64,000 nucleotides of DNA from Chloroflexi bacterium CFX6 (GTDB lineage: Bacteria; Chloroflexota; Anaerolineae; Anaerolineales; Villigracilaceae), in the NCBI GenBank assembly GCA_030263595.1, contig SZPG01000020.1:1-64000 (forward strand), in the 5' to 3' direction. Below, in pieces: positions 1 through 64,000 of this stretch. Numbering within the stretch: the stretch's first letter is position 1; every line of letters starts with the position of its first letter. The notes below the pieces were generated by a model, which saw only the letters and a program-made list of their open reading frames with translations, did no database searches and had not been told where the DNA came from. A program made the position numbers and the translations under genes.

Positions 1-546
1 CTCGCAAAAGATAAGGATGTATTGGATTGCTTCTGTTACACTGGCGGATTCACCGTCAACGCGCTGGCGGGAGGGGCAAAGTCCGTCGTTGCTATTGATT
101 CTTCCGAGGATGCGCTTGCACTCGCAAAAGAGAATATCGCATCGAACGACCTGCCCGCCGATAAAGCGACCTTTATTGAAGGCGATGTCTTCCAACTCCT
201 GCGCAGATTCCGCGACGAAAATCGCACCTTCGATATGATCGTCCTTGACCCGCCCAAGTTCGCGCCCACCTCTGCTCATGCCGAGAAAGCCGCGCGCGCC
301 TACAAGGACATCAACCTGCTGGCGTTCAAGTTATTGCGATCGAACGGTGTCCTCGTCACGTTCTCGTGCTCGGGCGGAGTGGATTCAGCGTTGTTCCAGA
401 AAATCGTCGCAGGAGCAGCCCTCGATGCGGGCGCGAACGCGGAAGCGCAGATCGTCGAATATCTGGCGCAGGCTGCAGATCATCCCGTCTCGCTGCATTT
501 CCCCGAAGGCGCGTATCTCAAGGGGTTGGTGTGCATCAAAAAGTAG
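1..546 (+). CDS. rlmI: Class I SAM-dependent 23S rRNA methyltransferase (RlmI-like), 3' part
   Basis: The reading frame is open from the first base, so the gene starts outside the window; only about 181 C-terminal residues are seen. The SAM-binding motif I region reads DCFCYTGGF, followed by an acidic residue at the end of the next strand (AIDSSEDAL). The catalytic-type motif is LDPPKFAP, then SCSGGVD, where the Cys matches the conserved Cys of the RlmI/RlmK group that makes 5-methylcytosine in 23S rRNA. The C-terminal HPVSLHFPEGAYLKGL is typical of that family. Target position (C1962 in E. coli numbering) is inferred from the family only. A second, more distant methyltransferase of the same superfamily lies at 24611-25558. 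Confidence 0.85.
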   Translation, partial: LAKDKDVLDCFCYTGGFTVNALAGGAKSVVAIDSSEDALALAKENIASNDLPADKATFIEGDVFQLLRRFRDENRTFDMIVLDPPKFAPTSAHAEKAARAYKDINLLAFKLLRSNGVLVTFSCSGGVDSALFQKIVAGAALDAGANAEAQIVEYLAQAADHPVSLHFPEGAYLKGLVCIKK

Positions 547-581
547 CAAACAGTAATGATGCCGCCTTCGCTGTTTTGTAC

Positions 582-587
582 TATAAT
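582..587 (+). promoter_or_regulatory. Candidate -10 box of the 607-1337 gene pair
   Basis: TATAAT lies 20 bases before the first ATG of the downstream gene, in the short gap after the rRNA methyltransferase. No convincing -35 box was seen. Confidence 0.4.
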
Positions 588-606
588 CCCAAGTGGATGA
601 CAGGCA

Positions 607-963
607 ATGCGCATGGCGAATGACGGCAAACGCTGGACCGTTCGAGACCGCGACGGCAACCCCATTTACCTGACAGAAGAACGGTGGCGGTATATCACCG
701 ACGCGGAAAACCATCCCGAAATGACGCCTTACGAAGAGCAATTGAAAACAACCATTCAAAAGGGGCAAAGGCAGCAGGAACCGTTAAACCCGCGCAAATA
801 CCGCTACACCCATACGTTTGACGATCTGCCTGAGGATTTCAACCACCTGGTTGCGATTGCCCTGTTCGGCTTCGATGTCAATGAGCAGGGCGAAACGATC
901 CCGAACAATTTCATTGCCACAGCCTTTCTGAAGTACATGCGCCTGAAAGGTTCGAACAAATGA
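607..963 (+). CDS. Small protein with nuclease-toxin-like fold, paired with DUF2283 gene
   Basis: A 118-residue soluble protein. The N-terminus (WTVRDRDGNPIYLTEERW) and the later RKYRYTHTFDDLPEDFNH and HLVAIALFGF stretches resemble small proteins, often encoded next to DUF2283 genes, that are thought to be related to the barnase/EndoU/RelE-like nuclease superfamily. In such proteins a basic strand followed by a hydrophobic strand forms the core. The stop codon overlaps the start of the next gene by 4 bases (ATGA), so the two are translationally coupled. A second ATG (613) is equally usable. Role is inferred: possible toxin of a two-gene toxin-antitoxin pair. No experimental family assignment is certain. 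Confidence 0.6.
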   Translation: MRMANDGKRWTVRDRDGNPIYLTEERWRYITDAENHPEMTPYEEQLKTTIQKGQRQQEPLNPRKYRYTHTFDDLPEDFNHLVAIALFGFDVNEQGETIPNNFIATAFLKYMRLKGSNK

Positions 964-1337
964 CGCAAAAACCGACGTATTCCTACGATAAGGAAGCAGA
1001 TGTCCTGTATATCTCGTTCTCCCCGGGCGAGCAGCCTACGGCGGCGGTCGAGTTGAATAATAACATCCTGCTACGTTTCAACCGTGCCGAGAAACGCGCA
1101 ATCGGACTAACCTTGACGGACTTTTCCGTTTTGGTTCAGTTGACTGAATTGGGCCCGCGCAGTTTTCCGTTGACGGGCTTGAAGGACCTTGAACCTGAAT
1201 GGCAGGAGACCGTCAAGGAGATCATAACCGCGCCGCCGGTCAATCAGATTTTGAAAGTATCCAGTTATATGCCTTCGCCTGCGGAGGCGGTGCCGATCAC
1301 ATCCATTGAAAAACCGCCGATCCCCGTTGCGGCATAG
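960..1337 (+). CDS. DUF2283 family protein, possible antitoxin
   Basis: A 125-residue protein whose first half is a typical DUF2283 domain: YDKEADVLYISF at residues 9-20, then a short acidic or polar turn, then NNNILLRFN and IGLTLTDFS. These domains are about 60 residues long; here an extra C-terminal tail with many prolines follows (residues 70-125). It overlaps the upstream gene by 4 bases and is followed directly by a strong terminator, so the two genes form one short transcript. DUF2283 proteins commonly sit beside small toxin-like genes, which suggests an antitoxin role, but this is not shown by the sequence. Confidence 0.75.
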   Translation: MTQKPTYSYDKEADVLYISFSPGEQPTAAVELNNNILLRFNRAEKRAIGLTLTDFSVLVQLTELGPRSFPLTGLKDLEPEWQETVKEIITAPPVNQILKVSSYMPSPAEAVPITSIEKPPIPVAA

Positions 1338-1348
1338 CGCCGGAATCA

Positions 1349-1373
1349 ACGCCCCTCCGATATCGAGGGGCGT
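1349..1373 (+). terminator. Rho-independent terminator after the DUF2283 gene
   Basis: Perfect 9-bp stem ACGCCCCTC / GAGGGGCGT (1349-1357 and 1365-1373) with a 7-base loop, followed by gatcttttt. Confidence 0.85.
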
Positions 1374-1462
1374 GATCTTTTTGAAGAGGCATATCCCAAT
1401 GGATCATTGCCTGCGAAGTAAGGCATCATTGATCGGTGCGTCTATTAATCGCAATCATATCA

Positions 1463-1543
1463 CCCTGAGCCGCGAAGCGGCGAAGGGTCTCGTCGCAGTC
1501 AAAGAGCGAGATGCTTCGTCACTTCGTTTCTCAGCACGACAAA
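1463..1543. repeat. Intergenic repeat, degenerate member of the tgtcatt...aatgaca family
   Basis: The segment contains the words gccgcgaagcggcgaagg, gagatgcttcgtcacttcg and ctcagcacgac. Similar phrases recur in the repeats at 5679, 9046, 11231, 42786, 46251 and 49858. The terminal inverted repeat is eroded here. It fills most of the gap before the FAD-dependent reductase gene. Confidence 0.5.
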
Positions 1544-1556
1544 AACGGAGGAAGTC

Positions 1557-2732
1557 ATGAAACATTACAAGTATTTGATCGTCGGCGGGGGGCTGGCAGG
1601 CGACGCGGCGACGCGCGGCATCCGTGAACTCGATGCGGATGGTTCGATCGGACTCATCAGCATGGAGTCGGACCCGCCATACATGCGCCCGAATCTTTCC
1701 AAGGGATTGTGGAAGGGACGACCGGTCGAAAAGATCTGGCGCAAAACGGAGGAGCGCGCCGAATTGATATTGGGACGCAAAGCGACCGCGTTCGATCCCC
1801 AAAAGAAAACCGTTCGGGATGATCAAGGGGACGAATATACATACGATAAGTTATTGCTTGCCACGGGCGGCACGCCGATCCATTTGCCGTTCGGCGGCGA
1901 AGACATCCTTTACTTCCGCGACTTTCGGGATTATCAGCGTCTGCGGAAACTGGCGGACGAGAAGGAACACTTCGTTGTGATCGGCGGCGGATTCATCGGT
2001 TCGGAGATCGCCGCGGCGCTGACGATGGTCGGCAAAAAGGTGACGATGATCTTCCTCGAGGATGCCATCGGCGGACTCGTCTTCCCCGGCGATCTTGCGC
2101 ATCACCTGAACGATTATTATCGTGAGAAGGGCGTGGAAGTGATCGCGAATGATTCGGTGGCGAGCGTTCAAAAAACGGGAACCCGCCTCGAGGTCCGCAC
2201 CGGAAGCGGGCGCCTCATCGAAACGGACGGGGTTGTGGCTGGGATCGGGATCCGCCCGAATGTTTCATTGGCTCAAGATGCCGGGTTGAAAGTTGAAAAC
2301 GGCATCGTGGTGAACGAACGACTGGAGACCTCCGCACCGGATATTTACGCGGCGGGCGATGCGGTGAACTTCTTCCACGCGGGACTTGGGGAGCGCACGC
2401 GCGTGGAGCATGAGGATAACGCGGTCTTCATGGGCAAACTCGCGGGCAGAAACATGGCAGGCGCGCACGAGACGTATGCCCACATCCCGATGTTCTACTC
2501 GGACCTGTTCGATTACGGTTATGAAGCCGTCGGCAAAACGAGCAGTAGAATGGAGATGGTTTCGGACTGGAGCGAGAAATATCAAAAAGGCGTGATCTAT
2601 TATCTGGACGAGGGACGCGTGCGCGGCGTGGTGTTATGGAACGTCTGGAAGCAGGTGGATAACGCCCGCGCCCTGATGCAGGAGAAGGGTCCGTTCAAGG
2701 CGGAGGAGTTGAGGGGGAGGATCAAAGGGTGA
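1557..2732 (+). CDS. FAD/NAD(P)-dependent oxidoreductase, ferredoxin/rubredoxin-reductase type
   Basis: A 391-residue pyridine-nucleotide-disulfide-type reductase. The N-terminal dinucleotide fold reads YLIVGGGLAGDAA (residues 4-16) for FAD. ATGG (about residue 103) closes the first FAD strand. VVIGGGFIGSEIAAAL (about 140) is the NAD(P)-binding fold. YAAGDAV (about 263) is the second FAD motif contacting the flavin phosphate. No redox-active CxxC is present, so it belongs to the ferredoxin-reductase/AIF-like group that passes electrons from NAD(P)H to a small partner rather than to a disulfide. The partner is not encoded nearby. The start is preceded by ggaggaagtc, a good ribosome-binding site. 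A strong terminator follows immediately. Confidence 0.85.
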   Translation: MKHYKYLIVGGGLAGDAATRGIRELDADGSIGLISMESDPPYMRPNLSKGLWKGRPVEKIWRKTEERAELILGRKATAFDPQKKTVRDDQGDEYTYDKLLLATGGTPIHLPFGGEDILYFRDFRDYQRLRKLADEKEHFVVIGGGFIGSEIAAALTMVGKKVTMIFLEDAIGGLVFPGDLAHHLNDYYREKGVEVIANDSVASVQKTGTRLEVRTGSGRLIETDGVVAGIGIRPNVSLAQDAGLKVENGIVVNERLETSAPDIYAAGDAVNFFHAGLGERTRVEHEDNAVFMGKLAGRNMAGAHETYAHIPMFYSDLFDYGYEAVGKTSSRMEMVSDWSEKYQKGVIYYLDEGRVRGVVLWNVWKQVDNARALMQEKGPFKAEELRGRIKG

Positions 2733-2741
2733 GTGAAGGCA

Positions 2742-2778
2742 AAAGGCCTCGGAAGTCTACGAAACTTCCGAGGCCTTT
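2742..2778 (+). terminator. Rho-independent terminator of the reductase gene
   Basis: Perfect 15-bp stem (2742-2756 with 2764-2778, AAAGGCCTCGGAAGT and its complement) around a 7-base loop. The arm itself ends in TTT; the symmetric A/T flanks could work in both directions. Confidence 0.85.
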
Positions 2779-2798
2779 ATGTAACGCGCACCTTGGCA

Positions 2799-2846
2799 AT
2801 GGAGCAAGGTTCCTTCAAGGCAGAGGAGTTGAACGGAAAGATCGAG
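2799..2846 (+). pseudogene. Remnant duplicate of the reductase 3' end
   Basis: This piece translates as MEQGSFKAEELNGKIEDA. It closely matches the last residues of the upstream reductase (MQEKGPFKAEELRGRIKG, bases 2674-2727). The terminator at 2742-2778 lies between the two copies. It looks like the surviving tail of a tandem duplicate, or of an insertion or replacement event that left a second 3' end behind. No long ORF continues from it. Confidence 0.6.
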
Positions 2847-2955
2847 GATGCAAGAACACACCAATATGCTGTTAACAGCAATTAATAGTTCAGCAAGTGA
2901 GCTTTTGCCACCCTGCCTAATCCGCTATCCCTTACTTAGCAGGTGACAACGGCAT

Positions 2956-3816
2956 TCAGCTTTGCTTATTTTCCCATTCCCTAATGATTTCTCCAATTAA
3001 CCCTTTAGCTATATTTGACAGGTCTCCCTGTGTCCGTATTACTACCTTTTCCCTTTCCGCAAGAGTCAACACTAGAAACTTTGCTCGGAAATCGGCTTCG
3101 ATTTTTAGTCGAGTGTAATCCTGCTGGGAATACCACACTATATCGCCATCTTCATAAGTTAATTGAGGGTTTATGCTCCAAGCGTTAAATAAGCCGATTT
3201 CTCGCGCTAGAGCAGATACTTCACTTTTAGACATGTTCCTCCTCAATTTAGCATCCTTCGGAATCTTTTCCGCAATTGCGACGATCTCTCTTTGATGTAT
3301 TTCAATAGTTTTTGCGTGCATGGAAAGGGAAAACGATCTGTTGGTCAATGTATTATGAATTGTCCCTTCCATTCTGACGAGAAACTCCTCTACTTTGTCA
3401 AATGGCGAAAATATTGTGTTAGACTTTTTTGACAAAACCTCGATCAGCCCCGTAACATTGTTCTTATCTTGCATATCGCATATCTGATAATTTGTGAAAA
3501 TGGGAAAAAGTTTGCTAAAATCCAAATCACCGTATTTTAGAATATAAATATCCTTATCTTGAAGCCAAAAAGCCGTAAACTCCGCTATCAGCCATGGTTT
3601 CTCATAGGTGCTTGGCGATATTATCGAGATTATCGCATCGTATTCTTTTAATGCGTCTAATATGACTTCTTTCCATTTGGCGCCCATCTGTATATCCTTA
3701 GGCGCAAAAAAAACCTTTATGTAGCCTTTGAAATAATTATTTAGCAACGATGCAACTGTTTCCGCGATTGGGGCGTCAAATTTGCTGTAACTTACAAAAA
3801 TCTTATAAGGCTTCAT
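2956..3816 (-). CDS. TIR-domain protein
   Basis: A 286-residue protein. The start at 3816 is chosen because AAGGAG lies 8 bases upstream; a longer frame exists but would run into the glycosyltransferase gene. Residues 1-130 form a TIR domain: KIFVSYSKFD opens the first strand, FFAPKDIQMGAKW follows, and SPSTYEKPWLIAEF carries a Glu (E79) at the position of the catalytic Glu of NAD-cleaving TIR domains. Residues about 135-286 are unrecognised, helical and charged, with DIVWYSQQDY and EIIREWENKQS. Only 26 bases separate it from the upstream glycosyltransferase gene, so they are probably co-transcribed. Base composition is clearly AT-richer than the neighbours, suggesting transfer. It could be an immune-type NADase effector or a signalling adaptor. 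Confidence 0.8.
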   Translation of the reverse strand: MKPYKIFVSYSKFDAPIAETVASLLNNYFKGYIKVFFAPKDIQMGAKWKEVILDALKEYDAIISIISPSTYEKPWLIAEFTAFWLQDKDIYILKYGDLDFSKLFPIFTNYQICDMQDKNNVTGLIEVLSKKSNTIFSPFDKVEEFLVRMEGTIHNTLTNRSFSLSMHAKTIEIHQREIVAIAEKIPKDAKLRRNMSKSEVSALAREIGLFNAWSINPQLTYEDGDIVWYSQQDYTRLKIEADFRAKFLVLTLAEREKVVIRTQGDLSNIAKGLIGEIIREWENKQS

Positions 3817-3842
3817 TGATACACTCCTTGTTGCAGGGTTAT

Positions 3843-5372
3843 CTAGATCAGGGTAATGGCTAATCCCAATAACGGTATCAAATGGCCGGATGGGATGGAT
3901 CCGTTTTGGGCATCCAGAAAAACTTGGTACGCTATTAACGCCCAAAAAACCAAGGTGCCTACCTGTAAAACTTGTTGTTGTCGAAAATTTCGAAGCGCAG
4001 GTGAACAAATAATTGAAAAGCCGATTGCAACTAAAACCCAATTATCGGCGTTGATGCCGCCCGCTACAATGATTAAACTCGAAATTAATTCCCATAAGAA
4101 ATAACGCGAGGATGATGTGTCGGGTCTTGCGTTCTGTCGCGCGCCAGTTGGTTCAAAGCCAGTAATTCCGAATAAACCCTGAAGCGTGGATAGTGGATGA
4201 AGATGAATAGTACTTGCTCCTATAAATGAAGCTGTAAGAATATATTTAATCCGATTCGGTAGGCTAATTCTGTTTACCCATAGGGCTGGAAGGGCAGGTG
4301 ACAGAAAGACGGGGAGTATTCCCCAAGTTGCTGGATGCCACAGAACCAAATTGCTGTCCAAATTAGGTGTCATAGTCGCAAGCAATATCAATATAATCCA
4401 ATAACTTGAAGCTAATGGCAATCTAAATTCGCGCGCCAATAAATCCAATCGCGCCAGCCACCCCAGCTTATTCCGAATCATATTTTTGAACATATTCCTC
4501 ACAACCTCAGCGTCTGCTTTTATCCACCGCTTCCGCCTCATCCAGTACGCTTGATAATGCTGGGGAAATTCCTCATAACCGATTATATGCGGCGCAATCA
4601 CACCAACCTGCCCCTTTTCTGCCAGCCGAATAGTAAGCGCTAAATCTTCGCTTACTAGATCAGGAAATCCACCGACTTCAAGAAACGGCTTTATTTTTAT
4701 AAGAACCCCATGTCCTAGCATTGGGGGCATGCCAGTAAGATTTCGAGCCGGTACTTGATGTAACCATTCCATTTCTACTTGTAGATGAAGCATGGATTGA
4801 AAATAAGATTGGATATTCGCCAAGCCCAGGTGGCATCCTTGAACAAAGGCATACGGACCCGAATCCATATGCGCGAGAAGTTGAGATGTGAAATTCGATG
4901 GAAGACATTCATCAGCATCTGCAATTAGAATGTAAGGATATCTATTGGGATCTCCAAACTTTGAAAGCCAATGGTTTATATTCCCCCCCTTATAACCCAT
5001 CCTATTTGAGCGGCGAACTACCAGTACGTCAACAGGGTGTGAATTAACCCATTCGTCTATTTGGTCTCGAACGGTATCCGACGTTGAGTCGTCGAGAATG
5101 AAGATGTCAGTTGCTACATGCTTTTGATTTATTAAAGTCATTAAGGCGGCGGGATTGAAATCATTACATGTTGTATATAAAATTGCAACTTTCCCGGGAA
5201 CCTTATCCATTGTGGTTTGCAAAGCTGATCTGTAAATTGGCTTTTGGCGTTCCATCGCGCTTACGATGATTCCCATCAAATGCCATAATGTATAACCTAT
5301 TAGAGGCATCAGAAGTATTGCAAAGATAAAGACAGTCATGCTACTTTTGCAAACCCTACACAGGCTGAACAC
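3843..5372 (-). CDS. Membrane-bound family-2 glycosyltransferase, cellulose-synthase-like
   Basis: 509 residues. A transmembrane helix at about residues 12-38 precedes a GT-A catalytic domain: ILDDSTSDT (D94/D95, nucleotide binding), ADADE (D152/D154, metal-binding DxD), SEDLAL (E242/D243, catalytic base region) and RRKRW (279-283), which corresponds to the QxxRW motif of processive enzymes but has Arg in place of Gln. Several more transmembrane segments follow (about 310-500). This architecture matches membrane synthases that build beta-linked polysaccharides from UDP-sugars. A GTG start at 5372 has AAGGTG upstream; an ATG at 5339 lacks one. It is AT-rich like the TIR gene downstream. No partner subunits are nearby, so the product is unknown. 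Confidence 0.8.
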   Translation of the reverse strand: MFSLCRVCKSSMTVFIFAILLMPLIGYTLWHLMGIIVSAMERQKPIYRSALQTTMDKVPGKVAILYTTCNDFNPAALMTLINQKHVATDIFILDDSTSDTVRDQIDEWVNSHPVDVLVVRRSNRMGYKGGNINHWLSKFGDPNRYPYILIADADECLPSNFTSQLLAHMDSGPYAFVQGCHLGLANIQSYFQSMLHLQVEMEWLHQVPARNLTGMPPMLGHGVLIKIKPFLEVGGFPDLVSEDLALTIRLAEKGQVGVIAPHIIGYEEFPQHYQAYWMRRKRWIKADAEVVRNMFKNMIRNKLGWLARLDLLAREFRLPLASSYWIILILLATMTPNLDSNLVLWHPATWGILPVFLSPALPALWVNRISLPNRIKYILTASFIGASTIHLHPLSTLQGLFGITGFEPTGARQNARPDTSSSRYFLWELISSLIIVAGGINADNWVLVAIGFSIICSPALRNFRQQQVLQVGTLVFWALIAYQVFLDAQNGSIPSGHLIPLLGLAITLI

Positions 5373-5467
5373 CTCGAAGCACCTTGACAGTCCGCAAGTT
5401 GCTGTATAATGGATTAATAGCGTTCGAATAATCTGTGTGACACTTTATTAGATGGTTCAATCCAGAT

Positions 5468-5668
5468 CTATTTCTCCTCCCCCAAACTCGCGATCGCCCT
5501 CAACAGCCCGAATACCAGCATGCCGAGTTTCATCCCGTCACCGGCAGTGATCGCCATTTCGGTCCCGGCTTTTTCGGCGCGGCGATTGAGCAACGATGCT
5601 GCGATCAGTCCGGTGGCTGCGCCGATGATCGCGCCGAACAGGAGTGTTTTGTTTTTGTTCATGGTCAA
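5468..5668 (-). CDS. Small membrane-associated protein, YtxH-like
   Basis: 66 residues. The N-terminal part (LLFGAIIGAATGLIAASLL, residues 9-27) is a glycine-rich hydrophobic helix with GxxxG spacing, as in YtxH-type stress proteins. A second hydrophobic stretch is MLVFGLLRAIASL near the C-terminus. Ggaattgaccatgaac at the start gives a moderate ribosome-binding site. It lies upstream of nothing obvious and is separated from the next minus-strand gene by a repeat element. Function unknown. Confidence 0.6.
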   Translation of the reverse strand: MTMNKNKTLLFGAIIGAATGLIAASLLNRRAEKAGTEMAITAGDGMKLGMLVFGLLRAIASLGEEK

Positions 5669-5678
5669 TTCCTTTGCA

Positions 5679-5790
5679 TGTCATTCTGAGGAGCGACACT
5701 TGCGCCGCACTGCGTTCGCTGCAGTGCAGGTGAGCGACGAAGAATCCCTTCCGCTGCGCCGGGGATTCCTCGCTGCGCTCGGAATGACAT
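5679..5790. repeat. MITE-like palindromic repeat
   Basis: The element opens with ATGTCATTC and closes with GAATGACAT, a perfect terminal inverted repeat over 112 bases. Inside are words shared with the other copies (gagcgacgaagaatccc, ctcgctgcgctcgg). It sits between two minus-strand genes. Confidence 0.75.
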
Positions 5791-5798
5791 GTACGATG

Positions 5799-6218
5799 TT
5801 ATTTCCTTCCGAAGAACGCGCGGAGGCCGGCGCGGATCTCCTCGATCAGGAAGATCGGTCTGACGACCGCGTCCGCGCCGCGCCGGATGTAGCCCGCGAT
5901 CTTATGGGCGTAATCCTGCGCCATGCCGGTATAGGTCGGTGTGACGTCGAGCAGCCGCTTCATCAGATAGACCAGACCCGTCAGCGCGACCAGAACGAAC
6001 AAGCCCGCGGCAATGACGGGGACGACGATCCATATCGTGGAGATCGCCGCCCAGCGCGCAACGTCGCCGCCCTGGTTGAAGGTCGCGACATTGACCAGCA
6101 CGATCAACGCCACGATGATGAGCGCGGTCAACACGACGGGCAGGACGATCTGCCATGCCGCCCGCCTGCGATGCCTGAGATAGGATTCGTGAACGGGTTG
6201 GGGGAGTTTGGCTTTCAT
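5799..6218 (-). CDS. Hypothetical membrane protein with two transmembrane segments
   Basis: 139 residues from the ATG at 6218; an upstream start at 6260 is possible but adds an unlikely leader. Two hydrophobic helices are seen, at about residues 22-46 (IVLPVVLTALIIVALIVLV) and 60-85 (WIVVPVIAAGLFVLVALTGL). They are followed by an amphipathic C-terminal region with positive residues. No family was recognised. A mRNA start very close to the ATG is possible, since an A/T-rich box lies directly before it. It may belong with the small YtxH-like gene downstream, but a repeat lies between them. Confidence 0.6.
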   Translation of the reverse strand: MKAKLPQPVHESYLRHRRRAAWQIVLPVVLTALIIVALIVLVNVATFNQGGDVARWAAISTIWIVVPVIAAGLFVLVALTGLVYLMKRLLDVTPTYTGMAQDYAHKIAGYIRRGADAVVRPIFLIEEIRAGLRAFFGRK

Positions 6219-6428
6219 CGGTTTTATTTTAGCATAAGACCCCCACCCAGCCACCCTCAAAATCCGAAGAAGAAGTCGAAATTTATCATGGTATCCACAT
6301 CGGATTTCGGGTGAGGCGCCGAAGGCGGAGAGGGTAAACGCACAGAGCGATTCTGCATGCCTCGCCCAGGCACGCAGAACCGCTCCGGCTTAGGGAACTG
6401 GACTTGACCGATTATGTATGTGTAAAGA

Positions 6429-6517
6429 CCTGACGGGTTTTATCCGCGCCAATCCTTCATTGGTTCATGCACAGACAAAGATCACTGGTAATCGGACTTT
6501 CGCGGAAACCTGTCAGG
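6429..6517. repeat. Inverted repeat in the gap downstream of ftsZ
   Basis: CCTGACGGGTTT (6429-6440) can pair with AAACCTGTCAGG (6506-6517), allowing one G-T pair. The 306-base gap 6219-6524 otherwise holds only a short degenerate ggtgaggcgccgaaggcgg repeat (around 6310-6330) and no gene that I can see. The distal arm lies a few bases past the ftsZ stop codon and could help end the long dcw transcript, but there is no T-run. Confidence 0.4.
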
Positions 6518-6524
6518 CTGAGTG

Positions 6525-7685
6525 TTATCTTCGATTCCGCAAAAAGGTCGGCACGTCGAGATCGTCGCGGTTGATCAGGGGTTGGGAGGGCGGCTCCTTC
6601 GCCGCGCCAGTCGAAAGGTCCGCGTGAACCGAAACGGATTCCATCTCACGCATGGGAAGGGTGGGTTCGCGCCGGTTCTCGCGCGTGTTGCGTTCCAACG
6701 CGCGGCGCGGCATCGAACTGCGCTCGAAGCCGGTGGCGATGACCGTGATGCGGATGTCGTCGCCCATGTTCGGGTCAATGACCGCGCCGAAGATCATGTT
6801 CACGTCGGGGTGAGCCGTTTCGCGGATGATCGCCGCCGCCTGGTTGACCTCGAAGAGGGTCATGTTCGGGCCGCCGGTGACGTTGAAGAGGATGCCGCGC
6901 GCGCCGTCAATGGTGATGTCGAGCAGTTTGCTGGAGATGGCGTCCTCGGCGGCTTTCTTCGCTCTTTCATCGCCGGAACCTGTTCCGACCGCCATGAGCG
7001 CCGCGCCGCCCTCGGACATGATGGCGCGTACGTCTGCAAAGTCGAGGTTGATCAGCCCCGGCGTGGTGATCAATTCGGAAATGCCCTGGATGCCCTGGTG
7101 CAAAACGTCGTCGGCGAGGCGGAAGGCGTCCTGCAGGGAGGCGCGTTTGTCCGCGATCTGCAGGAGGCGGTCGTTGGGGATGGCGATCAGCGTATCGGCG
7201 TGTTCCTTGAACTTGCCGATGCCCATGTCCGCCGCCTGCATGCGGCGCATGCCTTCGAAGGTGAAGGGACGCGTAACGACGCCGATGGTGAGCGCGCCGC
7301 TTTCCCTGGCGATCTGCGCGACGATGGGCGCCGCGCCGGTGCCTGTGCCGCCGCCCATGCCCGCAGTGACGAAGACCATATCCGCGCCTTTCAGCACGTT
7401 ATACAGTTCGTCCGAGGATTCCTCCGCGGCTTTGCGCCCGACCTCCGGGTCGCCGCCCGCGCCGAGCCCGCGCGTGAGTTTATCGCCCAGGCGGACGCGC
7501 GTGGTCGCCTTCGTCAGCATCAACGCCTGCGCGTCGGTGTTGGCGACGATGAATTCGACGCCTTGAATCCCTTCGTCTATCATGCGGTTGACGGCGTTCG
7601 AGCCGCCGCCTCCCACGCCGATCACTTTAATGCGGGCGAAGGTCTCTGTTTTTTGCTGTTCGTTGTTCCTATTGGTCGAGTCCAT
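6525..7685 (-). CDS. ftsZ: Cell division protein FtsZ
   Basis: 386 residues from ATG 7685, which has GGAGG 6 bases upstream; a longer start at 7700 lies inside that ribosome-binding site. FtsZ is the tubulin-like GTPase that forms the cytokinetic ring. [15 protein letters not shown] (about residue 20) binds [13 protein letters not shown] (about 100-115) is the tubulin signature, and the synergy-loop region follows further on. A variable linker of about 50 residues leads to the C-terminal peptide [13 protein letters not shown], the site that docks to FtsA and other partners. It is the last gene of the dcw cluster and is separated from ftsA by about 115 bases, so it could have its own promoter in that gap. 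Confidence 0.97.
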
Positions 7686-7800
7686 GACTGCCTCCATCAA
7701 ACATTGGGTCTTATGATACTTGCTTTTGATTCTGCAACGTCATTTTTTAATGTTACGTGTCGTCTCGCGCTGACATCGTACCCTTTGGGGTAGCGAAGCG

Positions 7801-9033
7801 CTACGGCAATATTCTTCCGATGATCTTCTTGACGAAACCCAATCCCATACGCCTGTCTCCTTTCACGCGGCGCCCAGATCCGATGCTGAGGTCGTGATCC
7901 TGCATGGATATGAGCCATCGCAACAAACCCACACTGGTCGAATATGCGGGTGAATTCAAACGGTCAACCAAACCCAGTAAATTCTCCGGTTGCGCGATGC
8001 GGACCGGCACGTCCAGCGCGTCGCCGGCGATGCGCCGGATGCCGGGCAATGCGGACGCGCCGCCGGTCAACACCATGCCGGCCGGCAAGAGACCGTCGTA
8101 ACCGGAGCGTTTGATCTCCTGCAACGTCAGCGAAAAGATCTCCTCCACGCGCGCTTCGATGATGTGCGCGAGTTCCTTGCGGTTGATCAGCACAGGGCGG
8201 TCCTCGCCGAACGGGCGGATGGAGAAATATTCCTCCGCGCCGACCTCGGCGCGCACGGCATGTCCCTGTTGTTTCTTCACGTCCTCCGCCTGGGCGAAGG
8301 CAAGACGCAAGCCGTGCGCGATATCCTGTGTGACGTGATTCCCGCCGACCGCCAGCACCATCGTGTGCCACACGTCGCCGTTCACGTAAATCGCCAGGTC
8401 CGTCGTGCCGCCGCCGATGTCGCAGACCGCCACGCCCATCTGGCGCTCCTGTTCGGTCAATACCGCCTCGCCCGAGGCGAGCGGGTTCAACACAAATTGC
8501 TGGACTTCGACGCCCGCCGCGCCCACACATTGACGCAGGTTGTCCACCGTCGCGGCGGAGGCGGTGATGATGTGCGCCTCCACTTCGAGACGGTAGCCGT
8601 GCATCCCTTTCGGGTTGCGGATGCCGTCCTGCCCGTCCACCGAGAAGCCGCGCTGGATGACGTGGATGATCTCGCGGTCGTACGGGATGGCGACCGCCTG
8701 CGCCTGTTCGAGGGCGTGTTCGATGTCGTATTGTTCGATGACGTTCCCGTTCACAGCCGTTGCCCCGCGGCTGTTCACCGAGGCGACGTGCGCCCCTGCG
8801 AGGCTCACCAAAGCGGAGGTGATCTCGAGTCCCGAAGTGGATTCGGCTTTCTTCACCGAACGCGTGATCGCCTGCGAAGCCGCGCCCAGGTCCACGATGA
8901 CGCCCTTCTTGACGCCCTCCGAAGGTTCGATGCCGACGCCGAGGATGCGGATGGATTTATCGTCCTCCACGCGTCCCACCAGCGTGCAGACCTTGGTCGT
9001 GCCTACGTCTATGCCTACGATGATCTCTTCCAT
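7801..9033 (-). CDS. ftsA: Cell division protein FtsA
   Basis: 410 residues, normal length. An actin-fold ATPase that tethers FtsZ to the membrane. IVGIDVGTTKVCTLVG (residues 4-19) is the phosphate-1 motif, the SHS2/1C insert follows at about 85-165, VCDIGGGTTDLAIY (about 205) is phosphate-2, and VLTGGASALPGI (about 340) is the adenosine motif. The last residues, GFVKKIIGRILP, form the amphipathic membrane-targeting helix expected after a charged linker. It lies upstream of ftsZ and downstream of ftsQ, with a repeat element in the gap to ftsQ. Confidence 0.96.
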   Translation of the reverse strand: MEEIIVGIDVGTTKVCTLVGRVEDDKSIRILGVGIEPSEGVKKGVIVDLGAASQAITRSVKKAESTSGLEITSALVSLAGAHVASVNSRGATAVNGNVIEQYDIEHALEQAQAVAIPYDREIIHVIQRGFSVDGQDGIRNPKGMHGYRLEVEAHIITASAATVDNLRQCVGAAGVEVQQFVLNPLASGEAVLTEQERQMGVAVCDIGGGTTDLAIYVNGDVWHTMVLAVGGNHVTQDIAHGLRLAFAQAEDVKKQQGHAVRAEVGAEEYFSIRPFGEDRPVLINRKELAHIIEARVEEIFSLTLQEIKRSGYDGLLPAGMVLTGGASALPGIRRIAGDALDVPVRIAQPENLLGLVDRLNSPAYSTSVGLLRWLISMQDHDLSIGSGRRVKGDRRMGLGFVKKIIGRILP

Positions 9034-9045
9034 AAATTCTCATGT

Positions 9046-9126
9046 ATGTCACTTTGAGCCGAAGGCGAAGAGTCTCTCTCACGATGTTGGAGATTCTTCG
9101 GTCGCTTCGCTCCCTCAGAATGACAT
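9046..9126. repeat. MITE-like palindromic repeat between ftsQ and ftsA
   Basis: Begins ATGTCACTTTGAG and ends CTCAGAATGACAT, an imperfect terminal inverted repeat. The internal words gattcttcggtcgcttcgct match the other copies. Confidence 0.7.
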
Positions 9127-9134
9127 TCCTTTTC

Positions 9135-10106
9135 CTATTGCGTCAGCCTGTAATACGGCGCGCTCGGGTACATCACGTTGATCAACGCCGGGCGGATGCC
9201 CTTCTGCGTCAACGAGTTGACCAGCGCTTCGTACACGCGCATCTTTAGTTCGATATCGCGCGCGCTCGATCCAAAATGGACGCGCCAGCCGCGCGGGTCG
9301 TTCCAACCGAAGCCGTTTCCCTTTTCGTAGAGGATCGTCGCGCCGGGCGGAACGTATTTCGCCAAACCTTTCAACGCCTGCACCATATCCGCCGAAATGA
9401 ACGGCGCGGGAGTCAACGGATCGGGCGACGATGCGATTCCTTCGACGGGCGGGGCTGAGAGCGCCAAAACGGAGATCAGCCCTCCCATCTCGCCGCGCGG
9501 ACGAAAAGCGACGCCGTCCTCCGCGATCCACGTGTAGCCGCCTCCCTGCTCCCAGCGGACGACGGGCTGCCGCTCGGTCACGTGGACAGAGACAAGATTG
9601 GGCAGGGATACGGTCACTCGGACGGAGACAAGTTCCGGGTAGTTGAGGCGGAGGCGGGTCTCCAGTTCCGAGGGGGTGAGCAGGAAGATGGGCTGTCCCG
9701 AAACGTTCAGCGCGGCATCCACCTCCGCCTGCGAAAGCATTTGGTTGCCGGTCAATTGCGCCTGGGTCACGCGCAGTTCGGGACGGTTGAAGGCAAGGTA
9801 AAGCGCGGTTGCGAGGAGGGCGGCAAACGCAAAGGAGAGCAGCCTCCAGCCCAGGCGCGGACGGGGAAGGCTGACGGCGCGCGCAGCGACGCGCGGCGCG
9901 TGCGGCAATGCGATCTGGAAGCGGCGGCGGGCGCCTTTCGCGCGCGAGGGCTTGCGGACGGGTTGGGGATCGTTCCGACGGGCGCGCGGCGCAGCGGGAA
10001 CGGAACGCGTAACCACTTTCGAGGCGCGTCGCAATTGTTCCTCGCGCTCCCTTTCGCGGCGCAGGCGGACGAGTTCGGCGCGGGTGAATTCCTTTCTGTC
10101 GTTCAC
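9135..10106 (-). CDS. ftsQ: Cell division protein FtsQ/DivIB
   Basis: 323 residues: a long basic cytoplasmic N-terminus (about 80 residues, many Arg), one transmembrane helix (LLSFAFAALLATALYLAF, about 88-106), then a POTRA domain starting LRVTQAQLTGNQMLSQAEV and the FtsQ beta domain with VRVTVSLPNLVSVHVTERQPVVRW. It is the bitopic septal scaffold linking FtsL/FtsB-type proteins to the ring. The basic N-terminus is longer than in E. coli but usual for Gram-positive-like and Chloroflexota proteins. The start overlaps the end of ddl by 4 bases. Confidence 0.9.
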   Translation of the reverse strand: MNDRKEFTRAELVRLRREREREEQLRRASKVVTRSVPAAPRARRNDPQPVRKPSRAKGARRRFQIALPHAPRVAARAVSLPRPRLGWRLLSFAFAALLATALYLAFNRPELRVTQAQLTGNQMLSQAEVDAALNVSGQPIFLLTPSELETRLRLNYPELVSVRVTVSLPNLVSVHVTERQPVVRWEQGGGYTWIAEDGVAFRPRGEMGGLISVLALSAPPVEGIASSPDPLTPAPFISADMVQALKGLAKYVPPGATILYEKGNGFGWNDPRGWRVHFGSSARDIELKMRVYEALVNSLTQKGIRPALINVMYPSAPYYRLTQ

Positions 10107-11224
10107 GGGCGCCTCCGATAGGTGTGCGAGGTGCGGTCGCGTTCCGCCTTGCGTTGCATGGCAAGTTCGATCAACCGGTCAACGAGTTTGGCGTAGGGCA
10201 GTCCGCTGGCTTCCCAGAGTTTGGGATACATGCTGATCCTGGTGAAGCCGGGGATGGTGTTCAACTCGTTCAAATGGACCCGGTCGGTGTCCTTTTCGAC
10301 GAAGAAATCCACGCGCGCCAGGCCGGCGCAATCAATGGCTTTGTAGGCGCGCACGGCGTATTCGCGGATCCGTTCGGAGGTTTCCACGGAGAGCGGCGCG
10401 GGGATGACGAGACCGGACGTGCCGTCAATGTATTTCGATTCGTACGAATAGAATTCGCGGCTCGGCAATATCTCGCCGCAGACCGAGGCGATCGGTTCGT
10501 CGTTGCCCAGCACACTGACCTCGATCTCGCGCGCGTTCCTGATCCCCTTTTGGATCAGCACGCGGCGGTCGAACGAGGCGGCTTCCATCAAACCCTCCTG
10601 CAGATCGGAGCGGTTGTTGCATTTGGTCACGCCGACCGAGGAACCGAGGTTGGCGGGTTTGGTGAAGAGCGGATATTCGCCGAGGCGTTCGGCTTTTTCG
10701 ATGACAGCCAGCATATCCTTTTCGATCTCGGCGCGCGGGACGACCAGCGTATCCACAATGGGGATGTCGTTGGCGATCATCACGTCCTTGAAGACGCCCT
10801 TGTCCATGCCGACCGCGGAACCGACGACGCCCGCGCCCACGTAAGCCACGTCCGCCAATTCGAACAATCCCTGGATCGTGCCGTCCTCGCCAAAGGTGCC
10901 GTGCAGGACCGGGAAGTAAACGTCAACGTCCGCCCATTTGCGGAGTCCCGAAAAGCCTTCGAAGACGTAGACGCCTCGTTCGGACGGGTCGGGGGAGAGA
11001 ATGGCGGGGAGCAAGCCCTCCGTTTTGCCGCTCTCGAACTTTTGCAGCACATTCTCTCCGGTCAGCCAGGTGCCTTCGTGCGTGATGCCGATCTGGGTCA
11101 CTTCGTATTTTGCCGGGTCCAGCACAGACAGCACGGAACGCGCGGACATGAGCGAGACTTCATGCTCGCCGGAACGCCCGCCGAATAGTACTGCCACGTG
11201 AAGTTTGTTTTCTGTCATAATCAT
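10103..11224 (-). CDS. ddl: D-alanine--D-alanine ligase
   Basis: 373 residues. An ATP-grasp enzyme joining two D-Ala for the peptidoglycan stem. LFGGRSGEHEVSLMSA (about residues 14-29) is the N-terminal signature with the conserved Glu and Ser; KPANLGSSVGVTK (about 186) and RVDFFVEKD...HLNELNTIPGFT (about 310-335) are the ATP-grasp and metal-binding motifs. The Tyr of the omega loop is within REFYSYESKY, and the omega loop following as KYIDGTSGLVIPAPL fits D-Ala (not D-Lac) ligases. The first two codons (ATG ATT before ATG ACA) leave two possible starts, 11224 and 11218. It overlaps ftsQ by 4 bases. Confidence 0.95.
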   Translation of the reverse strand: MIMTENKLHVAVLFGGRSGEHEVSLMSARSVLSVLDPAKYEVTQIGITHEGTWLTGENVLQKFESGKTEGLLPAILSPDPSERGVYVFEGFSGLRKWADVDVYFPVLHGTFGEDGTIQGLFELADVAYVGAGVVGSAVGMDKGVFKDVMIANDIPIVDTLVVPRAEIEKDMLAVIEKAERLGEYPLFTKPANLGSSVGVTKCNNRSDLQEGLMEAASFDRRVLIQKGIRNAREIEVSVLGNDEPIASVCGEILPSREFYSYESKYIDGTSGLVIPAPLSVETSERIREYAVRAYKAIDCAGLARVDFFVEKDTDRVHLNELNTIPGFTRISMYPKLWEASGLPYAKLVDRLIELAMQRKAERDRTSHTYRRRP

Positions 11225-11230
11225 TCTGCC

Positions 11231-11320
11231 GTTGCGAACCCGGGCGTAGCGAGTGGCGAAGCAATCTCCGCCGTCGTGTTGGGGATTGCTTCGTCGGGCT
11301 GCGCCCTCCTCGTAATGACG
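11231..11320. repeat. MITE-like repeat between murB and ddl
   Basis: Contains gttgcgaacccgg, gaagcaatctccgcc, ggattgcttcg and cctcgtaatgacg, the typical half-sites of the cattgcgag family in inverted order. It fills the gap between the two genes. Confidence 0.65.
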
Positions 11321-11328
11321 TTATTTAT

Positions 11329-12270
11329 TTACCATTCTCCGATCAACTCGATCTCCAATTCCAACTCGACGCCCAGTTTCTCTTTCACGGTCTTTTGCGC
11401 CAGTTGGATCAGGGCGCGGATGTCGTTCGCTTTTGTGTTCGCGTGATTGATGAAGAAGTTTCCATGCACAGGGCTGATCTCGGCGTTGCCGATGCGGACT
11501 CCCTTCAACCCCGCCTCTTCGATCAACCTGCCCGCGTAATCGCCGGGCGGATTCTTGAACATGGAACCCATGCTCGCGCCGGGAGGCTGGGTCGCTTTGC
11601 GGTGCGCGCTGAATTGCTGGATTTTAACGGTCGCTTCCTCTTTGGACGAATTTTTTAACGCAAACTCAGCCGAAAGTACCACCGCCTTTACCTCGCCGCG
11701 TTTCAATACGCTGGTGCGGTATCCGTAACCCATTTGCCCGACCGTGAAAACCTCCTCGCCGTTTTCGGTCAACAATTCGGCACGGATCAAACTTCCAGCC
11801 GCGTCGCCGTCGAACGCGCCGGCGTTGCCGTACACCGCGCCGCCGATCGTGCCGGGAACCGCCGCCGCCCATTCGAGTCCGGTGAGACCTTTGGACGCGC
11901 AGCGGTTGGCAAGATTGCTGAAGACGACTCCCGATTCTGCCCTAACGGACGGCTGCTCGCCCAAATGGAATTTGACTCCCTTCGAGCGGTTGAGGACCAC
12001 CACGCCGCGCGCGCCGCGGTCGCTGACGAGAACGTTCGAGCCGCCGCCCAACAACGTGAACGGCATCCCGTTCCTCCACAACCACTTGACGACGCGCGCC
12101 AGTTCGGCGGAGGTTTCGGCTGTGATGAAAATATCCGCAGGACCGCCGATGCGCGCGGAGGTGTACGGCGCAAGCAGGACGTTTTCCTTCACCTTGTCGC
12201 CGAATTTTGCGCGTAACGCGTCTATGGGTTTTGCCGCAACGACCATGTTCCTTTTACTCTTCCTCTTCAC
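11329..12270 (-). CDS. murB: UDP-N-acetylenolpyruvoylglucosamine reductase
   Basis: 313 residues. It reduces the enolpyruvyl group to make UDP-MurNAc, using FAD and NADPH. YTSARIGGPADIF (about residues 36-48) and LLGGGSNVLVSDRG (about 73-86) are the FAD-binding motifs. The catalytic Ser/Tyr region is YGNAGAFDGD and YGYRTSVLKRG. The length and the later PPGASMGSMFKNPPGDYAGRLIE with the catalytic Ser fit the type II MurB of Gram-positive bacteria. The N-terminus has 8 extra basic residues before a second Met (12246). Note that it lies downstream of murC with a small ORF between. Confidence 0.95.
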   Translation of the reverse strand: MKRKSKRNMVVAAKPIDALRAKFGDKVKENVLLAPYTSARIGGPADIFITAETSAELARVVKWLWRNGMPFTLLGGGSNVLVSDRGARGVVVLNRSKGVKFHLGEQPSVRAESGVVFSNLANRCASKGLTGLEWAAAVPGTIGGAVYGNAGAFDGDAAGSLIRAELLTENGEEVFTVGQMGYGYRTSVLKRGEVKAVVLSAEFALKNSSKEEATVKIQQFSAHRKATQPPGASMGSMFKNPPGDYAGRLIEEAGLKGVRIGNAEISPVHGNFFINHANTKANDIRALIQLAQKTVKEKLGVELELEIELIGEW

Positions 12271-12312
12271 ATGATTTCTCTATCAACTTCTCGACGCTTC
12301 TAGAAGGGCGCC

Positions 12313-12522
12313 CTACGCGTAGGTCGTCGGGCGTTCTTCTATCCACGGATGCGTCCGTTTGTAGCGGGCTTGCATCCGCGCGATCAATTGCATGGCGAGT
12401 CTCTCGTCCGGATCCACGCGGCGCGGGCGGGACGGGGATTCCCTTTCAGCGAGGATCAAAGCCGTTCGCAGCGGGAGCAGGCTTGGGTGAGTCCGAAGCG
12501 TTCCCGTCTTTTCATCAAGCAT
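12313..12522 (-). CDS. Small hypothetical protein between murC and murB
   Basis: 69 residues, very Arg-rich (RESPSRPRRVDPDERLAM), no membrane segment. The ATG at 12522 overlaps the end of murC by 8 bases and a purine-rich ggcagg site lies upstream inside murC. Only about 40 bases separate its stop from murB. It is unrecognised. Its position and overlap suggest it is translated with the dcw operon; it may be a lineage-specific small protein or a chance frame. Confidence 0.45.
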   Translation of the reverse strand: MLDEKTGTLRTHPSLLPLRTALILAERESPSRPRRVDPDERLAMQLIARMQARYKRTHPWIEERPTTYA

Positions 12523-13924
12523 TGTGCGCCTGCCTTTCCTGCAATCCTTTGAGAACGTCCGCGCTGACCTGGTCTGCATCCCCGGCGGACATCACGACGA
12601 GGACGTCGCCGGGCTGCAGGTTCTCGATGAGGTACTTCGAGACTTCGGGCAGGGTCGCGAGGTAGCGCGCCGAGAGGTGAGGCATGGCGCTGACGATCTC
12701 CGCCGAGGTGAAGTCCTGTTTCGGTTCGCGCGCCGCGTAGACCTCCGTCACGATGACCTCGTTCGCGTCCTTGAAGGCGCGCGAGAATTCGAGGAAGAGG
12801 GTTTGCGTGCGCGAGTAGGTGTGCGGCTGCCAGACCACCCAGATGCGCCGGTCGGGGTAACGCGCCCGCGCCCCGGCGAGCGTGGCTTTGATCTCGGTGG
12901 GGTGGTGGGCGTAATCGTCGAAGACGCTGACGCCGCCCGCTTCGCCGCGCAGTTGGAAGCGCCTGCCCGTGCCGGTGAACGCGCCGAGCGCCTCCGCCGC
13001 CTTTTTGCGGGACAAGCCCAGAACGCTGACGATCGCCAGCGCCGCCAGCGCGTTGCGTACGTTGTGCCTGCCCGGCGTTTGCAGGGAAACTTTTACGGAG
13101 ACGGAGGTTTTGCTTTCGATGTTGGACATGACCGTGAAATCGAAGCCGCCGCGCCGGTTGGGATGAATGTCGCGAGCCTGCACCCAAAGCGGGGTATTGA
13201 TCGTCATGTCGCCTTGCATGCCGTAGGAGATCACGCTCCTCCCGCTCTTGCGCACGTGCGGGATCAGGGCGGAGGCGCCTGCGTCCTCGGCGCACACGAT
13301 CAGCGTCCCATCCTCGGGAAGCAGGTCCACGAACTTTTCGAAAGCCATGTACATGGATTCGAGCGTCGGGAAGAGGTCGGGGTGGTCGTGTTCGAGGCTG
13401 GTGACCACGGCAATCTGCGGTTTGAGCCCGAGGAACATGTAATCGTATTCGTCGGCTTCGATCACGAACAGTTTGCTTTTGCCCGCGCGCGCGTTGACGC
13501 CGAGGTCGTTCATCACGCCGCCCACAATGAACGAAGGGTCGCGTCCGAGTTGGTGCAGAACCCAGGCGGTCATGGCGGTGGTGGTCGTCTTGCCGTGCGT
13601 GCCGGCGATGGCGATGCCGGTCTTGTTCTCCATCAATTGACCGAGGAGGTCGGCGCGCTTGTAGACGGGGATTCCCGCCCGCTTCGCCGCCTGGACCTCG
13701 GGGTTGTCGTCCGTCACTGCGGAGGATCTCACCACCCAATCCGCCCCGGCAATGTTGCGCGGATGATGACCGACGTACACGCTCGCGCCCGCCTTGCGGA
13801 TCTCTTCGGCAAAGGGAGTTAGCGCGCGGTCAGAGCCGCTCACCTCGTATCCGCTCTCCAGCAGGAGGCGGGCGATGGCGGAAAGACCGCTTCCCCCGAT
13901 GCCGATGAAATGGACGTGTGTCAT
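12515..13924 (-). CDS. murC: UDP-N-acetylmuramate--L-alanine ligase
   Basis: 469 residues. It adds L-Ala to UDP-MurNAc. HFIGIGGSGLSAIARLL (residues 5-21) is the MurC-type nucleotide fold with the IGGxGMSG variant; IAGTHGKTTTTAM (about 112) is the ATP P-loop shared by all Mur ligases; EADEYD (about 165) supplies the metal ligands; DDYAHHPTEIKATL (about 325) is diagnostic of MurC. The start ATG 13924 follows a 150-base gap that holds a short ACAAACTGAC-type repeat. It begins a second block of the cluster after cvpA. Confidence 0.96.
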   Translation of the reverse strand: MTHVHFIGIGGSGLSAIARLLLESGYEVSGSDRALTPFAEEIRKAGASVYVGHHPRNIAGADWVVRSSAVTDDNPEVQAAKRAGIPVYKRADLLGQLMENKTGIAIAGTHGKTTTTAMTAWVLHQLGRDPSFIVGGVMNDLGVNARAGKSKLFVIEADEYDYMFLGLKPQIAVVTSLEHDHPDLFPTLESMYMAFEKFVDLLPEDGTLIVCAEDAGASALIPHVRKSGRSVISYGMQGDMTINTPLWVQARDIHPNRRGGFDFTVMSNIESKTSVSVKVSLQTPGRHNVRNALAALAIVSVLGLSRKKAAEALGAFTGTGRRFQLRGEAGGVSVFDDYAHHPTEIKATLAGARARYPDRRIWVVWQPHTYSRTQTLFLEFSRAFKDANEVIVTEVYAAREPKQDFTSAEIVSAMPHLSARYLATLPEVSKYLIENLQPGDVLVVMSAGDADQVSADVLKGLQERQAHNA

Positions 13925-13962
13925 GTTAGTTTGTCGGTCTCTTCGTTTGTCAGTTTGTTTGT
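13925..13962. repeat. Short imperfect direct repeat upstream of murC
   Basis: Read on the minus strand this stretch repeats ACAAACTGACAAAC and GACAAACTAAC. It resembles the simple direct-repeat families found elsewhere in the window in both gaps and genes. The rest of the gap to cvpA (up to 14074) shows no gene. Confidence 0.5.
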
Positions 13963-14074
13963 AATGGCGCCTCGTCCACGCCGCTCTTCAATATTGTGCC
14001 TCGTCCTGGGTGGAGGGTCGCGCGCTCGTTGCGAAACTCGCAGACGAAGGACTCTCCGTTCAGCGCGATAAAAA

Positions 14075-14605
14075 TCAGATATACACGACCAGTACGAACA
14101 CGAACGCGAGGATGATGGCAAAGTAGATGGCGGGTTCGCCCAGCAATTGCGGAGGCATGTAGAGCATCATCTGGTTGACAGCCTGCAGCACGTTGGGATC
14201 GGCGGGTTTGGAGATAACGTCCTGGAACGGATAATCGGCGACGTTGATGTAATACAGGATCGTGCCTGCGATGAGGTACCCGTTGAAACCGCCCAGGATC
14301 GCGCCGAAGAGCGTATCCTGCAATCTTTCGCGCGCCGCGCGCGAGGCGAGATGCGGAATGCTCACGACGGTCTGATACCCGAAATAGACCAGCACCAGCA
14401 GAATGAGCGTCCGCACCCAGAACAGGGAGGGATCGGTCTCCCCGAGGTCGCGGGCGATGGGGATGTATCTGCGAAGAACGTGGTTCAACGCCAGGGAGAG
14501 GATCACGCTGAAGGCGACCAGCAGTTCCTTCGCCCAGCCGCGCATCGCGCCGATCACGGCGAACAGGATGACGTACATCCAAAAGACATACACAATGCTC
14601 ATCAT
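14075..14605 (-). CDS. CvpA-family membrane protein
   Basis: 176 residues. Four hydrophobic segments are seen (about 4-20, 27-45, 60-82 and 95-120), plus a last C-terminal helix FAIILAFVFVLVVYI. The glycine-rich helix DTLFGAILGGFNGYLIAGTI resembles CvpA, a membrane protein first linked to colicin V production and later to membrane integrity. The start at 14605 is fixed by AGGAGAG inside the end of murG. Only 5 bases separate the two genes, so it is part of the cell-wall operon. Its presence inside a dcw cluster is unusual; a role in envelope assembly is possible but not shown. Confidence 0.75.
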   Translation of the reverse strand: MMSIVYVFWMYVILFAVIGAMRGWAKELLVAFSVILSLALNHVLRRYIPIARDLGETDPSLFWVRTLILLVLVYFGYQTVVSIPHLASRAARERLQDTLFGAILGGFNGYLIAGTILYYINVADYPFQDVISKPADPNVLQAVNQMMLYMPPQLLGEPAIYFAIILAFVFVLVVYI

Positions 14606-14610
14606 GGGCT

Positions 14611-15693
14611 TTACTCTCCTGCCAGTTCGACCAGCATGTCGGCGATCTTCTCCGCGGCGCGCGGATGGGATAGTTCGAACATGGCGGCGCGCATGGCTTG
14701 CAATTTGTTCGGGTTGTTCATAAGGACATTCAACGTGTTCATCAGTTCGGCGTCCAGCACCTGGTCCTCCACCATGACCGCCGCGCCGCGGTTGGTCAGG
14801 TAATCCGCGTTCACCTTCTGGTAACGCCACGCGTGCGGGTAGGGAACCAGGACGGCGGGCAGGCCGAAAAGGGGATATTCTCCCAGGCACGACGCGCCGG
14901 CGCGTGATATGACCAGGTCCGCCGAAGCCAGCGCCGCGCCCATCTCGTGAAGATAGGGCATGGCGTGGTAGCGGGCGGCAAGTTCCACCGGCAGCTGCTC
15001 GCGGTGATGTTTGACGCGGGCCCAATCCGGCTCGCCGGAGAGGTGGACGACCTCGAACCTTTCGAGCAGCGCGCGCGCGTGGTTCAACACAGCCTGGTTG
15101 ATCGAACGCGCGCCCTTGCTCCCGCCGACGACCAGCAGGACGGGCAGTTCGCCGGAAAGGCCGAGGTGGCGATGGGCTGTCTGGCGGTCCCAAAGCGCGA
15201 GGTCCGCGCGAAGCGGATACCCGGTCTGGAATACTGGTTTATTAAAGTACCTCTGCGATCCCTCGGTCGTGACAGCGATCGCATCGGAGAATCCGGCCAG
15301 CGATTTCAACGCCATGCCCGGTTCGATGTCCGGCACGTACAGCAGGCTCGGAATGGAACGCCCGGCGACCGCCATCGGTACAGCCACGTAACCGCCGGTG
15401 AAGAAGAGTACGTCCGGTTTGAACTCCTTCAAAATGTTCCGTGCAGCAAGGACGCCGCGCGCCATGGTGAAGAAGTTGCGCGGCAATCTGGACAGCCCGA
15501 CGCCGTGCAGACCGGCGGCAGGGATGCTCTTGAAGGTGACGCCCTGGCGTTTCACCAGCGCCGCCTCCATGCCTCCCTCGCCGCCCACCCACAGCGTATC
15601 AACGTCCCGGACTTTAGCCGTTACCGCGCTGAGGACGGCGAGCGCGGGATACACTCCGCCTCCCGTTCCTCCGGCGCAAATCAACAACCGCAC
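14611..15693 (-). CDS. murG: UDP-GlcNAc--undecaprenyl-pyrophosphoryl-MurNAc-pentapeptide transferase
   Basis: About 360 residues. It makes lipid II at the inner membrane face. A GTG start at 15693 is preferred because GGAGG precedes it and the family motif follows at once: LLICAGGTGGGVYPALAV. The usual motif is GGTGGHxxPAL, so the conserved His is replaced by Gly. VVGGSKGARSINQAV (about 180) and SRAGASCLGEYPLFGLPAVLVPYP (about 255) form the UDP-GlcNAc site. The gene overlaps the 3' end of ftsW by 80 bases. A start at 15729 would lengthen the overlap. Confidence 0.93.
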   Translation of the reverse strand: MRLLICAGGTGGGVYPALAVLSAVTAKVRDVDTLWVGGEGGMEAALVKRQGVTFKSIPAAGLHGVGLSRLPRNFFTMARGVLAARNILKEFKPDVLFFTGGYVAVPMAVAGRSIPSLLYVPDIEPGMALKSLAGFSDAIAVTTEGSQRYFNKPVFQTGYPLRADLALWDRQTAHRHLGLSGELPVLLVVGGSKGARSINQAVLNHARALLERFEVVHLSGEPDWARVKHHREQLPVELAARYHAMPYLHEMGAALASADLVISRAGASCLGEYPLFGLPAVLVPYPHAWRYQKVNADYLTNRGAAVMVEDQVLDAELMNTLNVLMNNPNKLQAMRAAMFELSHPRAAEKIADMLVELAGE

Positions 15694-16861
15694 CGAAAGA
15701 CCTCCATTCGTCTTCTTCGAGCCGCGCATGGTCGCCGCTCTGCCGTGAAATGTTCAACATAACGCCGATGGCGCACAGGGTCGAAACCAGGTTCGAACCG
15801 CCCGCGCTGATGAACGGAAGGGCATTCCCCGCGAAGGGCATCAGCCCAACCATCACGGACATGTTGATCAGCGCTTCGATGCCGATCCAAAAAGCCATGC
15901 CGGAAGCGAGAAGCGTCCCGAGCATATCCGGCGCGCGGCGCGCGATCACCAACCCGCGCCAAACCAGCGCGCCGTACAGGCACATCAGAATAAAGGCGCC
16001 GAACAAGCCCAGTTCCTCCGCCACCACCGCGAAGATACTGTCGGTGGGCGCGAAGGGCAGCCCCGTCAATTTGGTGTCCGCCTGCCCCACTCCCACGCCG
16101 AACACGCCCCCCTTGATGATCGCCTCGAAGGAACGGCGGACGTGATACGAGGCGTTGGTCGGGTTCTGCAAACCGGCGATGAACTTGTCCACGCGGTCCT
16201 GCCCCGTCTCGCTGAACTGCACCACGATCCACGCCATGACGACCGCAAGGATCAACAGCAGGACGATCTGCCGTATGTCCGCGCCCGCCAGGAAGAACAG
16301 CAGCCCGCCCAGGATCAACACCGTGCCGACCGCGCTCAGGTCCGGTTGAAGGTAGATCAGACCGCCGATGATCCCGAGGATGACGCCGAGAGGGATCAAG
16401 CCGATGGTCACGTCGTGAAGGAACTGCCGCTTGGCATACAGCCACACCGAAAGGTAAATGACCGTGACCAGTTTTGCAAGTTCCGAGGGTTGATACGAAC
16501 CGTTCAACAACGTCCGCGAAGCGCCCAGGCGAATCTCGTTGACGATCAACACCGTGACCAGCAAGGCGATCACGCCGAGCATGGCGAGCAAAACCATTTT
16601 GCGCCAGCGATGATAATCGAAGAACGAAAGCGCGAACGCCAGCAGAACGCCCAGCCCAAGCCACCTCGCCTGGCGGTTGAACATGTAGGTCGCCGTGCCG
16701 TATTCCTTGAAGGAAAAATCGAACGACGCGGAATACAGCATGACCAGCCCGAACACGAGCAATGCGACCACCGCCAACAGCAGCGGCACATCCACGCCGC
16801 GCCTGCGGGCTACGGAGCGGGAAAGGGAGGTGCGATCGTTTACGAAAGTTCCAGCGCCCAT
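15614..16861 (-). CDS. ftsW: Septal peptidoglycan glycosyltransferase FtsW (SEDS family)
   Basis: 415 residues with about ten transmembrane segments. SEDS polymerase that makes septal glycan strands with its class B partner FtsI. Signature pieces are YQPSELAKLVTVIYL (about 125), the catalytic-loop region QDRVDKFIAGLQNPTNASYH, FGVGVGQADTKLTGLPFAPTDSIFAVVAEELG (about 255-285), and LPFISAGGSNLVSTLCAIGVMLNI near the C-terminus. The C-terminal 45 residues are charged and overlap murG. It overlaps murD by 22 bases at its start, where GAAAGG gives a ribosome-binding site. Confidence 0.95.
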   Translation of the reverse strand: MGAGTFVNDRTSLSRSVARRRGVDVPLLLAVVALLVFGLVMLYSASFDFSFKEYGTATYMFNRQARWLGLGVLLAFALSFFDYHRWRKMVLLAMLGVIALLVTVLIVNEIRLGASRTLLNGSYQPSELAKLVTVIYLSVWLYAKRQFLHDVTIGLIPLGVILGIIGGLIYLQPDLSAVGTVLILGGLLFFLAGADIRQIVLLLILAVVMAWIVVQFSETGQDRVDKFIAGLQNPTNASYHVRRSFEAIIKGGVFGVGVGQADTKLTGLPFAPTDSIFAVVAEELGLFGAFILMCLYGALVWRGLVIARRAPDMLGTLLASGMAFWIGIEALINMSVMVGLMPFAGNALPFISAGGSNLVSTLCAIGVMLNISRQSGDHARLEEDEWRSFGAVVDLRRRNGRRSVSRARRPQRGNG

Positions 16862-18219
16862 TTCACAAACCTTTCTCCGCGTTCCTCGAAATCCTTGAAT
16901 TCATCGAAACTCGTGCCGCCCGGCGAAAGCAGGACGACATCGCCCGGCTCGGCGATCTGCGCGGCAGCCCGCACCGCCTCACGCAAACCATTCACGCGCG
17001 TGACCGAAAAACGCCTCTCTCCCGACCCGATGCCTGCCGCGGTTTTCTCGATCTTTTCCGCCGCCTCGCCGAACAACACGAGATGATCCACGCGTTCGTT
17101 CGCGAGTCGGATCAACGCCTCCCACGGAAGATCCTTGTCGCGCCCGCCGAGCAGCAATACGATCGGCTCCTCGAACGAACGGATCGCCGCCATGCTCCGC
17201 TCGGGCGCGGTGGCGATCGAATCGTTGTACCAGCGCGCGCCGTTCAACTCGCGGACGAATTCCAAACGATGCGGCACGCCGTGGAAATCCTCCGCCGCTT
17301 CGAGCATGGCATCCAGGGGAAACCCGGCCGCGTGACCGATGGCGAACGCGGCAAGGACGTTCTGCACGTTATGGTCGCCGCGCAACCGGATCTTCTCGCG
17401 CAGGATCAGGGGTAGATACGCGTTCCCGTCGCGCAGGTTCAGCAGTCCATCGTGCAGGTACGCGCCGTCCAAGCCCTCGTCGAGTTCGCTCATGCTGAAC
17501 GCGAACAACTTTCCCTTCACCTTATCGCGCAAACTCCATGCGCCCTTATCGTCGCGCCCGAGGACCGCCGCGTCCTCCTTCGATTGGAATTCCAGAATGC
17601 GCGCCTTCACGGCGGTATATGCCTCCATCGTGCCGTGACGATCCAAATGGTTCGGCGTGACGTTCAAGAGCGCGGCGACGTTCGGCGAGAGGGTCATCTG
17701 GTCCAACTGAAAGGATGAGAGTTCGAGGACGGCGATGTCTTCGGGCTTCATTTCGTCAACGTAATTCAACAAGGGATCGCCGATGTTGCCGCCCACGTAA
17801 GCCTTGTCGCCATAAGCGAGTTTCGCCATGTTCCCGACGAGCGTCGTGGTCGTCGTCTTGCCCGCCGAACCGGTGACGCCAATGGTCCTGCATGGAGCCG
17901 TTTCCATGAAGATCTGCGAATCGTTCGAGAGAGGAATGTCTCGTTTGACGGCTTCGACCACAATGGGAAGCGTGAGCGGGATCCCGCCGGAAAGGCAAAG
18001 CGCGTCGGTCGAATCCAGCAGTTCCAGCGGATGCCCGCCCAAAGCCCACTGAATCCCAAACTCCGCCAGCGAATCACGCGCCGCGCGCAGTTCGTCCCCG
18101 CCGCGCGCATCGCTCAAGGTGACGCGCGCGCCGTGAACCGAAAGCCAGCGCGCCAAAGCCAAGCCCTGCCGCGCGGCTCCGAGGATCAAAACGCGTTTGC
18201 CGTTCCAGTTCGTTTTCAT
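16840..18219 (-). CDS. murD: UDP-N-acetylmuramoylalanine--D-glutamate ligase
   Basis: 459 residues from ATG 18219 (the frame continues upstream to 18258, but MKTNWNGKRVLILGAARQG is the natural N-terminus). It adds D-Glu to the stem peptide. VTGSAGKTTTTTLVGNM (about 110) is the P-loop, ELSSFQLD (about 160) holds the metal-binding Glu, NHLDRHGTMEAY (about 187) and HRLEFVRELNGARWYNDSIATAPE (about 305) are MurD-diagnostic, and LLLGGRDKDLPW follows. It lies 76 bases after mraY and overlaps ftsW. Confidence 0.96.
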   Translation of the reverse strand: MKTNWNGKRVLILGAARQGLALARWLSVHGARVTLSDARGGDELRAARDSLAEFGIQWALGGHPLELLDSTDALCLSGGIPLTLPIVVEAVKRDIPLSNDSQIFMETAPCRTIGVTGSAGKTTTTTLVGNMAKLAYGDKAYVGGNIGDPLLNYVDEMKPEDIAVLELSSFQLDQMTLSPNVAALLNVTPNHLDRHGTMEAYTAVKARILEFQSKEDAAVLGRDDKGAWSLRDKVKGKLFAFSMSELDEGLDGAYLHDGLLNLRDGNAYLPLILREKIRLRGDHNVQNVLAAFAIGHAAGFPLDAMLEAAEDFHGVPHRLEFVRELNGARWYNDSIATAPERSMAAIRSFEEPIVLLLGGRDKDLPWEALIRLANERVDHLVLFGEAAEKIEKTAAGIGSGERRFSVTRVNGLREAVRAAAQIAEPGDVVLLSPGGTSFDEFKDFEERGERFVKWALELS

Positions 18220-18295
18220 AATTCGCCAATACTTCGTAATGCGAAATTTATTTCGCAAAACAGCAAGCGACGTGAATGTCGCGTTACGTCAACCG

Positions 18296-19291
18296 TCACA
18301 CCAAAGCCAGCCCAATGCCGACCATGCCCGCCAGCAGGGCGATCAGCCAGAAACGCTGCACGACCTGGGTCTCGCTCCAGCCGAGCAGTTCGAAGTGCAG
18401 GTGGATGGGCGCCATCTTGAAGAAGCGTTTGCCCTTCGTCAACTTGAAATAGCCGATCTGGATCACGACGCTCAACGCTTCGCTCAACGGGATGATGGCG
18501 ATCACGAGCAGGAGGGGCCACTGTCCCGTCATCAGGGCTACGACCGCCAGCGTCGCTCCCAGCGAAAGGGAGCCGGTGTCGCCCATGATCAACTCGGCGG
18601 GATGCACGTTGAACCACAGGAAGCCGAACAACGCGCCGACGATCGTAAAGCAGAAGCGAGCCAGGAAGATCTGTCCCTGCAGGAGGGCGATGCCGCCGAA
18701 CGCGGCGAAGGCGGTCGCCGAGATCAACCCGGCTAGTCCGTCCAGCCCGTCCGTGAAGTTGACGGCGTTCGATTCGCTCACGATGATGAACGCCGCAATG
18801 GGAACGTACCACCAGCCCAATTCGATCTCGCCCGGAACGCCCGGCAGGATCATGTCCGGCACGTCCAGCAGGTATTTCAACACGTAGGCGGTGCCTAATG
18901 CCAGGACTACCTGCGCGGCGAATTTCGTCCGCGCAGACATGCCTTCGCCGCGCCGTTTGCCGCGCACGCCCTCCCAATCGTCAATGGCGCCGAGAACGCC
19001 GTACGCCACGAGGACGATCAGCGGCACCAGGATCGAGGTCCCGATGATGTCCAAACCGATGAAGTTCGCGGCGTTGAGCAGACCCGTCAGCAGAAGGACG
19101 GGAATGATGAACATTACGCCGCCCATCGTGGGCGTCCCCATCTTCACGCGATGCCGATCCGGCTCCTCCACGCGGATGATCTTGCCGACCTTGAAATGCC
19201 GCAGCACGCGCAAAAGGGGCGTCCCCCAGATCACGGTCATCACAAAGGAGAACATGGCAAGCCCCAGCACAAAAGCGTTATTCTGGGTCAC
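18296..19291 (-). CDS. mraY: Phospho-N-acetylmuramoyl-pentapeptide-transferase
   Basis: 331 residues. A polytopic enzyme making lipid I from UDP-MurNAc-pentapeptide and undecaprenyl phosphate. A GTG start at 19291 is chosen because GGAGG precedes it and GTGA overlaps the murF stop by 4 bases. KMGTPTMGGVMFI (about 51) is the MraY signature, YGVLGAIDDWEGVRGKRRGEGM (about 98) holds the catalytic DD pair, VNFTDGLDGLAG (about 177) has the third Asp, and APIHLHFELLGWSE (about 295) contains the HHH-like loop, here HLH. About ten transmembrane helices. Confidence 0.95.
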   Translation of the reverse strand: MTQNNAFVLGLAMFSFVMTVIWGTPLLRVLRHFKVGKIIRVEEPDRHRVKMGTPTMGGVMFIIPVLLLTGLLNAANFIGLDIIGTSILVPLIVLVAYGVLGAIDDWEGVRGKRRGEGMSARTKFAAQVVLALGTAYVLKYLLDVPDMILPGVPGEIELGWWYVPIAAFIIVSESNAVNFTDGLDGLAGLISATAFAAFGGIALLQGQIFLARFCFTIVGALFGFLWFNVHPAELIMGDTGSLSLGATLAVVALMTGQWPLLLVIAIIPLSEALSVVIQIGYFKLTKGKRFFKMAPIHLHFELLGWSETQVVQRFWLIALLAGMVGIGLALV

Positions 19292-20712
19292 GAGCGCACC
19301 TCCAGGAGGCTGGTGATGCGATCCATGCGAAGCCCGTGCGAGCCTTTGATCAGGACCACGTCGTTCTTCGTCAGGTTTGCCTTCAGCCATTCCGCCAGCG
19401 GTTCCAGTTCTCCGAACTCCAAAATGATCTTCCTTTTCCCGGTGATGCGGCGCGCGGCTTCGGCAATGATGCGCGCGCGTTCGCCCAGCGTGAGCAAAAC
19501 GTCCACCATCTGCCCGGCGCGCAAGCCGACCATCTCGTGTCCGCCGCGTTCGTAGGGACCGAGTTCGAGCATGTCGCCCAGCACAGCCACCTTGCGTCCC
19601 TCCAGTTCGTCGAGCAGGTTGAGCGCGGCGAGCATGGATTCGGGCGAAGCGTTATACGTATCGTCCAACAGGAGCGCGCCGCCTTCGCTGCGCACCGCGG
19701 CGAGACGCAACTGTGTATGTCCCTGGCTCAAACCTTCGAGGATCTCCTGCCAGTTCATGCCCTCCACCAGCCCGACCGCCGAAGCGCGCAATGCGGTATG
19801 GACGGAATGGCGTCCGATCAACGGGATCTTCACGTGCAGGGTCTCGCCCTGGTAGTGCATCCGAAAGCGGATGCCTTCCAGACCGAGCCCCTCGACGCGG
19901 TCCGCCCAGAGATGCGCTTCGGGGGACAAGCCATAGAAGAAGACGCGCGCCTTTGTCTTCTCCTCCATTTTGCGGACCCACGGATCGTCGAAGTTGAGGA
20001 TTGCCACGCCCTCCGGAGCCGGGGGCAACGCCTGGACCAATTCCGCTTTGCCGCGCGCGATGGCTTCCTGCGAACCGGCGCGTTCGGCGTGAACGGTCCC
20101 GACGTTCGTCACCACGCCGACCTGGGGCAGGGCGATGTCGCACAGAAAGGCGATCTCGCCGGGGACGTAGAATCCCATTTCCATCACGGCGCGTTGATGA
20201 CCGTCGCTCAGGCGCGTCACGGTGAGGGGCAGGCCGATCTCGTTGTTCAGGTTGCCCGGGCTTTTGAGCGTGCGGTAACGCGTGCTGAGAACCTGGGCGA
20301 CCATTTCCTTTGTGGTGGATTTGCCGACGCTTCCCGTAATGCCGATCACGCGCAGGTCCAGTTTGCGGCGCCAGAACCGCGCGATCTGTTGCAGCGCGGC
20401 GACGGTGTTGTCCACGCGCAGGCACAGGGGGGGCGTGAGGTCAACTCCCAGCCAGGAGTCGGCTGAGGAGACCGCGCGCAGCTCGAGTGTCCGGAAAGAG
20501 GCGTCCACGTCGCGTTGGATCAAAGCGAAGGAAGCCCCGCGCCGGAACGCTTCGGGGAGAAAATCGTGTCCGTCCGTATTTTCGCCGGGGATGGCGACAA
20601 AGAGCGAGCCGGGGATGGTCTGGCGCGAGTCGATCACGGCTTCGGTGATCACCGTAGCGGCTGGCGGACGAAAGGAGGTGAGGGCTTCGAGCGCGTCGGC
20701 GAGCGTAAGCAT
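19288..20712 (-). CDS. murF: UDP-N-acetylmuramoyl-tripeptide--D-alanyl-D-alanine ligase
   Basis: 474 residues. It adds D-Ala-D-Ala to the tripeptide. GITGSVGKSTTKEMVAQVL (about 118) is the P-loop, with Ser for the usual Thr after the Lys. LMEMGF-type motif is VMEMGFYVPGEI (about 162); TNVGTVHAERAGSQEAIARGKAEL (about 185) and LDDTYNASPESMLAAL (about 330) are MurF-diagnostic. Its ATG shares one base with the ftsI stop, so the genes are coupled. In most clusters murE precedes murF; here ftsI does directly. Confidence 0.95.
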   Translation of the reverse strand: MLTLADALEALTSFRPPAATVITEAVIDSRQTIPGSLFVAIPGENTDGHDFLPEAFRRGASFALIQRDVDASFRTLELRAVSSADSWLGVDLTPPLCLRVDNTVAALQQIARFWRRKLDLRVIGITGSVGKSTTKEMVAQVLSTRYRTLKSPGNLNNEIGLPLTVTRLSDGHQRAVMEMGFYVPGEIAFLCDIALPQVGVVTNVGTVHAERAGSQEAIARGKAELVQALPPAPEGVAILNFDDPWVRKMEEKTKARVFFYGLSPEAHLWADRVEGLGLEGIRFRMHYQGETLHVKIPLIGRHSVHTALRASAVGLVEGMNWQEILEGLSQGHTQLRLAAVRSEGGALLLDDTYNASPESMLAALNLLDELEGRKVAVLGDMLELGPYERGGHEMVGLRAGQMVDVLLTLGERARIIAEAARRITGKRKIILEFGELEPLAEWLKANLTKNDVVLIKGSHGLRMDRITSLLEVRS

Positions 20713-22448
20713 TAACGTGATCCGTATTGGGCGCGAACGACGTCCGGCGGGATGTTGAGCATGATGACGGTTTGTTCGGCGACCTTCGAGAAAACGGGCG
20801 CGGTGGTTTGCGAACTCCAGATGGAGGTCGTGGGTTCCTGGAGCCAGATGTAGACCATAAAGCGCGGGTCGTCCACGGGACCCCAGCCGATGAAGGAGAC
20901 GTTGGTGTGGTTGGGGTCGTAACCGTTGGGCGTGGGGATCTGCGCGGTGCCGGTCTTGCCCGCCACGCGATAGCCCGGCACGAGCGCGGCGGACGATTCG
21001 CCTTCGAGCGAGACCGCCAGCATTTCGGTGAGCGTGCGCGCCGTTTGCGCGGTGATGGGCGAACCGGCGTATTGCGACGGCACGTTATGTTGATGCCCGT
21101 CGCGGAGCATGGCGTACAACACGTGCGGCGTGACCATCTGTCCTTCGTTTGCGATCGCGGAAGCAGCCATCATCAATTGCAGGGGCGTGACCGTGACTCC
21201 CTGCCCGAAGGCGTTCGTGCCGAGGTCAACGGGATACCAGTCCGAATCGCCCGGGACCTTGAGCCTGCCCATCGCTTCGTCGGCAAGGTCCACGCCCGTG
21301 CGATGCCCCAGACCGAAGCGTTCCATGTAGGAATAGAAGGTCGGCGAGCCCATCTGGGTGGCGACCCACGCCAGGCAGACGTTCAGGGAATAGCGCAGAC
21401 ATTCGGTCATGTCGCGTTGTCCCCAGGGCTGGCGGTCCCAGTTGCGGAGGGTGATGCCGCCCACGTTGATCGAACCGGTGTCAATGTAGGTGGTGTTGGG
21501 GGTCACTGTGCCGGCGTCCAGCGCGGCAGCCATGGTCAACACCTTGACGACCGACCCCGCCTCGTACGCCGAGCCGATCGCCCGGTTGTACTGACTGCCG
21601 TTGTCGTAAACGAGGAAGTAATCCGTGTAGTTGTTCAGGTCTATGCGCGGGGTGGACGCCATGGCAAGGATCTCGCCGGTCTTCGGGTCCATCACGATGA
21701 TCGTTCCGTTCTTCGCGCCATATTCGACGAGCGATTCATCGAGGAGACTCTCGACCTTTGCCTGAAGGTCGCGGTGGATGGTGAGGACGAGCGTCGTGCC
21801 GTCCGGGACTTTGGGGATCTCGGTGGCTTTGTTGGGGTCGCGCGGCACCCACATTTGCACGGGGTTGCCCGCCAGCAGGTCGTTATATTTCTCCTCGACG
21901 CCGAAGTATCCGCGCCCATCGCGCGCCACGAACCCGAGCACGTTCGAGGCGAGGGTCTTTTCGGGGTAACTGCGCTGGAAGTGCGGTTTGAATCCAAGTC
22001 CGTCCAGGCGATTGTCGTCCGCGTCCTCCAGTTGTTTCACCACCTCCTGCAACGCGGCGACCGTGTTCGCATCCACGAAATCCTTGACGACGACATACGT
22101 CCAGGATTCGGGGGAATTGAGGAGTTTCTCGCGGACTTCCTCGAAGGTCATGTCCAGGTAAGTGCCCAGGACGTAAGCCAAAGCGTCCACGTCCTTCATC
22201 TCGCCCAGGCTCACGCCCACCTCGTAGACCGTGCGGTTGCCCGCCAGCAAATGACCGTTGCGATCGTAGATCTCGCCGCGCTCCGGGTAGAAGGTGCGGA
22301 ACTCGCCCGCATACAGATCGCCCTGCGAGAGGAATATCTTTGCCTGTTCGCTGTTCTGGATGCGGATCATCTGCGCGAGGACGGCAATACCCAAGACGAC
22401 GAGCCCGGCAACGATCATCAGGGAACGGATGGCATATTGCTGTCTCAC
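20712..22448 (-). CDS. ftsI: Septal penicillin-binding protein FtsI (class B transpeptidase)
   Basis: 578 residues from a GTG at 22448, which has GGAGG upstream and overlaps the ftsL stop as GTGA; an ATG at 22487 would start inside ftsL. One N-terminal transmembrane helix (about 10-27), then the pedestal domain beginning RGEIYDRNGHLLAGN, then the transpeptidase domain: SVVK (S299, acyl-serine), SLN (354-356) and KTGTAQ (498-503). The SxxK context AYEAGSVVK replaces the usual YEPGStfK. There is no PASTA domain. It cross-links septal peptidoglycan with FtsW. Confidence 0.94.
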   Translation of the reverse strand: MRQQYAIRSLMIVAGLVVLGIAVLAQMIRIQNSEQAKIFLSQGDLYAGEFRTFYPERGEIYDRNGHLLAGNRTVYEVGVSLGEMKDVDALAYVLGTYLDMTFEEVREKLLNSPESWTYVVVKDFVDANTVAALQEVVKQLEDADDNRLDGLGFKPHFQRSYPEKTLASNVLGFVARDGRGYFGVEEKYNDLLAGNPVQMWVPRDPNKATEIPKVPDGTTLVLTIHRDLQAKVESLLDESLVEYGAKNGTIIVMDPKTGEILAMASTPRIDLNNYTDYFLVYDNGSQYNRAIGSAYEAGSVVKVLTMAAALDAGTVTPNTTYIDTGSINVGGITLRNWDRQPWGQRDMTECLRYSLNVCLAWVATQMGSPTFYSYMERFGLGHRTGVDLADEAMGRLKVPGDSDWYPVDLGTNAFGQGVTVTPLQLMMAASAIANEGQMVTPHVLYAMLRDGHQHNVPSQYAGSPITAQTARTLTEMLAVSLEGESSAALVPGYRVAGKTGTAQIPTPNGYDPNHTNVSFIGWGPVDDPRFMVYIWLQEPTTSIWSSQTTAPVFSKVAEQTVIMLNIPPDVVRAQYGSR

Positions 22449-22903
22449 GGCAAGCCTCCCGTGAATTGGAAGCGTTCGTCCAGCCACTCGAGCAGGGATT
22501 GCGAATATTCCTCGGGAAGCGTATGGGGACGGAAGGTCGCATCCACAGCCGCGAGCAGGATGGTCGGTTCGGGCGGCGCGTATCCCGGCACGAAGACGTA
22601 ATCGAGTTCGCCGGGCTGAACGGGGCGGTATCCCAGTTCGAGCGCGCGGCGCTGCATTACGGCGGAGGAGGTCAGGTTTGCGAGTTCGGTTTGCAGGTCG
22701 GCGTTGGAGCGTCGAAGCGAGGCGATTTCGATCTCCAGTTCCTGTATCTCGCGTCCGGCAAGCGCCGTGCGCGCGGAAAGGTCGAGGTATAACGCGGCGA
22801 CCAGGGCAGGCGCGATCACGGCAAGCAGGAACGCGCCGACATACTGGCGTTGCACGCGCCAGGGAGCCTGTTTGTAAGCATGGATGAATCTGGTTGCCTG
22901 CAT
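22445..22903 (-). CDS. ftsL: FtsL-like septum protein
   Basis: 152 residues: short cytoplasmic part, one transmembrane helix (GAFLLAVIAPALVAALYL, about 23-41), then a coiled-coil-like stretch rich in Leu, Glu and Arg (GREIQELEIEIASLRRSNADL and onward to about 90). A C-terminal tail rich in Pro and aromatic residues follows, longer than in classical FtsL. Position between rsmH and ftsI and the 4-base overlap with ftsI support FtsL, the small bitopic protein that helps activate FtsWI. Sequence similarity in this family is always low, so the call rests on topology and place. Confidence 0.75.
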   Translation of the reverse strand: MQATRFIHAYKQAPWRVQRQYVGAFLLAVIAPALVAALYLDLSARTALAGREIQELEIEIASLRRSNADLQTELANLTSSAVMQRRALELGYRPVQPGELDYVFVPGYAPPEPTILLAAVDATFRPHTLPEEYSQSLLEWLDERFQFTGGLP

Positions 22904-22954
22904 GACGACCTTCTATTTGGGCGATTGGTCGCGCAATGCCGAATGAATTCGGCG

Positions 22955-23878
22955 CTACAGTTTCTCTGCAATGCGAAGTTTCGCACTGCGCGCTCTCGGA
23001 TTGTCTTTGATCTCTTCGTCCGAGGGCGTGATGGGTTTTCGGTTCACCTCTTTCAGCGTTGCCTTGCGCTCGACCTCGTAGATTCTTTCGTAGGGCGGGT
23101 TGACGAGGTCCCGGCTCTGTTCGCGGAAGAAGTCCTTGACGATGCGGTCCTCCAGCGAGTGGAAGGAGATCACTGCGAGTCTTCCGGCGGACCTCAGGCT
23201 TGCCGCCGCCTGCGGAAGCGCCGCCTCCACCGAAGCCAGTTCGTCGTTGACCGCGATGCGGAGGGCTTGGAACGTCCGGGTCGCGGGATGGACGCGTTTG
23301 CCGTGTCGGGGAGAGGCGGCTTCTATCACAGCGACCAGTTCGCGGGTGGTGTGAAGCGGTCTCGCGTGGACGATGGCGCGCGCGATGCGGCGGGCGTCCC
23401 GTTCCTCGCCGTATCTGTAGATCAAGTCAGCCAGTTCCCGTTCCGATAACTTGTTCACCAGATCGTCGGCGGTCTGCGGGACGGAGGGACCGAAGCGCAT
23501 GTCGAGCGGGGCGTCCTGCATGAACGAAAAACCGCGTTCGGGCGTATCGAACTGCATGGAGGATGCGCCCAGGTCGAGCAGGATGCCGTCCACCTGATCC
23601 CAGCCGAGTCGCTTCATTTGCGCGGATAGAGTCGTGTAGGAGGCTTGCGCCAGATGGATGCGGTGTTCGTAAGGAGCCAAGGTCTTACGAGCGACCGCCA
23701 ACGCCTGCGGATCCACATCGAGACCCAGCAATTGCCCATCTGGCGCACACGCCTCCAAAATGCCGCGGGCATGTCCGCCCGCGCCCAATGTCCCATCCAC
23801 GTAACGCCCGCCTCGCCTGGGTTGCAACGCGTGTATAATCTCTTTGTAAAGTACGGGTCGGTGCGGCGAGTCGTTCAT
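22955..23878 (-). CDS. rsmH: 16S rRNA (cytosine-1402 N4) methyltransferase
   Basis: 307 residues from ATG 23878, where MNDSPHRPVLYKEII is the normal RsmH opening; the frame upstream lies in a repeat. YVDGTLGAGGHARGIL (about 27) is the SAM site, ILLDLGASSMQFDTPERGFSF (about 105) is diagnostic, and AVISFHSLEDRIVKDFF (about 240) is the family signature. It methylates N4 of C1402 near the decoding site. It is the second gene of the cluster, with mraZ upstream and a hairpin-rich repeat between them. Confidence 0.96.
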   Translation of the reverse strand: MNDSPHRPVLYKEIIHALQPRRGGRYVDGTLGAGGHARGILEACAPDGQLLGLDVDPQALAVARKTLAPYEHRIHLAQASYTTLSAQMKRLGWDQVDGILLDLGASSMQFDTPERGFSFMQDAPLDMRFGPSVPQTADDLVNKLSERELADLIYRYGEERDARRIARAIVHARPLHTTRELVAVIEAASPRHGKRVHPATRTFQALRIAVNDELASVEAALPQAAASLRSAGRLAVISFHSLEDRIVKDFFREQSRDLVNPPYERIYEVERKATLKEVNRKPITPSDEEIKDNPRARSAKLRIAEKL

Positions 23879-23885
23879 GTTTGTA

Positions 23886-23937
23886 GGAATAACCTTTGTG
23901 GTTATTCCCAAAAGGGCGACCGCGAGGGTCGCGCCCT
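23886..23937. repeat. Double-hairpin repeat between mraZ and rsmH
   Basis: Two inverted repeats in tandem: GGAATAACC (23886-23894) with GGTTATTCC (23900-23908), and AGGGCGACC-type arms at 23913-23937 around gcga. The second touches the end of mraZ. It lies a few bases before the rsmH start, so the first hairpin may affect rsmH translation. Confidence 0.65.
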
Positions 23938-24382
23938 ACGAAGTGTTCTTTGACAGATTGAGCGTGGCGAAGCGCTGGGCGTTGGCTTCCACGTCCTGAA
24001 GGTTGTCCATTTGGGTTTTCCATTCGGCGGGCGTCCATACTTCGAAGTATTCCCCCTGTCCCGCCACGATGAGTTCGCCGTTCGTCACGCCGAGGAATTC
24101 GCGCAGGTTCTGAGGGATGAGGATGCGCCCGACCTTGTCCACTTCGACCTGGTATGCGGTCGAAAGGATCAGGCGGCGCAACATGCGAGCCGATTGGTCC
24201 GCCGTGTTCAAGCCGTTGAGCATCGCGTACACTTCATTGAAGTGCGGCTCCGTCATCACCATCAGGCATCTGTCGAAGCCCTGTGTAACGTAGGCGCCAG
24301 CCGCCAGCAGGTCGCGATAACGCGCCGGCACCATCAGGCGACCCTTGTCATCGAGCGTGTGCTGGAACTGACCCAAGAACAT
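23936..24382 (-). CDS. mraZ: Transcriptional regulator MraZ
   Basis: 148 residues from ATG 24382 (MFLGQFQHTLDDKGRLMVP). Two SpoVT/AbrB-type repeats are visible: DDKGRLMVPARYRDLL (about 10-26) and VDKVGRILIPQNLREFLG (about 80-97). MraZ is the first gene of dcw clusters and in studied bacteria represses the operon by binding direct repeats upstream. The region 24383-24420 has an A/T-rich TTATAG-like box only a few bases from the ATG, so the transcript may be nearly leaderless. I saw no clear set of MraZ GTGGG-type boxes. Confidence 0.95.
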   Translation of the reverse strand: MFLGQFQHTLDDKGRLMVPARYRDLLAAGAYVTQGFDRCLMVMTEPHFNEVYAMLNGLNTADQSARMLRRLILSTAYQVEVDKVGRILIPQNLREFLGVTNGELIVAGQGEYFEVWTPAEWKTQMDNLQDVEANAQRFATLNLSKNTS

Positions 24383-24516
24383 TTGTGCTATAATGCCTTT
24401 TAATGGACGAACGCCGGGGCGACCGGCGTCCTGCTGTTTTCTACCACTTTCTACCACTTCTTCCCACATTATACGCTTTTCAAAGGAAAAATCAAGTGGG
24501 TTTGTCCAATTTCCTC

Positions 24517-24630
24517 ACCCCCTCTGTAGTCCTATGGGAGAAGGCGCCGGGAAAATGGGCTTGGACGGGTCGTTGGATGATTGGGTAATTTGTAATTGGA
24601 GAACTGAGAATTGGAGAATTCGTTTACCCT
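24517..24630. repeat. Repeat-rich gap upstream of the 24.6-kb methyltransferase
   Basis: It holds a degenerate copy of the cacccc...ctctcc element (cctcaccccctctgtag then gggagaaggcg) and a direct-repeat stretch built from aattggaga and gagaattggag units. Similar aattccc/attctcc words occur at 36270-36305. The whole gap 24383-24610 carries no gene. Confidence 0.5.
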
Positions 24631-25558
24631 GCTCGAGGCAAAGAACTGGAAAGATTACGCCCTGCTCGACAGCGGCGGCGGTTCGAAACTCGAACGCTTT
24701 GGCAGGTATGTGTTTGTGCGTCCTGAATCTCAAGCCATGTGGAAGCGCGCTCTCGATCCCGAATGGAGGAAAGCAGACGCGATCTTTGTCCCCACGGGCG
24801 AGGAAAGCGGAGGGCATTGGGATTTCAGGAAGAAGGTGGAGGAGAGGTGGGAGATGGAGTATGACCTCCGCTTCGACTACGCCTCCGGCTCCGCTCAGCG
24901 CGATGCGACGTTGAAGTTTTGGGCGATGACGACACCGGGGCGTCATCTCGGTGTATTCCCCGAGGTTGCCGCGCATTGGGAGTGGTTCGGCGGGTTGATC
25001 GCAAACGCAAAGAGGGAAATCAATGTCTTGAACTTATTTGGATATACGGGACTCGCCACCCTCGCCGCCGCGTCCGCCGGAGCCAAAGTGACTCACGTGG
25101 ACGCTTCGAAGAAAGCCGTGACCTGGGCGCGCGAAAACCAGGCTTTATCCAACCTGACGGAAAAACCCATCCGCTGGATCGTGGAGGACGCGTTGAAATT
25201 CGTCCAGCGCGAAGCGAGACGCGGCGTCAAATACGATGGCATCCTCCTCGATCCGCCCAAGTTCGGGCGCGGACCGAAAGGCGAGGTGTGGGAGGTGTAC
25301 AAGTCCCTGCCAAATCTATTGGAAGCCTGCCGCAAATGTTTGAGCGATTCCCCTCTTTTTGTTGTCACAACCATCTACGCGGTGCGCGCCTCGGCGATCC
25401 ACATGGCGCAAACCATGGACGATATGATGCAAGGCTTTGGGGGAAAGATCGAAATGGGCGAACTGGTCACGCGCGAACAAAGCGCGGGGAGGTTATTGTC
25501 ACAGGCGGTGTATGCGAGGTGGGGAGATAAGCCAGGGCGAGCGCTTAAGGCGGGTTGA
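24611..25558 (+). CDS. Class I SAM-dependent methyltransferase, RlmI/RlmK superfamily
   Basis: About 315 residues. The N-terminal region (LLDSGGGSKLERFGRYVFVRP, about 19-39) resembles the substrate-binding part of 23S rRNA cytosine methyltransferase relatives. NLFGYTGLATLAAASAG (about 141) is motif I, VTHVDASKKAV motif II, and LLDPPKFGRGPKGEVWEVY (about 214) the catalytic-type loop. TTIYAVRAS replaces the usual SCS, so the conserved Cys is missing here; the true reaction and substrate are therefore unsure. Only a TTG start (24611) is seen and no ATG, and the start lies in repeat-like sequence, so the N-terminus is uncertain. It is convergent with the next gene and overlaps it by 14 bases. Confidence 0.8.
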   Translation: MENSFTLLEAKNWKDYALLDSGGGSKLERFGRYVFVRPESQAMWKRALDPEWRKADAIFVPTGEESGGHWDFRKKVEERWEMEYDLRFDYASGSAQRDATLKFWAMTTPGRHLGVFPEVAAHWEWFGGLIANAKREINVLNLFGYTGLATLAAASAGAKVTHVDASKKAVTWARENQALSNLTEKPIRWIVEDALKFVQREARRGVKYDGILLDPPKFGRGPKGEVWEVYKSLPNLLEACRKCLSDSPLFVVTTIYAVRASAIHMAQTMDDMMQGFGGKIEMGELVTREQSAGRLLSQAVYARWGDKPGRALKAG

Positions 25559-26219
25559 CCGGAAAAGTGAATGACCAGGAGCCGGTATAAGTATCCCACT
25601 TTACATCTTTAAATATGCTCTGGAAGACTGGATCCATTGAAAATAATTCGACCGGAAATTTAACGTAAACAAGCCCATCAAAGCCATTAACTTTCAAGCA
25701 ATCAATTGTTACCGGAAAATTTCTCTCTACCATTTTCTGGCTTGCTTCCAGACAGTAATCCGATTGTCCCACTTCTCTTGCATACAATCTGCTTATTTGC
25801 AAGGTGAGATTCTCCTTTTGCGAAGGAATGTGTAAAGCAAAAAACAGATATTGGCATCTTTTGGCGATTTTCCCATCCCGGTCATAACTCCAATACATCG
25901 TACCTTCCTCGTGAGGGCTGGCTTTTATATCAGCAACGGACAAAGTCGTAGTCTGAGATTCGGTCGGATAAGTTAATAACCAATCACGTTGATCAGGCAA
26001 GTTATAGCATACTTCGACGCGGTATCCGCTCCCCTCAGTGTGCGCGCTGATCAGCTCCATGCCAATATTATTGACTGACACTAATTCTTGAGTAATAGCA
26101 GCGGTTAAATCTTCACTGCCGGTTGGGGTCCGCGCCACAAACGCAACATATAGCGCCGCGACGGCAGCCAAAGCCAGCAAGAATCCACCCACCTTGAAAA
26201 AGTTAGGTTTCATTTTCAT
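25545..26219 (-). CDS. Membrane-anchored extracellular protein, paralogue of the upstream gene
   Basis: 224 residues from ATG 26219 (a second ATG is at 26213). One N-terminal transmembrane or signal helix (VGGFLLALAAVAALYVAFV), then an exported domain. It shares with the next gene the pattern VCYNLPDQRDWLLT, a conserved EEGT...Y and KRCQYLFF, and an aromatic C-terminus (W-x-F-x-F). The two proteins are thus tandem paralogues that diverged strongly. I do not recognise a family. Cys pairs in CY...RCQY suggest a disulfide. AT-richer than the surrounding core genes. Confidence 0.65.
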   Translation of the reverse strand: MKMKPNFFKVGGFLLALAAVAALYVAFVARTPTGSEDLTAAITQELVSVNNIGMELISAHTEGSGYRVEVCYNLPDQRDWLLTYPTESQTTTLSVADIKASPHEEGTMYWSYDRDGKIAKRCQYLFFALHIPSQKENLTLQISRLYAREVGQSDYCLEASQKMVERNFPVTIDCLKVNGFDGLVYVKFPVELFSMDPVFQSIFKDVKWDTYTGSWSFTFPVNPP

Positions 26220-26280
26220 AAATCTGCACGGAAATCCTGTGGACTTGGAGTAATTCCAAGTCCACAGGATCTCGCTGACA

Positions 26281-26952
26281 TCAGGGCTGGGCAAATTGGA
26301 AATGAAAGTCCCAGGGACCTCGCCGCGTGTCGGTCAAAACATCCAGTGCAAACTCTCGCGCAGTTTCATTATCCATTGAGGCTGGCTTTCGAGATATCCC
26401 AAATCCGCCGACATTTGGGTCTGTTGGGCACGCGACTGCAATGCCGCTCTTTCGTTCATCCAGTTGTGTTTGCAGTGCAGGGCAGTCAACTTTGTCCGGC
26501 TCGGATACATATATTTTTTGGAGCGTCAACACCAGGTTTGCTCCGTTTTGCACTTCTGCCGGAAACAAAAGGTATTGGCACCTTTCGGTCACGACGCCAT
26601 CGGAGTTGGATTTCAAATCCAATATGCCTTCCTCCCTGATCGTATAGGACTGACCATCCACACGAAGAACAGCATCCTCGGGACGACTTGTAAGGATCCA
26701 GTCGCGGTTATCCGGCAATGAGTAACATACATCCACTTGAAAATACTCACCTTCCTGATGTGGGCCAGCAACGGACATGCTAATGTCGTTAATTGCCAGA
26801 CTTGTCACTGAATAGTCCGGATTGCCTCCTCCGTCGCTTGCCTCAGCTGTAAATTTGCTGCCTGCCACAAAGACGGATACAGCAATGGACAAAAGGAAGA
26901 AAATGGTCCATCCAACTAAAGCAACGGGTTTTGAAATATTATTTTTCAGCAT
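26281..26952 (-). CDS. Membrane-anchored extracellular protein, paralogue of the downstream gene
   Basis: 223 residues. The start at 26952 is fixed by AAAGGAGG 6 bases upstream. A hydrophobic helix (VALVGWTIFFLLSIAVSVFV, about 11-30) anchors or exports it. The exported part has VCYSLPDNRDWILT and TERCQYLLFP, shared with the next gene. Cys residues at both shared sites and a further C...C pair (DCPALQTQ, AVACPTD) suggest an extracytoplasmic fold with disulfides. No known family recognised. It lies in a three-gene operon after the DUF2690 gene. Confidence 0.65.
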   Translation of the reverse strand: MLKNNISKPVALVGWTIFFLLSIAVSVFVAGSKFTAEASDGGGNPDYSVTSLAINDISMSVAGPHQEGEYFQVDVCYSLPDNRDWILTSRPEDAVLRVDGQSYTIREEGILDLKSNSDGVVTERCQYLLFPAEVQNGANLVLTLQKIYVSEPDKVDCPALQTQLDERKSGIAVACPTDPNVGGFGISRKPASMDNETAREFALDVLTDTRRGPWDFHFQFAQP

Positions 26953-26966
26953 GTCGGCCTCCTTTG

Positions 26967-27407
26967 TTAATAAGATCCTGTACATCTAGCCGAGTCATTG
27001 ATCAAGTAATTCATCGGAGATGAGCCTACATCTCCGCATGCCTGATAACCTGATCCATATCTCTGGTTGGAATAAACCGTATAGCCAGGGGCAATATATT
27101 GCGCGCCATAATACCAATAACGAAGAGTCGCGTTGGCATAGTAATTCAGACTGGCTATGTTTATGGTTTTTGCCCAGCGGGTTTGACACGCATCAGAAAA
27201 TCTCAATTCAACTCTTGCCTTTCCTGATGCAGGATATACCGTTCTAACCGTCGCCGCATCGGCATTGCAGCCTGTTGTAATCGGATTGGTGTTATTGCAT
27301 CCTGCCCCACTGCATAACGCAAGCGCGACTGGAGCAAACGGAAAACTACTGACTATCACAAACAAAGTTGTGATCAATAGAATCAAAACAGGTTTTGCTT
27401 TTCGCAT
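26967..27407 (-). CDS. Secreted DUF2690 family protein
   Basis: 146 residues from ATG 27407, which has TAAGGAG 7 bases upstream. A classical signal peptide (KPVLILLITTLFVIVSSFPF, ending near ALALC) precedes the DUF2690 domain: CSGAGCNNTNP, TTGCNADAATV and VELRFSDACQTRWAKT. The four Cys and the RW motif fit the small secreted proteins known mainly from actinobacteria, whose function is unknown. A second in-frame start (TTG near 27485) follows an almost perfect Shine-Dalgarno (aaggaggtga), which would add a 27-residue N-extension; so either there are two starts or a short leader ORF is used. First gene of a three-gene operon. Confidence 0.7.
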   Translation of the reverse strand: MRKAKPVLILLITTLFVIVSSFPFAPVALALCSGAGCNNTNPITTGCNADAATVRTVYPASGKARVELRFSDACQTRWAKTINIASLNYYANATLRYWYYGAQYIAPGYTVYSNQRYGSGYQACGDVGSSPMNYLINDSARCTGSY

Positions 27408-27521
27408 GGTTTTCTCCTTATACGCTTTAGCGAATGTGTCCGACAATGTTTGTGCTTGCATAAAGGTTGTTCGATTTACTGGCAACAATCACCTCCTTAC
27501 ATAAGAATCACTTGCGAGGTG

Positions 27522-27550
27522 ACTATAGCATCATCAAGGTTTCGCCTCAA
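27522..27550 (-). promoter_or_regulatory. Candidate promoter of the DUF2690 operon
   Basis: On the minus strand TTGAGG (27550-27545) and TATAGT (27527-27522) are 17 bases apart. The -35 box overlaps the stop codon of the response-regulator gene, so the operon can be transcribed separately. Confidence 0.45.
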
Positions 27551-28197
27551 GTACGGAAATCCGTACCTTTTTCCATCCACCACATTACGGCTTCGGTCCT
27601 TGAAGTTACTCCCAATTTCTTGTAAATATTCTTCAAATGTTTTTCCACCGTGTTAATGGATACCTTCAAAGATTCTGATATCTGCCTGTTATCGGCGCCG
27701 GATGTCAGCAGATTTAAAACCTCACGCTCACGACCTGACAGACTGTCCCACTTCTTGCCCGTCTCCTCTCTCCAGCGCTCTGCCCGATCCATTTGCTTTT
27801 TATCGTAAAGATTTTCGCCATGTGCAGCGCGGCGAATGGCGTTGAGCAGGTCATTGCCCTTCAGTTTTTTATCCAGGTACCCTGCCGCGCCTGCGTCCAT
27901 CATATCAGCCAGATAGGCATCGCGGTCGTGGGCAGTCAGTACAAGCGTAATTACATCAGGATGATTCTCACGTACCCATTTTTCCAGTTCAGAGGGATTA
28001 TGACGAGGCATGACCAGATCCAACAGAAGGATATTGGGCTGCAATTCAGCGACCTTTTGCTTGATCTGATCTCCGTCCGGCGCTTCGCCGACCACCTGCA
28101 TATCCGGGGCTTTATTGATAATGGAACGAATGCCTTCGACCCAACCGGGATGATCGTCTGCTATCAAAATTGTAATCGGTGTTTTCTGCTTCGGCAT
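27547..28197 (-). CDS. LuxR-family (NarL/FixJ-type) response regulator
   Basis: 216 residues. Receiver domain (1-125): acidic pair D14/D15 in LIADDHPG, phosphoacceptor D60 in LLLDLVMP, T88 in LVLTAHD and K110 in GYLDKKLKG. Output domain (about 150-212): LSGREREVLNLLTSG, then VSINTVEKHLKNIYKKLGV, a GerE/LuxR helix-turn-helix. AAGGAGG lies 7 bases before the ATG. No histidine kinase gene is adjacent, so its partner is elsewhere. The nearest targets are likely the DUF2690 operon just downstream on the same strand. AT-richer than the core genes. Confidence 0.9.
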   Translation of the reverse strand: MPKQKTPITILIADDHPGWVEGIRSIINKAPDMQVVGEAPDGDQIKQKVAELQPNILLLDLVMPRHNPSELEKWVRENHPDVITLVLTAHDRDAYLADMMDAGAAGYLDKKLKGNDLLNAIRRAAHGENLYDKKQMDRAERWREETGKKWDSLSGREREVLNLLTSGADNRQISESLKVSINTVEKHLKNIYKKLGVTSRTEAVMWWMEKGTDFRT

Positions 28198-28237
28198 TTA
28201 TGCCTCCTTCAATGGATTTCAGACTTGCATATATGGA

Positions 28238-28265
28238 ATTTTATACTTACAGTTCTTTTTGTCAA
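28238..28265 (-). promoter_or_regulatory. Promoter of the response-regulator gene
   Basis: On the minus strand a consensus TTGACA (28265-28260) and TAAAAT (28243-28238) are 16 bases apart. It lies 40 bases before the start codon. Confidence 0.6.
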
Positions 28266-28705
28266 CCAACACGCACCCGATAATTGAAAAACGCTGCTAC
28301 AGAAACGAATGTTCCAGGCAAAACAGACGAATTGGCTGGCGGTTTATCTTCCACCGTCTTTCTATTGTGGTCCACTCTCCAACTCCCTCAACCATTCCAG
28401 CGGATGTTCCCACCGCGTGCGCGGATGAAATGCTCATGGTCGGATAAAGCGCGTTTGAGATAATTGTTCAACCTGCTTGCTTCGCCGTCACGCCCGTATA
28501 TTCGGAGCGATCAGCGTTCATTGACCAAGCGCGGAACGGGTTCATGTTTCCCGATCAATCCGCGCTCATCCATGCAGCGGATATGAAATACGGAAGGGAG
28601 GCTTGCCGCCCCCGCTTCATTAGACCTTGCTAAACTTTTCCTAGACAAAACGATATGGGCATGGGAAAATTCAGCCCACCATATTGCAACAAGGAGCATG
28701 TTTGA
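28266..28705. other. Gap without a recognised gene
   Basis: This 440-base stretch has only short frames. On the minus strand a frame at about 28365-28430 reads FHPRTRWEHPLEWLRELE before a stop and is preceded by another stop. It could be a decayed gene end, but it is too short to judge. No tRNA or terminator was seen. Confidence 0.3.
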
Positions 28706-29449
28706 ATGACCGTCGAAAAGAAAAGCAAACGCCAGGAACGACGCGAGAAGGTGCGAAAACAGGAAATGCGGAATCGCCTGACCACGATCGGCTTGATCAC
28801 GGTGGGGGCGGCGCTGCTGGTGGTTGCATTCATCTGGCCCCAATTCACCACAATTGACGACCTCGTCATCCCGGAGACAAAGACCCTGCCCAATCCGGAC
28901 GGATTAAGCCTCGGCGACCCCAACGCGCCCGCAGTGATCGAAGTGTTCGAGGATTTTCAATGCCCCGCCTGTCAGTTCTTCACGGAGAGCATCGAACCGC
29001 TGATCCTCCAATACCTGGTCGAGACCGGCAAAGCGCGCCTGGTCTTTCGCCATTATCCGTTCATTGACGGGGTGGGCGCAGGCAACGGCGGCGAGTCCGA
29101 CCAGGCTGCCAACGCCGCCATGTGCGCGAACGAGCAGGGCAAATTCTGGGATATGCAGACGGTCATCTACGCCAACTGGAACGGCGAGAACCTCGGCAAC
29201 CTGAGCAACCGACGCCTGCAAGCCATGGCTGAAGCGATCAACCTGGACATGAACGCGTTCAATTCCTGTTTCAGGGACAACAAATACCGGGACGCGATCC
29301 AGGCGGACTTCGACCGCGCCGAGGAACTGGGAGTCAGCGGGACGCCGAGCGTATTTGTGAATGGAAACCCGGTGGGCGAACCCGGCAAGGTCGCCTCCTT
29401 CCAGGAAATTGCCGTGGCTGTGGATGCGATCGTAAACGCGGGCGAATAA
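28706..29449 (+). CDS. Membrane-anchored DsbA-family thiol-disulfide oxidoreductase
   Basis: 247 residues. A very basic cytoplasmic N-terminus (KKSKRQERREKVRKQEMRNR), one transmembrane helix (about 26-44), and an extracytoplasmic thioredoxin fold with an alpha-helical insert. The active site is FQCPACQF (C86/C89), and the cis-proline loop is VSGTPSVFVNG (about 210). Typical of BdbD/DsbA-like proteins of Gram-positive-type envelopes that oxidise or isomerise exported proteins. No DsbB/VKOR partner gene is adjacent. AAGGAG lies 8 bases before the ATG. It may serve Cys-containing exported proteins such as those at 25.5-27.4 kb. Confidence 0.88.
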   Translation: MTVEKKSKRQERREKVRKQEMRNRLTTIGLITVGAALLVVAFIWPQFTTIDDLVIPETKTLPNPDGLSLGDPNAPAVIEVFEDFQCPACQFFTESIEPLILQYLVETGKARLVFRHYPFIDGVGAGNGGESDQAANAAMCANEQGKFWDMQTVIYANWNGENLGNLSNRRLQAMAEAINLDMNAFNSCFRDNKYRDAIQADFDRAEELGVSGTPSVFVNGNPVGEPGKVASFQEIAVAVDAIVNAGE

Positions 29450-29471
29450 TACGGGACGACATCCATCGACT

Positions 29472-29507
29472 CGAAAAGGATGCGGATAATCCGTGTCCTT
29501 TTTCGAT
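29472..29507 (+). terminator. Probable terminator of the DsbA-like gene
   Basis: TCGAAAAGGA (29472-29481) pairs with TCCTTTTTCGA (29497-29507), with one extra base, around a 15-base loop. The T-run is within the 3' arm. Confidence 0.45.
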
Positions 29508-29571
29508 TCCCCGGACAAGCATCACGAGTATAATGAACCGGGACGATGATTTCACCATGTATTGAGGACTT

Positions 29572-32500
29572 ATGAAGAGATTCCGTTTCACTTCGACCGG
29601 GATCGGCGCATCCGCCCTTGCCTTGAACTGCCTCCTCCTGATGAGCCTGATCCTCGCTTCATGCGGGCGCGCGCCTACTTTACCCTTCGTCTCGTTGCCC
29701 ACCCCGACCGCCGAAACCCCGGAGACGATCCAACAGGCGTATCCGCCCGCCCTCGTCGAAACGGATCCCCCGCCCGATACGGTCATTGGACATCTTTCCC
29801 CCATCGCGTTCTACTTCAATCAGGCGATGAACAAAACCTCCGTCGAATCCGCGTTCAGCGGATTGCCCGCCGGAGCGTTCACATGGACCGACGACGCGAC
29901 CCTCGTCTTCACCCCCTCGGAACCCTTCCCTCCAGACTCAAAACTGAACCTCGAGATCGCAGACTCCATCCAATCCGCCAGCGGATTTGGGATCACGGGA
30001 CCCATCCAACTTTCCTTCGCGGTCGCGGACCATCTGCACGCGACGAATCAGTTACCCAGGGCGAACTCGACCGACGTGAACGTGGACGCCGCCATCGCAG
30101 TCTCGTTCAATCAGCCGGTCGTTCCGCTGGGCGCGGACCCTTCTTCGTTGCCATCCCCCTTTACCATCATGCCCTCCCTCGAGGGACGCGGCGAATGGAT
30201 CAACACCAGCGCTTACATTTTTTATCCCGAACCAGCCATGTTGGGCGGGACGGAATACACCGTCAGCGTGAACCAGGATTTGAAAACGGGATCAGGCGTC
30301 GGGTTGGACAGAACCGTGATCAATGCGTGGAAGTTCGTCACGGCGCGTCCGCGCGTCGTCTCGGTGAGTCCCTCCCCCGAAGAAGCCATCCCGCCGGACG
30401 CGGAGATCAAATTGACGTTCAACCAGCCGATGGATCGTGAAAGCGCGCAATCGAATTTTTCCTTCAGCGGGCCCGAAGGCCCGCTTGGCGGCTCGTTCGC
30501 ATGGAACGACGCAGACACGGAATTGACCTTTTCACCCGGCAGGACGCTCGCGCGCGGCGCGGGCTACACCCTGAACGTGGGCGCGGGGACAAAATCGAAA
30601 AGCGGCATGACGCTCGGAGAGGCGTACGGCGCGGTCCTGCGGACGTTCGACAATTTTGGAGTGAGCGCCACCGAAACCAATTACGGGTCAACCACCTTCA
30701 CGTTTACCGCGCCGCTGGCGCCGGGCGAATACAGCGATCTTGTGACCGTCACTCCCGCCATAGACAATCTCGATACGAACGCCGGGGGCGCAACCCTTTC
30801 CGTGTTCGGCGAGTTCCTGCCCGGCACGGATTACGCGATCGAGTTATCCGGGCGGATCGGCGACCAATGGGGGCAGTCGCTCGGCGAACCGTTCAGCCTG
30901 GAGGTGCGCACGCCGTCCCTGCCCCCCTACCTGGTCATGCAGCCGTACAGTTCCTCGGCGTTGTTCGTGCGTCCCGACGAGCCTGTGTTGTACGCGGAGG
31001 CGCTGAACGTGACGGACGCGGATGTGACCCTAGCGCCGCTGCCCCTGCAGGAGTTCTTCACGCTCCATAACTCGTATGAACTTCAGCAGGCATACACGCC
31101 GGGCGAGGCTTCCACGCTTTCGCAAACTTTCGACCTGCCGCCCAATCGAGCCGGCGAGGTGAAGTTGAACCTCGCGCAAGCGAACACTCAACTCCCACCC
31201 GGCTTGTATTACGTGCAGATCGCTTCGCCCCAGTTCGAAGCGAGGCGCGTTCACTTCGTCGCTTCGAGCCAGGTCAACCTGACGTTCAAAGCCGGAGCGA
31301 CGCAGGCGCTCGTCTGGGCGGTGGACCTGCCCTCGCAGACGCCGGTCCGCAACGCGCCCGTCACGATTTACGACGACGCGGGGAACGTCGTCGCATCCGG
31401 CGCAACCGATGACGAGGGATTGTGGCAGGGCGAGATCAGCGCGCGCGAGGGATCGGTCTTTGCCATGCTTGGTTCGCCCGGCGGAGAGAACTTTGCATTC
31501 GCCACGAGCAACTGGAACATGGGCATCAACGCCTGGGACTTCGGCTACTCCCAGCGCGTGCAGGCGCCGCGCCATGAAATTTACATGTACACAGATCGTC
31601 CCATCTATCGCCCCGGGCAGACGGTGTATTATCGCGGGGTCGTGCGGCAGACGTTCAACGGGCGTTACGAACTGCCGACCATAAACTCCATGCCGATCAT
31701 TTTGAACGATGCCCAAGGCACACAACTCGCGAACGTCAACGCGCAACTTTCGCCCTATGGCACCTTCAACGGTCAGTTCGAACTTTCGCAGGACGCCGTG
31801 CCGGGCTATTACACCTTCTTCAACAGCGGATTGGAATTCTATCTCTCCTTCCAGGTGGCGGAATATCGCAAGCCCGAGATCAACCTCGACGTCAAATTCG
31901 CATCCGCCGAGATCAGGCAGGGAGACCCGGCAAACGCAAACGTCAATGCGCGTTATTTCTTCGACGCGCCCGCCGGGAACGTGGACGTCCGCTGGTCGCT
32001 GTACACGAAGCCCGATTACTTTCACATCCCGAACTATCAGACCGGGTTGATCGAGACCGACTGGCTGAACGTGTTCCGCTTTCCAACCGGGTTCGACTCC
32101 GGCTACCTGGGGCGATTCCTCAACGAAGGCACGGCTCAGACTTCCCCGGGCGGGACCCTGACCATCAACCTGACAGCCATCCCCGCATCGGACGCGCCCC
32201 AACTTCTCACGCTGGAAGTGACCGCTTCGGACGAAACCGGTCTGCCCGTCAGCGCGCGGAGCGAACTACGCATCCATCCCTCGGACTTCTACATCGGTTT
32301 GCGCCCCGAGCAATGGGTTGGCGAGGCGAAGTCCGCGCTGGGCTTCGAGGTTTATACCGTGGATTGGGAAGGGAACGCGTCCGGCGGAAAAGTGCTTACA
32401 GCGGAGTTCAAACAGGTGCGCTGGGAAAAGGAAACCGACTCAGCCGGCTTCCCCACCTACAAACCTGTGTACCTGCCCGGAAACAGCAGCAACCTCGCAA

Positions 32501-35412
32501 CCGGACCGGATGGCAAGGCGCGCCTTTCGTTCCTCCCGCCCAACGCTGGGACGTACATGCTCGACGTTTCGGGCGATGGCGCGCGCTCACAGGTTCTCGT
32601 CTGGGTGGGAGGCGCGGGCACAGGCGCATGGCCCGACCTGCCGAACCAAAGACTCCAATTGACAGCCGACAAGGATTCGTACAACGCGGGCGACACCGCC
32701 AAAGTCTTCATCCCAAATCCGTTCCCCACCAATTCCATCGCGCTGGTCACGGTCGAGCGCGGACTGGTTTCAAAAGCGGAAACCATCCAATTGACCGGCA
32801 GCGGAGCGGAATATTCCCTGCCCATCACGGATGACGACGCGCCGAACGTTTACCTCAGCGTCACAGCGTTGGGACAGGGCAACGACTTCCGTCAGGGATT
32901 GGTCAACCTGCCCGTCGCGCCGGAAGCGCAGGAGTTGAAGGTGCAGTTGTTCTCGAATCCGACCGAGGCGGGACCGCGCGACCAGGTCACGTTCGACGTG
33001 GTGGTGACGGATCATCAGGACCAGCCCGTGCAGGGAGAGTTTTCGTTGTCGGTGGTGGATCTCGCCACGCTTGCATTGGCTGACCCGAATGCGGAAGACA
33101 TTTTGCCCGCGTTCTACAGCAACCAGCCTCTTGGCGTCGAGACCAATCTTTCGCTTGCGGCGTATGGCGGGCGGAACGCGCTCGAACCCGGCGGGCTGGG
33201 CGGCGGAGGCGGCGACGGAGCGCCTTTCGTGCGCGAAGATTTTCCCGACACGGCGTATTGGAATCCCTCGCTCGTCACGAACTCCGAGGGGCGCGGTCAG
33301 GTGACGATGACCCTGCCCGATTCGCTCACCACCTGGCAGGTGGACGTGCGCGGCTTGACGATGGACACGAAAGTGGGTCAGGCGGAGATGCAGATCGTTT
33401 CGACCAAGCCGTTGTTGATCCGCCCCGTCACGCCGAGGTTTCTGGTTGGCGGCGACCGCGTGTTGATGGCTGCGGTTGTCAACAACAACACGGCCGAAAG
33501 GCTGAACGTAACCGTCAACCTGCAAAGCGAGGGGTTCGTCCTCGATAATCCCGCCTCCGCCACGCGCGCGTTCGACATCTCGCCGAACGCGCAGGCGCGC
33601 GTGGAATGGTGGGGCGAGGCGGGACTGGCTGACGCTGCCGACCTGGTATTTTCGGTCGCCACCACTGGAACGCCCTCGTTGCAGGATTCGGCGCGCCCTG
33701 TATGGGGCAAATTGCCCATTCTGCATTACGTCGCTCCGCAGGCGTTCGTGACCGGCGGGTTGTTGCGCGGCGCGTCCTCCCTTCAGGAGGTCATCTCGCT
33801 TCCGCGCACGTTCGTCCCCGACGCGGGGAGCGGCTTGGAGGTGGAATTAAGCCCCTCGCTGGCTGGCAGTTTATTGTCCGCGTTGGAGGCGATGGAGGTC
33901 CCGCCTTATTCCATCAGCGCGGAGGCGAATCTTTCGTATCTCCTCCCGAATATCGAAGTTCATCGCGCCCTGAACAACTCCGGCTTGAGCGACCCCGCGC
34001 TTTCGGAAAGGGTGGAAAAAAATCTTAATGCGAGCGTGAGCCGATTGCAGTCCATGCAAAACGCGGACGGCGGCTGGAGTTGGTGGGGTACGCACGATCA
34101 AAGCGACCCATATATTACCGCCTACGTTCTTTTCGGCTTGTCTCGCGCGCGTACCATCGGCGCGCCGGTCAATGAAGAGACGTTGAACCGCGCGGTCGCA
34201 TTCCTGCAGGAGACGCAGGCGGAGGTCAATGCGAACACGAGCGGCGCCGAACTCGACGATGCCGCGTTCGTTCAATTCGTTTTGGGCGAGATGGGCGTCA
34301 CCGACCGGGCGTCTGCCAATTCGTTGTACGAGGCGCGCGACCGCATGAGTCCCGCGAGCCGCGCCTGGCTTGCGCGCGTCCTCCATGCCGTCAACCCCGC
34401 GGACCCGCGCGTGCGGGACCTGATCTCGAACCTCGAAACCGAGGCGATCCGCACCGCATCCAGCGCGCATTGGGAAACGCCAGCCGCGAGCGCCCTCCGA
34501 CGCGGCTCGCCCGTGTACGCCACCTCGATCGTCGTTTACGTCCTTTCGCAGCTCGATCCCGCCAACCAGATCATCTTCGAGGCTGTCCGCTATCTCGCCG
34601 CGCATCGGGACGCGCGCGGCTTGTGGAACAGCGGTCACGAGAACGCCTGGGCGATGATGGCGCTCAACCAGGCGATGGTCGGGATCGGCGACCTGCGCTC
34701 CGACTTTGCCTTCGACGCCGCGCTCAACGGCGCTCCGCTCACGAGCGGCGACGTGAACGGCATTCAACTCACGCCGCTTCGGGCGAACGTCCCGCTCGCA
34801 TCGCTTTCCTCCGATTCGCCCAACCTGCTGACGATCCAGCGCGAAGACGGGCTTGGGCGGCTGTACTACAACGTCGTGTTGAAGGTCAATCGCCCGGTGC
34901 GGGACGTGAAGCCGCTGAACGCCGGGATGAGCGTCGAACGCGTGTATTGCCGCGCCGGACAGGGCGACTCGGAAACAAAGCGCTGCACGCCTCTATCCTC
35001 CCTTCAATTTGGTTCTGACCAAAGCGTCACCGCGCAACTGACGCTGACCCTGCCTCACGATTCGTACTACGTCATGGTGGAAGACCACATTCCCGCAGGC
35101 ATGGAGATATTGAACCGCAGCCTCAAGACCAGCCGGTTGGGAATCGACGCGACCGGTGTGCAGGTCCAATTCGAGGATGAAGATCCGTTCGCGGACGGGT
35201 GGGGCTGGTGGCTGTTCAACGAACCGCAGATCCACGACGAGGGCATCCTCTTCACCGCCGATTACCTCCCTGCCGGAACCTATATCCTGACGTACACCCT
35301 CATCCCCGTGCAGGCGGGTGAATTCCGCGTATTACCTGCGCGCGCCTGGCAAGCCTTCTTCCCCGAAGTCCAGGGGACCAGCGCGGGGACGGTGTTCGAG
35401 ATAAAGCCGTGA
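29572..35412 (+). CDS. Bacterial alpha-2-macroglobulin-like lipoprotein without thioester
   Basis: 1946 residues. A signal peptide ends in a lipobox (LILASCG, Cys 32), so it is a surface lipoprotein. Residues about 60-450 hold three or four Ig-like (Big5-type) domains, each with an ...FNQPM or FNQAM motif. Macroglobulin domains follow: the MG2 marker YMYTDRPIYRPGQTVYYRG (about 668), then a Gly-rich GGLGGGGGD stretch that may be the bait region (about 1206), then the A2M domain with TLPDSLTTWQVDVRG (about 1245). The thioester domain should carry C-x-E-Q; here the site reads PYSISAEANLSYLLPN (1445-1460), so Cys and Gln are both absent. The helical TED repeats continue (NADGGWSWWG and others). 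Such proteins trap proteases; without thioester the trap would be non-covalent. -10 TATAAT is at 29529-29534. No pbpC is adjacent. Confidence 0.93.
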   Translation: MKRFRFTSTGIGASALALNCLLLMSLILASCGRAPTLPFVSLPTPTAETPETIQQAYPPALVETDPPPDTVIGHLSPIAFYFNQAMNKTSVESAFSGLPAGAFTWTDDATLVFTPSEPFPPDSKLNLEIADSIQSASGFGITGPIQLSFAVADHLHATNQLPRANSTDVNVDAAIAVSFNQPVVPLGADPSSLPSPFTIMPSLEGRGEWINTSAYIFYPEPAMLGGTEYTVSVNQDLKTGSGVGLDRTVINAWKFVTARPRVVSVSPSPEEAIPPDAEIKLTFNQPMDRESAQSNFSFSGPEGPLGGSFAWNDADTELTFSPGRTLARGAGYTLNVGAGTKSKSGMTLGEAYGAVLRTFDNFGVSATETNYGSTTFTFTAPLAPGEYSDLVTVTPAIDNLDTNAGGATLSVFGEFLPGTDYAIELSGRIGDQWGQSLGEPFSLEVRTPSLPPYLVMQPYSSSALFVRPDEPVLYAEALNVTDADVTLAPLPLQEFFTLHNSYELQQAYTPGEASTLSQTFDLPPNRAGEVKLNLAQANTQLPPGLYYVQIASPQFEARRVHFVASSQVNLTFKAGATQALVWAVDLPSQTPVRNAPVTIYDDAGNVVASGATDDEGLWQGEISAREGSVFAMLGSPGGENFAFATSNWNMGINAWDFGYSQRVQAPRHEIYMYTDRPIYRPGQTVYYRGVVRQTFNGRYELPTINSMPIILNDAQGTQLANVNAQLSPYGTFNGQFELSQDAVPGYYTFFNSGLEFYLSFQVAEYRKPEINLDVKFASAEIRQGDPANANVNARYFFDAPAGNVDVRWSLYTKPDYFHIPNYQTGLIETDWLNVFRFPTGFDSGYLGRFLNEGTAQTSPGGTLTINLTAIPASDAPQLLTLEVTASDETGLPVSARSELRIHPSDFYIGLRPEQWVGEAKSALGFEVYTVDWEGNASGGKVLTAEFKQVRWEKETDSAGFPTYKPVYLPGNSSNLATGPDGKARLSFLPPNAGTYMLDVSGDGARSQVLVWVGGAGTGAWPDLPNQRLQLTADKDSYNAGDTAKVFIPNPFPTNSIALVTVERGLVSKAETIQLTGSGAEYSLPITDDDAPNVYLSVTALGQGNDFRQGLVNLPVAPEAQELKVQLFSNPTEAGPRDQVTFDVVVTDHQDQPVQGEFSLSVVDLATLALADPNAEDILPAFYSNQPLGVETNLSLAAYGGRNALEPGGLGGGGGDGAPFVREDFPDTAYWNPSLVTNSEGRGQVTMTLPDSLTTWQVDVRGLTMDTKVGQAEMQIVSTKPLLIRPVTPRFLVGGDRVLMAAVVNNNTAERLNVTVNLQSEGFVLDNPASATRAFDISPNAQARVEWWGEAGLADAADLVFSVATTGTPSLQDSARPVWGKLPILHYVAPQAFVTGGLLRGASSLQEVISLPRTFVPDAGSGLEVELSPSLAGSLLSALEAMEVPPYSISAEANLSYLLPNIEVHRALNNSGLSDPALSERVEKNLNASVSRLQSMQNADGGWSWWGTHDQSDPYITAYVLFGLSRARTIGAPVNEETLNRAVAFLQETQAEVNANTSGAELDDAAFVQFVLGEMGVTDRASANSLYEARDRMSPASRAWLARVLHAVNPADPRVRDLISNLETEAIRTASSAHWETPAASALRRGSPVYATSIVVYVLSQLDPANQIIFEAVRYLAAHRDARGLWNSGHENAWAMMALNQAMVGIGDLRSDFAFDAALNGAPLTSGDVNGIQLTPLRANVPLASLSSDSPNLLTIQREDGLGRLYYNVVLKVNRPVRDVKPLNAGMSVERVYCRAGQGDSETKRCTPLSSLQFGSDQSVTAQLTLTLPHDSYYVMVEDHIPAGMEILNRSLKTSRLGIDATGVQVQFEDEDPFADGWGWWLFNEPQIHDEGILFTADYLPAGTYILTYTLIPVQAGEFRVLPARAWQAFFPEVQGTSAGTVFEIKP

Positions 35413-35449
35413 AATTTCGGGGTATTACAACTCGAGACTCTATTCCGAA

Positions 35450-36253
35450 TTGGGAGAGGATGGGAACGAGACTCATCCAATTAAAGACAATCCATTCCCC
35501 GTTGAGTATGAAAACAGGATCATTTTGGGGACTTCCGAGAACATGAAGGAAATTCCCGACAACTCCTTGCATCTAATGGCGACGTCGCCGCCCTATAACG
35601 TTTCCAAAGAATACGACGCAGACCTGTCTTTGAAGGATTATCTGCAACTTCTGGGAAACGTTTTCGCTGAGACTTATCGCGTGCTTGTTCACGGCGGGCG
35701 CGCCTGCGTCAACGTGGCAAACCTCGGGCGCAGACCCTACATTCCGCTCTCCGATCATATCTCGCGGATGATGATCGAGATCGGATTCAAGATGAGGGGC
35801 GAGATCATCTGGGCGAAGGGCGCCGGCGCGGGGGTGTCCATGGCCTGGGGCAGTTGGCAGTCCGCTTCCAATCCCGTGCTGCGCGATACCCATGAATACA
35901 TCCTCGTTTTCTCCAAAGGCGCGTTCGAGCGAAAAAAGGGCGGCAGGGAAAACACGATCTCCAAAGAGCAATTCATGGAATGGACTAAATCGGTCTGGAC
36001 GGTGAATCCCGAATCGGCAAGGAAGGTAAAACACCCCGCGCCTTTTCCGGTCGAGTTGCCTTTTCGCTTGATCCAACTTTATACGTTCAAAGGCGATGTG
36101 ATCCTCGACCCGTTCATGGGAAGCGGCTCGACCGCGATCGCGGCGTTGAAATCCGAAAGGAAATACGTGGGGTATGACGTTGATCCCGAGTACATCAAAA
36201 CGGCCGAAGAGCGGATCGCCTCATTCACGCGGCAATTCAAATCATCCAGGTAG
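35450..36253 (+). CDS. Type II-like site-specific DNA methyltransferase (beta class)
   Basis: About 267 residues. TSPPYNVSKEYD (about 45) is the catalytic motif IV; it comes before motif I DPFMGSGSTAIAAL (about 222), giving the beta-class order. Motif IV of SPPY type is common in N4-cytosine enzymes and some N6-adenine enzymes, so the base is uncertain. NVANLGRRPYIPL and WGSWQSASNPVLRDTHEYILVF are typical of a widely spread prokaryotic subgroup. The only in-frame upstream start seen is a TTG at 35450, so the exact N-terminus is unsure. No restriction enzyme gene is adjacent, so it appears to be an orphan methyltransferase used for regulation or protection. Confidence 0.85.
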   Translation: MGEDGNETHPIKDNPFPVEYENRIILGTSENMKEIPDNSLHLMATSPPYNVSKEYDADLSLKDYLQLLGNVFAETYRVLVHGGRACVNVANLGRRPYIPLSDHISRMMIEIGFKMRGEIIWAKGAGAGVSMAWGSWQSASNPVLRDTHEYILVFSKGAFERKKGGRENTISKEQFMEWTKSVWTVNPESARKVKHPAPFPVELPFRLIQLYTFKGDVILDPFMGSGSTAIAALKSERKYVGYDVDPEYIKTAEERIASFTRQFKSSR

Positions 36254-36289
36254 GAATCATCCCGCGCGGAGTTCCCAATTCTCCAATCC

Positions 36290-36871
36290 CTAATTCCCAA
36301 TCCCGTACAGCATTTCCAGGAATCCCCCACCCATCTCATCGAAGGCATCCGGCGCGACGATCTCGAACAGACCCAAGCCCACCGCGCCCAGACCGATCAG
36401 GACGAGGATCGAGCCCGGCAGCAGGCGGGAAACGAGCAGGTTCATGATCACGATCCAGCGTTCGCCCTCCCTGTCCTCCCGCGAGCCGGAAATGCCGATG
36501 ACAGCCTGCAGGAGACAGAACAAACCGAAGACCAGGATCGGAAGACCGGGACGGCGGACGAAGCGCAGGAAGATGTCCCTTCCACTGTCAACGCCCAGAT
36601 ACGCGAAGACCGCGACCCCCAGCAGGAACCACCCCAGCACGTTGAATTGAATCCCCTGCGCGATGGCGGCGATGCCCGTGTACGTGGACCGGGCGTAACG
36701 GCTTCCCACCACGATGTGCCGCGTGACGACGGCTTCCAATCCGATTGCCATCGAAGCCATGCCCATGAGCGCGACGCCTCCGTAAGACATGATCGGCATC
36801 GAGAACCTGTCGCCGCCCAGCATCAACAGGATACCCGTCAACCCCAGCGCGATCTGAACCGCTGTCCACAT
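36290..36871 (-). CDS. Hypothetical multi-pass membrane protein
   Basis: 193 residues with about five hydrophobic segments (ALGLTGILLML, YGGVALMGMASMAIGL, VLGWFLLGVAVFAYLGV, LPILVFGLFCLLQAVIGI, ILVLIGLGAVGLGLFEIV). A charged loop SGSREDREGERW lies between the last two. No family recognised. It is convergent with the DNA methyltransferase gene and separated from it by a 36-base gap with aattcc-type repeats. Confidence 0.65.
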   Translation of the reverse strand: MWTAVQIALGLTGILLMLGGDRFSMPIMSYGGVALMGMASMAIGLEAVVTRHIVVGSRYARSTYTGIAAIAQGIQFNVLGWFLLGVAVFAYLGVDSGRDIFLRFVRRPGLPILVFGLFCLLQAVIGISGSREDREGERWIVIMNLLVSRLLPGSILVLIGLGAVGLGLFEIVAPDAFDEMGGGFLEMLYGIGN

Positions 36872-36968
36872 CCCGGTCCTCCAAATCTCTACTCTTGCAA
36901 TCCTCTTGACTGATGTTACGCAATGATGCCCGTAACGCGAGACTGCGTAGCGTCTCGCCTTTCAGGCT

Positions 36969-37122
36969 TCTCACTTTCTACTTTCCACTTCCCACTTTCC
37001 GCTTTCTACTTTCCACTCTCCACTTTCTACTTTCCACTCTCCACTCCCCACTTTCCACTTTCTACTTTCCACTTTCCACTTTCCACTTTCCACTCCCCAC
37101 TTTCCACTCCCCACTTCCTACC
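36969..37122. repeat. Pyrimidine-rich tandem array of CTTTCCA/CTTTCTA units
   Basis: About 20 imperfect 6-8-base units of the form ctttcca, ctttcta or ctcccca fill 154 bases. On the minus strand this reads gtggaaagtagaaagt. The same word is part of the 41-nt repeat found in tlyA and mvk, and appears at 44901-44915 and 50250-50270. There are no spacers, so it is not a CRISPR array. The last bases overlap the end of the rhomboid gene. Confidence 0.85.
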
Positions 37123-37918
37123 TCACCATCCCCCACGCCGTCAACGCGCCAAAGACCAGCACCACCAACGCCGCGCCCGTGACTACTTCGCGCGTTGGCC
37201 GTTTATCCACCAGATGGAGCATGGGCTGGATGCCCTCGATCTCCCACAACGGGCTTGCGAACCACGTGAACATCAATCCGCCGATCAGCCCGCCGATGTG
37301 ACCCCAGTTGTCAATGCCGGGCAGGGACCCGACCAGAAACAGATTGATCGCAATGATGAAAAGCACGTTCCCGATCGCCCTCCTGAAATACCCCGCCAGC
37401 AGAACGCGGTTGCGATACAGGAAGACCGCCTCCGCGCCGATCAAGCCGAAGACCGCAGTGGACGCGCCGATGGAATACCCATCCGAAAACAGGAAGGACG
37501 TGACGTTCCCCGCGAACGCGCCCAGCGCGTACAACGTAAGAAACCTGCCATGCCCGAAGTATTGCTCCAGGCTCGTCCCAAACACGAACAGGGCGTACAT
37601 GTTGAAGAAGATGTGCGTGATCGAACCGTGCAGAAGCGCCGGTGTGAGCAAACGCCAGAGTTGCCCCGCCTGGATGAACTCGTTGATGCGCGCGCCGTAC
37701 AACTCGAGCCAGCCGATGTTCGAAAACGTGGTCGGATAACCGAAGAGAAACGCGCTGGCAACCTGCAGAAGGTACACGAAGACCGTCACGCCGAGGATGG
37801 CGTAGGTCACATAGGGAACGGAGGCGGGCAAAGCCACGCGGACAGGCGGTGGAGGAGGCGTACCCCGGCGGGCATCTTCGACAGGCTGCGGGGAGTCGGA
37901 CGTGGGATGACTGCTCAC
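37118..37918 (-). CDS. Rhomboid-family intramembrane serine protease
   Basis: 266 residues with a Pro-rich cytoplasmic N-terminus and about seven transmembrane segments. WRLLTPALLHGSITHIFFNMYAL (about 88-110) is the rhomboid signature with the HxxxN loop. The catalytic Ser is S153 in SIGASTAVFG and the His is H207 in NWGHIGGLIGG, so the catalytic dyad is present. It cleaves membrane helices near the surface; its substrate is not known. The start overlaps the gmk stop by 4 bases, so it follows gmk in an operon. Confidence 0.92.
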   Translation of the reverse strand: MSSHPTSDSPQPVEDARRGTPPPPPVRVALPASVPYVTYAILGVTVFVYLLQVASAFLFGYPTTFSNIGWLELYGARINEFIQAGQLWRLLTPALLHGSITHIFFNMYALFVFGTSLEQYFGHGRFLTLYALGAFAGNVTSFLFSDGYSIGASTAVFGLIGAEAVFLYRNRVLLAGYFRRAIGNVLFIIAINLFLVGSLPGIDNWGHIGGLIGGLMFTWFASPLWEIEGIQPMLHLVDKRPTREVVTGAALVVLVFGALTAWGMVR

Positions 37919-38547
37919 AACGATACCTTTCTCGGGTTCACGCGATGATGTTCCGCCGCGATGATGGCGCGGATGGTATCCACCGTTTCGTCCAGGCGGA
38001 AGTCGCGGTTGACGATCACGTAATCGAACGCCTCCACGCGTTTCAACTCCTTGCGCGCGGTGGCGATGCGGATGGCGAGGGCGTCGGCGGTCTCGGTCTT
38101 GCGCGTTTCGAGGCGGCGCACCAGTTCCTCCTCGCTTTCGGTGGTGATGAAGATCATCAGCGCCTCGGGCGCCATTTTACGCACCGTCTCCGCGCCCTGC
38201 ACGTCAATGCGCATCACCACGTCCTTGCCGCTGGCGAGCGCCTCGCGCACCTGCTGTTTCGGGATGCCCTTGTAATCGCCGTACACGATGGCGTGTTCGA
38301 TCAACTCGTCCGTGTCTATCATGCGCGCGAACTCCTCCTTGGACACGAAGAAATAATCCCGGCCGTGCGTTTCATTGGAGCGTTTCGGGCGCGTGGTCGC
38401 GGTCACGACAAAATGGAACGGCAGTCCGCGTTCCTTCATGCGTTGCATCACGGTATCCTTTCCCACGCCGGAAGGACCGGAGATCACGATCAACAGCGGT
38501 TGCGGGTTGGGGAGGGCGAATTCTGAATCGGCGGATGATGGGGACAT
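37915..38547 (-). CDS. gmk: Guanylate kinase
   Basis: 210 residues. It converts GMP to GDP with ATP. VISGPSGVGKDTVMQRM (about 21-37) is the P-loop, then VTATTRPKRSNETHGRDYFFVSKEEF (about 50-75) is the GMP-binding region, and DVQGAETVRKMAPEALMIFI (about 115) is the family motif. The 18-residue N-terminal extension is polar and slightly longer than usual; a later start is not obvious. It overlaps the rhomboid gene by 4 bases. Confidence 0.96.
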   Translation of the reverse strand: MSPSSADSEFALPNPQPLLIVISGPSGVGKDTVMQRMKERGLPFHFVVTATTRPKRSNETHGRDYFFVSKEEFARMIDTDELIEHAIVYGDYKGIPKQQVREALASGKDVVMRIDVQGAETVRKMAPEALMIFITTESEEELVRRLETRKTETADALAIRIATARKELKRVEAFDYVIVNRDFRLDETVDTIRAIIAAEHHRVNPRKVSL

Positions 38548-38591
38548 GGGCGAATTTTACCAGACGGACTCTTCGCGCCGCTCTTCCATCC

Positions 38592-39449
38592 TTATTGCGG
38601 CTTTTCCAATATCCTCTCCACCATCCGAGCGACCTCTCCGCTTCCTTCCCGACCCCCAGTCTGATCCAGCCATGCGAGGAACTCCGCGTTCCCCTTCGGT
38701 CCCAGCAACGGACTCCTGACCAGCCCGCGAATCGCGAATCCCTGCTTTTGCGCGAAACCCAGAACGTCGAACAAAACCTGTTTGTGGATCTCCGGGTCGC
38801 GGATCACGCCGTCGCCGCGCGAGACATCCTTCCTGCCCGCTTCGAATTGAGGTTTGATCAAAGCAACAACACTTTCCACCCTTCGACTGCGCTCAGGGCA
38901 GGCTTTCCACTTTCCACCACCCATGGGAGAAGCGGAAGGCGGAGAGTGACCAAACCAATATTTGACCACCGGCAGCAAAATCTTCAACGAGATGAACGAC
39001 GCGTCGATCGTTATGAGCGAAACCGGCTCTGGCAGGGATTCGACGTACCGCGCGTTCGTCTCCTCCATTACGACCACGCGCGGGTCGTTGCGAAGTTTCC
39101 AATGCAGGATTCCCTTTCCCACGTCCACGGCATAGACCTTCGCCGCGCCGCGCTGCAAAAGGCAGTCCGTAAAGCCTCCCGTGGACGCGCCCACGTCCGC
39201 GCACACCAGTCCGCTCACGTCAATTGCGAATGCTTCGAGCGCGGCGTCCAGTTTTTCGCCGCCGCGTGAGACGAAGCGCGGACCGGTATCCACCGTCAGC
39301 GTGGAGTCGCTGTCCACGTTTGCGGCAGGTTTGAGGGCGGTCTGACCCGCCACGCGCACCTGTCCCGCCATGATCATCGCCTGTGCCCTGGCGCGCGAGT
39401 CGGCAAGTCCGCGCTCCACGAGTAACACATCCAGCCGCACTTTCGTCAT
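38592..39449 (-). CDS. tlyA: TlyA-family rRNA methyltransferase/hemolysin, with in-frame repeat insert
   Basis: 285 residues from ATG 39449. N-terminal S4 RNA-binding domain (VRLDVLLVERGLADSRARAQ to about 65), then a FtsJ-like methyltransferase: DVGASTGGFTDCLLQRGA (about 92), TIDASFISLKILLP (about 145), and VALIKPQFEAGRKDVSRGDGV (about 195). Known TlyA proteins 2'-O-methylate rRNA and affect capreomycin sensitivity. Between the ILLP strand and VALIKPQF, where relatives have a short turn, about 28 extra residues occur (168-195, including ACPERSRRVE). They are encoded by repeat DNA, including a 41-nt repeat identical to one in mvk. It is divergent from the UbiA gene. Confidence 0.9.
   Translation of the reverse strand: MTKVRLDVLLVERGLADSRARAQAMIMAGQVRVAGQTALKPAANVDSDSTLTVDTGPRFVSRGGEKLDAALEAFAIDVSGLVCADVGASTGGFTDCLLQRGAAKVYAVDVGKGILHWKLRNDPRVVVMEETNARYVESLPEPVSLITIDASFISLKILLPVVKYWFGHSPPSASPMGGGKWKACPERSRRVESVVALIKPQFEAGRKDVSRGDGVIRDPEIHKQVLFDVLGFAQKQGFAIRGLVRSPLLGPKGNAEFLAWLDQTGGREGSGEVARMVERILEKPQ
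38872..38912 (-). repeat. 41-nt repeat inside tlyA (identical to 41122-41162)
   Basis: On the minus strand it begins aagtggaaagcctgccctga and ends gtcgaagggtggaaag. All 41 bases match the mvk copy, which is on the plus strand. In tlyA it is read in frame as KWKACPERSRRVE. Confidence 0.95.
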
Positions 39450-39495
39450 GGATGCAATTGTACTTCCCGCGCGTAAAAAAGGTAAAATTGCCCCC

Positions 39496-40365
39496 ATGCT
39501 CATACACCTGCTCAAAACCATGCGCCCGCGCCAATGGACGAAGAACGGCTTCGTCTTTTTCGCGTTGATCTTCGACAAGCAATTGTTCCTCCGCGAACCG
39601 TTCCTGCGGACGCTCGGAGGCTTTGCGTTGTTTTGTTTGATGTCGAGTTCCGTGTATCTTTTCAACGACCTCGCGGACATCGAAGCCGACCGCAGTCACC
39701 CCGAAAAGAAAAAGCGCCCGCTGGCTTCGGGCAAACTGCCGGTTTCCGTCGCGATGACGAGCGCCTTCGTTTTGGCTTTGGCGTCGTTGTCCCTGGGCTA
39801 CCTGCTCGAACCGCTTTTTGCCGGCCTCCTTGCGGTGTATCTCGCCATCAACCTGTTGTATTCGCGCTGGCTCAAACACGTGCCGGTCCTGGACGTGTTG
39901 ATCGTTTCTTCGGGTTTTGTGCTGCGCGTGGCGGCGGGCGTGACGCTCATCACGGTCGAGCGCTTTTCGCCCTGGTTGTACGTGATCACGGTGTTGTTCT
40001 CGCTCTACCTCGGTTTTGGAAAACGCCGCGCCGAAATGAGCCTGCTCGAAAAAGGCGCCGCTTCGCACCGCAAAGTGCTGGACGGTTACACCATTCCCCT
40101 GCTCGACCAGTACATCACCATCGTTTCGGGCATGACCATCGTCACGTATGCCTTGTACACCTTCTCCGCCGAGAACCTGCCCGACAACCACAGCATGATG
40201 CTCACGATCCCGTTCGTGGTGTACGGCATCTTCCGCTATTTGCAGCTCATTCAAACCGGTCACGCGGCGGGCTCGCCCGAGGAAGTGGCGCTCAAAGACC
40301 GCCCGCTGCAGCTTACCGTCCTGTTGTGGGGACTGGCTGTGATCGCGGTGTTCTACTTGTCGTAG
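39496..40365 (+). CDS. UbiA-family prenyltransferase, decaprenyl-phosphate phosphoribosyltransferase type
   Basis: 289 residues from ATG 39496. About nine transmembrane segments. MRPRQWTKNGFVFFALIF (residues 9-26) and NDLADIEADRSHPEKKKRPLA (about 54-74) with the Asp-rich motif NDxxDxxxD are typical of the DPPR-synthase branch of UbiA. The second acidic region, near GFGKRRAEMSLL, lies about 175. Proteins of this branch move phosphoribose onto polyprenyl phosphate in arabinan-making bacteria; in this organism the acceptor and product are not known. A TAAAAT-like box sits about 7 bases before the ATG, so the mRNA may be leaderless. It precedes mevalonate kinase. Confidence 0.85.
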   Translation: MLIHLLKTMRPRQWTKNGFVFFALIFDKQLFLREPFLRTLGGFALFCLMSSSVYLFNDLADIEADRSHPEKKKRPLASGKLPVSVAMTSAFVLALASLSLGYLLEPLFAGLLAVYLAINLLYSRWLKHVPVLDVLIVSSGFVLRVAAGVTLITVERFSPWLYVITVLFSLYLGFGKRRAEMSLLEKGAASHRKVLDGYTIPLLDQYITIVSGMTIVTYALYTFSAENLPDNHSMMLTIPFVVYGIFRYLQLIQTGHAAGSPEEVALKDRPLQLTVLLWGLAVIAVFYLS

Positions 40366-40414
40366 GACGGGATGTATCCCGTTCCGCGAAGGGCGAAATA
40401 AATCTCGCGTTACC

Positions 40415-41401
40415 ATGACCACCGCTTCCGCGCCCGGCAAGATCATCCTCTTCGGCGAACACGCTGTCGTCTACGGACGACCCGCGCTGGCTGTACCGGT
40501 TACGCAAGTCCATGCGGATGTGGAGGTCGCCGTTTCAGACCGCCCCGGCATCTGGATCAGCGCCCCGGGCATTGACCTTCACGCCGAACTGAACTCGCTT
40601 CCCTCCGACCATCCGATTGCCGCGGTCATCCATAACTTTCTCTTCCTCTCGCGCGTCCCTCACCCCCAGCCCCTCTCCCAAAGGGAGAGGGGGGGCAAAG
40701 TCCCGAATCTCGAAATCACGATCGCCTCCACCATCCCCGTCGCCTCCGGTCTCGGCTCCGGCGCGGCAGTGACGGTCGCCCTCCTCCGCGCGCTATCGTC
40801 ACACCTTCATTATGCGATGACCAATGAGGAGATCAACGCGTTCGCGTACGAGATCGAAAAACTCCATCACGGCACGCCTTCGGGGATTGACAACACGGTC
40901 GTCACGTATGCAAAGCCGGTTTACTTCGTAAAGGGTCAGCCCATTGAGATATTGCAGGTCGGCAAACCGTTCACCATCGTCATCGGCGATACCGGCCTCC
41001 CCGCGCCGACGAAGGAATCCGTGGGCGATGTGAGGAAATTATGGGAGGTTGATAAATCGAAATGGGAAAACATGTTCGACCAGGTTGGAGAAATCGCAAA
41101 GCAGGCGCGTAACGCGTTGAAAAGTGGAAAGCCTGCCCTGAGCGCAGTCGAAGGGTGGAAAGAGTTGGGCGGTTTGATGAACGACAATCACGCGCTTTTG
41201 CAGGAGATGACCGTCTCTTCGCCCGAACTCGACAGGCTGGTTTCGGCGGCGCGCAATGCCGGGGCGCTGGGAGCAAAACTCAGCGGCGGAGGACGCGGCG
41301 GCAATATGATCGCGCTGGTGGATTTTGAGAAAGCGGAAGCGGTCGCATCCGCTTTGACCTCCGCCGGGGCAAAACGGACTTTGATCACAACGGTTGGATG
41401 A
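40415..41401 (+). CDS. mvk: Mevalonate kinase with two in-frame repeat inserts
   Basis: 328 residues of the GHMP kinase fold. SAPGKIILFGEHAVVYG (5-21) is motif 1, IPVASGLGSGAAVTVALL (about 107-124) is the phosphate loop, EKLHHGTPSGIDNTVV (about 148) has the catalytic Asp, and KLSGGGRGGNMIAL (about 287) is motif 3. It phosphorylates mevalonate, feeding isopentenyl diphosphate synthesis. Two segments look inserted: PHPQPLSQRERG at about 82-93, and KPALSAVEG at about 239-247. Both are encoded by repeats seen elsewhere in this window. Their positions fall in loops, and the motifs on both sides are intact. No other mevalonate-pathway gene lies in the window. Confidence 0.93.
   Translation: MTTASAPGKIILFGEHAVVYGRPALAVPVTQVHADVEVAVSDRPGIWISAPGIDLHAELNSLPSDHPIAAVIHNFLFLSRVPHPQPLSQRERGGKVPNLEITIASTIPVASGLGSGAAVTVALLRALSSHLHYAMTNEEINAFAYEIEKLHHGTPSGIDNTVVTYAKPVYFVKGQPIEILQVGKPFTIVIGDTGLPAPTKESVGDVRKLWEVDKSKWENMFDQVGEIAKQARNALKSGKPALSAVEGWKELGGLMNDNHALLQEMTVSSPELDRLVSAARNAGALGAKLSGGGRGGNMIALVDFEKAEAVASALTSAGAKRTLITTVG
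40658..40693 (+). repeat. Palindromic cacccc/ctctccc repeat inside mvk
   Basis: cctcacccccagcccctctc is followed by ccaaagggagagggg. It forms a hairpin (ctctccc with gggagag). The same element lies before radA (52817-52852) and, decayed, at 24517. In mvk it is translated as PHPQPLSQRERG. Confidence 0.85.
41122..41162 (+). repeat. 41-nt repeat inside mvk
   Basis: Starts aagtggaaagcctgccctga and ends gtcgaagggtggaaag. Identical to the tlyA copy over all 41 bases; the DEAD-helicase copy (44864-44904) differs at 3 positions. Read in mvk as SGKPALSAVEGWKE. Confidence 0.95.
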
Positions 41402-41437
41402 CGCCCGATCGCGCCGCGCCCTCGAACGAAACTCTGC

Positions 41438-41466
41438 TTTTCACTTCCCAGCCGAAGCGTTATAAT
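41438..41466 (+). promoter_or_regulatory. Candidate promoter of the A1408-methyltransferase leader
   Basis: A perfect TATAAT (41461-41466) is 17 bases after TTTTCA (41438-41443, 4 of 6 matches to TTGACA). The leader ORF starts 8 bases after the -10 box, so its mRNA would be leaderless or nearly so. Confidence 0.55.
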
Positions 41467-41473
41467 GTCCGCC

Positions 41474-41506
41474 ATGAACAAGTTCCTCGCCCGCCCTCCC
41501 TGTTAA
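41474..41506 (+). CDS. Candidate 10-residue leader peptide of the rRNA methyltransferase gene
   Basis: ATG at 41474 opens MNKFLARPPC and a TAA. It begins right at the predicted transcription start, 183 bases before the methyltransferase gene on the same strand. Drug-inducible rRNA-methyltransferase genes (erm type) often have such short ORFs, on which an antibiotic-bound ribosome stalls. The peptide ends in ARPPC, with two prolines next to the stop, which could slow ribosomes. It may also be a chance frame; the evidence is only its place and spacing. Confidence 0.4.
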   Translation: MNKFLARPPC

Positions 41507-41526
41507 TTCATCGCTGAACCCCAAAC

Positions 41527-41683
41527 GGTACGCGCGTACAGCGGGGACTATTTCGCGTTTTCCATAACTCGTAGAAAACCGACTCCCGACGATCTCGACG
41601 GCGCCTGACGAACCAGGCGCATCTTCGCGCGCGGTCCGCCCCGCTCCATTCTGTCTCGTTCGATCCCAACGACAGAATGGAGG
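41527..41683 (+). promoter_or_regulatory. Structured 5' leader with hairpins; last stem overlaps the Shine-Dalgarno
   Basis: Four inverted repeats in order: GTACGCGCGTAC (41528-41539); GTTTTC (41557-41562) with GAAAAC (41574-41579); GCGCCTG (41601-41607) with CAGGCGC (41614-41620); and CCATTCTGTC (41646-41655) with GACAGAATGG (41671-41680), extended by GTT/AAC. The last 3' arm covers the first two bases of the GGAGG at 41679-41683. This could limit translation of the downstream gene until the stem opens. Confidence 0.5.
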
Positions 41684-41689
41684 TTTCGC

Positions 41690-42289
41690 ATGGAAACTAT
41701 TCGGGGCAGAATGTCCCTTGATTTGAACTTGAACGAACTAATGGAACGGATCGCAAATTACAACCGCGTCGCACTCGATCTCGGCACGGGCGACGGTCGC
41801 TACGTGCGCTGCATGGCGGAACGACATCCCGGAAATTTTTTCATCGGCATGGATGCGTGCCGCGAGAACCTGCGCGCCAACTCACAGAGAAAACTGCCGA
41901 ACGCGCTCTTCGTCATTGCCGGAGCGCAGGCTTTGCCGCGCGAGTTGAACGGACTGGCATCACACATCACGATCAACTTCCCGTGGGGCAGCCTGCTCGA
42001 AAGCCTGTTGAACGACGACCCATCCTTGATGAACGGGCTTTCCTCCATCACACGTCTGCGCGCAGGGATGGAGGTTCTCCTCAACGCAGAGGCGCTCGCC
42101 ATGGCAGGCTGGTCATTGGAATCGGGCGCGGACCAGATCGAACGCCTCCTGAACGCCGCCGGTTGGAAAACAAAATCACGCGCATTCTTGGACGCGCCGG
42201 CTTTGCGTTCCGTCCCGACCACGTGGGCGAAACGTCTCGCCTTTGGGCGCGACCCGCGCGCGATGCGATTGAGTTTGATAAAGGGATGA
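41690..42289 (+). CDS. 16S rRNA (adenine-1408 N1) methyltransferase-like protein, KamB/NpmA family
   Basis: 199 residues from ATG 41690, with GGAGG 6 bases upstream. LDLGTGDGRYVRCMAERHP (29-47) is SAM motif I of the m1A1408 family, FFIGMDACRENLRANS (50-65) follows, and LFVIAGAQALPREL (73-86) and SHITINFPWGSLL (91-103) come next. The two tryptophans known to sandwich the target adenine are both present: W99 in NFPWGS and W179 in VPTTWAKRLAFGRDP. Family members either confer resistance to kanamycin- and apramycin-type aminoglycosides or have lost strong activity, so resistance is possible but not proven. A strong terminator follows. Confidence 0.88.
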   Translation: METIRGRMSLDLNLNELMERIANYNRVALDLGTGDGRYVRCMAERHPGNFFIGMDACRENLRANSQRKLPNALFVIAGAQALPRELNGLASHITINFPWGSLLESLLNDDPSLMNGLSSITRLRAGMEVLLNAEALAMAGWSLESGADQIERLLNAAGWKTKSRAFLDAPALRSVPTTWAKRLAFGRDPRAMRLSLIKG

Positions 42290-42294
42290 TCGAA

Positions 42295-42327
42295 ACCGTC
42301 CCGAAGGATCGAATCCTTCGGGACGGT
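42295..42327. terminator. Bidirectional terminator between convergent genes
   Basis: Perfect 15-bp stem ACCGTCCCGAAGGAT / ATCCTTCGGGACGGT (42295-42309 and 42313-42327) with a 3-base loop. It lies between the A1408-methyltransferase gene (plus) and the CoA-binding gene (minus). Confidence 0.8.
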
Positions 42328-42338
42328 AAAACAGGTCG

Positions 42339-42764
42339 TTACAACCCAACCGGCTTCGGTCCGATATTGAACCGGCGGTGCATGGCGCGCATACAGGCAT
42401 CCATCACCACCTGCAAGCCCGCCTGGCGCGCCTTCTGCGCGGCTTCCTCGTTGACGATGCCCTCCTGCATCCACACCGCCTTCGCGCCGATCCTGATCGC
42501 CTCCTCCACCACCGGCGGAACGTCCTCGGGCTTGCGAAAGACCTGCACCACATCCACTTTTTCGGGAATGGACGACAGGTCGGGATAAGCCTTTTCGCCC
42601 AGGATCTCCGCCGCGGTCGGGTTGACGGGAACGATCTTATAGCCCTGTCCCTTCAAATAGGACGCGACCCCGTAACTCTCCTTGTCCGGGTTGGAGGACA
42701 ATCCCACGCTGGCAATCGTATTCACAGACAGAAGAATTTCCTTCATCATTTGATCGTCGTTCAT
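42339..42764 (-). CDS. CoA-binding domain protein (YccU family)
   Basis: 141 residues of a Rossmann fold. ASVGLSSNPDKESYGVASYLKGQGYKIVPVNP (about 18-49) is the CoA_binding_2 signature; VDVVQVFRKPEDVPPVVEEAI and KAVWMQEGIVNEEAAQKARQAGL (about 95-117) follow. VMDACMRAMHRR is the usual C-terminal motif with its Cys. The cellular role is unknown in the family, perhaps CoA or persulfide related. An upstream gggagag-like site gives a ribosome-binding site. It is convergent with the rRNA methyltransferase gene. Confidence 0.85.
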   Translation of the reverse strand: MNDDQMMKEILLSVNTIASVGLSSNPDKESYGVASYLKGQGYKIVPVNPTAAEILGEKAYPDLSSIPEKVDVVQVFRKPEDVPPVVEEAIRIGAKAVWMQEGIVNEEAAQKARQAGLQVVMDACMRAMHRRFNIGPKPVGL

Positions 42765-42785
42765 GTTCTCTCCTTTGGATGTTCA

Positions 42786-42834
42786 GGTCATTGCGAACCG
42801 TGAAGCGGTGAAGCGATCTCCTCGCCTGCCATGA
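42786..42834. repeat. Partial MITE-like repeat
   Basis: Contains aggtcattgcgaaccg, gaagcgatctcctcg and gccatgag. Only half of the cattgcgag family is present. It lies between two minus-strand genes. Confidence 0.5.
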
Positions 42835-42840
42835 GATGGA

Positions 42841-44226
42841 CTACGATTTATTGATCCTCACCGGCAGCGCCGTTTTGAACTTCGTCTCGCCGGGCTTCGA
42901 TTCGACCAGCAACTGCCCGTGATGACGGTTGACAATAATATCATGCGAAATGTGCAGACCCAGCCCCGTCCCTTTGCCGGGCGGTTTCGTCGTAAAGAAC
43001 GGCTCGTAGATCCTGGATTGGATCTCTTCCGGTATGCCCGGCCCGTTATCAATGATCTCCACCACCACGTCCCCATCCGCCTGATAGGTCCGTATCCTGA
43101 TCTCGCCCTTCCCGTTCATCGCGTCCACCGCGTTGTCAATGATGTTCGTCCACACCTGGTTCAACTCGCTGGCATACGCCTCGATGCGCGGCAGGTCGGG
43201 CGAATACTCGCGCTTCACCGTCACGCCGTGTTTCAATTTGTGCTGCATGATGACCAGCGTATTCTCCAGCCCCTCGTGCACGTCCACTTCGAGCAGCGGC
43301 GCCTGATCGAGATACGTATACGCCTTCATCGCCTGTACGATCTGCGAGATTCGTTCGGTCGCCTGCTGGACTTCCCGCAACAATCCCACCGTCATGCAGC
43401 CGATTCCCAGCCATTGGACGGCGAGGTCGAAGCACACGCTATCCTTCAACTTTTCCAGTTCGGCGGCGTTCCACCCGAAGTTGACCATCGCCGGAGCGAA
43501 TTCCCACGCGGACCCGATGCCGTTCGCCTCCAACCACGCCTGAAGTTGATCCACCAACTCGATCCGCTCCAACGCCTCGATTTCGAGCGGGGACGCGAAG
43601 CGCCGCGACGATTCCTGCATAAAGGCATCGAGCCAGTCCGTCTGATTATGCCTGAAAGCCGTCGCCTCGATCTGATGCGTCAGGATCTGCAACTTCAACA
43701 GGGTCTTGTTCAACTCCGAGGCGCTTCGCTGCGCCGCGGCGGCGGGATTGTTCAACTCGTGCGCCAGCCCCGCGCTCAACGTGCCGAGCGCCGCCATCCG
43801 TTCCTGCTGGTGGAGCAGGGCGTCATTTTGACTCAAGCGCGCCATCACCCAGCGCAGGACAGCCATCGCCGCGGACGGGCTGGTCGAAAGCAGGTTATCG
43901 AAGACCTCCTTTGAAATGCGCAATACCTCGCAATCGGTGACGGCGGTCACGGTGGCGGAACGCGGCGACTGCGAAAGCAATGCCATTTCGCCCAGTACGT
44001 CCCCCGCATTGCGGACGTCTATTTTGATCAGCGACTGCCCCGATTGTTTCGTCACTTCGAATCTTCCGCTCACCACCACATACGCCGTATCGCCCGGCTC
44101 GCCCTGTTTGATCAGCGCCTCGCCCGCGCGCAAAGAGACCGGCTCGGCGCTATCCACGAGTTGCCGTAACTCCTCGTCGGACAAGCCCTCGAAGAGGGGG
44201 GATTTGCGGAGGTCGTTGAGGTTCAT
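42841..44226 (-). CDS. Cyclic-nucleotide-binding sensor histidine kinase
   Basis: 461 residues. Residues 1-125 form a CRP-type cNMP-binding domain (LFEGLSDEELRQLVDSAEPV, GEALIKQGEPGDTAYVV, and GEMALLSQSPRSATVTA, which matches the phosphate-binding cassette with conserved Glu and Arg). A histidine-phosphotransfer motif follows: GLAHELNNPAAAA with H156. The ATPase domain has ELNQVWTNIIDNAVDAM (N box), DNGPGIPEE (G1), PFFTTKPPGKGTGLGLHIS (F/G2). No membrane segment, so it senses in the cytosol. No response regulator is adjacent. A class III nucleotide cyclase gene lies about 2.4 kb away (46637), hinting at a cAMP or cGMP link. Confidence 0.92.
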   Translation of the reverse strand: MNLNDLRKSPLFEGLSDEELRQLVDSAEPVSLRAGEALIKQGEPGDTAYVVVSGRFEVTKQSGQSLIKIDVRNAGDVLGEMALLSQSPRSATVTAVTDCEVLRISKEVFDNLLSTSPSAAMAVLRWVMARLSQNDALLHQQERMAALGTLSAGLAHELNNPAAAAQRSASELNKTLLKLQILTHQIEATAFRHNQTDWLDAFMQESSRRFASPLEIEALERIELVDQLQAWLEANGIGSAWEFAPAMVNFGWNAAELEKLKDSVCFDLAVQWLGIGCMTVGLLREVQQATERISQIVQAMKAYTYLDQAPLLEVDVHEGLENTLVIMQHKLKHGVTVKREYSPDLPRIEAYASELNQVWTNIIDNAVDAMNGKGEIRIRTYQADGDVVVEIIDNGPGIPEEIQSRIYEPFFTTKPPGKGTGLGLHISHDIIVNRHHGQLLVESKPGETKFKTALPVRINKS

Positions 44227-44524
44227 GCTTTACAACACGTCTCCAGGTGAGAGCATACGAATTGGTGTTGGGACGCGGACTAACGCGGATGGACGCGGAT
44301 TTTTCGAGGAACTGCCCGAAGAAGCGCCTTGCATCCGCGTTTTCTGCGTGCTTCGCGATCGGCGCCCCATTTTTAAGAGTGTAAGGTAATCAGTTCAGCG
44401 CTCTTTTAATTGTAATCGAATGCGCTCAAGGTTATTCGGAATCGGACGACGGCTCTCCGGGGATTTCCGTGATTCCGGGCGCGGAGATTCACGGAAAAAA
44501 ATCCGTGTCCTTCGTGAAATAAAA
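44227..44524. other. Gap with degenerate direct repeats
   Basis: About 300 bases without a gene that I can support. It contains gacgcggactaacgcgg-type units (44274-44303), a second set with ggggatttccgtgattccgg, and atccgtgtccttcgtgaaat. These are simple-repeat families of the kind seen between genes elsewhere in the window. A shadow ORF on the plus strand was disregarded. Confidence 0.4.
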
Positions 44525-44545
44525 AGTCCCCGAAAGTCGGGGACT
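44525..44545 (-). terminator. Terminator of the DEAD-box helicase gene
   Basis: AGTCCCCGA (44525-44533) and TCGGGGACT (44537-44545), 9 bp, loop 3. On the minus strand the stem is followed by TTTTT. It lies 7 bases after the helicase stop codon. Confidence 0.85.
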
Positions 44546-44551
44546 GTCAGA

Positions 44552-46237
44552 TCACTTCGCTCTTGCCAGGCTGAACTTCTCTTTTCCGATGCGGTAATTC
44601 CCGTTGTGGGTCATCACCTGCTCGATCAGATCCTCGGGGATGTCCACGAACGTCATCTTATCCTCGATGCGGATCTTGCCGATGCTGTAGCCCGGGATAT
44701 TGGCGTGGAAGGCAATCGTCCCGACGATGTCATTCGGGCGGATTCCGCTCGACCTGCCTTTATTCAACTTCAAGCGGACCATCCCTTCCTCGTGCGACGA
44801 GTCGCCGCGCCGCCGGTTATTGCTCCCGTTTCTTGCACCTTCGCGCCGCCCAAGCCTCTCCTTCTTTCCACCCTTCGGCTGCGCTCTGGGCAGGCTTTCT
44901 ACTTTCCACTTTCTATCGTCCCTTACTTCCGCGATCTCGGCGATCGGTCTCTGCTTCTCGTCCGCGCGCGCGATCTTGATGGCGGCGGCGGCGATACTGG
45001 TTACGTCAAAGCCGGCATCCATGAGTTCCTGCACCATCTCGAGTTCGCGCTTGTAACGTCCGCGCCCAAGCCAGATTTTCATCGTCTCGACGACCTTGTT
45101 CTCGCGGTGACGATGAATATCGCCAACAGAGGGGATTTCCATCTGGGTGATCTGCTGCCTGGTCAATGCTTCCACTTCGCGCAGACGGCGTTTTTCCCTT
45201 GGAGAAAGCAGCGTGATGGCGACGCCTGTCTTGCCCGCGCGCCCCGTCCGCCCGATGCGATGGATGTACACCTCCGCATCGTCGGGGAGATGATAGTTGA
45301 AGACATGCGAGATGTCTTCGATGTCCAGTCCGCGCGCGGCGACATCAGTGGCGACCAGCACTTTGAGTTGGTTGGAGCGGAAACGTCCCAGCACACGTTC
45401 GCGGGCGTTCTGGTCGAGGTCGCCGTGGATGGCTTCGGCAGGGATGCCGCGCACGACCAGTTCGTTCGCGAGGGTCGCGGTCTCTGCGCGGGTGCGGGCA
45501 AAGATCAGCGCGCTTTTGATGGGTTCAACTTCAAACAGACGCGTCAGAGCGTTGGTCTTGTCCGCTTCGTGGACGAGGTAGTAGCGCTGTTCGATAGCCA
45601 GGGCGTTGGTGTTGTCTCGTTTAATGGTGACAGATTGAGGGTCCCGCATGAAGCGGTTTGCAAGGGAGCGGATGCGCGGAGGCAGGGTGGCGCTGAAGAG
45701 GGCGGTCTGTCGCTCCGCGGGAGTCTCGGCAAGGATCTTTTCCACGTCCTCCATGAATCCCATGTTGAGCATCTCGTCGGCTTCGTCTAGCACGAGGGTT
45801 TTGATGTGTTTGATGTTGAGGGCGTTGCGTTCGATGAGGTCGAGCAGGCGACCGGGCGTTCCGACCACGATGTCCACGCCGCGGTTGAGTTTGCCGATCT
45901 GCGGTCCGTAAGGCTGACCGCCATAGACGGCGAGCACCCGCACGTTGAGATGTTTGCCGTACTCGTTCATCGAATCGGCGACCTGCAGGGCGAGTTCGCG
46001 CGTGGGCGCGAGCACCAACGCCTGCACATGTCTTTGCGGTTGAAAGTTATGGAGGATGGGGAGGGCGAAGGCGGCGGTCTTGCCGGTGCCGGTCTGCGCC
46101 TGACCGATCACGTCCGCGCCGGTGAGCATGATGGGAATCAGCGCGGCTTGAATCGGCGTCGGCGTGGAATAGCCGAGTTCGGTAATCGCCTGCACGACCT
46201 CGTCGCGCAGGTTGAGGGAGGTAAATTCGGTTGTCAT
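44552..46237 (-). CDS. deaD: DEAD-box ATP-dependent RNA helicase with DbpA-type RNA-binding domain
   Basis: 561 residues from ATG 46237. Q motif near TPTPIQ (25-30), AQTGTGKT (47-54, Walker A), PTRELALQ, TPGRLLDL, VLDEADEML (about 150), SATLPP (about 183), then the second RecA domain with ARTRAET, ATDVAARGLD and HRIGRTGRAGKTG. A C-terminal DbpA-like domain (RLKLNKGRSSGIRPNDIVGTI, about 485) binds RNA. Between the linker and this domain a Lys/Arg-rich tract contains a segment encoded by the 41-nt repeat (about residues 445-458, KWKVESLPRAQPKGG). Such CsdA-like helicases help ribosome assembly and cold growth. AAGGA precedes the ATG. Confidence 0.95.
   Translation of the reverse strand: MTTEFTSLNLRDEVVQAITELGYSTPTPIQAALIPIMLTGADVIGQAQTGTGKTAAFALPILHNFQPQRHVQALVLAPTRELALQVADSMNEYGKHLNVRVLAVYGGQPYGPQIGKLNRGVDIVVGTPGRLLDLIERNALNIKHIKTLVLDEADEMLNMGFMEDVEKILAETPAERQTALFSATLPPRIRSLANRFMRDPQSVTIKRDNTNALAIEQRYYLVHEADKTNALTRLFEVEPIKSALIFARTRAETATLANELVVRGIPAEAIHGDLDQNARERVLGRFRSNQLKVLVATDVAARGLDIEDISHVFNYHLPDDAEVYIHRIGRTGRAGKTGVAITLLSPREKRRLREVEALTRQQITQMEIPSVGDIHRHRENKVVETMKIWLGRGRYKRELEMVQELMDAGFDVTSIAAAAIKIARADEKQRPIAEIAEVRDDRKWKVESLPRAQPKGGKKERLGRREGARNGSNNRRRGDSSHEEGMVRLKLNKGRSSGIRPNDIVGTIAFHANIPGYSIGKIRIEDKMTFVDIPEDLIEQVMTHNGNYRIGKEKFSLARAK
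44864..44904 (-). repeat. 41-nt repeat variant inside the DEAD helicase gene
   Basis: Three mismatches from the identical mvk and tlyA copies. It is translated within the basic linker before the DbpA domain; adjacent ctttccactttcta units belong to the same pyrimidine-rich family as the array at 36969. Confidence 0.85.
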
Positions 46238-46250
46238 CGTTTTCCTTTTG

Positions 46251-46335
46251 TGTCGTTGCGAGCGACCATAGGGAGCGAAGCAATCTCCTCGCCGTGTAGG
46301 GAGATTGCTTCGGGCTATCGCCCTCGCAATGACAT
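46251..46335. repeat. MITE-like palindromic repeat upstream of the helicase
   Basis: Opens tgtcgttgcgag and closes ctcgcaatgacat. The inner words gaagcaatctcctcg and ggagattgcttcg are themselves inverted. It lies directly before the helicase start. Confidence 0.8.
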
Positions 46336-46419
46336 GATATGGGATGTTCCGATGACTCCGTTTCACTTCCTTCCTGCCAATCAGACTTGTCTTCGCAGAC
46401 GCGTCCGCCCAACAAAAAA

Positions 46420-46442
46420 GCCCGACCAAACTTCCATCGGGC
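46420..46442 (-). terminator. Orphan terminator upstream of the helicase gene
   Basis: GCCCGA (46420-46425) and TCGGGC (46437-46442), followed on the minus strand by TTTTTTG. No minus-strand gene lies upstream of it. It could end a small RNA or act in the helicase leader. Confidence 0.5.
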
Positions 46443-46636
46443 GTTCGTTAAGAGTGATCAAAACAATTCCCAGATTTTTTCGCTCTTATCCTGAGCGAAG
46501 CCGAAGGATCAGAGCCGCAAGAGTTTATCACAGTTCCCGAAAAAAGATAGGGTGAAACGTCGATCCCCGGAGGAGCCCATTTCTCTTTTATAATCGAATC
46601 CCGGGAGATGCCCGGATCGCCTGGACGGTACATACC

Positions 46637-47419
46637 ATGAACGATAAAAAATTCGATCCCAATCAACTGTGGCGCGAATGGTTCAGCACCAACGCATTCG
46701 CAGTCGAAAAGCGTTTTTTTCGCAGACTGCGCATATTGCCGCGCGAACCTCGTTGCAAGTTTTGCAACGCGCCTTTTGAAGGATTGGGGAGCATTATTGT
46801 GCGTACCGTGTACGGCAAGAAGCAATCCAGTTTGAACCCGCGTTTCTGTAACATATGCGAGAGTTTTGCCAGCCAGAATCCCGGCGGGGCAGAAGTCGAA
46901 ATGAGCATGTTGTTCGCGGATGTCCGCGGCTCGACCGCGCTTTCAGAACGAATGACCCCTACGGATTTCAGCAAATTGATCAACCGTTTCTATATCGAGT
47001 CCGCAAAGATCATCACGCACGAAGACGGTCTGCTGGAAAAACTGGCAGGCGACGCGGTGGCAGCGTTTTGGGGAGCGGGGTTCGCCGGTCCGCATTACGC
47101 CCGGCGCACGCTGACCGCGGCGCAAAACCTGTCAAGGACCATGGAACGGCAGAACATCCCGGTTGGAATCGGCATCCACGCGGGGGTCGCCTTTTTCGGC
47201 GCGATGGGCGAGGCGAACGGCTTGATCAACATCTCAGCCATCGGCGACGAAGTCAATCTGGCGGCGCGGCTGGCATCCAGCGCGGCGGCGGGGGAGATCA
47301 TTGCGAGCGAGGTCATCCTCGAGCAGGTGGGTTTCGAAGCGGAGGGACTCGAGTCGCGGCGGCTGGAATTGAAGGGGATCAGCGAGCCGGTCACGGTCCG
47401 CGTGATGCGGAACGTATGA
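46637..47419 (+). CDS. Class III adenylate/guanylate cyclase with zinc-ribbon N-terminus
   Basis: 260 residues. Residues 35-80 hold CKFCNAPF and CNICESF, two CxxC pairs that likely bind zinc. The catalytic domain (about 88-250) has SMLFADVRGST with the first metal Asp, LEKLAGDAVAAFWG with the Lys and the second metal Asp, and SAIGDEVNLAARLAS with the Asn and Arg that stabilise the transition state; all catalytic positions look intact. Substrate (ATP or GTP) cannot be decided. A TATAAT box lies 42 bases upstream (46589-46594). The neighbouring cNMP-binding kinase could be a receiver of its product. Confidence 0.88.
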   Translation: MNDKKFDPNQLWREWFSTNAFAVEKRFFRRLRILPREPRCKFCNAPFEGLGSIIVRTVYGKKQSSLNPRFCNICESFASQNPGGAEVEMSMLFADVRGSTALSERMTPTDFSKLINRFYIESAKIITHEDGLLEKLAGDAVAAFWGAGFAGPHYARRTLTAAQNLSRTMERQNIPVGIGIHAGVAFFGAMGEANGLINISAIGDEVNLAARLASSAAAGEIIASEVILEQVGFEAEGLESRRLELKGISEPVTVRVMRNV

Positions 47420-47469
47420 TCCAGACCGTCTGACACAGCATCCGCGATCCGTCGTTTATAATTCCCCCA

Positions 47470-49854
47470 ATGGACGCGAAGAGTTTGCAAGTTTTGGAAT
47501 ACCCGAAGATACGCGAGCGATTGAGGTCGTTCTGCGATTTTTCCGCTTCGATGGAACTGGCGCTTGCTCTCGAGCCGACCGACTCCTACGACCTCGCGCT
47601 TGCCCGCCTCGCCGAAACGACCGAGGCGCGCAAATTATTCTCCGTGCAGGAGATCGGCATCGGCGGCGCGCACGACATCCGCCCGGCGGCGGACCTGGCG
47701 GCGCGCGGCGGCGTGCTCGACCCTCAGCAACTGCTGGATGTCAAATCCACGCTGATCTCGTGCCGCGAGATCAAAAAATCGCTCGAACGCAAAACGGATG
47801 AGTACCCGCGTCTCTCTCAAATTGCGGCTGGTCTGCCCGAATCACACGGCATCGTGGACGCGATCACGCGCGTCCTCTCGGACCGCGGCGAAGTGCTGGA
47901 TTCCGCCTCGCCGAAACTCGCCTCCCTGCGACGCGAGATCAAGATCGCACACGACCGGCTGATGTCGCGTTTGCAGAAGTATCTCACCGAGTCCGGCAAC
48001 AAATTACAGGAACCGATCATCACCCAGCGCGATGGGCGTTATGTCATCCCCTTGCGCGCGGAGTTCAAGGGACAGATCAAAGCCGTCATTCACGATCAAT
48101 CCTCCAGCGGCGCGACGTTGTTCGTGGAACCGCTGCCGGTTGTGGAACTCAACAACCAAGTCCGCGAGCTCGAATTGCAGGCACGCGATGAGGAACGACG
48201 CATCCTGCATGAGATCTCCGCGCAGGTCGGGGAACATCGCGAAGAACTGACCTACGGCATCGAAAATCTCGCCATGCTCGATCTCATCTTTGCGAAGGCG
48301 AAGTATGCGGAGGAACTGCGCGCTAGTGAGCCAGTGATCAGTCATCAGTCATCAGTGAGCAGTGATCGGTCATCAGTGACCAGTAAGCCGTCAATCAAAT
48401 TGATTCACGCGCGGCATCCGCTCCTCGATCCCGCCGTCGTCGTTCCCATTGACGTTGACCCCAGTCCCGGCACGCGCGCCATCGTCATCACCGGCCCGAA
48501 CACCGGCGGAAAAACGGTATCGCTCAAAACGGTCGGCTTGCTCGCCCTCATGGCGCAAAGCGGGCTTCACATCCCGGCGCAGAGCGGCTCGGGACTGCCA
48601 TGCTTCCACGCGGTCTACGCCGACATCGGCGACGAGCAATCCATCGAGCAATCGCTCAGCACGTTCAGCGGTCACATCACGAACATCATCCGCGTCCTCA
48701 AACACATAGACGAACGTTCGCTCGTCATCTTCGACGAACTCGGCGCGGGCACCGATCCGCAGGAGGGCGCGGCGCTGGCGCGCGCAATATTGAATCATTT
48801 ACTTGAGGTCGGCTGCACGAGTCTCATCGCCACACATTACCCTGAGTTGAAAACTTTCGCTCATTCCACCGAGGGAGTCGTCAACGCCTCTTTGGAATTC
48901 GACATCAAGACCCTGCGCCCGACCTATCACCTCGAAATCGGACTGCCCGGACGCTCGAACGCCCTCCTCATCGCCCAGCGCCTCGGTCTTCCCCAGCCGA
49001 TCATTGATTCCGCCAAAGGAGAGATCAGCCCCGACGACCTGCGCGCCGACAAACTGCTCGACGACATCCGCAAGGAACGCAACCGCACCTCGCGCGAACG
49101 CCAGAAACTGGAGAAGGCGCGCGATAAACTCGAAGCGCAAATAAAGGAACTCGAAACGCGGCTCGAGAAGATCGAAGACGAACGCCGCGAGGTCCTTGCC
49201 AAAGCCCGCGCGGAAGGCGAACTGGAAGTGGCTGTCTTGAAGAAGAACATCGAAACATTGAAATCGCAATTGAAGAAGGCAAGACAGCCGTTGGATGCGA
49301 TCAGGTCGCTGGAAGAGAAGGTCGAAAAGATCGAGGAGAAGATCGAAGCGCCGGTCGAAAGAAAAAGCGATCAGTCGCCAGTCACCAGTAACCGGTCGTT
49401 GAAGTTGGGGGAACGAGTCACTGTCAGCACGTTGAATGCCGAAGGTGTGGTGACAGCCCTGGGTGAGTCCGATGCGGAGGTGCAGATCGGGAGTCTGCGC
49501 GTGAGGGCGAGGTTGTCCGAGTTGGTGAGGAAGTCAGGCTACGAGTCAAAGGTCGAAAGTCAAAAGTCAAACGACCTTAGACCTGCGACCTTTGACTCAG
49601 CAAAATCTCCCGGGCTCGAACTCAACCTGCGCGGCAAACTGGTGGAGGACGGTCTCGAGGAATTGGAACGGTACCTGGAGCGCGCCTATTCGGCGGGGTT
49701 GCTGTTCGTGCGGATCGTCCACGGCAAAGGGACCGGGAAGATGCGCGACGCGGTGCGCAACGCGTTGAAGGAAAGCCCGTATGTGACGTCGTTCGAGGAA
49801 CCGAAGGATAACGAGGGCGGCGCGGGCGTGACGGTTGCGAAGTTGGCAAAATAG
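47470..49854 (+). CDS. mutS2: Endonuclease MutS2, with three in-frame repeat inserts
   Basis: 794 residues. A core and lever domain precede the ATPase: TGPNTGGKTVSLKTVG (about 340, Walker A), DIGDEQSIEQSLSTFSGH (about 387), IFDELGAGTDPQEG (about 420, Walker B), ATHYPEL (about 455). A coiled-coil KOW-like region (about 510-640) leads to the C-terminal Smr domain (about 718-790) with HGKGTGKMRD. In Smr the usual LDLRG motif reads LNLRG. MutS2 acts in recombination suppression and in rescuing collided ribosomes. Three segments look inserted: residues about 285-306 (VISHQSSVSSDRSSVTS), 633-643, and 692-710. The first two are built from tcagt repeats, the third from a 56-nt palindrome. A TATAAT box is 7 bases before the ATG, so its mRNA is probably leaderless. 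Confidence 0.94.
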   Translation: MDAKSLQVLEYPKIRERLRSFCDFSASMELALALEPTDSYDLALARLAETTEARKLFSVQEIGIGGAHDIRPAADLAARGGVLDPQQLLDVKSTLISCREIKKSLERKTDEYPRLSQIAAGLPESHGIVDAITRVLSDRGEVLDSASPKLASLRREIKIAHDRLMSRLQKYLTESGNKLQEPIITQRDGRYVIPLRAEFKGQIKAVIHDQSSSGATLFVEPLPVVELNNQVRELELQARDEERRILHEISAQVGEHREELTYGIENLAMLDLIFAKAKYAEELRASEPVISHQSSVSSDRSSVTSKPSIKLIHARHPLLDPAVVVPIDVDPSPGTRAIVITGPNTGGKTVSLKTVGLLALMAQSGLHIPAQSGSGLPCFHAVYADIGDEQSIEQSLSTFSGHITNIIRVLKHIDERSLVIFDELGAGTDPQEGAALARAILNHLLEVGCTSLIATHYPELKTFAHSTEGVVNASLEFDIKTLRPTYHLEIGLPGRSNALLIAQRLGLPQPIIDSAKGEISPDDLRADKLLDDIRKERNRTSRERQKLEKARDKLEAQIKELETRLEKIEDERREVLAKARAEGELEVAVLKKNIETLKSQLKKARQPLDAIRSLEEKVEKIEEKIEAPVERKSDQSPVTSNRSLKLGERVTVSTLNAEGVVTALGESDAEVQIGSLRVRARLSELVRKSGYESKVESQKSNDLRPATFDSAKSPGLELNLRGKLVEDGLEELERYLERAYSAGLLFVRIVHGKGTGKMRDAVRNALKESPYVTSFEEPKDNEGGAGVTVAKLAK
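48325..48387 (+). repeat. In-frame direct repeat of tcagt units inside mutS2
   Basis: About nine imperfect 7-9-base units of the form cagtcat, cagtgat and cagtgag. They encode a Ser/Val-rich stretch in a region where relatives have no such insert. Same unit as at 49367-49398. Confidence 0.8.
49367..49398 (+). repeat. Second tcagt-type repeat inside mutS2
   Basis: agcgatcagtcgccagtcac and cagtaaccgg units, translated as SDQSPVTSNRS, just before the KOW-like strand LKLGERVTV. Confidence 0.65.
49543..49598 (+). repeat. 56-nt palindromic repeat inside mutS2
   Basis: Perfect 13-bp terminal inverted repeat GAGTCAAAGGTCG (49543-49555) and CGACCTTTGACTC (49586-49598). Inside are gaaagtcaaaagtc units. 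Read in frame as ESKVESQKSNDLRPATFDS between the KOW-like and Smr domains. Confidence 0.85.
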
Positions 49855-49857
49855 TTT

Positions 49858-49942
49858 ATGTCATTGCGAGGGCGCTCGTTGCCCGAAGCAATCTCTCATT
49901 GAGCGAGGAGATTGCTTCGCCCTTGCAGGCTCGCAATGACAT
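49858..49942. repeat. MITE-like palindromic repeat, best-preserved copy
   Basis: Begins ATGTCATTGCGAG and ends CTCGCAATGACAT, a perfect 13-bp terminal inverted repeat over 85 bases. Inner arms gaagcaatctc and gagattgcttc form a second stem. Confidence 0.9.
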
Positions 49943-49976
49943 AAGTGAGTCGGTTATAATTTTTTGGGAGCAGCAT

Positions 49977-50219
49977 ATGTCCCTGGATGATGCGATCAAA
50001 AGAATGACAGATGTGATCAAAGCCGCGTCTGCAAGCGCCGAGATCAAGACGGTCAAGATGTCGGACGAGGAGGCGCGGCTGAGCGTATACGCTCCGGCGG
50101 GCGACATGCAAAAGATCAAGGACGCGACGTTCAAGCCCGCGATTGACCTGCTGAATAACGAGGGGATGGACATCCAGGTGTTCGTGTACGACAAGGACGC
50201 GCCGCCGTTGAAGGGGTAA
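49977..50219 (+). CDS. Small hypothetical soluble protein
   Basis: 80 residues from ATG 49977, with GGGAG 6 bases before it and TATAAT at 49955-49960. It starts MSLDDAIKRMTDVIKAASAS and has VKMSDEEARLSVYAP and MDIQVFVYDKD. No membrane segment and no family recognised. The frame extends upstream into the repeat but lacks support there. Its own promoter suggests it is a real gene downstream of mutS2. Confidence 0.6.
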   Translation: MSLDDAIKRMTDVIKAASASAEIKTVKMSDEEARLSVYAPAGDMQKIKDATFKPAIDLLNNEGMDIQVFVYDKDAPPLKG

Positions 50220-50297
50220 GGCAGTAATAGTGATTAGCGGGGGAAGGTGGATTGTAGAAAGTAGGTAGTGGAGAGACTCCCTGGCGAGGGCCTTCTT

Positions 50298-51245
50298 TTA
50301 TTTGCCGGTGATGGCGCGCCAGACGGTATCGAGCGTTTCGAGCCCGGTCATGCGGTGGATCTGCGCGGCTTCGTCGGTGAGATAGATGTCGCCCTGAAGC
50401 GGACGGTCTGGACGCGTGTAGAGTCCGCGGTTGGGCAGGTCGGATACCGTCGCCCAGAAGTTCCAGAGCGGGAGATCATACTCGGAGGCGAGCAGAGCCA
50501 TGTCGCGGTTGACGCGTTCGTCCTTTTCGCGGTTGTCGGCTTTGGTGGCGAGGATCGGCACGACGCCCGCATCCAGCAATTGGTTGATGATCCTGCGCAG
50601 GTATTCGAGGTTGCGCGACTCGAAATGTGTCCCCACCTGGATGATGACGAACGACGGGCGATGGACGCGCAGTTCACATTCGACGGGCGTCTCCGCGAAG
50701 GTACAGCCGTATTCGCCGCGATGCCATTGAGACCATAGCAATGCGCCGGGGGTCGTCCCGTCCTGGGTGGTGGAGGCGTCGCGGGTGAACGAGCCTTCGA
50801 AATAGGCGACCGTCTCGCGCAGATCGGGGGAGAGATTTTGTATGACGGATGAGTCCGTTTCGAAGACGCCGAAAAATTCCTCGGGGCGCGTCTGGCAATC
50901 GCCGAGGATCGAGAAGGCGCGCGGATTGTTGCCGAGGGACAGTCCTCGTTCGTAGATCCTTCGCAGGGTTGGGTCAATGAGGGAGGGGATGACGGACCAG
51001 TTCTTCCAATCGTTGGGGTCGAGTCGTTGAGGTCGCGGGGTGGAAGTAAGCGCGGGTTCAAATGTGACAGGCGGCGGGGAAGCCGTGACCGCCGTACGCG
51101 GCGTGGGGGTCGGTTCGGACATGATTTGTACCACAGGCTCGGAAAGCGCGGGGGTCTGCGAAGCGGTCGGCGCGGGCGTGGATTCCTCTCCGCATGAGGC
51201 GAGCAGGACACAAACCAATAAGGCGATAAACAAGTTGCGTTTCAT
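50298..51245 (-). CDS. SGNH/GDSL-type lipoprotein
   Basis: 315 residues. The lipobox is VLLASCG (Cys 18), so it is an exported lipoprotein with a Thr/Pro-rich linker (about 20-72). The globular part has ILGDCQTRPEEFFGVF (about 113), which resembles the GDS motif of SGNH hydrolases but with Cys in place of the nucleophilic Ser. VIIQVGTHFESRN matches the GxN block of SGNH proteins except that the Asn is replaced by His. GVVPILATKADNREKDERVN matches the later strand. If the Cys cannot act, the protein may be a binding protein rather than an esterase. Function otherwise unknown. Confidence 0.75.
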   Translation of the reverse strand: MKRNLFIALLVCVLLASCGEESTPAPTASQTPALSEPVVQIMSEPTPTPRTAVTASPPPVTFEPALTSTPRPQRLDPNDWKNWSVIPSLIDPTLRRIYERGLSLGNNPRAFSILGDCQTRPEEFFGVFETDSSVIQNLSPDLRETVAYFEGSFTRDASTTQDGTTPGALLWSQWHRGEYGCTFAETPVECELRVHRPSFVIIQVGTHFESRNLEYLRRIINQLLDAGVVPILATKADNREKDERVNRDMALLASEYDLPLWNFWATVSDLPNRGLYTRPDRPLQGDIYLTDEAAQIHRMTGLETLDTVWRAITGK

Positions 51246-51277
51246 AAACCGGTGTCAAGGCAAGTCGGCGACCCGCC

Positions 51278-51727
51278 CTACGCGTGGTTCGTCCATTCTC
51301 TTGCGAACTTCAGGATGCGCGGCTGGATGTAATACGCGTACGGGTTTGCGACCGGTCTCTGTTTGACGATCAGATCCATCGCCTCGCGCGGATCGAATCC
51401 CTGGGCGATGAGGATGCACGCGCCCATCGCGGGTCCGCGGTGACGACCGTAGGCGCAGTGGGCATAGACCCTGCCTCCTTCGCGGATCGTTTCGAGCGCG
51501 GCACGCGCGCCCTGCTTCAACTTTCGGATCGAGATCGGGAAGAAGGGACTGTCTATCGAGCGGAGCCAAAGTGTGGAGATGGGCTGGGGATGGGGATCAG
51601 GGTTGGGTCCGAGCCAGAAGCGCATGTTGATGATCAGCCTCACGCCCAGCCCGCGCAAAGTCTCATAGTCTCGAAAGGAGGGTGTATTGCCGATAAAGAG
51701 GCGGTCGGTGATCTGCGAGAAGTTCAC
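51278..51727 (-). CDS. Dual-specificity protein phosphatase family
   Basis: 149 residues. The start MNFSQITDRLFIGNTPSFRDYETLRGLGV is typical of DSP/VH1-like domains. AHCAYGRHRGP (about 89-99) is the HCx5R loop, with catalytic C91 and R97. D59 in RSIDSP is a candidate general acid. The frame ends about 30 residues after the usual helix, normal for a compact bacterial DSP. It could act on phospho-Tyr/Ser/Thr or on phosphoinositide-like substrates; no kinase partner is adjacent. It lies 32 bases upstream of the SGNH-like lipoprotein gene on the same strand. Confidence 0.85.
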   Translation of the reverse strand: MNFSQITDRLFIGNTPSFRDYETLRGLGVRLIINMRFWLGPNPDPHPQPISTLWLRSIDSPFFPISIRKLKQGARAALETIREGGRVYAHCAYGRHRGPAMGACILIAQGFDPREAMDLIVKQRPVANPYAYYIQPRILKFAREWTNHA

Positions 51728-51837
51728 GGATAAAATGGTATCACAATCCCCGCGCAGAGCATCCGCCCCATGATGAATCCAGTATTAGAGATCGGAAAGG
51801 AAACCCGGAAAAAACTTTGTTATACTTGCGTCGCTTT

Positions 51838-52800
51838 ATGAACGAAAATGGAACGCCCACTTTTTATGTCCGCGACATTCCCATTTATGGGGACACGATC
51901 CTCGCGCCCATGGACGGTTACTCGGACTGGCCCTTCCGTTCGATCTGCCGCGCGCTCGGCTCCGCCATGAGTTATACCGAATTCGTGAAAGTGGAGAAGA
52001 TCCTCAGCCGCTCGAAGGAACCGGCGAAGAGACTTTACTTTGAGGAAGAAGAGAGACCCATTACGTTTCAAATCTACGGCGACGACCCGGACCTGCTCCT
52101 GAAAGCCGCGCTCAAAGTGCAGGAGTCGAACCCGGACATCATTGACATCAACATGGGCTGTCCCGCCAAGTCCATCGCGGACCGCGGCGCGGGTGTGGGG
52201 ATGATGCCGACGCCGTTGAAGATCGCCCGCGCGTTCAGGAAGTTGACCGCCGCGTTGAGAGTCCCAGTCACCGGAAAAATCCGCTTGGGCTGGGATCGAA
52301 ATAAGAACTACAAGTTGATCGCGCGCATCGTGGAAGAGGAGGGCGGATCGCTCATTGCCATTCACGGACGCACGAAGGAACAACGTTACAGCGGGAACGC
52401 GGACTGGGATGCGATCGCCGAGGTGAAGTCAACGGTTCGGATACCGGTGGTCGGCTCGGGCGACGTCAGAACCGTCGCGGACATCCAGCGCATGAAACGG
52501 CACACGAACTGCGACGCGGTCATGATCGGGCGCGGCGCGATCGCCAATCCGTGGATCTTTGCCGGGTATGATCGCGAACAGGTCCCGCACGGGTTGTTGC
52601 AGGAGACCGTGCGCGAGCATTTGCAAAAGAGCATCCAGTTCTACGGCGAGGAGGACGGACAGAGACTCTTCCGCAAGTACGCGGTGCAATATCTGTTGCT
52701 CCGTACGCTCGACCGCCAGGCGCGCAAGGAAATTCTAAAGGAACGTCCCTCGGGGGAGTTTTTGGAGATGTTGAATCAGGTCTACACCGCGATGGCGTGA
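51838..52800 (+). CDS. dus: tRNA-dihydrouridine synthase
   Basis: 320 residues from ATG 51838 (an upstream TTG frame lies in the promoter). An FMN TIM barrel: ILAPMDGYSDWPFR (about 21-34), NMGCPAKSIADRGAGVGMM (about 106), which contains the catalytic Cys, VTGKIRLGW (about 142), IHGRTKEQRYSGNADWDAI (about 174), IPVVGSGDV (about 204) and MIGRGAIANPWIF (about 228). It reduces uridines in tRNA. A TATACT box lies 11 bases before the ATG, so the leader is only a few bases long. It precedes radA across a repeat. Confidence 0.95.
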   Translation: MNENGTPTFYVRDIPIYGDTILAPMDGYSDWPFRSICRALGSAMSYTEFVKVEKILSRSKEPAKRLYFEEEERPITFQIYGDDPDLLLKAALKVQESNPDIIDINMGCPAKSIADRGAGVGMMPTPLKIARAFRKLTAALRVPVTGKIRLGWDRNKNYKLIARIVEEEGGSLIAIHGRTKEQRYSGNADWDAIAEVKSTVRIPVVGSGDVRTVADIQRMKRHTNCDAVMIGRGAIANPWIFAGYDREQVPHGLLQETVREHLQKSIQFYGEEDGQRLFRKYAVQYLLLRTLDRQARKEILKERPSGEFLEMLNQVYTAMA

Positions 52801-52816
52801 ATGCAACGTACCAGAT

Positions 52817-52852
52817 CTCACCCCCGACCCCTCTCCTAAAAGGAGAGGGGGG
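52817..52852 (+). repeat. cacccc/ctctcc palindromic repeat before radA
   Basis: ctcacccccgacccctctcc is followed by taaaaggagagggg, the same family as 40658-40693 in mvk. The tail of the element (ggagaacctt) places a Shine-Dalgarno 6 bases before the radA start codon. Confidence 0.85.
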
Positions 52853-52860
52853 AGAACCTT

Positions 52861-54270
52861 ATGCCCAAAACCCAAACACGTTACGTCTGTCAACAATGCG
52901 GGCGCGTCGCCGCGTCGTACATGGGAAAATGCCCCCAATGCGGATCGTTCAACAGCATGGTGGAGGAGGTCGTTCACGACGAGTCTGCGAAGAAGACCTC
53001 TGCGGTTCGCGGACTTACGGGGAGGTCTGCTCCGCGTTCGATCGGCGACGTCTCCGCTGACGCCGAGGACCGCATCCACCTGCCCATCGGCGAATTTGCG
53101 CGCGTGCTAGGCGGCGGGATCGTACCCGGCTCCATCGTGCTGGTCGGCGGCGACCCGGGCATCGGCAAGTCCACGTTGATGCTTCAGATGGCAATGGAGA
53201 TGGCAGGGCAAAAAAAGGTTTTGTATGTTTCGGGCGAAGAGTCTGAAAGACAGATCAAGATGCGCGCCGTGCGCTTGAACGGCAAAAGGGAATTGCCGAA
53301 AAACCTGCTGCTCGTCACCGAAACGAACCTCGAAGTCATCCTCAACCACATCAACGAGACCAAACCCGAATTGCTGATCGTTGATTCGATCCAAACTGTG
53401 TATCTCTCTGAATTGGATTCCTCTGCCGGGTCCGTGTCGCAGGTGCGCGAGTGTTCTTCGCAGTTGCGCGAACTGGCAAAAACGAGCGGCATCTCGGTCT
53501 TCGTCATCGGGCACGTCACAAAGGAGGGGGCGATCGCCGGTCCGCGCGTGCTGGAACACATCGTGGATACGGTCTTGTATCTCGAAGGCGACCGCTTCCA
53601 GGCATATCGCCTGTTGCGTTCGGTCAAGAACCGTTTCGGCGCCACCTCCGAAGTGGGCGTGTTCGAAATGCGCGAAGGCGGACTCACCGAAGTGGCGAAT
53701 CCCTCCGAGGCATTCCTGGCTGAACGGATGGTCAACGCGGCGGGGTCTGCGATTGCCGTGACCATGGAAGGCACGCGTCCCATTCTTGTCGAGATCCAGG
53801 GACTCACCTCCCCCACCCAATTCGGCAACGCGCGCCGCACCGCCAACGGCGTGGACTTCAACCGCCTGCTCCTCATCGCGGCTGTGCTGACTCGCCGCGC
53901 GGGATTCAAACTCGGCGAGCAGGATATCTTCGTCAACGTGGTGGGCGGCTTGCAAATTGACGAACCCGCCGCCGACCTCGCCATCGCGGTCGCCATCGCC
54001 TCCTCGTGGCGGGACATCCCCGTCAAGGCGGACGCGGTGTTGATCGGCGAGATCGGTCTGGCTGGCGAACTGCGGATGCCCGGTCAAATGCCGGCGCGCT
54101 TGAAGGAAGCCTCGAAACTCGGGTTCAAGACCGCCATTGTTCCAAAGGCTTTGCGGAAAGGCGAGGGGTATCCGAAAGGAATCGAGATCGTCGAAGTGCG
54201 GTCCGTGCATGAGGCGTTGAACGCGGCGCTCAAAACACCCGAACCGCCGAAGGGAAGAAAAATGGCATGA
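52861..54270 (+). CDS. radA: DNA repair protein RadA
   Basis: 469 residues. An N-terminal zinc finger (CQQCGRVAASYMGKCPQCGSFN), a RecA-like ATPase with GGDPGIGKSTLMLQ (Walker A, about 98) and the Walker-B Asp in LLIVDSIQTVY, the KNRFG motif (about 256), and a C-terminal Lon-like domain (IPVKADAVLIGEIGLAGELR, about 383). It remodels branched recombination intermediates. The 4-base overlap with the deaminase gene (ATGA) shows co-translation. Confidence 0.96.
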   Translation: MPKTQTRYVCQQCGRVAASYMGKCPQCGSFNSMVEEVVHDESAKKTSAVRGLTGRSAPRSIGDVSADAEDRIHLPIGEFARVLGGGIVPGSIVLVGGDPGIGKSTLMLQMAMEMAGQKKVLYVSGEESERQIKMRAVRLNGKRELPKNLLLVTETNLEVILNHINETKPELLIVDSIQTVYLSELDSSAGSVSQVRECSSQLRELAKTSGISVFVIGHVTKEGAIAGPRVLEHIVDTVLYLEGDRFQAYRLLRSVKNRFGATSEVGVFEMREGGLTEVANPSEAFLAERMVNAAGSAIAVTMEGTRPILVEIQGLTSPTQFGNARRTANGVDFNRLLLIAAVLTRRAGFKLGEQDIFVNVVGGLQIDEPAADLAIAVAIASSWRDIPVKADAVLIGEIGLAGELRMPGQMPARLKEASKLGFKTAIVPKALRKGEGYPKGIEIVEVRSVHEALNAALKTPEPPKGRKMA

Positions 54271-54761
54271 CGCAATATCTTTCACCCGACCTCAATGACC
54301 TCGACCTGGAAAAATTCATGCGCGAGGCGCTGGCGGAAGCCGACGCCGCCGGGCAGGCTGGAGAATTTCCCATCGGCGCGGTATTGACGCTGGACGGGGA
54401 GGTCATTGCGCGCGGCCGCGCCCGTCACGGCGAAACAAGGAGTCAACTGAGTCACGCGGAACTGAACGCCCTGCTGGATGGCGGCGAAAAACTGTGGACG
54501 GATTTCAGGCGGGCGATCCTTTTCACCACGGTCGAGCCGTGTCCCATGTGCCTCGGCGCGGTCGTCATGGCGGACGTGCCGCACGTCGTTTACGCGTTGA
54601 ACGACGCGGTGGTGCAGTCGAAGATCACCCTGGAATCGAACCCCTACATCCGGCGGCACATCAAAAGTTATTTCGGGGGAGTGTTGGAGGACGAATCGGC
54701 AAAGGTCATCGGAAAATACAATCCCAAAATTTTGAAATACATGCAGACGGGAACCCTGTAA
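54267..54761 (+). CDS. Nucleoside/tRNA-type deaminase (CDA superfamily)
   Basis: 164 residues. The zinc site is HAELNAL (H63, catalytic Glu 65) and PCPMCLGAVV (C92, C95). EFPIGAVLTLDGEVIARGRARH precedes it and YFGGVLEDESAKV follows. Both TadA-type tRNA adenosine deaminases and guanine or cytosine deaminases look like this; the C-terminal helix is shorter than in TadA, so the substrate is not settled. It overlaps radA by 4 bases and lies 48 bases before the next lipoprotein gene. Confidence 0.85.
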   Translation: MTQYLSPDLNDLDLEKFMREALAEADAAGQAGEFPIGAVLTLDGEVIARGRARHGETRSQLSHAELNALLDGGEKLWTDFRRAILFTTVEPCPMCLGAVVMADVPHVVYALNDAVVQSKITLESNPYIRRHIKSYFGGVLEDESAKVIGKYNPKILKYMQTGTL

Positions 54762-54809
54762 CGCGACCCCTCCCCTCCTCCTTCGTATAACACACAGAAG
54801 GAGTACAGA

Positions 54810-55652
54810 ATGAACGTGAAAATCATTTCAGCAATACTCGTGCTTGCTTTGGCAGGCATGGCATGTGGTTTCGACGTTGACCTGCCCGAACGCGTAACGC
54901 CCGGGGCGGAGGTGCAGGAATCCATAACGGTGCCAGCCCCGGGGGAGGGAGAGACGCGTTTGACCCTCTCGTTCGGCGCGGGTTCCCTGAGCCTGTCTCC
55001 CGGCGCGAAAAATCTGGTGGACGGCACGGCAGTCTATAACCTCCCCGCACTCAAGCCGGAGATCGTCAGCCGCGAGGGGAGCGTCGAGATCGAGCAGGGC
55101 GACCTCAAGGATCTCGTCAACCTCAGCGACATCACAAACCAATGGGATTTGAAACTCGGCAATACGCCGCTCGACCTGACCATCAACGCCGGCGCTTACA
55201 GGGGCGACTACGAACTGGGCGGACTCTCGCTCACCAGCCTCACGGTCAAGGACGGGGCGGCGCAGGTGACCTTGTCGTTCTCGGAGCCGAACCTCAGCAA
55301 AATGTCCGTCCTGCGATACGAGACCGGCGCTTCGAACGTGACTTTGAGCGGGCTCGCCAACGCGAACTTTTCCACGCTGATATTTTCCGGCGGCGCGGGC
55401 GATTACAAACTGGATTTCAGCGGCGAGTTGAAGAACGACGGCACGGTCAACATCGAAGCCGGGGCGGGCGACGTGCAGTTGGTCATCCCCAAGGGCGTCA
55501 ACGCCAAAGTGACCGTGGAAAGCGCGTTCGCCAGCGTCAACCTCAGTTCGAACTGGTCGCAGAACGGGAACGATTATTCCCAAAGCGGCGAAGGTCCCAC
55601 GCTGACGATCATCGTCGAGATGGCGGCTGGCAATTTGACCATCACCGATTGA
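54810..55652 (+). CDS. Lipoprotein with toast-rack-type beta domain
   Basis: 280 residues. A signal peptide ends in the lipobox LAGMAC (Cys 19). The rest is beta-rich, built of repeated strand motifs such as TLSFGAGSLSLSPG, LTINAGAYRGDYELGG, and LIFSGGAGDYKLDFSG and VNIEAGAGDVQLVIPKG, which resembles the DUF2154/toast-rack domains of bacterial membrane-linked proteins (LiaF-like). Such domains are surface-exposed sensors or scaffolds. AGAAGGAG lies before the ATG. The terminator that follows ends the transcript. Confidence 0.8.
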   Translation: MNVKIISAILVLALAGMACGFDVDLPERVTPGAEVQESITVPAPGEGETRLTLSFGAGSLSLSPGAKNLVDGTAVYNLPALKPEIVSREGSVEIEQGDLKDLVNLSDITNQWDLKLGNTPLDLTINAGAYRGDYELGGLSLTSLTVKDGAAQVTLSFSEPNLSKMSVLRYETGASNVTLSGLANANFSTLIFSGGAGDYKLDFSGELKNDGTVNIEAGAGDVQLVIPKGVNAKVTVESAFASVNLSSNWSQNGNDYSQSGEGPTLTIIVEMAAGNLTITD

Positions 55653-55658
55653 TCACAG

Positions 55659-55703
55659 GGGCGGGCATTCCTGAGCGAAAGAAGAAGGAACCCGCCCTTT
55701 TTT
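55659..55703 (+). terminator. Terminator after the toast-rack lipoprotein
   Basis: GGGCGGG (55659-55665) with CCCGCCC (55691-55697), inner ttcct/aagga pairs, then TTTTTT. Confidence 0.8.
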
Positions 55704-55760
55704 ATTTCAGTTGTTTTAATTCGGCGTAAAAGGTCATAATTTGTCCGTGACCTCTATCAC

Positions 55761-55789
55761 TTGCAGGGTATTTGCATCGGCAATAAAAT
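55761..55789 (+). promoter_or_regulatory. Candidate promoter of the Rrf2 gene
   Basis: TTGCAG (55761-55766) and TAAAAT (55784-55789) with a 17-base spacer, 52 bases before the start codon. Confidence 0.5.
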
Positions 55790-55841
55790 CGTGTTAACAG
55801 ACAGGTATTATCTATTTTGGCAGCGCAGAAAGAAGGAAACC

Positions 55842-56249
55842 ATGCAAATCACTCGTCAGGCTGACTATGCCGTTCGCGCCGTTTTGCATCTTGCCCGCGC
55901 CGGGAACACGGAACGCTCCGCCACCAGCGCCATCGCAAAGGAACAGAACATCCCGCCCTCGTTTTTGGCGAAGATCATTTCGCAGCTTTCCATCGCGGGT
56001 CTGCTCCATACCTCGCGCGGCGCGCGCGGCGGCGTGACCCTCGCCCGCGACCCGAAGGACATCACCCTGCTGGAGGTGGTCGAGGCGATTGACGGGCCCA
56101 TCCAGTTGAACGAATGTGTCGGCGACAGCGGCGCGTGCACGTTCGACGACAACTGTCCGATCAAACCGATCTGGTGCGACGCGCAGGAGGAACTGGTGCG
56201 GCGATTGAAGAACGCCACCTTCGCGCAACTGATCGAGATGCCTGTGTAA
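55842..56249 (+). CDS. Rrf2-family transcriptional regulator
   Basis: 135 residues from ATG 55842, with AAGGA upstream. MQITRQADYAVRAVLHLAR is the Rrf2 opening; IPPSFLAKIISQLSIAGLLHTSRGARGGVTLAR is the winged helix. Three Cys follow in ECVGDSGACTFDDNCPI, spaced C-x6-C-x5-C, close to the C-x5-C-x5-C of IscR; so an Fe-S cluster, redox- or NO-sensing, is likely. It may regulate itself and Fe-S genes elsewhere. No isc/suf gene is in the window. A terminator follows. Confidence 0.9.
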   Translation: MQITRQADYAVRAVLHLARAGNTERSATSAIAKEQNIPPSFLAKIISQLSIAGLLHTSRGARGGVTLARDPKDITLLEVVEAIDGPIQLNECVGDSGACTFDDNCPIKPIWCDAQEELVRRLKNATFAQLIEMPV

Positions 56250-56343
56250 GACCCTTCGAGCATACGAACAATTTCTTCTCCGGTTCCGATCAGGGATGCG
56301 ATTGAAATGATCGCGTCGTGATCCGACTCCCTGAGAACGACTC

Positions 56344-56377
56344 ATCCCTCCCGGCGTATAATCGGGAGGGATTTTTC
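56344..56377 (+). terminator. Terminator with an embedded -10 box
   Basis: ATCCCTCCCG (56344-56353) and CGGGAGGGAT (56363-56372) then TTTTTC. TATAAT (56357-56362) is in the loop, so it may end the Rrf2 transcript and start the next gene. Confidence 0.7.
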
Positions 56378-56402
56378 GTTTAAGAGTGAAAGGATTTACA
56401 TC

Positions 56403-56840
56403 ATGAAATGCCAGAACTGCAACCATGAAAACAACGCTGATGACAAATATTGCGGCAACTGCGGAATGACTTTGGGGATGACTTCTCAATCTGTCATGGA
56501 TTACGAAGAAGAAATACGACGTTTTGCCAAGGAGCAGGCAGAGGCGAAAAAGTTTGAAGAGATGGAAGACCTTGATCTTGAGAGCCCTACTGGTTTGCTC
56601 AAAGCACAATTGAGAATGTTGATTTCGATCTATCGAAGAGTGGAAAGACTGGAAAATAACGATAAACAAAAAATTAGAGTTATAGATTTTGATATGCCAT
56701 TTTGGTCGATGGTGAGCTTTGAATTTAAGGTAATCCTTGTTGGTCTCTTTTTTGTGCTTGTTTTTTCTTGTGTCATTTTCCTGCTCGCTTCTCCAATTCT
56801 CAAAGGTATCATTTCCCTCCCGTTCATTTTCTCACAATAA
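56403..56840 (+). CDS. Zinc-ribbon membrane protein
   Basis: 145 residues. N-terminal zinc ribbon ([19 protein letters not shown], 3-21) typical of small bacterial membrane proteins. A charged helix ([20 protein letters not shown]) follows, then a hydrophobic segment ([19 protein letters not shown], about 111-129) near the C-terminus. It is AT-rich compared with its neighbours. It lies 11 bases before hutU, whose Shine-Dalgarno overlaps its stop, so the two are coupled, though no functional link is evident. Confidence 0.7.
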
Positions 56841-56851
56841 GGAGACGCATC

Positions 56852-58504
56852 ATGCCCGGACCCAGACCTGTTCGCGCCCCGAGGGGCAGCGACCTCACCT
56901 GCAAGAACTGGCTCAGCGAAGCCGCCTATCGCATGATCCAAAACAACCTCGACCCGGAAGTGGCGGAGAAACCCGATGATCTCGTCGTCTACGGCGGGAG
57001 GGGCAAAGCCGCGCGCGATTGGGAATCGTTCGATGCCATCCTCGAATCGTTGAAGAATCTCGAAGAGGACGAAACGCTGCTCGTGCAATCGGGCAAGCCG
57101 GTGGCGATCTTCAAATCGCACAGGGACGCGCCCAAAGTTTTGATCGCCAACTCGAACCTTGTCCCGCATTGGGCGACCTGGGAACATTTCGACGAACTCG
57201 CCAAAAAGGGACTCATCATGTACGGGCAGATGACCGCCGGTTCGTGGATCTACATCGGCACACAGGGGATCTTGCAAGGCACCTACGAAACCTTCGGCGC
57301 GCTGGCGAAACTCAAAGGTTGGAGTTCGCTCAAAGGAAAATTTGTTTTGACGGCCGGTCTTGGCGGGATGGGCGGCGCGCAGCCGCTGGCGATCACCATG
57401 AACGAAGGCGTCGGCTTGATCGTCGAAGTGGACCCCGAGCGCGCGGAACGCCGCCGCGCCATCGGCTACGTGGATATGGTGGTGGACAACCTCGAAGAGG
57501 CGATGACTCTTGTCGAGGAGTTCAAGGATCAACAGGTTCCAAAATCAATCGGGCTCATCGGCAACGCGGCGGATATTTATCACGAACTCGCGGAGCGCGG
57601 CGTCATTCCCGATGTGGTGACAGACCAAACGTCCGCGCATGAGGCGTTGATGTACGTGCCGTCCGGGCTGTCGGTCACGGCGGCGGACGAGTTGCGCAAG
57701 TCCGATCCTGAAAAATATAAGAAGATGGCGATGGACTCGATGTCCAAACATGTCCGTGCGATGCTGGCTTTCCAAAAGGCAGGCGCGGAGGTGTTCGACT
57801 ATGGCAACAACATCCGCCAGCAGGCGTACAACAACGGCGTGACGGACGCGTTCGAGTTTCCCGGTTTCGTTCCCGCGTACATTCGTCCGTTGTTTTGCGA
57901 AGGCAAGGGACCGTTCAGATGGGTCGCATTGTCCGGCGATAAAGAAGATATTTATGTCACCGATCGAGCCATCATGGAGTTGTTCCCCAACGACGATCAC
58001 CTGCATCGTTGGTTGAAGATGGCGAAGGAGAAAGTCCCGTTCCAGGGATTGCCCGCGCGCATTTGCTGGTTGGGATACGGTGAACGCGTCAAAGCGGGAT
58101 TGAAGTTCAACGAACTGGTCGCAAGCGGAAAGGTCAAAGCGCCGATCGTGATTGGAAGAGATCACCTTGATTCGGGTTCGGTCGCTTCGCCGAACCGCGA
58201 GACCGAAGCGATGAAAGACGGCTCGGACGCGATCTCAGATTGGGCGATATTGAACGCGCTCATCAACGCGGTGGGCGGCGCGACGTGGGTGTCTTTCCAT
58301 CACGGCGGCGGCGTGGGGATGGGATATTCGCAGCACGCGGGGCAGGTCATCGTGGCGGACGGGACGCCCGAGGCGGCTCGGAGGTTGGAACGAGTTCTGA
58401 CGACGGACCCAGGCATGGGCGTGGTCCGACACGCCGACGCGGGGTATGAGGTCGCCATCGAAGCCGCGAAACGTCACGGGATCAAGATGCCGATGTTGAA
58501 GTGA
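56852..58504 (+). CDS. hutU: Urocanate hydratase
   Basis: 550 residues from ATG 56852, with AAGGAGA upstream; the normal family length. It converts urocanate to imidazolonepropionate with tightly bound NAD+. [11 protein letters not shown] (about 48), [19 protein letters not shown] (about 81), [14 protein letters not shown] (about 127), and [12 protein letters not shown] (about 184) are family motifs; C405 in [11 protein letters not shown] matches the conserved Cys of urocanases; [21 protein letters not shown] follows. No hutH, hutI or hutF is in the window, so histidine degradation genes must be elsewhere or the gene is solitary. Confidence 0.95.
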
Positions 58505-58542
58505 TCCGACGATTGGGAGGGGATCCAGGCGAAACCATTTTG

Positions 58543-58571
58543 TTGATTTTTGTTCCTGATTGTTGTATAGT
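58543..58571 (+). promoter_or_regulatory. Promoter of the TPR-protein operon
   Basis: TTGATT (58543-58548), 17-base spacer, TATAGT (58566-58571), 22 bases before the ATG. An 8-codon frame (ATG 58578, MQGDVNGR) overlaps the gene's start and could couple translation. Confidence 0.55.
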
Positions 58572-58593
58572 AATACCATGCAAGGCGATGTAA

Positions 58594-60072
58594 ATGGGCG
58601 CTGAAAAGCCGGATCCCCTGAAGAAGTTTTCCGAATCGTTGAAGGAAATTGGCGGCTATGTCGCCGCCATTTTGTTCTATATCCTCGCGTTGACGGGATA
58701 CGTGCCTCCGCCGCTTCCGCAATCCTACTCTTCCACGGTCTCCACGCTGACGATCCTTGTCAGTGTGACGGCGTTATGGCTGTGGCGTTTTCCCAGGATC
58801 GCCGGAAAAAGACCAGCCGCATCATCCGGCATACTGGTTGCAGGCTCGAAACATCCGCCGGAATCTTCGGTCAGGGATTCGTTTCTTTTGCTGTTTCGTT
58901 CCGAGAGCAGGAGATCTTACAACATGCCGCTGGCGCAACGGCGTTTGGAGGGCGCGTTATTGTTTTCGTTGACCGCCTTTGCGATCGGCGTGACGGGCGC
59001 AAGGCTCCCCTCGATCGCGGGGGAGATCGGCGGTCTGCGCTGCCTGAAAACAGTTTCCGACGCCCCCAGAATTCTGATTGCCGACTTTAGTCCGCCGAAT
59101 ACCAATCAATTCGGGGACAGCCTGGCGAATTACATGGCGGCAAAGATGGAGACCCAATTGGAGGTGTGCAGGTACAATCATCCCTTCGTCTTGTTCGACG
59201 AGGCGATGAATACGGGCGCGAGGCATCGCGCGGAACTTGTCATCTGGGGCAATGACAACGCTGGATTGCTGGATGTCTATTTGACGCCCACCGCCCCCGA
59301 ATGGGATATCTCCGATCCGCTGAAGGATGGCTTGTCCGCAAGAGACAGCAACAAGGAAGTGGCTTTGCTGGCGGAACAGATCGCGGCGGAAATCCTGTTC
59401 TTCCAGGGTCAGCCTGTGAGGGCGCGCGAAAACCTGAGCCGCGCGCTGGAGAACGCCGAAGAGTCGCAGGATTTGGGAAATGTCAATCCTGAACTGCTTG
59501 CCGACGGTCATTTTCTGCTTGGTCTCCTGTTCGATCCCAACCAGTATCCCGAAGGTTCCGATGTCCCGGCTCTAAGCCGGGCGATCGCGGAATACTCGAG
59601 GGCGGTCAGGTTGAACGAGACTTTGGAAGTCGCTTATTTGAACAGAGCCGCGTTATACATCCAAGGCGGCGATACGGAAAAGGCGATCGCGGATTACGCC
59701 AGGGTGATCCTGATCGCCGATCATTCGGATCACAGGTTCGACGCGCATTTGCAGAAGGCGGAACTGCAATTGGGTAAGGGGATGTGTTCCGAAGTAATAC
59801 CTGATCTGGAAGACGCCCTCCGAAGCCCGGACGCTGAAGGATATTATCTTTATCCATACCTTGTCCATGAATTGGGGAAGGCATATCTCGCGTGCGGGAA
59901 TTACGGCGCGGCAGGGGACGCCTACAGGGACATAATTCAACTGGAAGCGGAATATGCGTTTTTATTCGCGGAGGAACTTAACGCCCTGGTTTCCAAAGAC
60001 CCCGGAAACCAGGCGTTGGAGGAGGAGGTGAACAATATAATAGAGTATCTGGAGCAAGCGTCGCATCCCTGA
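58594..60072 (+). CDS. Membrane protein with tetratricopeptide repeats
   Basis: 492 residues. Three hydrophobic segments near the N-terminus (YVAAILFYILALTGYV at about 22-37, VSTLTILVSVTALWLW about 49-64, LLFSLTAFAIGVTGARL about 121-138). A beta-alpha region follows (ILIADFSPPNTNQFGDSLANYM). From about 260 there are TPR motifs: GQPVRARENLSRALENAEES, LSRAIAEYSRAVRLNETLEVAYLNRAALYI, and later YLYPYLVHELGKAYLACGNYGAAGDAYRDI. TPRs mediate protein contacts, so it is probably a scaffold. Similar proteins with TPR plus a caspase-like or adenylate-cyclase partner exist, but no such domain is seen. It is followed by two small genes. Confidence 0.75.
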   Translation: MGAEKPDPLKKFSESLKEIGGYVAAILFYILALTGYVPPPLPQSYSSTVSTLTILVSVTALWLWRFPRIAGKRPAASSGILVAGSKHPPESSVRDSFLLLFRSESRRSYNMPLAQRRLEGALLFSLTAFAIGVTGARLPSIAGEIGGLRCLKTVSDAPRILIADFSPPNTNQFGDSLANYMAAKMETQLEVCRYNHPFVLFDEAMNTGARHRAELVIWGNDNAGLLDVYLTPTAPEWDISDPLKDGLSARDSNKEVALLAEQIAAEILFFQGQPVRARENLSRALENAEESQDLGNVNPELLADGHFLLGLLFDPNQYPEGSDVPALSRAIAEYSRAVRLNETLEVAYLNRAALYIQGGDTEKAIADYARVILIADHSDHRFDAHLQKAELQLGKGMCSEVIPDLEDALRSPDAEGYYLYPYLVHELGKAYLACGNYGAAGDAYRDIIQLEAEYAFLFAEELNALVSKDPGNQALEEEVNNIIEYLEQASHP

Positions 60073-60114
60073 ACAGGGAAATGTTGCCCCGTTTTCTTAT
60101 TTATGGAGGCTGAA

Positions 60115-60630
60115 ATGAAAGAAAGTTCGCGAGGTTCGCAAGGTCTTCCAGAGATCCCGGATTATCCGGATTCCCCCCTTCCACCCTGGATCCATTACGG
60201 CATCACGGCTTTTGCAGGAAAACAGATCCAGATGGAATTGGACCGTCTGGGCTATACCGGATACCTGATCGGATTAAGCGTCGGGTATTCTCTGGACGGA
60301 GAGGATGCGCCCTCCTACGCCATGGAATTTGGACGCGTGCCGCCGCTCGATGTCGCGCAGGAACCCGAACCGAAGAATCCGCTGAGCGACGAGTTCGTGC
60401 TCGAGTTGCATGACCAGGTGAGCGTCCTGATCCACCAATACACCCCCGAGGAATTCGGCGACATGAACGTAACGTTGAGCGCAAATGTCAGCGGCTCCGA
60501 GTACACGGTGGTGGTCGTATGCCGTTTCGTCCAGGCTGGCGAATGCAGCCAGAACCCTCCCCATACCGACAAACGAAAATGTTTGAAACGCCAGGACGGC
60601 GGGTGGAAGTGTTTGCACGCCTCATGTTGA
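60115..60630 (+). CDS. Hypothetical protein in the TPR operon
   Basis: 171 residues. ATG 60115 is preferred because GGAGG lies 6 bases before it; an ATG at 60103 lies next to that site. The protein is rich in Pro, Glu and aromatic residues (PEIPDYPDSPLPPWIHYGI), has GYTGYLIGLSVGYSLDGED and VLELHDQVSVLIHQY, and ends in a Cys-rich tail (ECSQNPPHTDKRKCLKRQDG, KCLHASC). Unrecognised. The stop overlaps the next start. Confidence 0.6.
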   Translation: MKESSRGSQGLPEIPDYPDSPLPPWIHYGITAFAGKQIQMELDRLGYTGYLIGLSVGYSLDGEDAPSYAMEFGRVPPLDVAQEPEPKNPLSDEFVLELHDQVSVLIHQYTPEEFGDMNVTLSANVSGSEYTVVVVCRFVQAGECSQNPPHTDKRKCLKRQDGGWKCLHASC

Positions 60631-60815
60631 TGAACAAAGGGCTGTTCGCAGTCGCATCCATCTTATCGCTGGGCGTCCTTGCGTGCAGACCTGTGCTCGC
60701 CATCGGCTGGGGGGAGTTCCTGATACTGGCGATCGCGATTGCCCTCCTGATCGGTCCGCCGTTGTACAGGCTGTTCCGAGAATTCGAAAAATCCCAAAGA
60801 CGAAAGGATGAATAA
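60630..60815 (+). CDS. Small membrane protein, third gene of the TPR operon
   Basis: 61 residues from ATG 60630, which shares one base with the preceding stop (TGATG); an ATG at 60624 is an alternative. Two hydrophobic stretches: GLFAVASILSLGVLAC and GEFLILAIAIALLIGPPLYRLF, then a basic tail. The first resembles a signal peptide or lipobox. No family recognised. A terminator follows at once. Confidence 0.55.
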   Translation: MNKGLFAVASILSLGVLACRPVLAIGWGEFLILAIAIALLIGPPLYRLFREFEKSQRRKDE

Positions 60816-60822
60816 CGAAGGC

Positions 60823-60851
60823 AAGGCGGACGTGAAGTCCGCCTTTTTTGT
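60823..60851 (+). terminator. Terminator of the TPR operon
   Basis: AAGGCGGAC (60823-60831) and GTCCGCCTT (60837-60845), loop 5, then TTTTG. Confidence 0.9.
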
Positions 60852-60874
60852 TTGTGCGCCCTATACTTTTACCC

Positions 60875-60903
60875 TTGACATACTGTATGTCATACAGTAT
60901 AAT
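60875..60903 (+). promoter_or_regulatory. Consensus promoter with PadR-type operator
   Basis: TTGACA (60875-60880) and TATAAT (60898-60903) with exactly 17 bases between. The spacer is a perfect palindrome, ATACTGTATG-T-CATACAGTAT (60880-60900), touching both boxes. The PadR gene starts 18 bases downstream, so autorepression by blocking polymerase is likely. Confidence 0.85.
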
Positions 60904-60920
60904 GCGATCACAGGTGACTT

Positions 60921-61253
60921 ATGGAAAACGACGAACTCGTACAAAACATGCTGCTGGAACTGCGACGCGGCACCTTGTCCATTGCAGTGCTCAGCCAGTT
61001 GACCCGGGAGGAGTATGGTTATTCCCTGCTCAAGGCGCTGGCTGACAAGGGACTGGAGGTGGATCAAAGCACACTCTATCCCCTGCTTCGCAGGCTCGAG
61101 TCGCAGGGACTGTTGCAGTCCGACTGGCGCATCGTGGACGAAGCCCGTCCGCGCCGGTATTACGTCATCAGCGCGCAGGGCAAGGCTGTGCTGGCAAAAC
61201 TCAAAAAGGAATGGTCGGCGATGGTGGAGACCATGAACAAGATGTTGTCATAA
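60921..61253 (+). CDS. PadR-family transcriptional regulator
   Basis: 110 residues. A winged helix (LRRGTLSIAVLSQLTREEYGYSLLKALADKGLEV, then STLYPLLRRLESQGLL and RRYYVISAQGKAVLAKLKKEW) is typical of PadR. The C-terminal dimer helix is short, as in the s1 subgroup. It follows its own strong promoter with a palindromic operator, so it probably represses itself and the next gene, which encodes a membrane protein. Confidence 0.93.
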   Translation: MENDELVQNMLLELRRGTLSIAVLSQLTREEYGYSLLKALADKGLEVDQSTLYPLLRRLESQGLLQSDWRIVDEARPRRYYVISAQGKAVLAKLKKEWSAMVETMNKMLS

Positions 61254-61299
61254 TCCATGTGTACTTGGCGCTCTCTTGCGCCAGGAGAAGGAGAACAAA

Positions 61300-62319
61300 A
61301 TGAACCTCATTGATAAATACGCCGCCGAAGTCGGCAAGCATCTGCCCCGCAAAGGACGCACCGACATCGAAGCCGAGATCCGCTCGACGCTGGAGGAAAT
61401 GCTCGAGGAACGGAGACAGGCAAAGGGCGTCGAAGACGAAGCGCTCGTCGTCGAGTTGTTGAAGGAATACGGCGAACCGCGCAAGGTCGCGGAATCCTAC
61501 AGCGGACCGCGGTATCTGATCGGACCGCGCATGTATCCGATCTTTGAGCTGGTCGTCAAAATTGTGATGGCGGCTTTGCTGGGAGCGGGTATGCTTGGTT
61601 ACGGAGTCAGCGCCGCGGTCACAAAGTCTTTTGCGGGGGCGGATTTCTTCTCCTTCCTCGCGCAGTTTTGGATGGGACTGCTCGGCGGCATGATGAACGC
61701 CTTTGGCGTAATCGTGATCGTGTTCGCAATCCTCGACCGGGTACTGCCTGCAAGCGAGTTCGAAAAAGAGGAAGAGGAATGGAACCCCGCCGAACTGGCA
61801 AAGGAACCTGACCCCGACGAGGTGAAACTATCGGATGCCATTGCCACGATCATCTTCACTTTTATCGGGCTGGCGATCCTCAACCTGTACCCGAACGCGA
61901 TCGGCATCTTCTTCCCTGCCGACGGCGAATGGGCGTTCATCCCCGTGTTGTCGAAAACCTTCTTCACCTACCTGCCGTGGATCAACCTGCTGGGTGTATT
62001 ACAGATCGTATTCAACGCGTATCAATTGCGGCAACGAGTCTGGACGACGTTCACCCGACTGTGCAACATCGTCATCGAGGCAGGTTCGATAGCGCTGGCA
62101 GTCATCATGCTGAAGGGTCCATCGCTCATTGACCTGAGCGCCGGGAAGCTTGCCGGCACGCCTCTGGCTGAAGTTTCTGATGTGTTGACGAAGGTGATGA
62201 GTTTCGTGCCGGGCATCGCGCTCATCATCGTGATCATTATCTCGGGCATCGAAGTGGCGCAGATGATCTATCATCTCGTGAAGAGCAAACCCTCGTCAAC
62301 GTATCCTGTGATGAAGTAG
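61300..62319 (+). CDS. HAAS-domain membrane protein, PadR partner
   Basis: 339 residues from ATG 61300, with AGGAGAAGGAG upstream. The N-terminal helical domain (MNLIDKYAAEVGKHLPRKGRTDIEAEIRSTLEEMLEER, followed by LVVELLKEYGEPRKVAESY) is the HAAS-type domain found next to PadR genes. Five hydrophobic segments follow (about 90-115, 125-150, 190-210, 226-250 and 300-320). It is the probable output of the PadR system, in membrane stress or transport, but no transporter motif is seen. A terminator follows. Confidence 0.8.
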   Translation: MNLIDKYAAEVGKHLPRKGRTDIEAEIRSTLEEMLEERRQAKGVEDEALVVELLKEYGEPRKVAESYSGPRYLIGPRMYPIFELVVKIVMAALLGAGMLGYGVSAAVTKSFAGADFFSFLAQFWMGLLGGMMNAFGVIVIVFAILDRVLPASEFEKEEEEWNPAELAKEPDPDEVKLSDAIATIIFTFIGLAILNLYPNAIGIFFPADGEWAFIPVLSKTFFTYLPWINLLGVLQIVFNAYQLRQRVWTTFTRLCNIVIEAGSIALAVIMLKGPSLIDLSAGKLAGTPLAEVSDVLTKVMSFVPGIALIIVIIISGIEVAQMIYHLVKSKPSSTYPVMK

Positions 62320-62334
62320 TGGCAGTTCGGCTCA

Positions 62335-62365
62335 CAGGCGGATCATTCATCCGCCTGTTTTTTCA
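62335..62365 (+). terminator. Terminator after the HAAS gene
   Basis: ACAGGCGGAT (62335-62344) and ATCCGCCTGT (62350-62359), loop 5, then TTTTTC. Confidence 0.9.
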
Positions 62366-62418
62366 TCCGGGCGCGTCCAAACGTTCCATTGCCACCGGCG
62401 CGCCGCCCGGATAAGATA

Positions 62419-63388
62419 ATGCCAATGAAATCGAAACTCCTTCCGTTCCTCCTCGCGTTGGCGATCCTTGCGTGTCAATCGCCCGTCCTCGCGACGCCCG
62501 CGACGATCACCCCGCCTCCCTCCCTCACGCCCGCTTCGACGGAAACCCTCATACCGACTGCCGCTGCGACGGAAACTCTCCCGCCGGCGCCCACCCTCAC
62601 CCCGACGCCTCCGCCTCTCGCGACCCGCGTCCTGATCCTGTCCATTGACGGACTCCGCCCCGATGCCATTCTCGCCGCGCCCATGCCGAACCTGCTTAAC
62701 CTCATGCAAAACTCGGCATACACGCTCGACGCGCGGACCGTGTTCCCGAGTTCCACGTTGCCGTCCCACGCCTCCATGCTGACAGGAACGTGCCCCTCCA
62801 AGCACGGCGTGGATTGGAACGACTACACCCCAGAGGAAGGATACGCCAACGGCATTGATCTCTTCGACCTCGCCCACGCGCGCGGACTGCAAACGGTCAT
62901 GCACGTTGGCAAGGAAAAATTGCGCCAGATCACCGAACCCTCCAGCCTGGACATCTTCAGCTACGTCAACGACCGCGACCTGGTCGTAACGCAACGCCTG
63001 CTCGACGACTTCCCGCAGGATTTCGGCCTTCTCTTCGTCCACTTCCCGCTCGTGGACGGCATGGGACACGTCTACGGCTGGATGTCGCCGCAACAATTGA
63101 GCGTGGCGTTCCGCGCCGATGAAGCCCTGGGGCAGATCCTCTCCGAACTGGATGCGAGGAACCTGCGCGGCGAAACCCTCATCATCGTCACCTCCGATCA
63201 CGGCGGGCACGACACGACACATGGATCGAGCCTCCCCGAAGACATGACCATCCCCTGGATCGCGTCAGGTCCCGGCATCCACCGCCGCATACGCATTGGA
63301 TTTACCCATTCCGCCCGAATGGGACGGAGTGCCGGTGTATGAGGCATTTGGCTTGCCGGTGGAGAGGCAGTCCATGCCGTGTGAGTGA
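62419..63388 (+). pseudogene. Alkaline-phosphatase-superfamily phosphodiesterase lipoprotein, frameshifted near the 3' end
   Basis: A lipoprotein (lipobox LAILAC) with a Thr/Pro-rich linker. The catalytic domain has VLILSIDGLRPDAILAA (about 72), the nucleophile region FPSSTLPSHASMLTG, then DGMGHVYGWMSP and IIVTSDHGGHDTTHG (metal sites) of nucleotide pyrophosphatase/phosphodiesterase type. The frame reads WIASGPGIHRR and then switches to nonsense and a stop (63342). In the +1 frame the end of the family is found: YALDLPIPPEWDGVPVYEAF to MPCE and a stop at 63388. About 20-30 codons between the two parts seem lost. So the gene is truncated or frameshifted, or the base call is wrong. Metal sites are intact. 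Confidence 0.75.
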
Positions 63389-63450
63389 ACAGCAATAATC
63401 CCTTGCTTGACTATTGCAAGGGTTGCCCCTTTGCCATTGAGTCCTTGAAA

Positions 63451-63477
63451 ATATTATCGCTTCGTGATATTATCGCT
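63451..63477 (+). promoter_or_regulatory. Direct-repeat operator/promoter of higBA
   Basis: ATATTATCGCT occurs twice, 63451-63461 and 63467-63477. The second copy carries TATTAT, 7 bases before the higB ATG, so it can serve as -10 and operator for the antitoxin. Confidence 0.6.
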
Positions 63478-63479
63478 GC

Positions 63480-63764
63480 ATGATCGAATCCTTCGCATCC
63501 GATGACACTGAAAAAATATTTCACGGTCAAGTTTCCAAAAAGTTGCCGAAGGATATTCAACGTACAGCCCGCCGAAAGTTGCTGTATCTCGATGACGCAG
63601 AAGATTTGAAAGATTTGCTTGCGCCCCCTGGAAATCGGCTGGAAAAACTCAAAGGCGACAGAGCAGGACAATACAGTATTCGCATCAACGACCAGTGGCG
63701 CATTTGCTTCAAGTGGACGGGCAGCAAAGCGAAAGATGTCGAGATTGTAGATTATCACGGATGA
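63480..63764 (+). CDS. higB: HigB-type RelE-superfamily toxin
   Basis: 94 residues. The RelE fold is visible: IPxDIQRTARRKLLYLDDAEDLKDL helices, then LKGDRAGQYSIRINDQWRICFKW and VEIVDYHG. Such toxins cut mRNA at the ribosome; the Arg/His residues expected in the C-terminal part are present. It overlaps the antitoxin gene by 4 bases (ATGA). The toxin-first order is typical for higBA. Confidence 0.92.
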   Translation: MIESFASDDTEKIFHGQVSKKLPKDIQRTARRKLLYLDDAEDLKDLLAPPGNRLEKLKGDRAGQYSIRINDQWRICFKWTGSKAKDVEIVDYHG

Positions 63765-64000
63765 GAGAAAACATGAAGGACAAAACTTTATCCCCTATTC
63801 ACCCTGGTGAAATCCTGCTGGAAGACTTTATGAAACCGCTTGGATTGAGCCAGTATCGCCTGGCGCATGACATCGGTGTTACGCCCATTCGCATCAGCCA
63901 GATCGTTAATGGTGAGCGTTCCGTTACGGTTGATACCGCCATGCGGCTTGCGCGTTATTTTGGCACCAGCGCGGCGGTTTGGCTTCGCTTACAAGTCCGC
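63761..64000 (+). CDS. higA: HigA-type antitoxin, 5' part
   Basis: The first 80 codons, cut by the window edge. The ATG at 63761 overlaps higB; an ATG at 63773 is in frame. IHPGEILLEDFMKPLGLSQYRLA is the HigA opening, and VTPIRISQIVNGERSVTVDT the helix-turn-helix. HigA binds the toxin and represses the operon. Confidence 0.92.
   Translation, partial: MRENMKDKTLSPIHPGEILLEDFMKPLGLSQYRLAHDIGVTPIRISQIVNGERSVTVDTAMRLARYFGTSAAVWLRLQVR

Follow-up and report, generated by a model that had tools for sequence, protein, structure and literature searches.

Serial in-frame stop codons as a probable miscoding sensor before A1408 methyltransferase genes of Chloroflexota

In erm leaders such as ermBL and ermCL, a drug-responsive leader frees the Shine-Dalgarno (SD) sequence of an rRNA methyltransferase, which protects the binding site of the drug itself. 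Aminoglycoside riboswitch control of resistance genes has reportedly been claimed for the integron aac/aad leader, which would share with the locus described here the induction by aminoglycosides via a leader, but has no stop-codon logic. That riboswitch is reported to be contradicted by experiment (PMC9410878). In Pseudomonas aeruginosa, the PA5471.1 leader peptide is reported to make MexXY/ArmZ inducible by ribosome-targeting drugs, aminoglycosides included (PMC12057347); the likeness to the present locus lies in the leader peptide and in drug-inducible resistance, whereas the mechanism proposed there is attenuation of transcription involving ribosomes that are impaired or stalled, and in the accessible part of that paper stop-codon readthrough does not appear, the sole ‘readthrough’ being transcriptional. 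The toiL upstream ORF of topAI is described as responding to several ribosome-targeting antibiotics and as opening a hidden ribosome-binding site, as proposed here, but through drug-dependent stalling proposed at various codons, the abstract making no mention of readthrough (PMC12121999). Known inducible leaders, i.e. those of erm, toiL and, probably, PA5471.1 of MexXY, sense ribosome-targeting drugs by stalling.

RAPP and RGPP are described as robust arrest motifs of peptides that occur upstream of diverse genes (PMC12992588), and in ApdA, ApdP and ApcA the motif is reported just upstream of the regulated gene, at a spacing that allows for opening of a hairpin, as is also found here (PMC10951233, PMC12992588). 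The first known of these peptides precede protein-localization genes, whereas the Chloroflexota motif sits behind two in-frame stop codons; the terms ‘readthrough’, ‘methyltransferase’, ‘stop codon’ and ‘aminoglycoside’ are absent from the main text of PMC12992588, and the first two from PMC10987492. In prfB, encoding release factor 2 (RF2), an early in-frame stop codon senses termination efficiency, which recalls a second form of the Chloroflexota genes, with the stop inside the gene, but prfB shifts frame while the in-gene form keeps it. AMD1 is a human gene of the polyamine pathway, unrelated to drugs. In its C-terminal tail readthrough is followed by an arrest peptide, as proposed here, the pause being reported at a second in-frame stop (PMC13025110). 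A 2016 review states, in its accessible text, that no organism was known to use regulatory readthrough instead of the RF2 or antizyme frameshift (PMC5009743). Among the matches listed in a literature search, which covered few subscription papers and no bioRxiv preprints, no title or abstract opening dealt with readthrough-controlled resistance genes or with leaders of A1408 methyltransferases, and there was no case of bacteria reading translational error itself to induce resistance. Thus, the parts are known, namely A1408 methyltransferases, SD-hiding leaders, RAPP arrest and drug-inducible leader peptides, and the stop-codon sensor is, as far as can be seen, new.

The stretch of DNA analysed here, hereafter the window, comprises 64,000 nucleotides from Chloroflexi bacterium CFX6 and is part of a contig of 90,374 bases in a genome of 4.07 Mb that is 90.9% complete. 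A previous, sequence-only reading had proposed that a KamB/NpmA-like gene in it is preceded by a ribosome-stalling leader of the erm type. Indeed, the gene product is a member of the NpmA family PF24675 in a profile search (E 5.2e-53; 180 bits, cut-off 60), none of the named subfamily cut-offs (KamB, WarA, NpmA and NpmB) being reached. The closest solved structures (7ehf, 3mte, 3p2e and 4rwz) belong to A1408-family methyltransferases of 16S rRNA, and the enzyme is predicted to modify precisely A1408 of 16S rRNA. A known RNA family for the leader was rejected, there being no Rfam match at gathering score within the window. No plasmid match was found, and none of four candidate viral contigs was a relative. 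The features of the locus are collected in table 1.

Table 1. Features of the methyltransferase locus and its neighbours (window numbering).
Feature	Position	Strand	Remarks
Mevalonate kinase gene	40415-41401		Upstream neighbour of methyltransferase gene
Sigma-70-like promoter, TTTTCA-17-TATAAT	41438-41466	+	10/12 consensus positions
ORF1, coding part, MNKFLARPPC	41474-41503	+	RPPC before stop in 47/52 leaders
Stop 1, TAA in window	41504-41506	+	In leaders: TAA 38, TAG 12, TGA 2 (n = 52)
ORF2, FIAEPQTVRAYSGDYFAFSITRRKPTPDDLDGA	41507-41605	+	Frame of ORF1; no ATG, GTG or TTG; third-position variation
Terminator-like hairpin, then GTTTTCCAT, inside ORF2	41541-41556	+	Similar hairpin and U-rich tail in 21/52 leaders
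Hairpin around stop 2, GCGCCTG/CAGGCGC	41601-41620	+	Predicted by folding
Stop 2, TGA followed by C	41606-41608	+	UGA 52/52, UGAC 49/52
ORF3, RTRRIFARGPPR..	41609-41643	+	Same frame as ORF1 and ORF2; runs into SD hairpin
Arrest motif RGPP	41630-41641	+	First Pro codon (41636-41638) is the expected P site; motif class as reported in PMC10951233, PMC12992588
SD hairpin, 5′ arm, CTCCATTCTGTC	41644-41655	+	Starts +8 nt from first base of expected P-site codon
SD hairpin, 3′ arm, GACAGAATGGAG	41671-41682	+	Holds GGAG of Shine-Dalgarno GGAGG (41679-41683)
NpmA/KamB-family 16S rRNA (adenine1408-N1)-methyltransferase gene	41690-42289	+	199 aa; PF24675; PDB relatives 7ehf, 3mte, 3p2e
CoA-binding-domain gene	42339-42764	Opposite to methyltransferase gene	Downstream neighbour

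All evidence is comparative and comes mostly from metagenome-assembled genomes. The leaders compared are 52 distinct ones, i.e. those of loci L001-L080 minus L013 (a weak match outside the family), minus duplicates (defined by identity over 200 bases upstream and 60 downstream of the start) and minus L017 and L035, whose genes are identical in reading to those of L060 and L054, plus L088 and L089, which were found by motif. The −10 element and the ORF of 10 codons, MNKFLARPPC, from which the sequence-only reading had set out are all in place, with promoter, ATG (41474) and TAA (ending at 41506); promoter-like sites number 3 in 2.5 kb against 0.8 expected in shuffles. Since the −10 TATAAT ends 7 nt upstream of the ATG of ORF1, the transcript is probably leaderless, and a −10-like hexamer (at least 4/6 positions) is found up to 22 nt from the ATG in 41/52 leaders, 39 of which have 6-10 nt between the two. 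Conservation in relatives, named in that reading as a check, is high: ORF1 ends in RPPC in 47/52 leaders and in PPx in 51/52, and the three-part order described below is found in 52/52. In the own genome, an RPPC-like pattern has 9 matches, 7 of them with a real stop, against 15 for the reversed-pattern control, and the remainder of the leader follows only at the methyltransferase locus.

Beyond the TAA, what looks like a spacer continues the frame of ORF1 and is itself conserved as coding sequence, which the sequence-only reading had missed. ORF1, stop 1, ORF2, the UGA of stop 2 and ORF3 lie in one frame in all 52 distinct leaders and in four of five later loci (L096, L100, L105, L126 and L127), for a total of 56/57; in L126, the frames of ORF1 and ORF2 are offset by one base where a run of C occurs, perhaps through a sequencing error, and ORF2 and ORF3 agree. 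The stops are 18, 28, 29, 33, 34, 35, 37, 38, 39, 40, 42, 52, 62 or 93 codons apart, so that many length changes have preserved the single frame, while between them the other two frames hold stop codons in 50/52 and 52/52 leaders. An insertion in ORF3 of L003 and a long ORF2 spacer in L007, in both of which the readthrough frame stays open, provide a natural frame test. Modulo 3, the nucleotides separating stop 2 from the methyltransferase gene number 0, 1 or 2 in 23, 14 and 15 of the 52 leaders, a random phase as expected if the leader's own frame alone matters. A leader-methyltransferase fusion as the conserved product was rejected, the window's leader being in frame with the gene but just 23/52 leaders sharing this property, and a frameshift between ORF1 and ORF2 is superfluous, the frame being unchanged.

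The changes within these blocks are those of coding sequence. Among codon pairs that differ, 80% are synonymous at the end of ORF1, 83% at the end of ORF2 and 83% in the R(A/G)PP block, as compared with 29, 26 and 34%, respectively, for random single changes, with the caveat that choosing the blocks via amino-acid motifs raises the synonymous share somewhat. ORF2, which in the window ends in KPTPDDLDGA before the UGA, was anchored on LDG(A/G)-stop, making those residues conserved by construction (L100 has LDGT), and across leaders the Leu of PTPDDLDGA is encoded by CTC, CTG, CTA, CTT, TTA or TTG. R(A/G)PP is present in the leader frame in 52/52 (RAPP in 30, RGPP in 22) and in none of 104 readings of the other two frames; in resampled stretches it appears in 60 of 10,400. 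In-frame coding conservation past a conserved stop is a mark of programmed readthrough, and dependence of this leader on stop-codon readthrough is strongly supported by the comparison. Given coding stretches conserved after both stop 1 and stop 2, the informative event would be passage through the stop codons.

The SD sequence is hidden, as had been noticed from the last hairpin of the leader covering part of GGAGG: the CTCCATTCTGTC/GACAGAATGGAG helix pairs GGAG, and the sequence leading up to the gene is calculated to fold more stably than shuffled versions (z −2.56 and −3.21). The mere presence of such a helix is a biased measure, because the search picks the best helix per sequence; in a structure-free alignment of 34 distinct rows of the window's family, 388/406 cells of the helix are paired and 33 are double-change cells, against 37-48% paired and 0-4 double-change cells in slid controls. 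For hairpin and occupancy counts L070, L074, L076 and L077 were excluded (start unsure, masked or far), leaving 48 leaders. As to geometry, the 5′ arm starts +8 nt from the P site at the first Pro codon in 22/48 leaders and between +5 and +13 in 44/48; in the window, R(A/G)PP starts 123 nt past stop 1 and its first Pro codon 8 nt before the SD hairpin. With its front edge a ribosome reaches about 15 nt beyond its P site, and one stalled at this codon would, therefore, cover the pairs that hide GGAG. The computed openness of the SD sequence has a median of 0.012 in the free leader, 0.011 with a ribosome at stop 1 and 0.008 with one at stop 2, and rises to 0.27 with a ribosome at R(A/G)PP, a modest gain, with openness above 0.5 in only 9/48 leaders; moving the ribosome from stop 2 to R(A/G)PP increases openness in 45/48, the other 3/48 showing no such increase. 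These folding calculations are supportive of SD opening by a ribosome at R(A/G)PP, but not conclusive.

Decoding-site aminoglycosides make ribosomes accept near-cognate tRNAs, at stop codons as well. Probably, the leader is a miscoding sensor, in which readthrough caused by an aminoglycoside leads to a stall at R(A/G)PP that opens the hairpin and so turns on the methyltransferase. In such a mechanism, the leaderless mRNA would begin at ORF1, and without the drug translation would terminate at stop 1, the SD sequence would stay hidden by the hairpin and almost no methyltransferase would be made. An aminoglycoside bound at A1408 in the decoding site would cause stop 1 and then stop 2, in its UGAC context, to be misread, with translation of ORF2 and ORF3. 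The nascent chain would then arrest the ribosome at R(A/G)PP, the likely stall site, presumably independently of the drug, the P site being occupied by the first Pro codon; the arrested ribosome would cover the 5′ arm and free the SD sequence, allowing for another ribosome to initiate on the methyltransferase gene. Methylation to m1A1408 would finally block the drug, misreading would drop and the switch would close. Two serial stops would be expected to multiply the change at each of them, leading to low leakage and a steep response, and the terminator-like hairpin between the stops (21/52 leaders) may add a layer of transcription attenuation. RNA melting alone does not explain why the RPPC and PTPDDLDGA peptides are conserved; they may delay termination and thereby promote readthrough, or cause a ribosomal pause at stop 2. 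In Escherichia coli, amikacin is reported to raise stop-codon readthrough about 2-fold overall, from half the MIC, with the greatest effect on reporters of low basal level such as TAA (PMC10959953). The small size of this effect counts against the model, and two stops might not give a sufficient range in Chloroflexota.

The leader shares with erm-type attenuators the freeing of the SD sequence of a target-protecting rRNA methyltransferase, but it would sense the misreading of stops rather than a drug-dependent stall, the stall site being reached only via two stops. Classical attenuation of that type, in which the drug stalls the ribosome in ORF1 at RPPC and hairpins rearrange, would account for the conservation of ORF1 and of its RPPC end, and the locus does present a small leader ORF followed by a target-modifying gene with a hidden SD sequence. 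However, it leaves unexplained both the in-frame coding conservation that follows stop 1 and again stop 2 in 52/52 leaders and the in-gene stops of other family members, and in the folding calculation a ribosome at stop 1 keeps the SD sequence closed (0.011 against 0.012 in the free leader), making it very unlikely. Thus, of the earlier proposal, a leader before an A1408 methyltransferase with a hidden SD sequence has stood, the leader being conserved and apparently translated, while the erm-type stall on the 10-codon ORF has given way to the passage of stops to which the downstream coding conservation points. Swapping of hairpins was discarded, occupancy calculations showing no release of the SD sequence by a ribosome at stop 1, and the earlier puzzle, the lack of a second copy able to pair with the SD-stem arm, would vanish, because a ribosome stalled on the 5′ arm needs no swap. 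That ORF2 and ORF3 are translated from starts of their own, or by reinitiation after ORF1, and not by readthrough is hardly credible: ATG, GTG or TTG is present in 10/52 ORF2, but 42/52 have none, which leaves stop 1 as the way in, and the frame of ORF1 is fixed despite stops 18 to 93 codons apart, ORF3 follows a UGA in the same frame and the in-gene stops follow the same logic.

Two further readings would retain passage through the stops. Readthrough might be real but respond to another signal than the drug, i.e. release-factor shortage, proline or EF-P stress, or a general loss of fidelity, which would be in keeping with the use of all three stop codons at stop 1 and with a possible slowing of termination by RPPC and by the prolines before both stops. 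Such a signal is unlikely, as the controlled gene is predicted to modify precisely A1408, the ORF2 pattern is restricted to the NpmA family in 400 genomes (9/9), and the interchangeable use of UAA, UAG and UGA argues against sensing of one release factor. Alternatively, the leader might be mainly a transcription attenuator, with readthrough ribosomes moving behind RNA polymerase and blocking the terminator-like hairpin, and opening of the SD sequence secondary to this. The hairpin with its U-rich tail between the stops in 21/52 leaders, the window's included, would fit, but it was not found in 31/52, among them all 8 short forms (18 codons), and far greater constancy is seen in the SD hairpin and in its distance from R(A/G)PP; terminator-like sites number 5 in 2.5 kb against 3.2 expected by chance. 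A main role of attenuation is, on this evidence, distinctly unlikely, and a miscoding sensor acting on the SD sequence is preferred.

The second form, which lends independent support to such a sensor and in which the stop codon is found inside the methyltransferase gene itself, emerged from a family search in 400 Chloroflexota genomes, 40 of which gave a match at E up to 1e-10. Sorted by frame reading, 15 of the 40 members have the leader, 15 an in-gene stop and 10 neither, the latter including the partial hits G341 and G325, with the leader of G325 not read. The in-gene stop (TAA in 6, TAG in 8 and TGA in 1 of 15) lies about 16 codons after the start and is preceded by (E/D)(V/I)DVG in 13/15 and by G in 15/15; in L119, another stop comes two codons further on. 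For L119, L120 and L121, the genome search reports two stops (TGA and TAG) within the methyltransferase hits. No internal stop was found in any of 63 hits of the FmrO (G1405 methyltransferase) family, nor among the best 150 hits listed of the KsgA family, so that assembly error is no explanation for the in-gene stops, and in six FmrO loci scanned for R(A/G)PP no comparable architecture was seen. The ORF2 DNA pattern is present in 9/400 Chloroflexota genomes, in 9/9 directly before an NpmA-family gene.

In a quickly built tree of 80 rows, limited to the parts downstream of the stop (29/77 inner branches weakly supported; L012, L070, L116, L120 and L121 not included), the leader form occupies one side of a branch (SH-aLRT 90) and the in-gene form needs two changes. 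That tree requires at least 6 changes of stop identity in each form, i.e. the kind of stop drifts while its being a stop is kept. It is probable that many A1408 methyltransferases of Chloroflexota are under the control of in-frame-stop drug sensors of these two forms, with miscoding as the inducer and methylation closing the loop. Neither leader nor in-gene stop was seen in the stretch read of other Chloroflexota members (L103, L106, L108, L113 and L090-L093). Two leader records may carry a wrong assignment in their titles (L074, ‘Firmicutes’, and L077, ‘Proteobacteria’); in the phylum of L074, 7/199 genomes have a match, six with neither form in about 420 bases before motif I and the seventh being the L074 genome itself.

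If the model is true, these genes would represent a class of bacterial regulation with translational error itself as the input, i.e. a new sensing principle, as well as a rare bacterial example of regulation by stop-codon readthrough and a natural reporter of translational fidelity. It would also be a warning that genes annotated as broken by a stop may be intact but conditional.

Elsewhere in the window, a short repeat, CTGAGCGCAGTCGAAG, with its flanks is found at 41131-41166 (+ strand) and at about 38872-38897 (− strand), the copies lying inside reading frames on opposite strands (the mevalonate kinase gene and an ORF at 38592-39680, respectively), neither of which is broken. At 36923-37110, an array of similar short units, which on the + strand translates into LSTFHFPLSTFYFPLS-like repeats, adjoins a long opposite-strand ORF.
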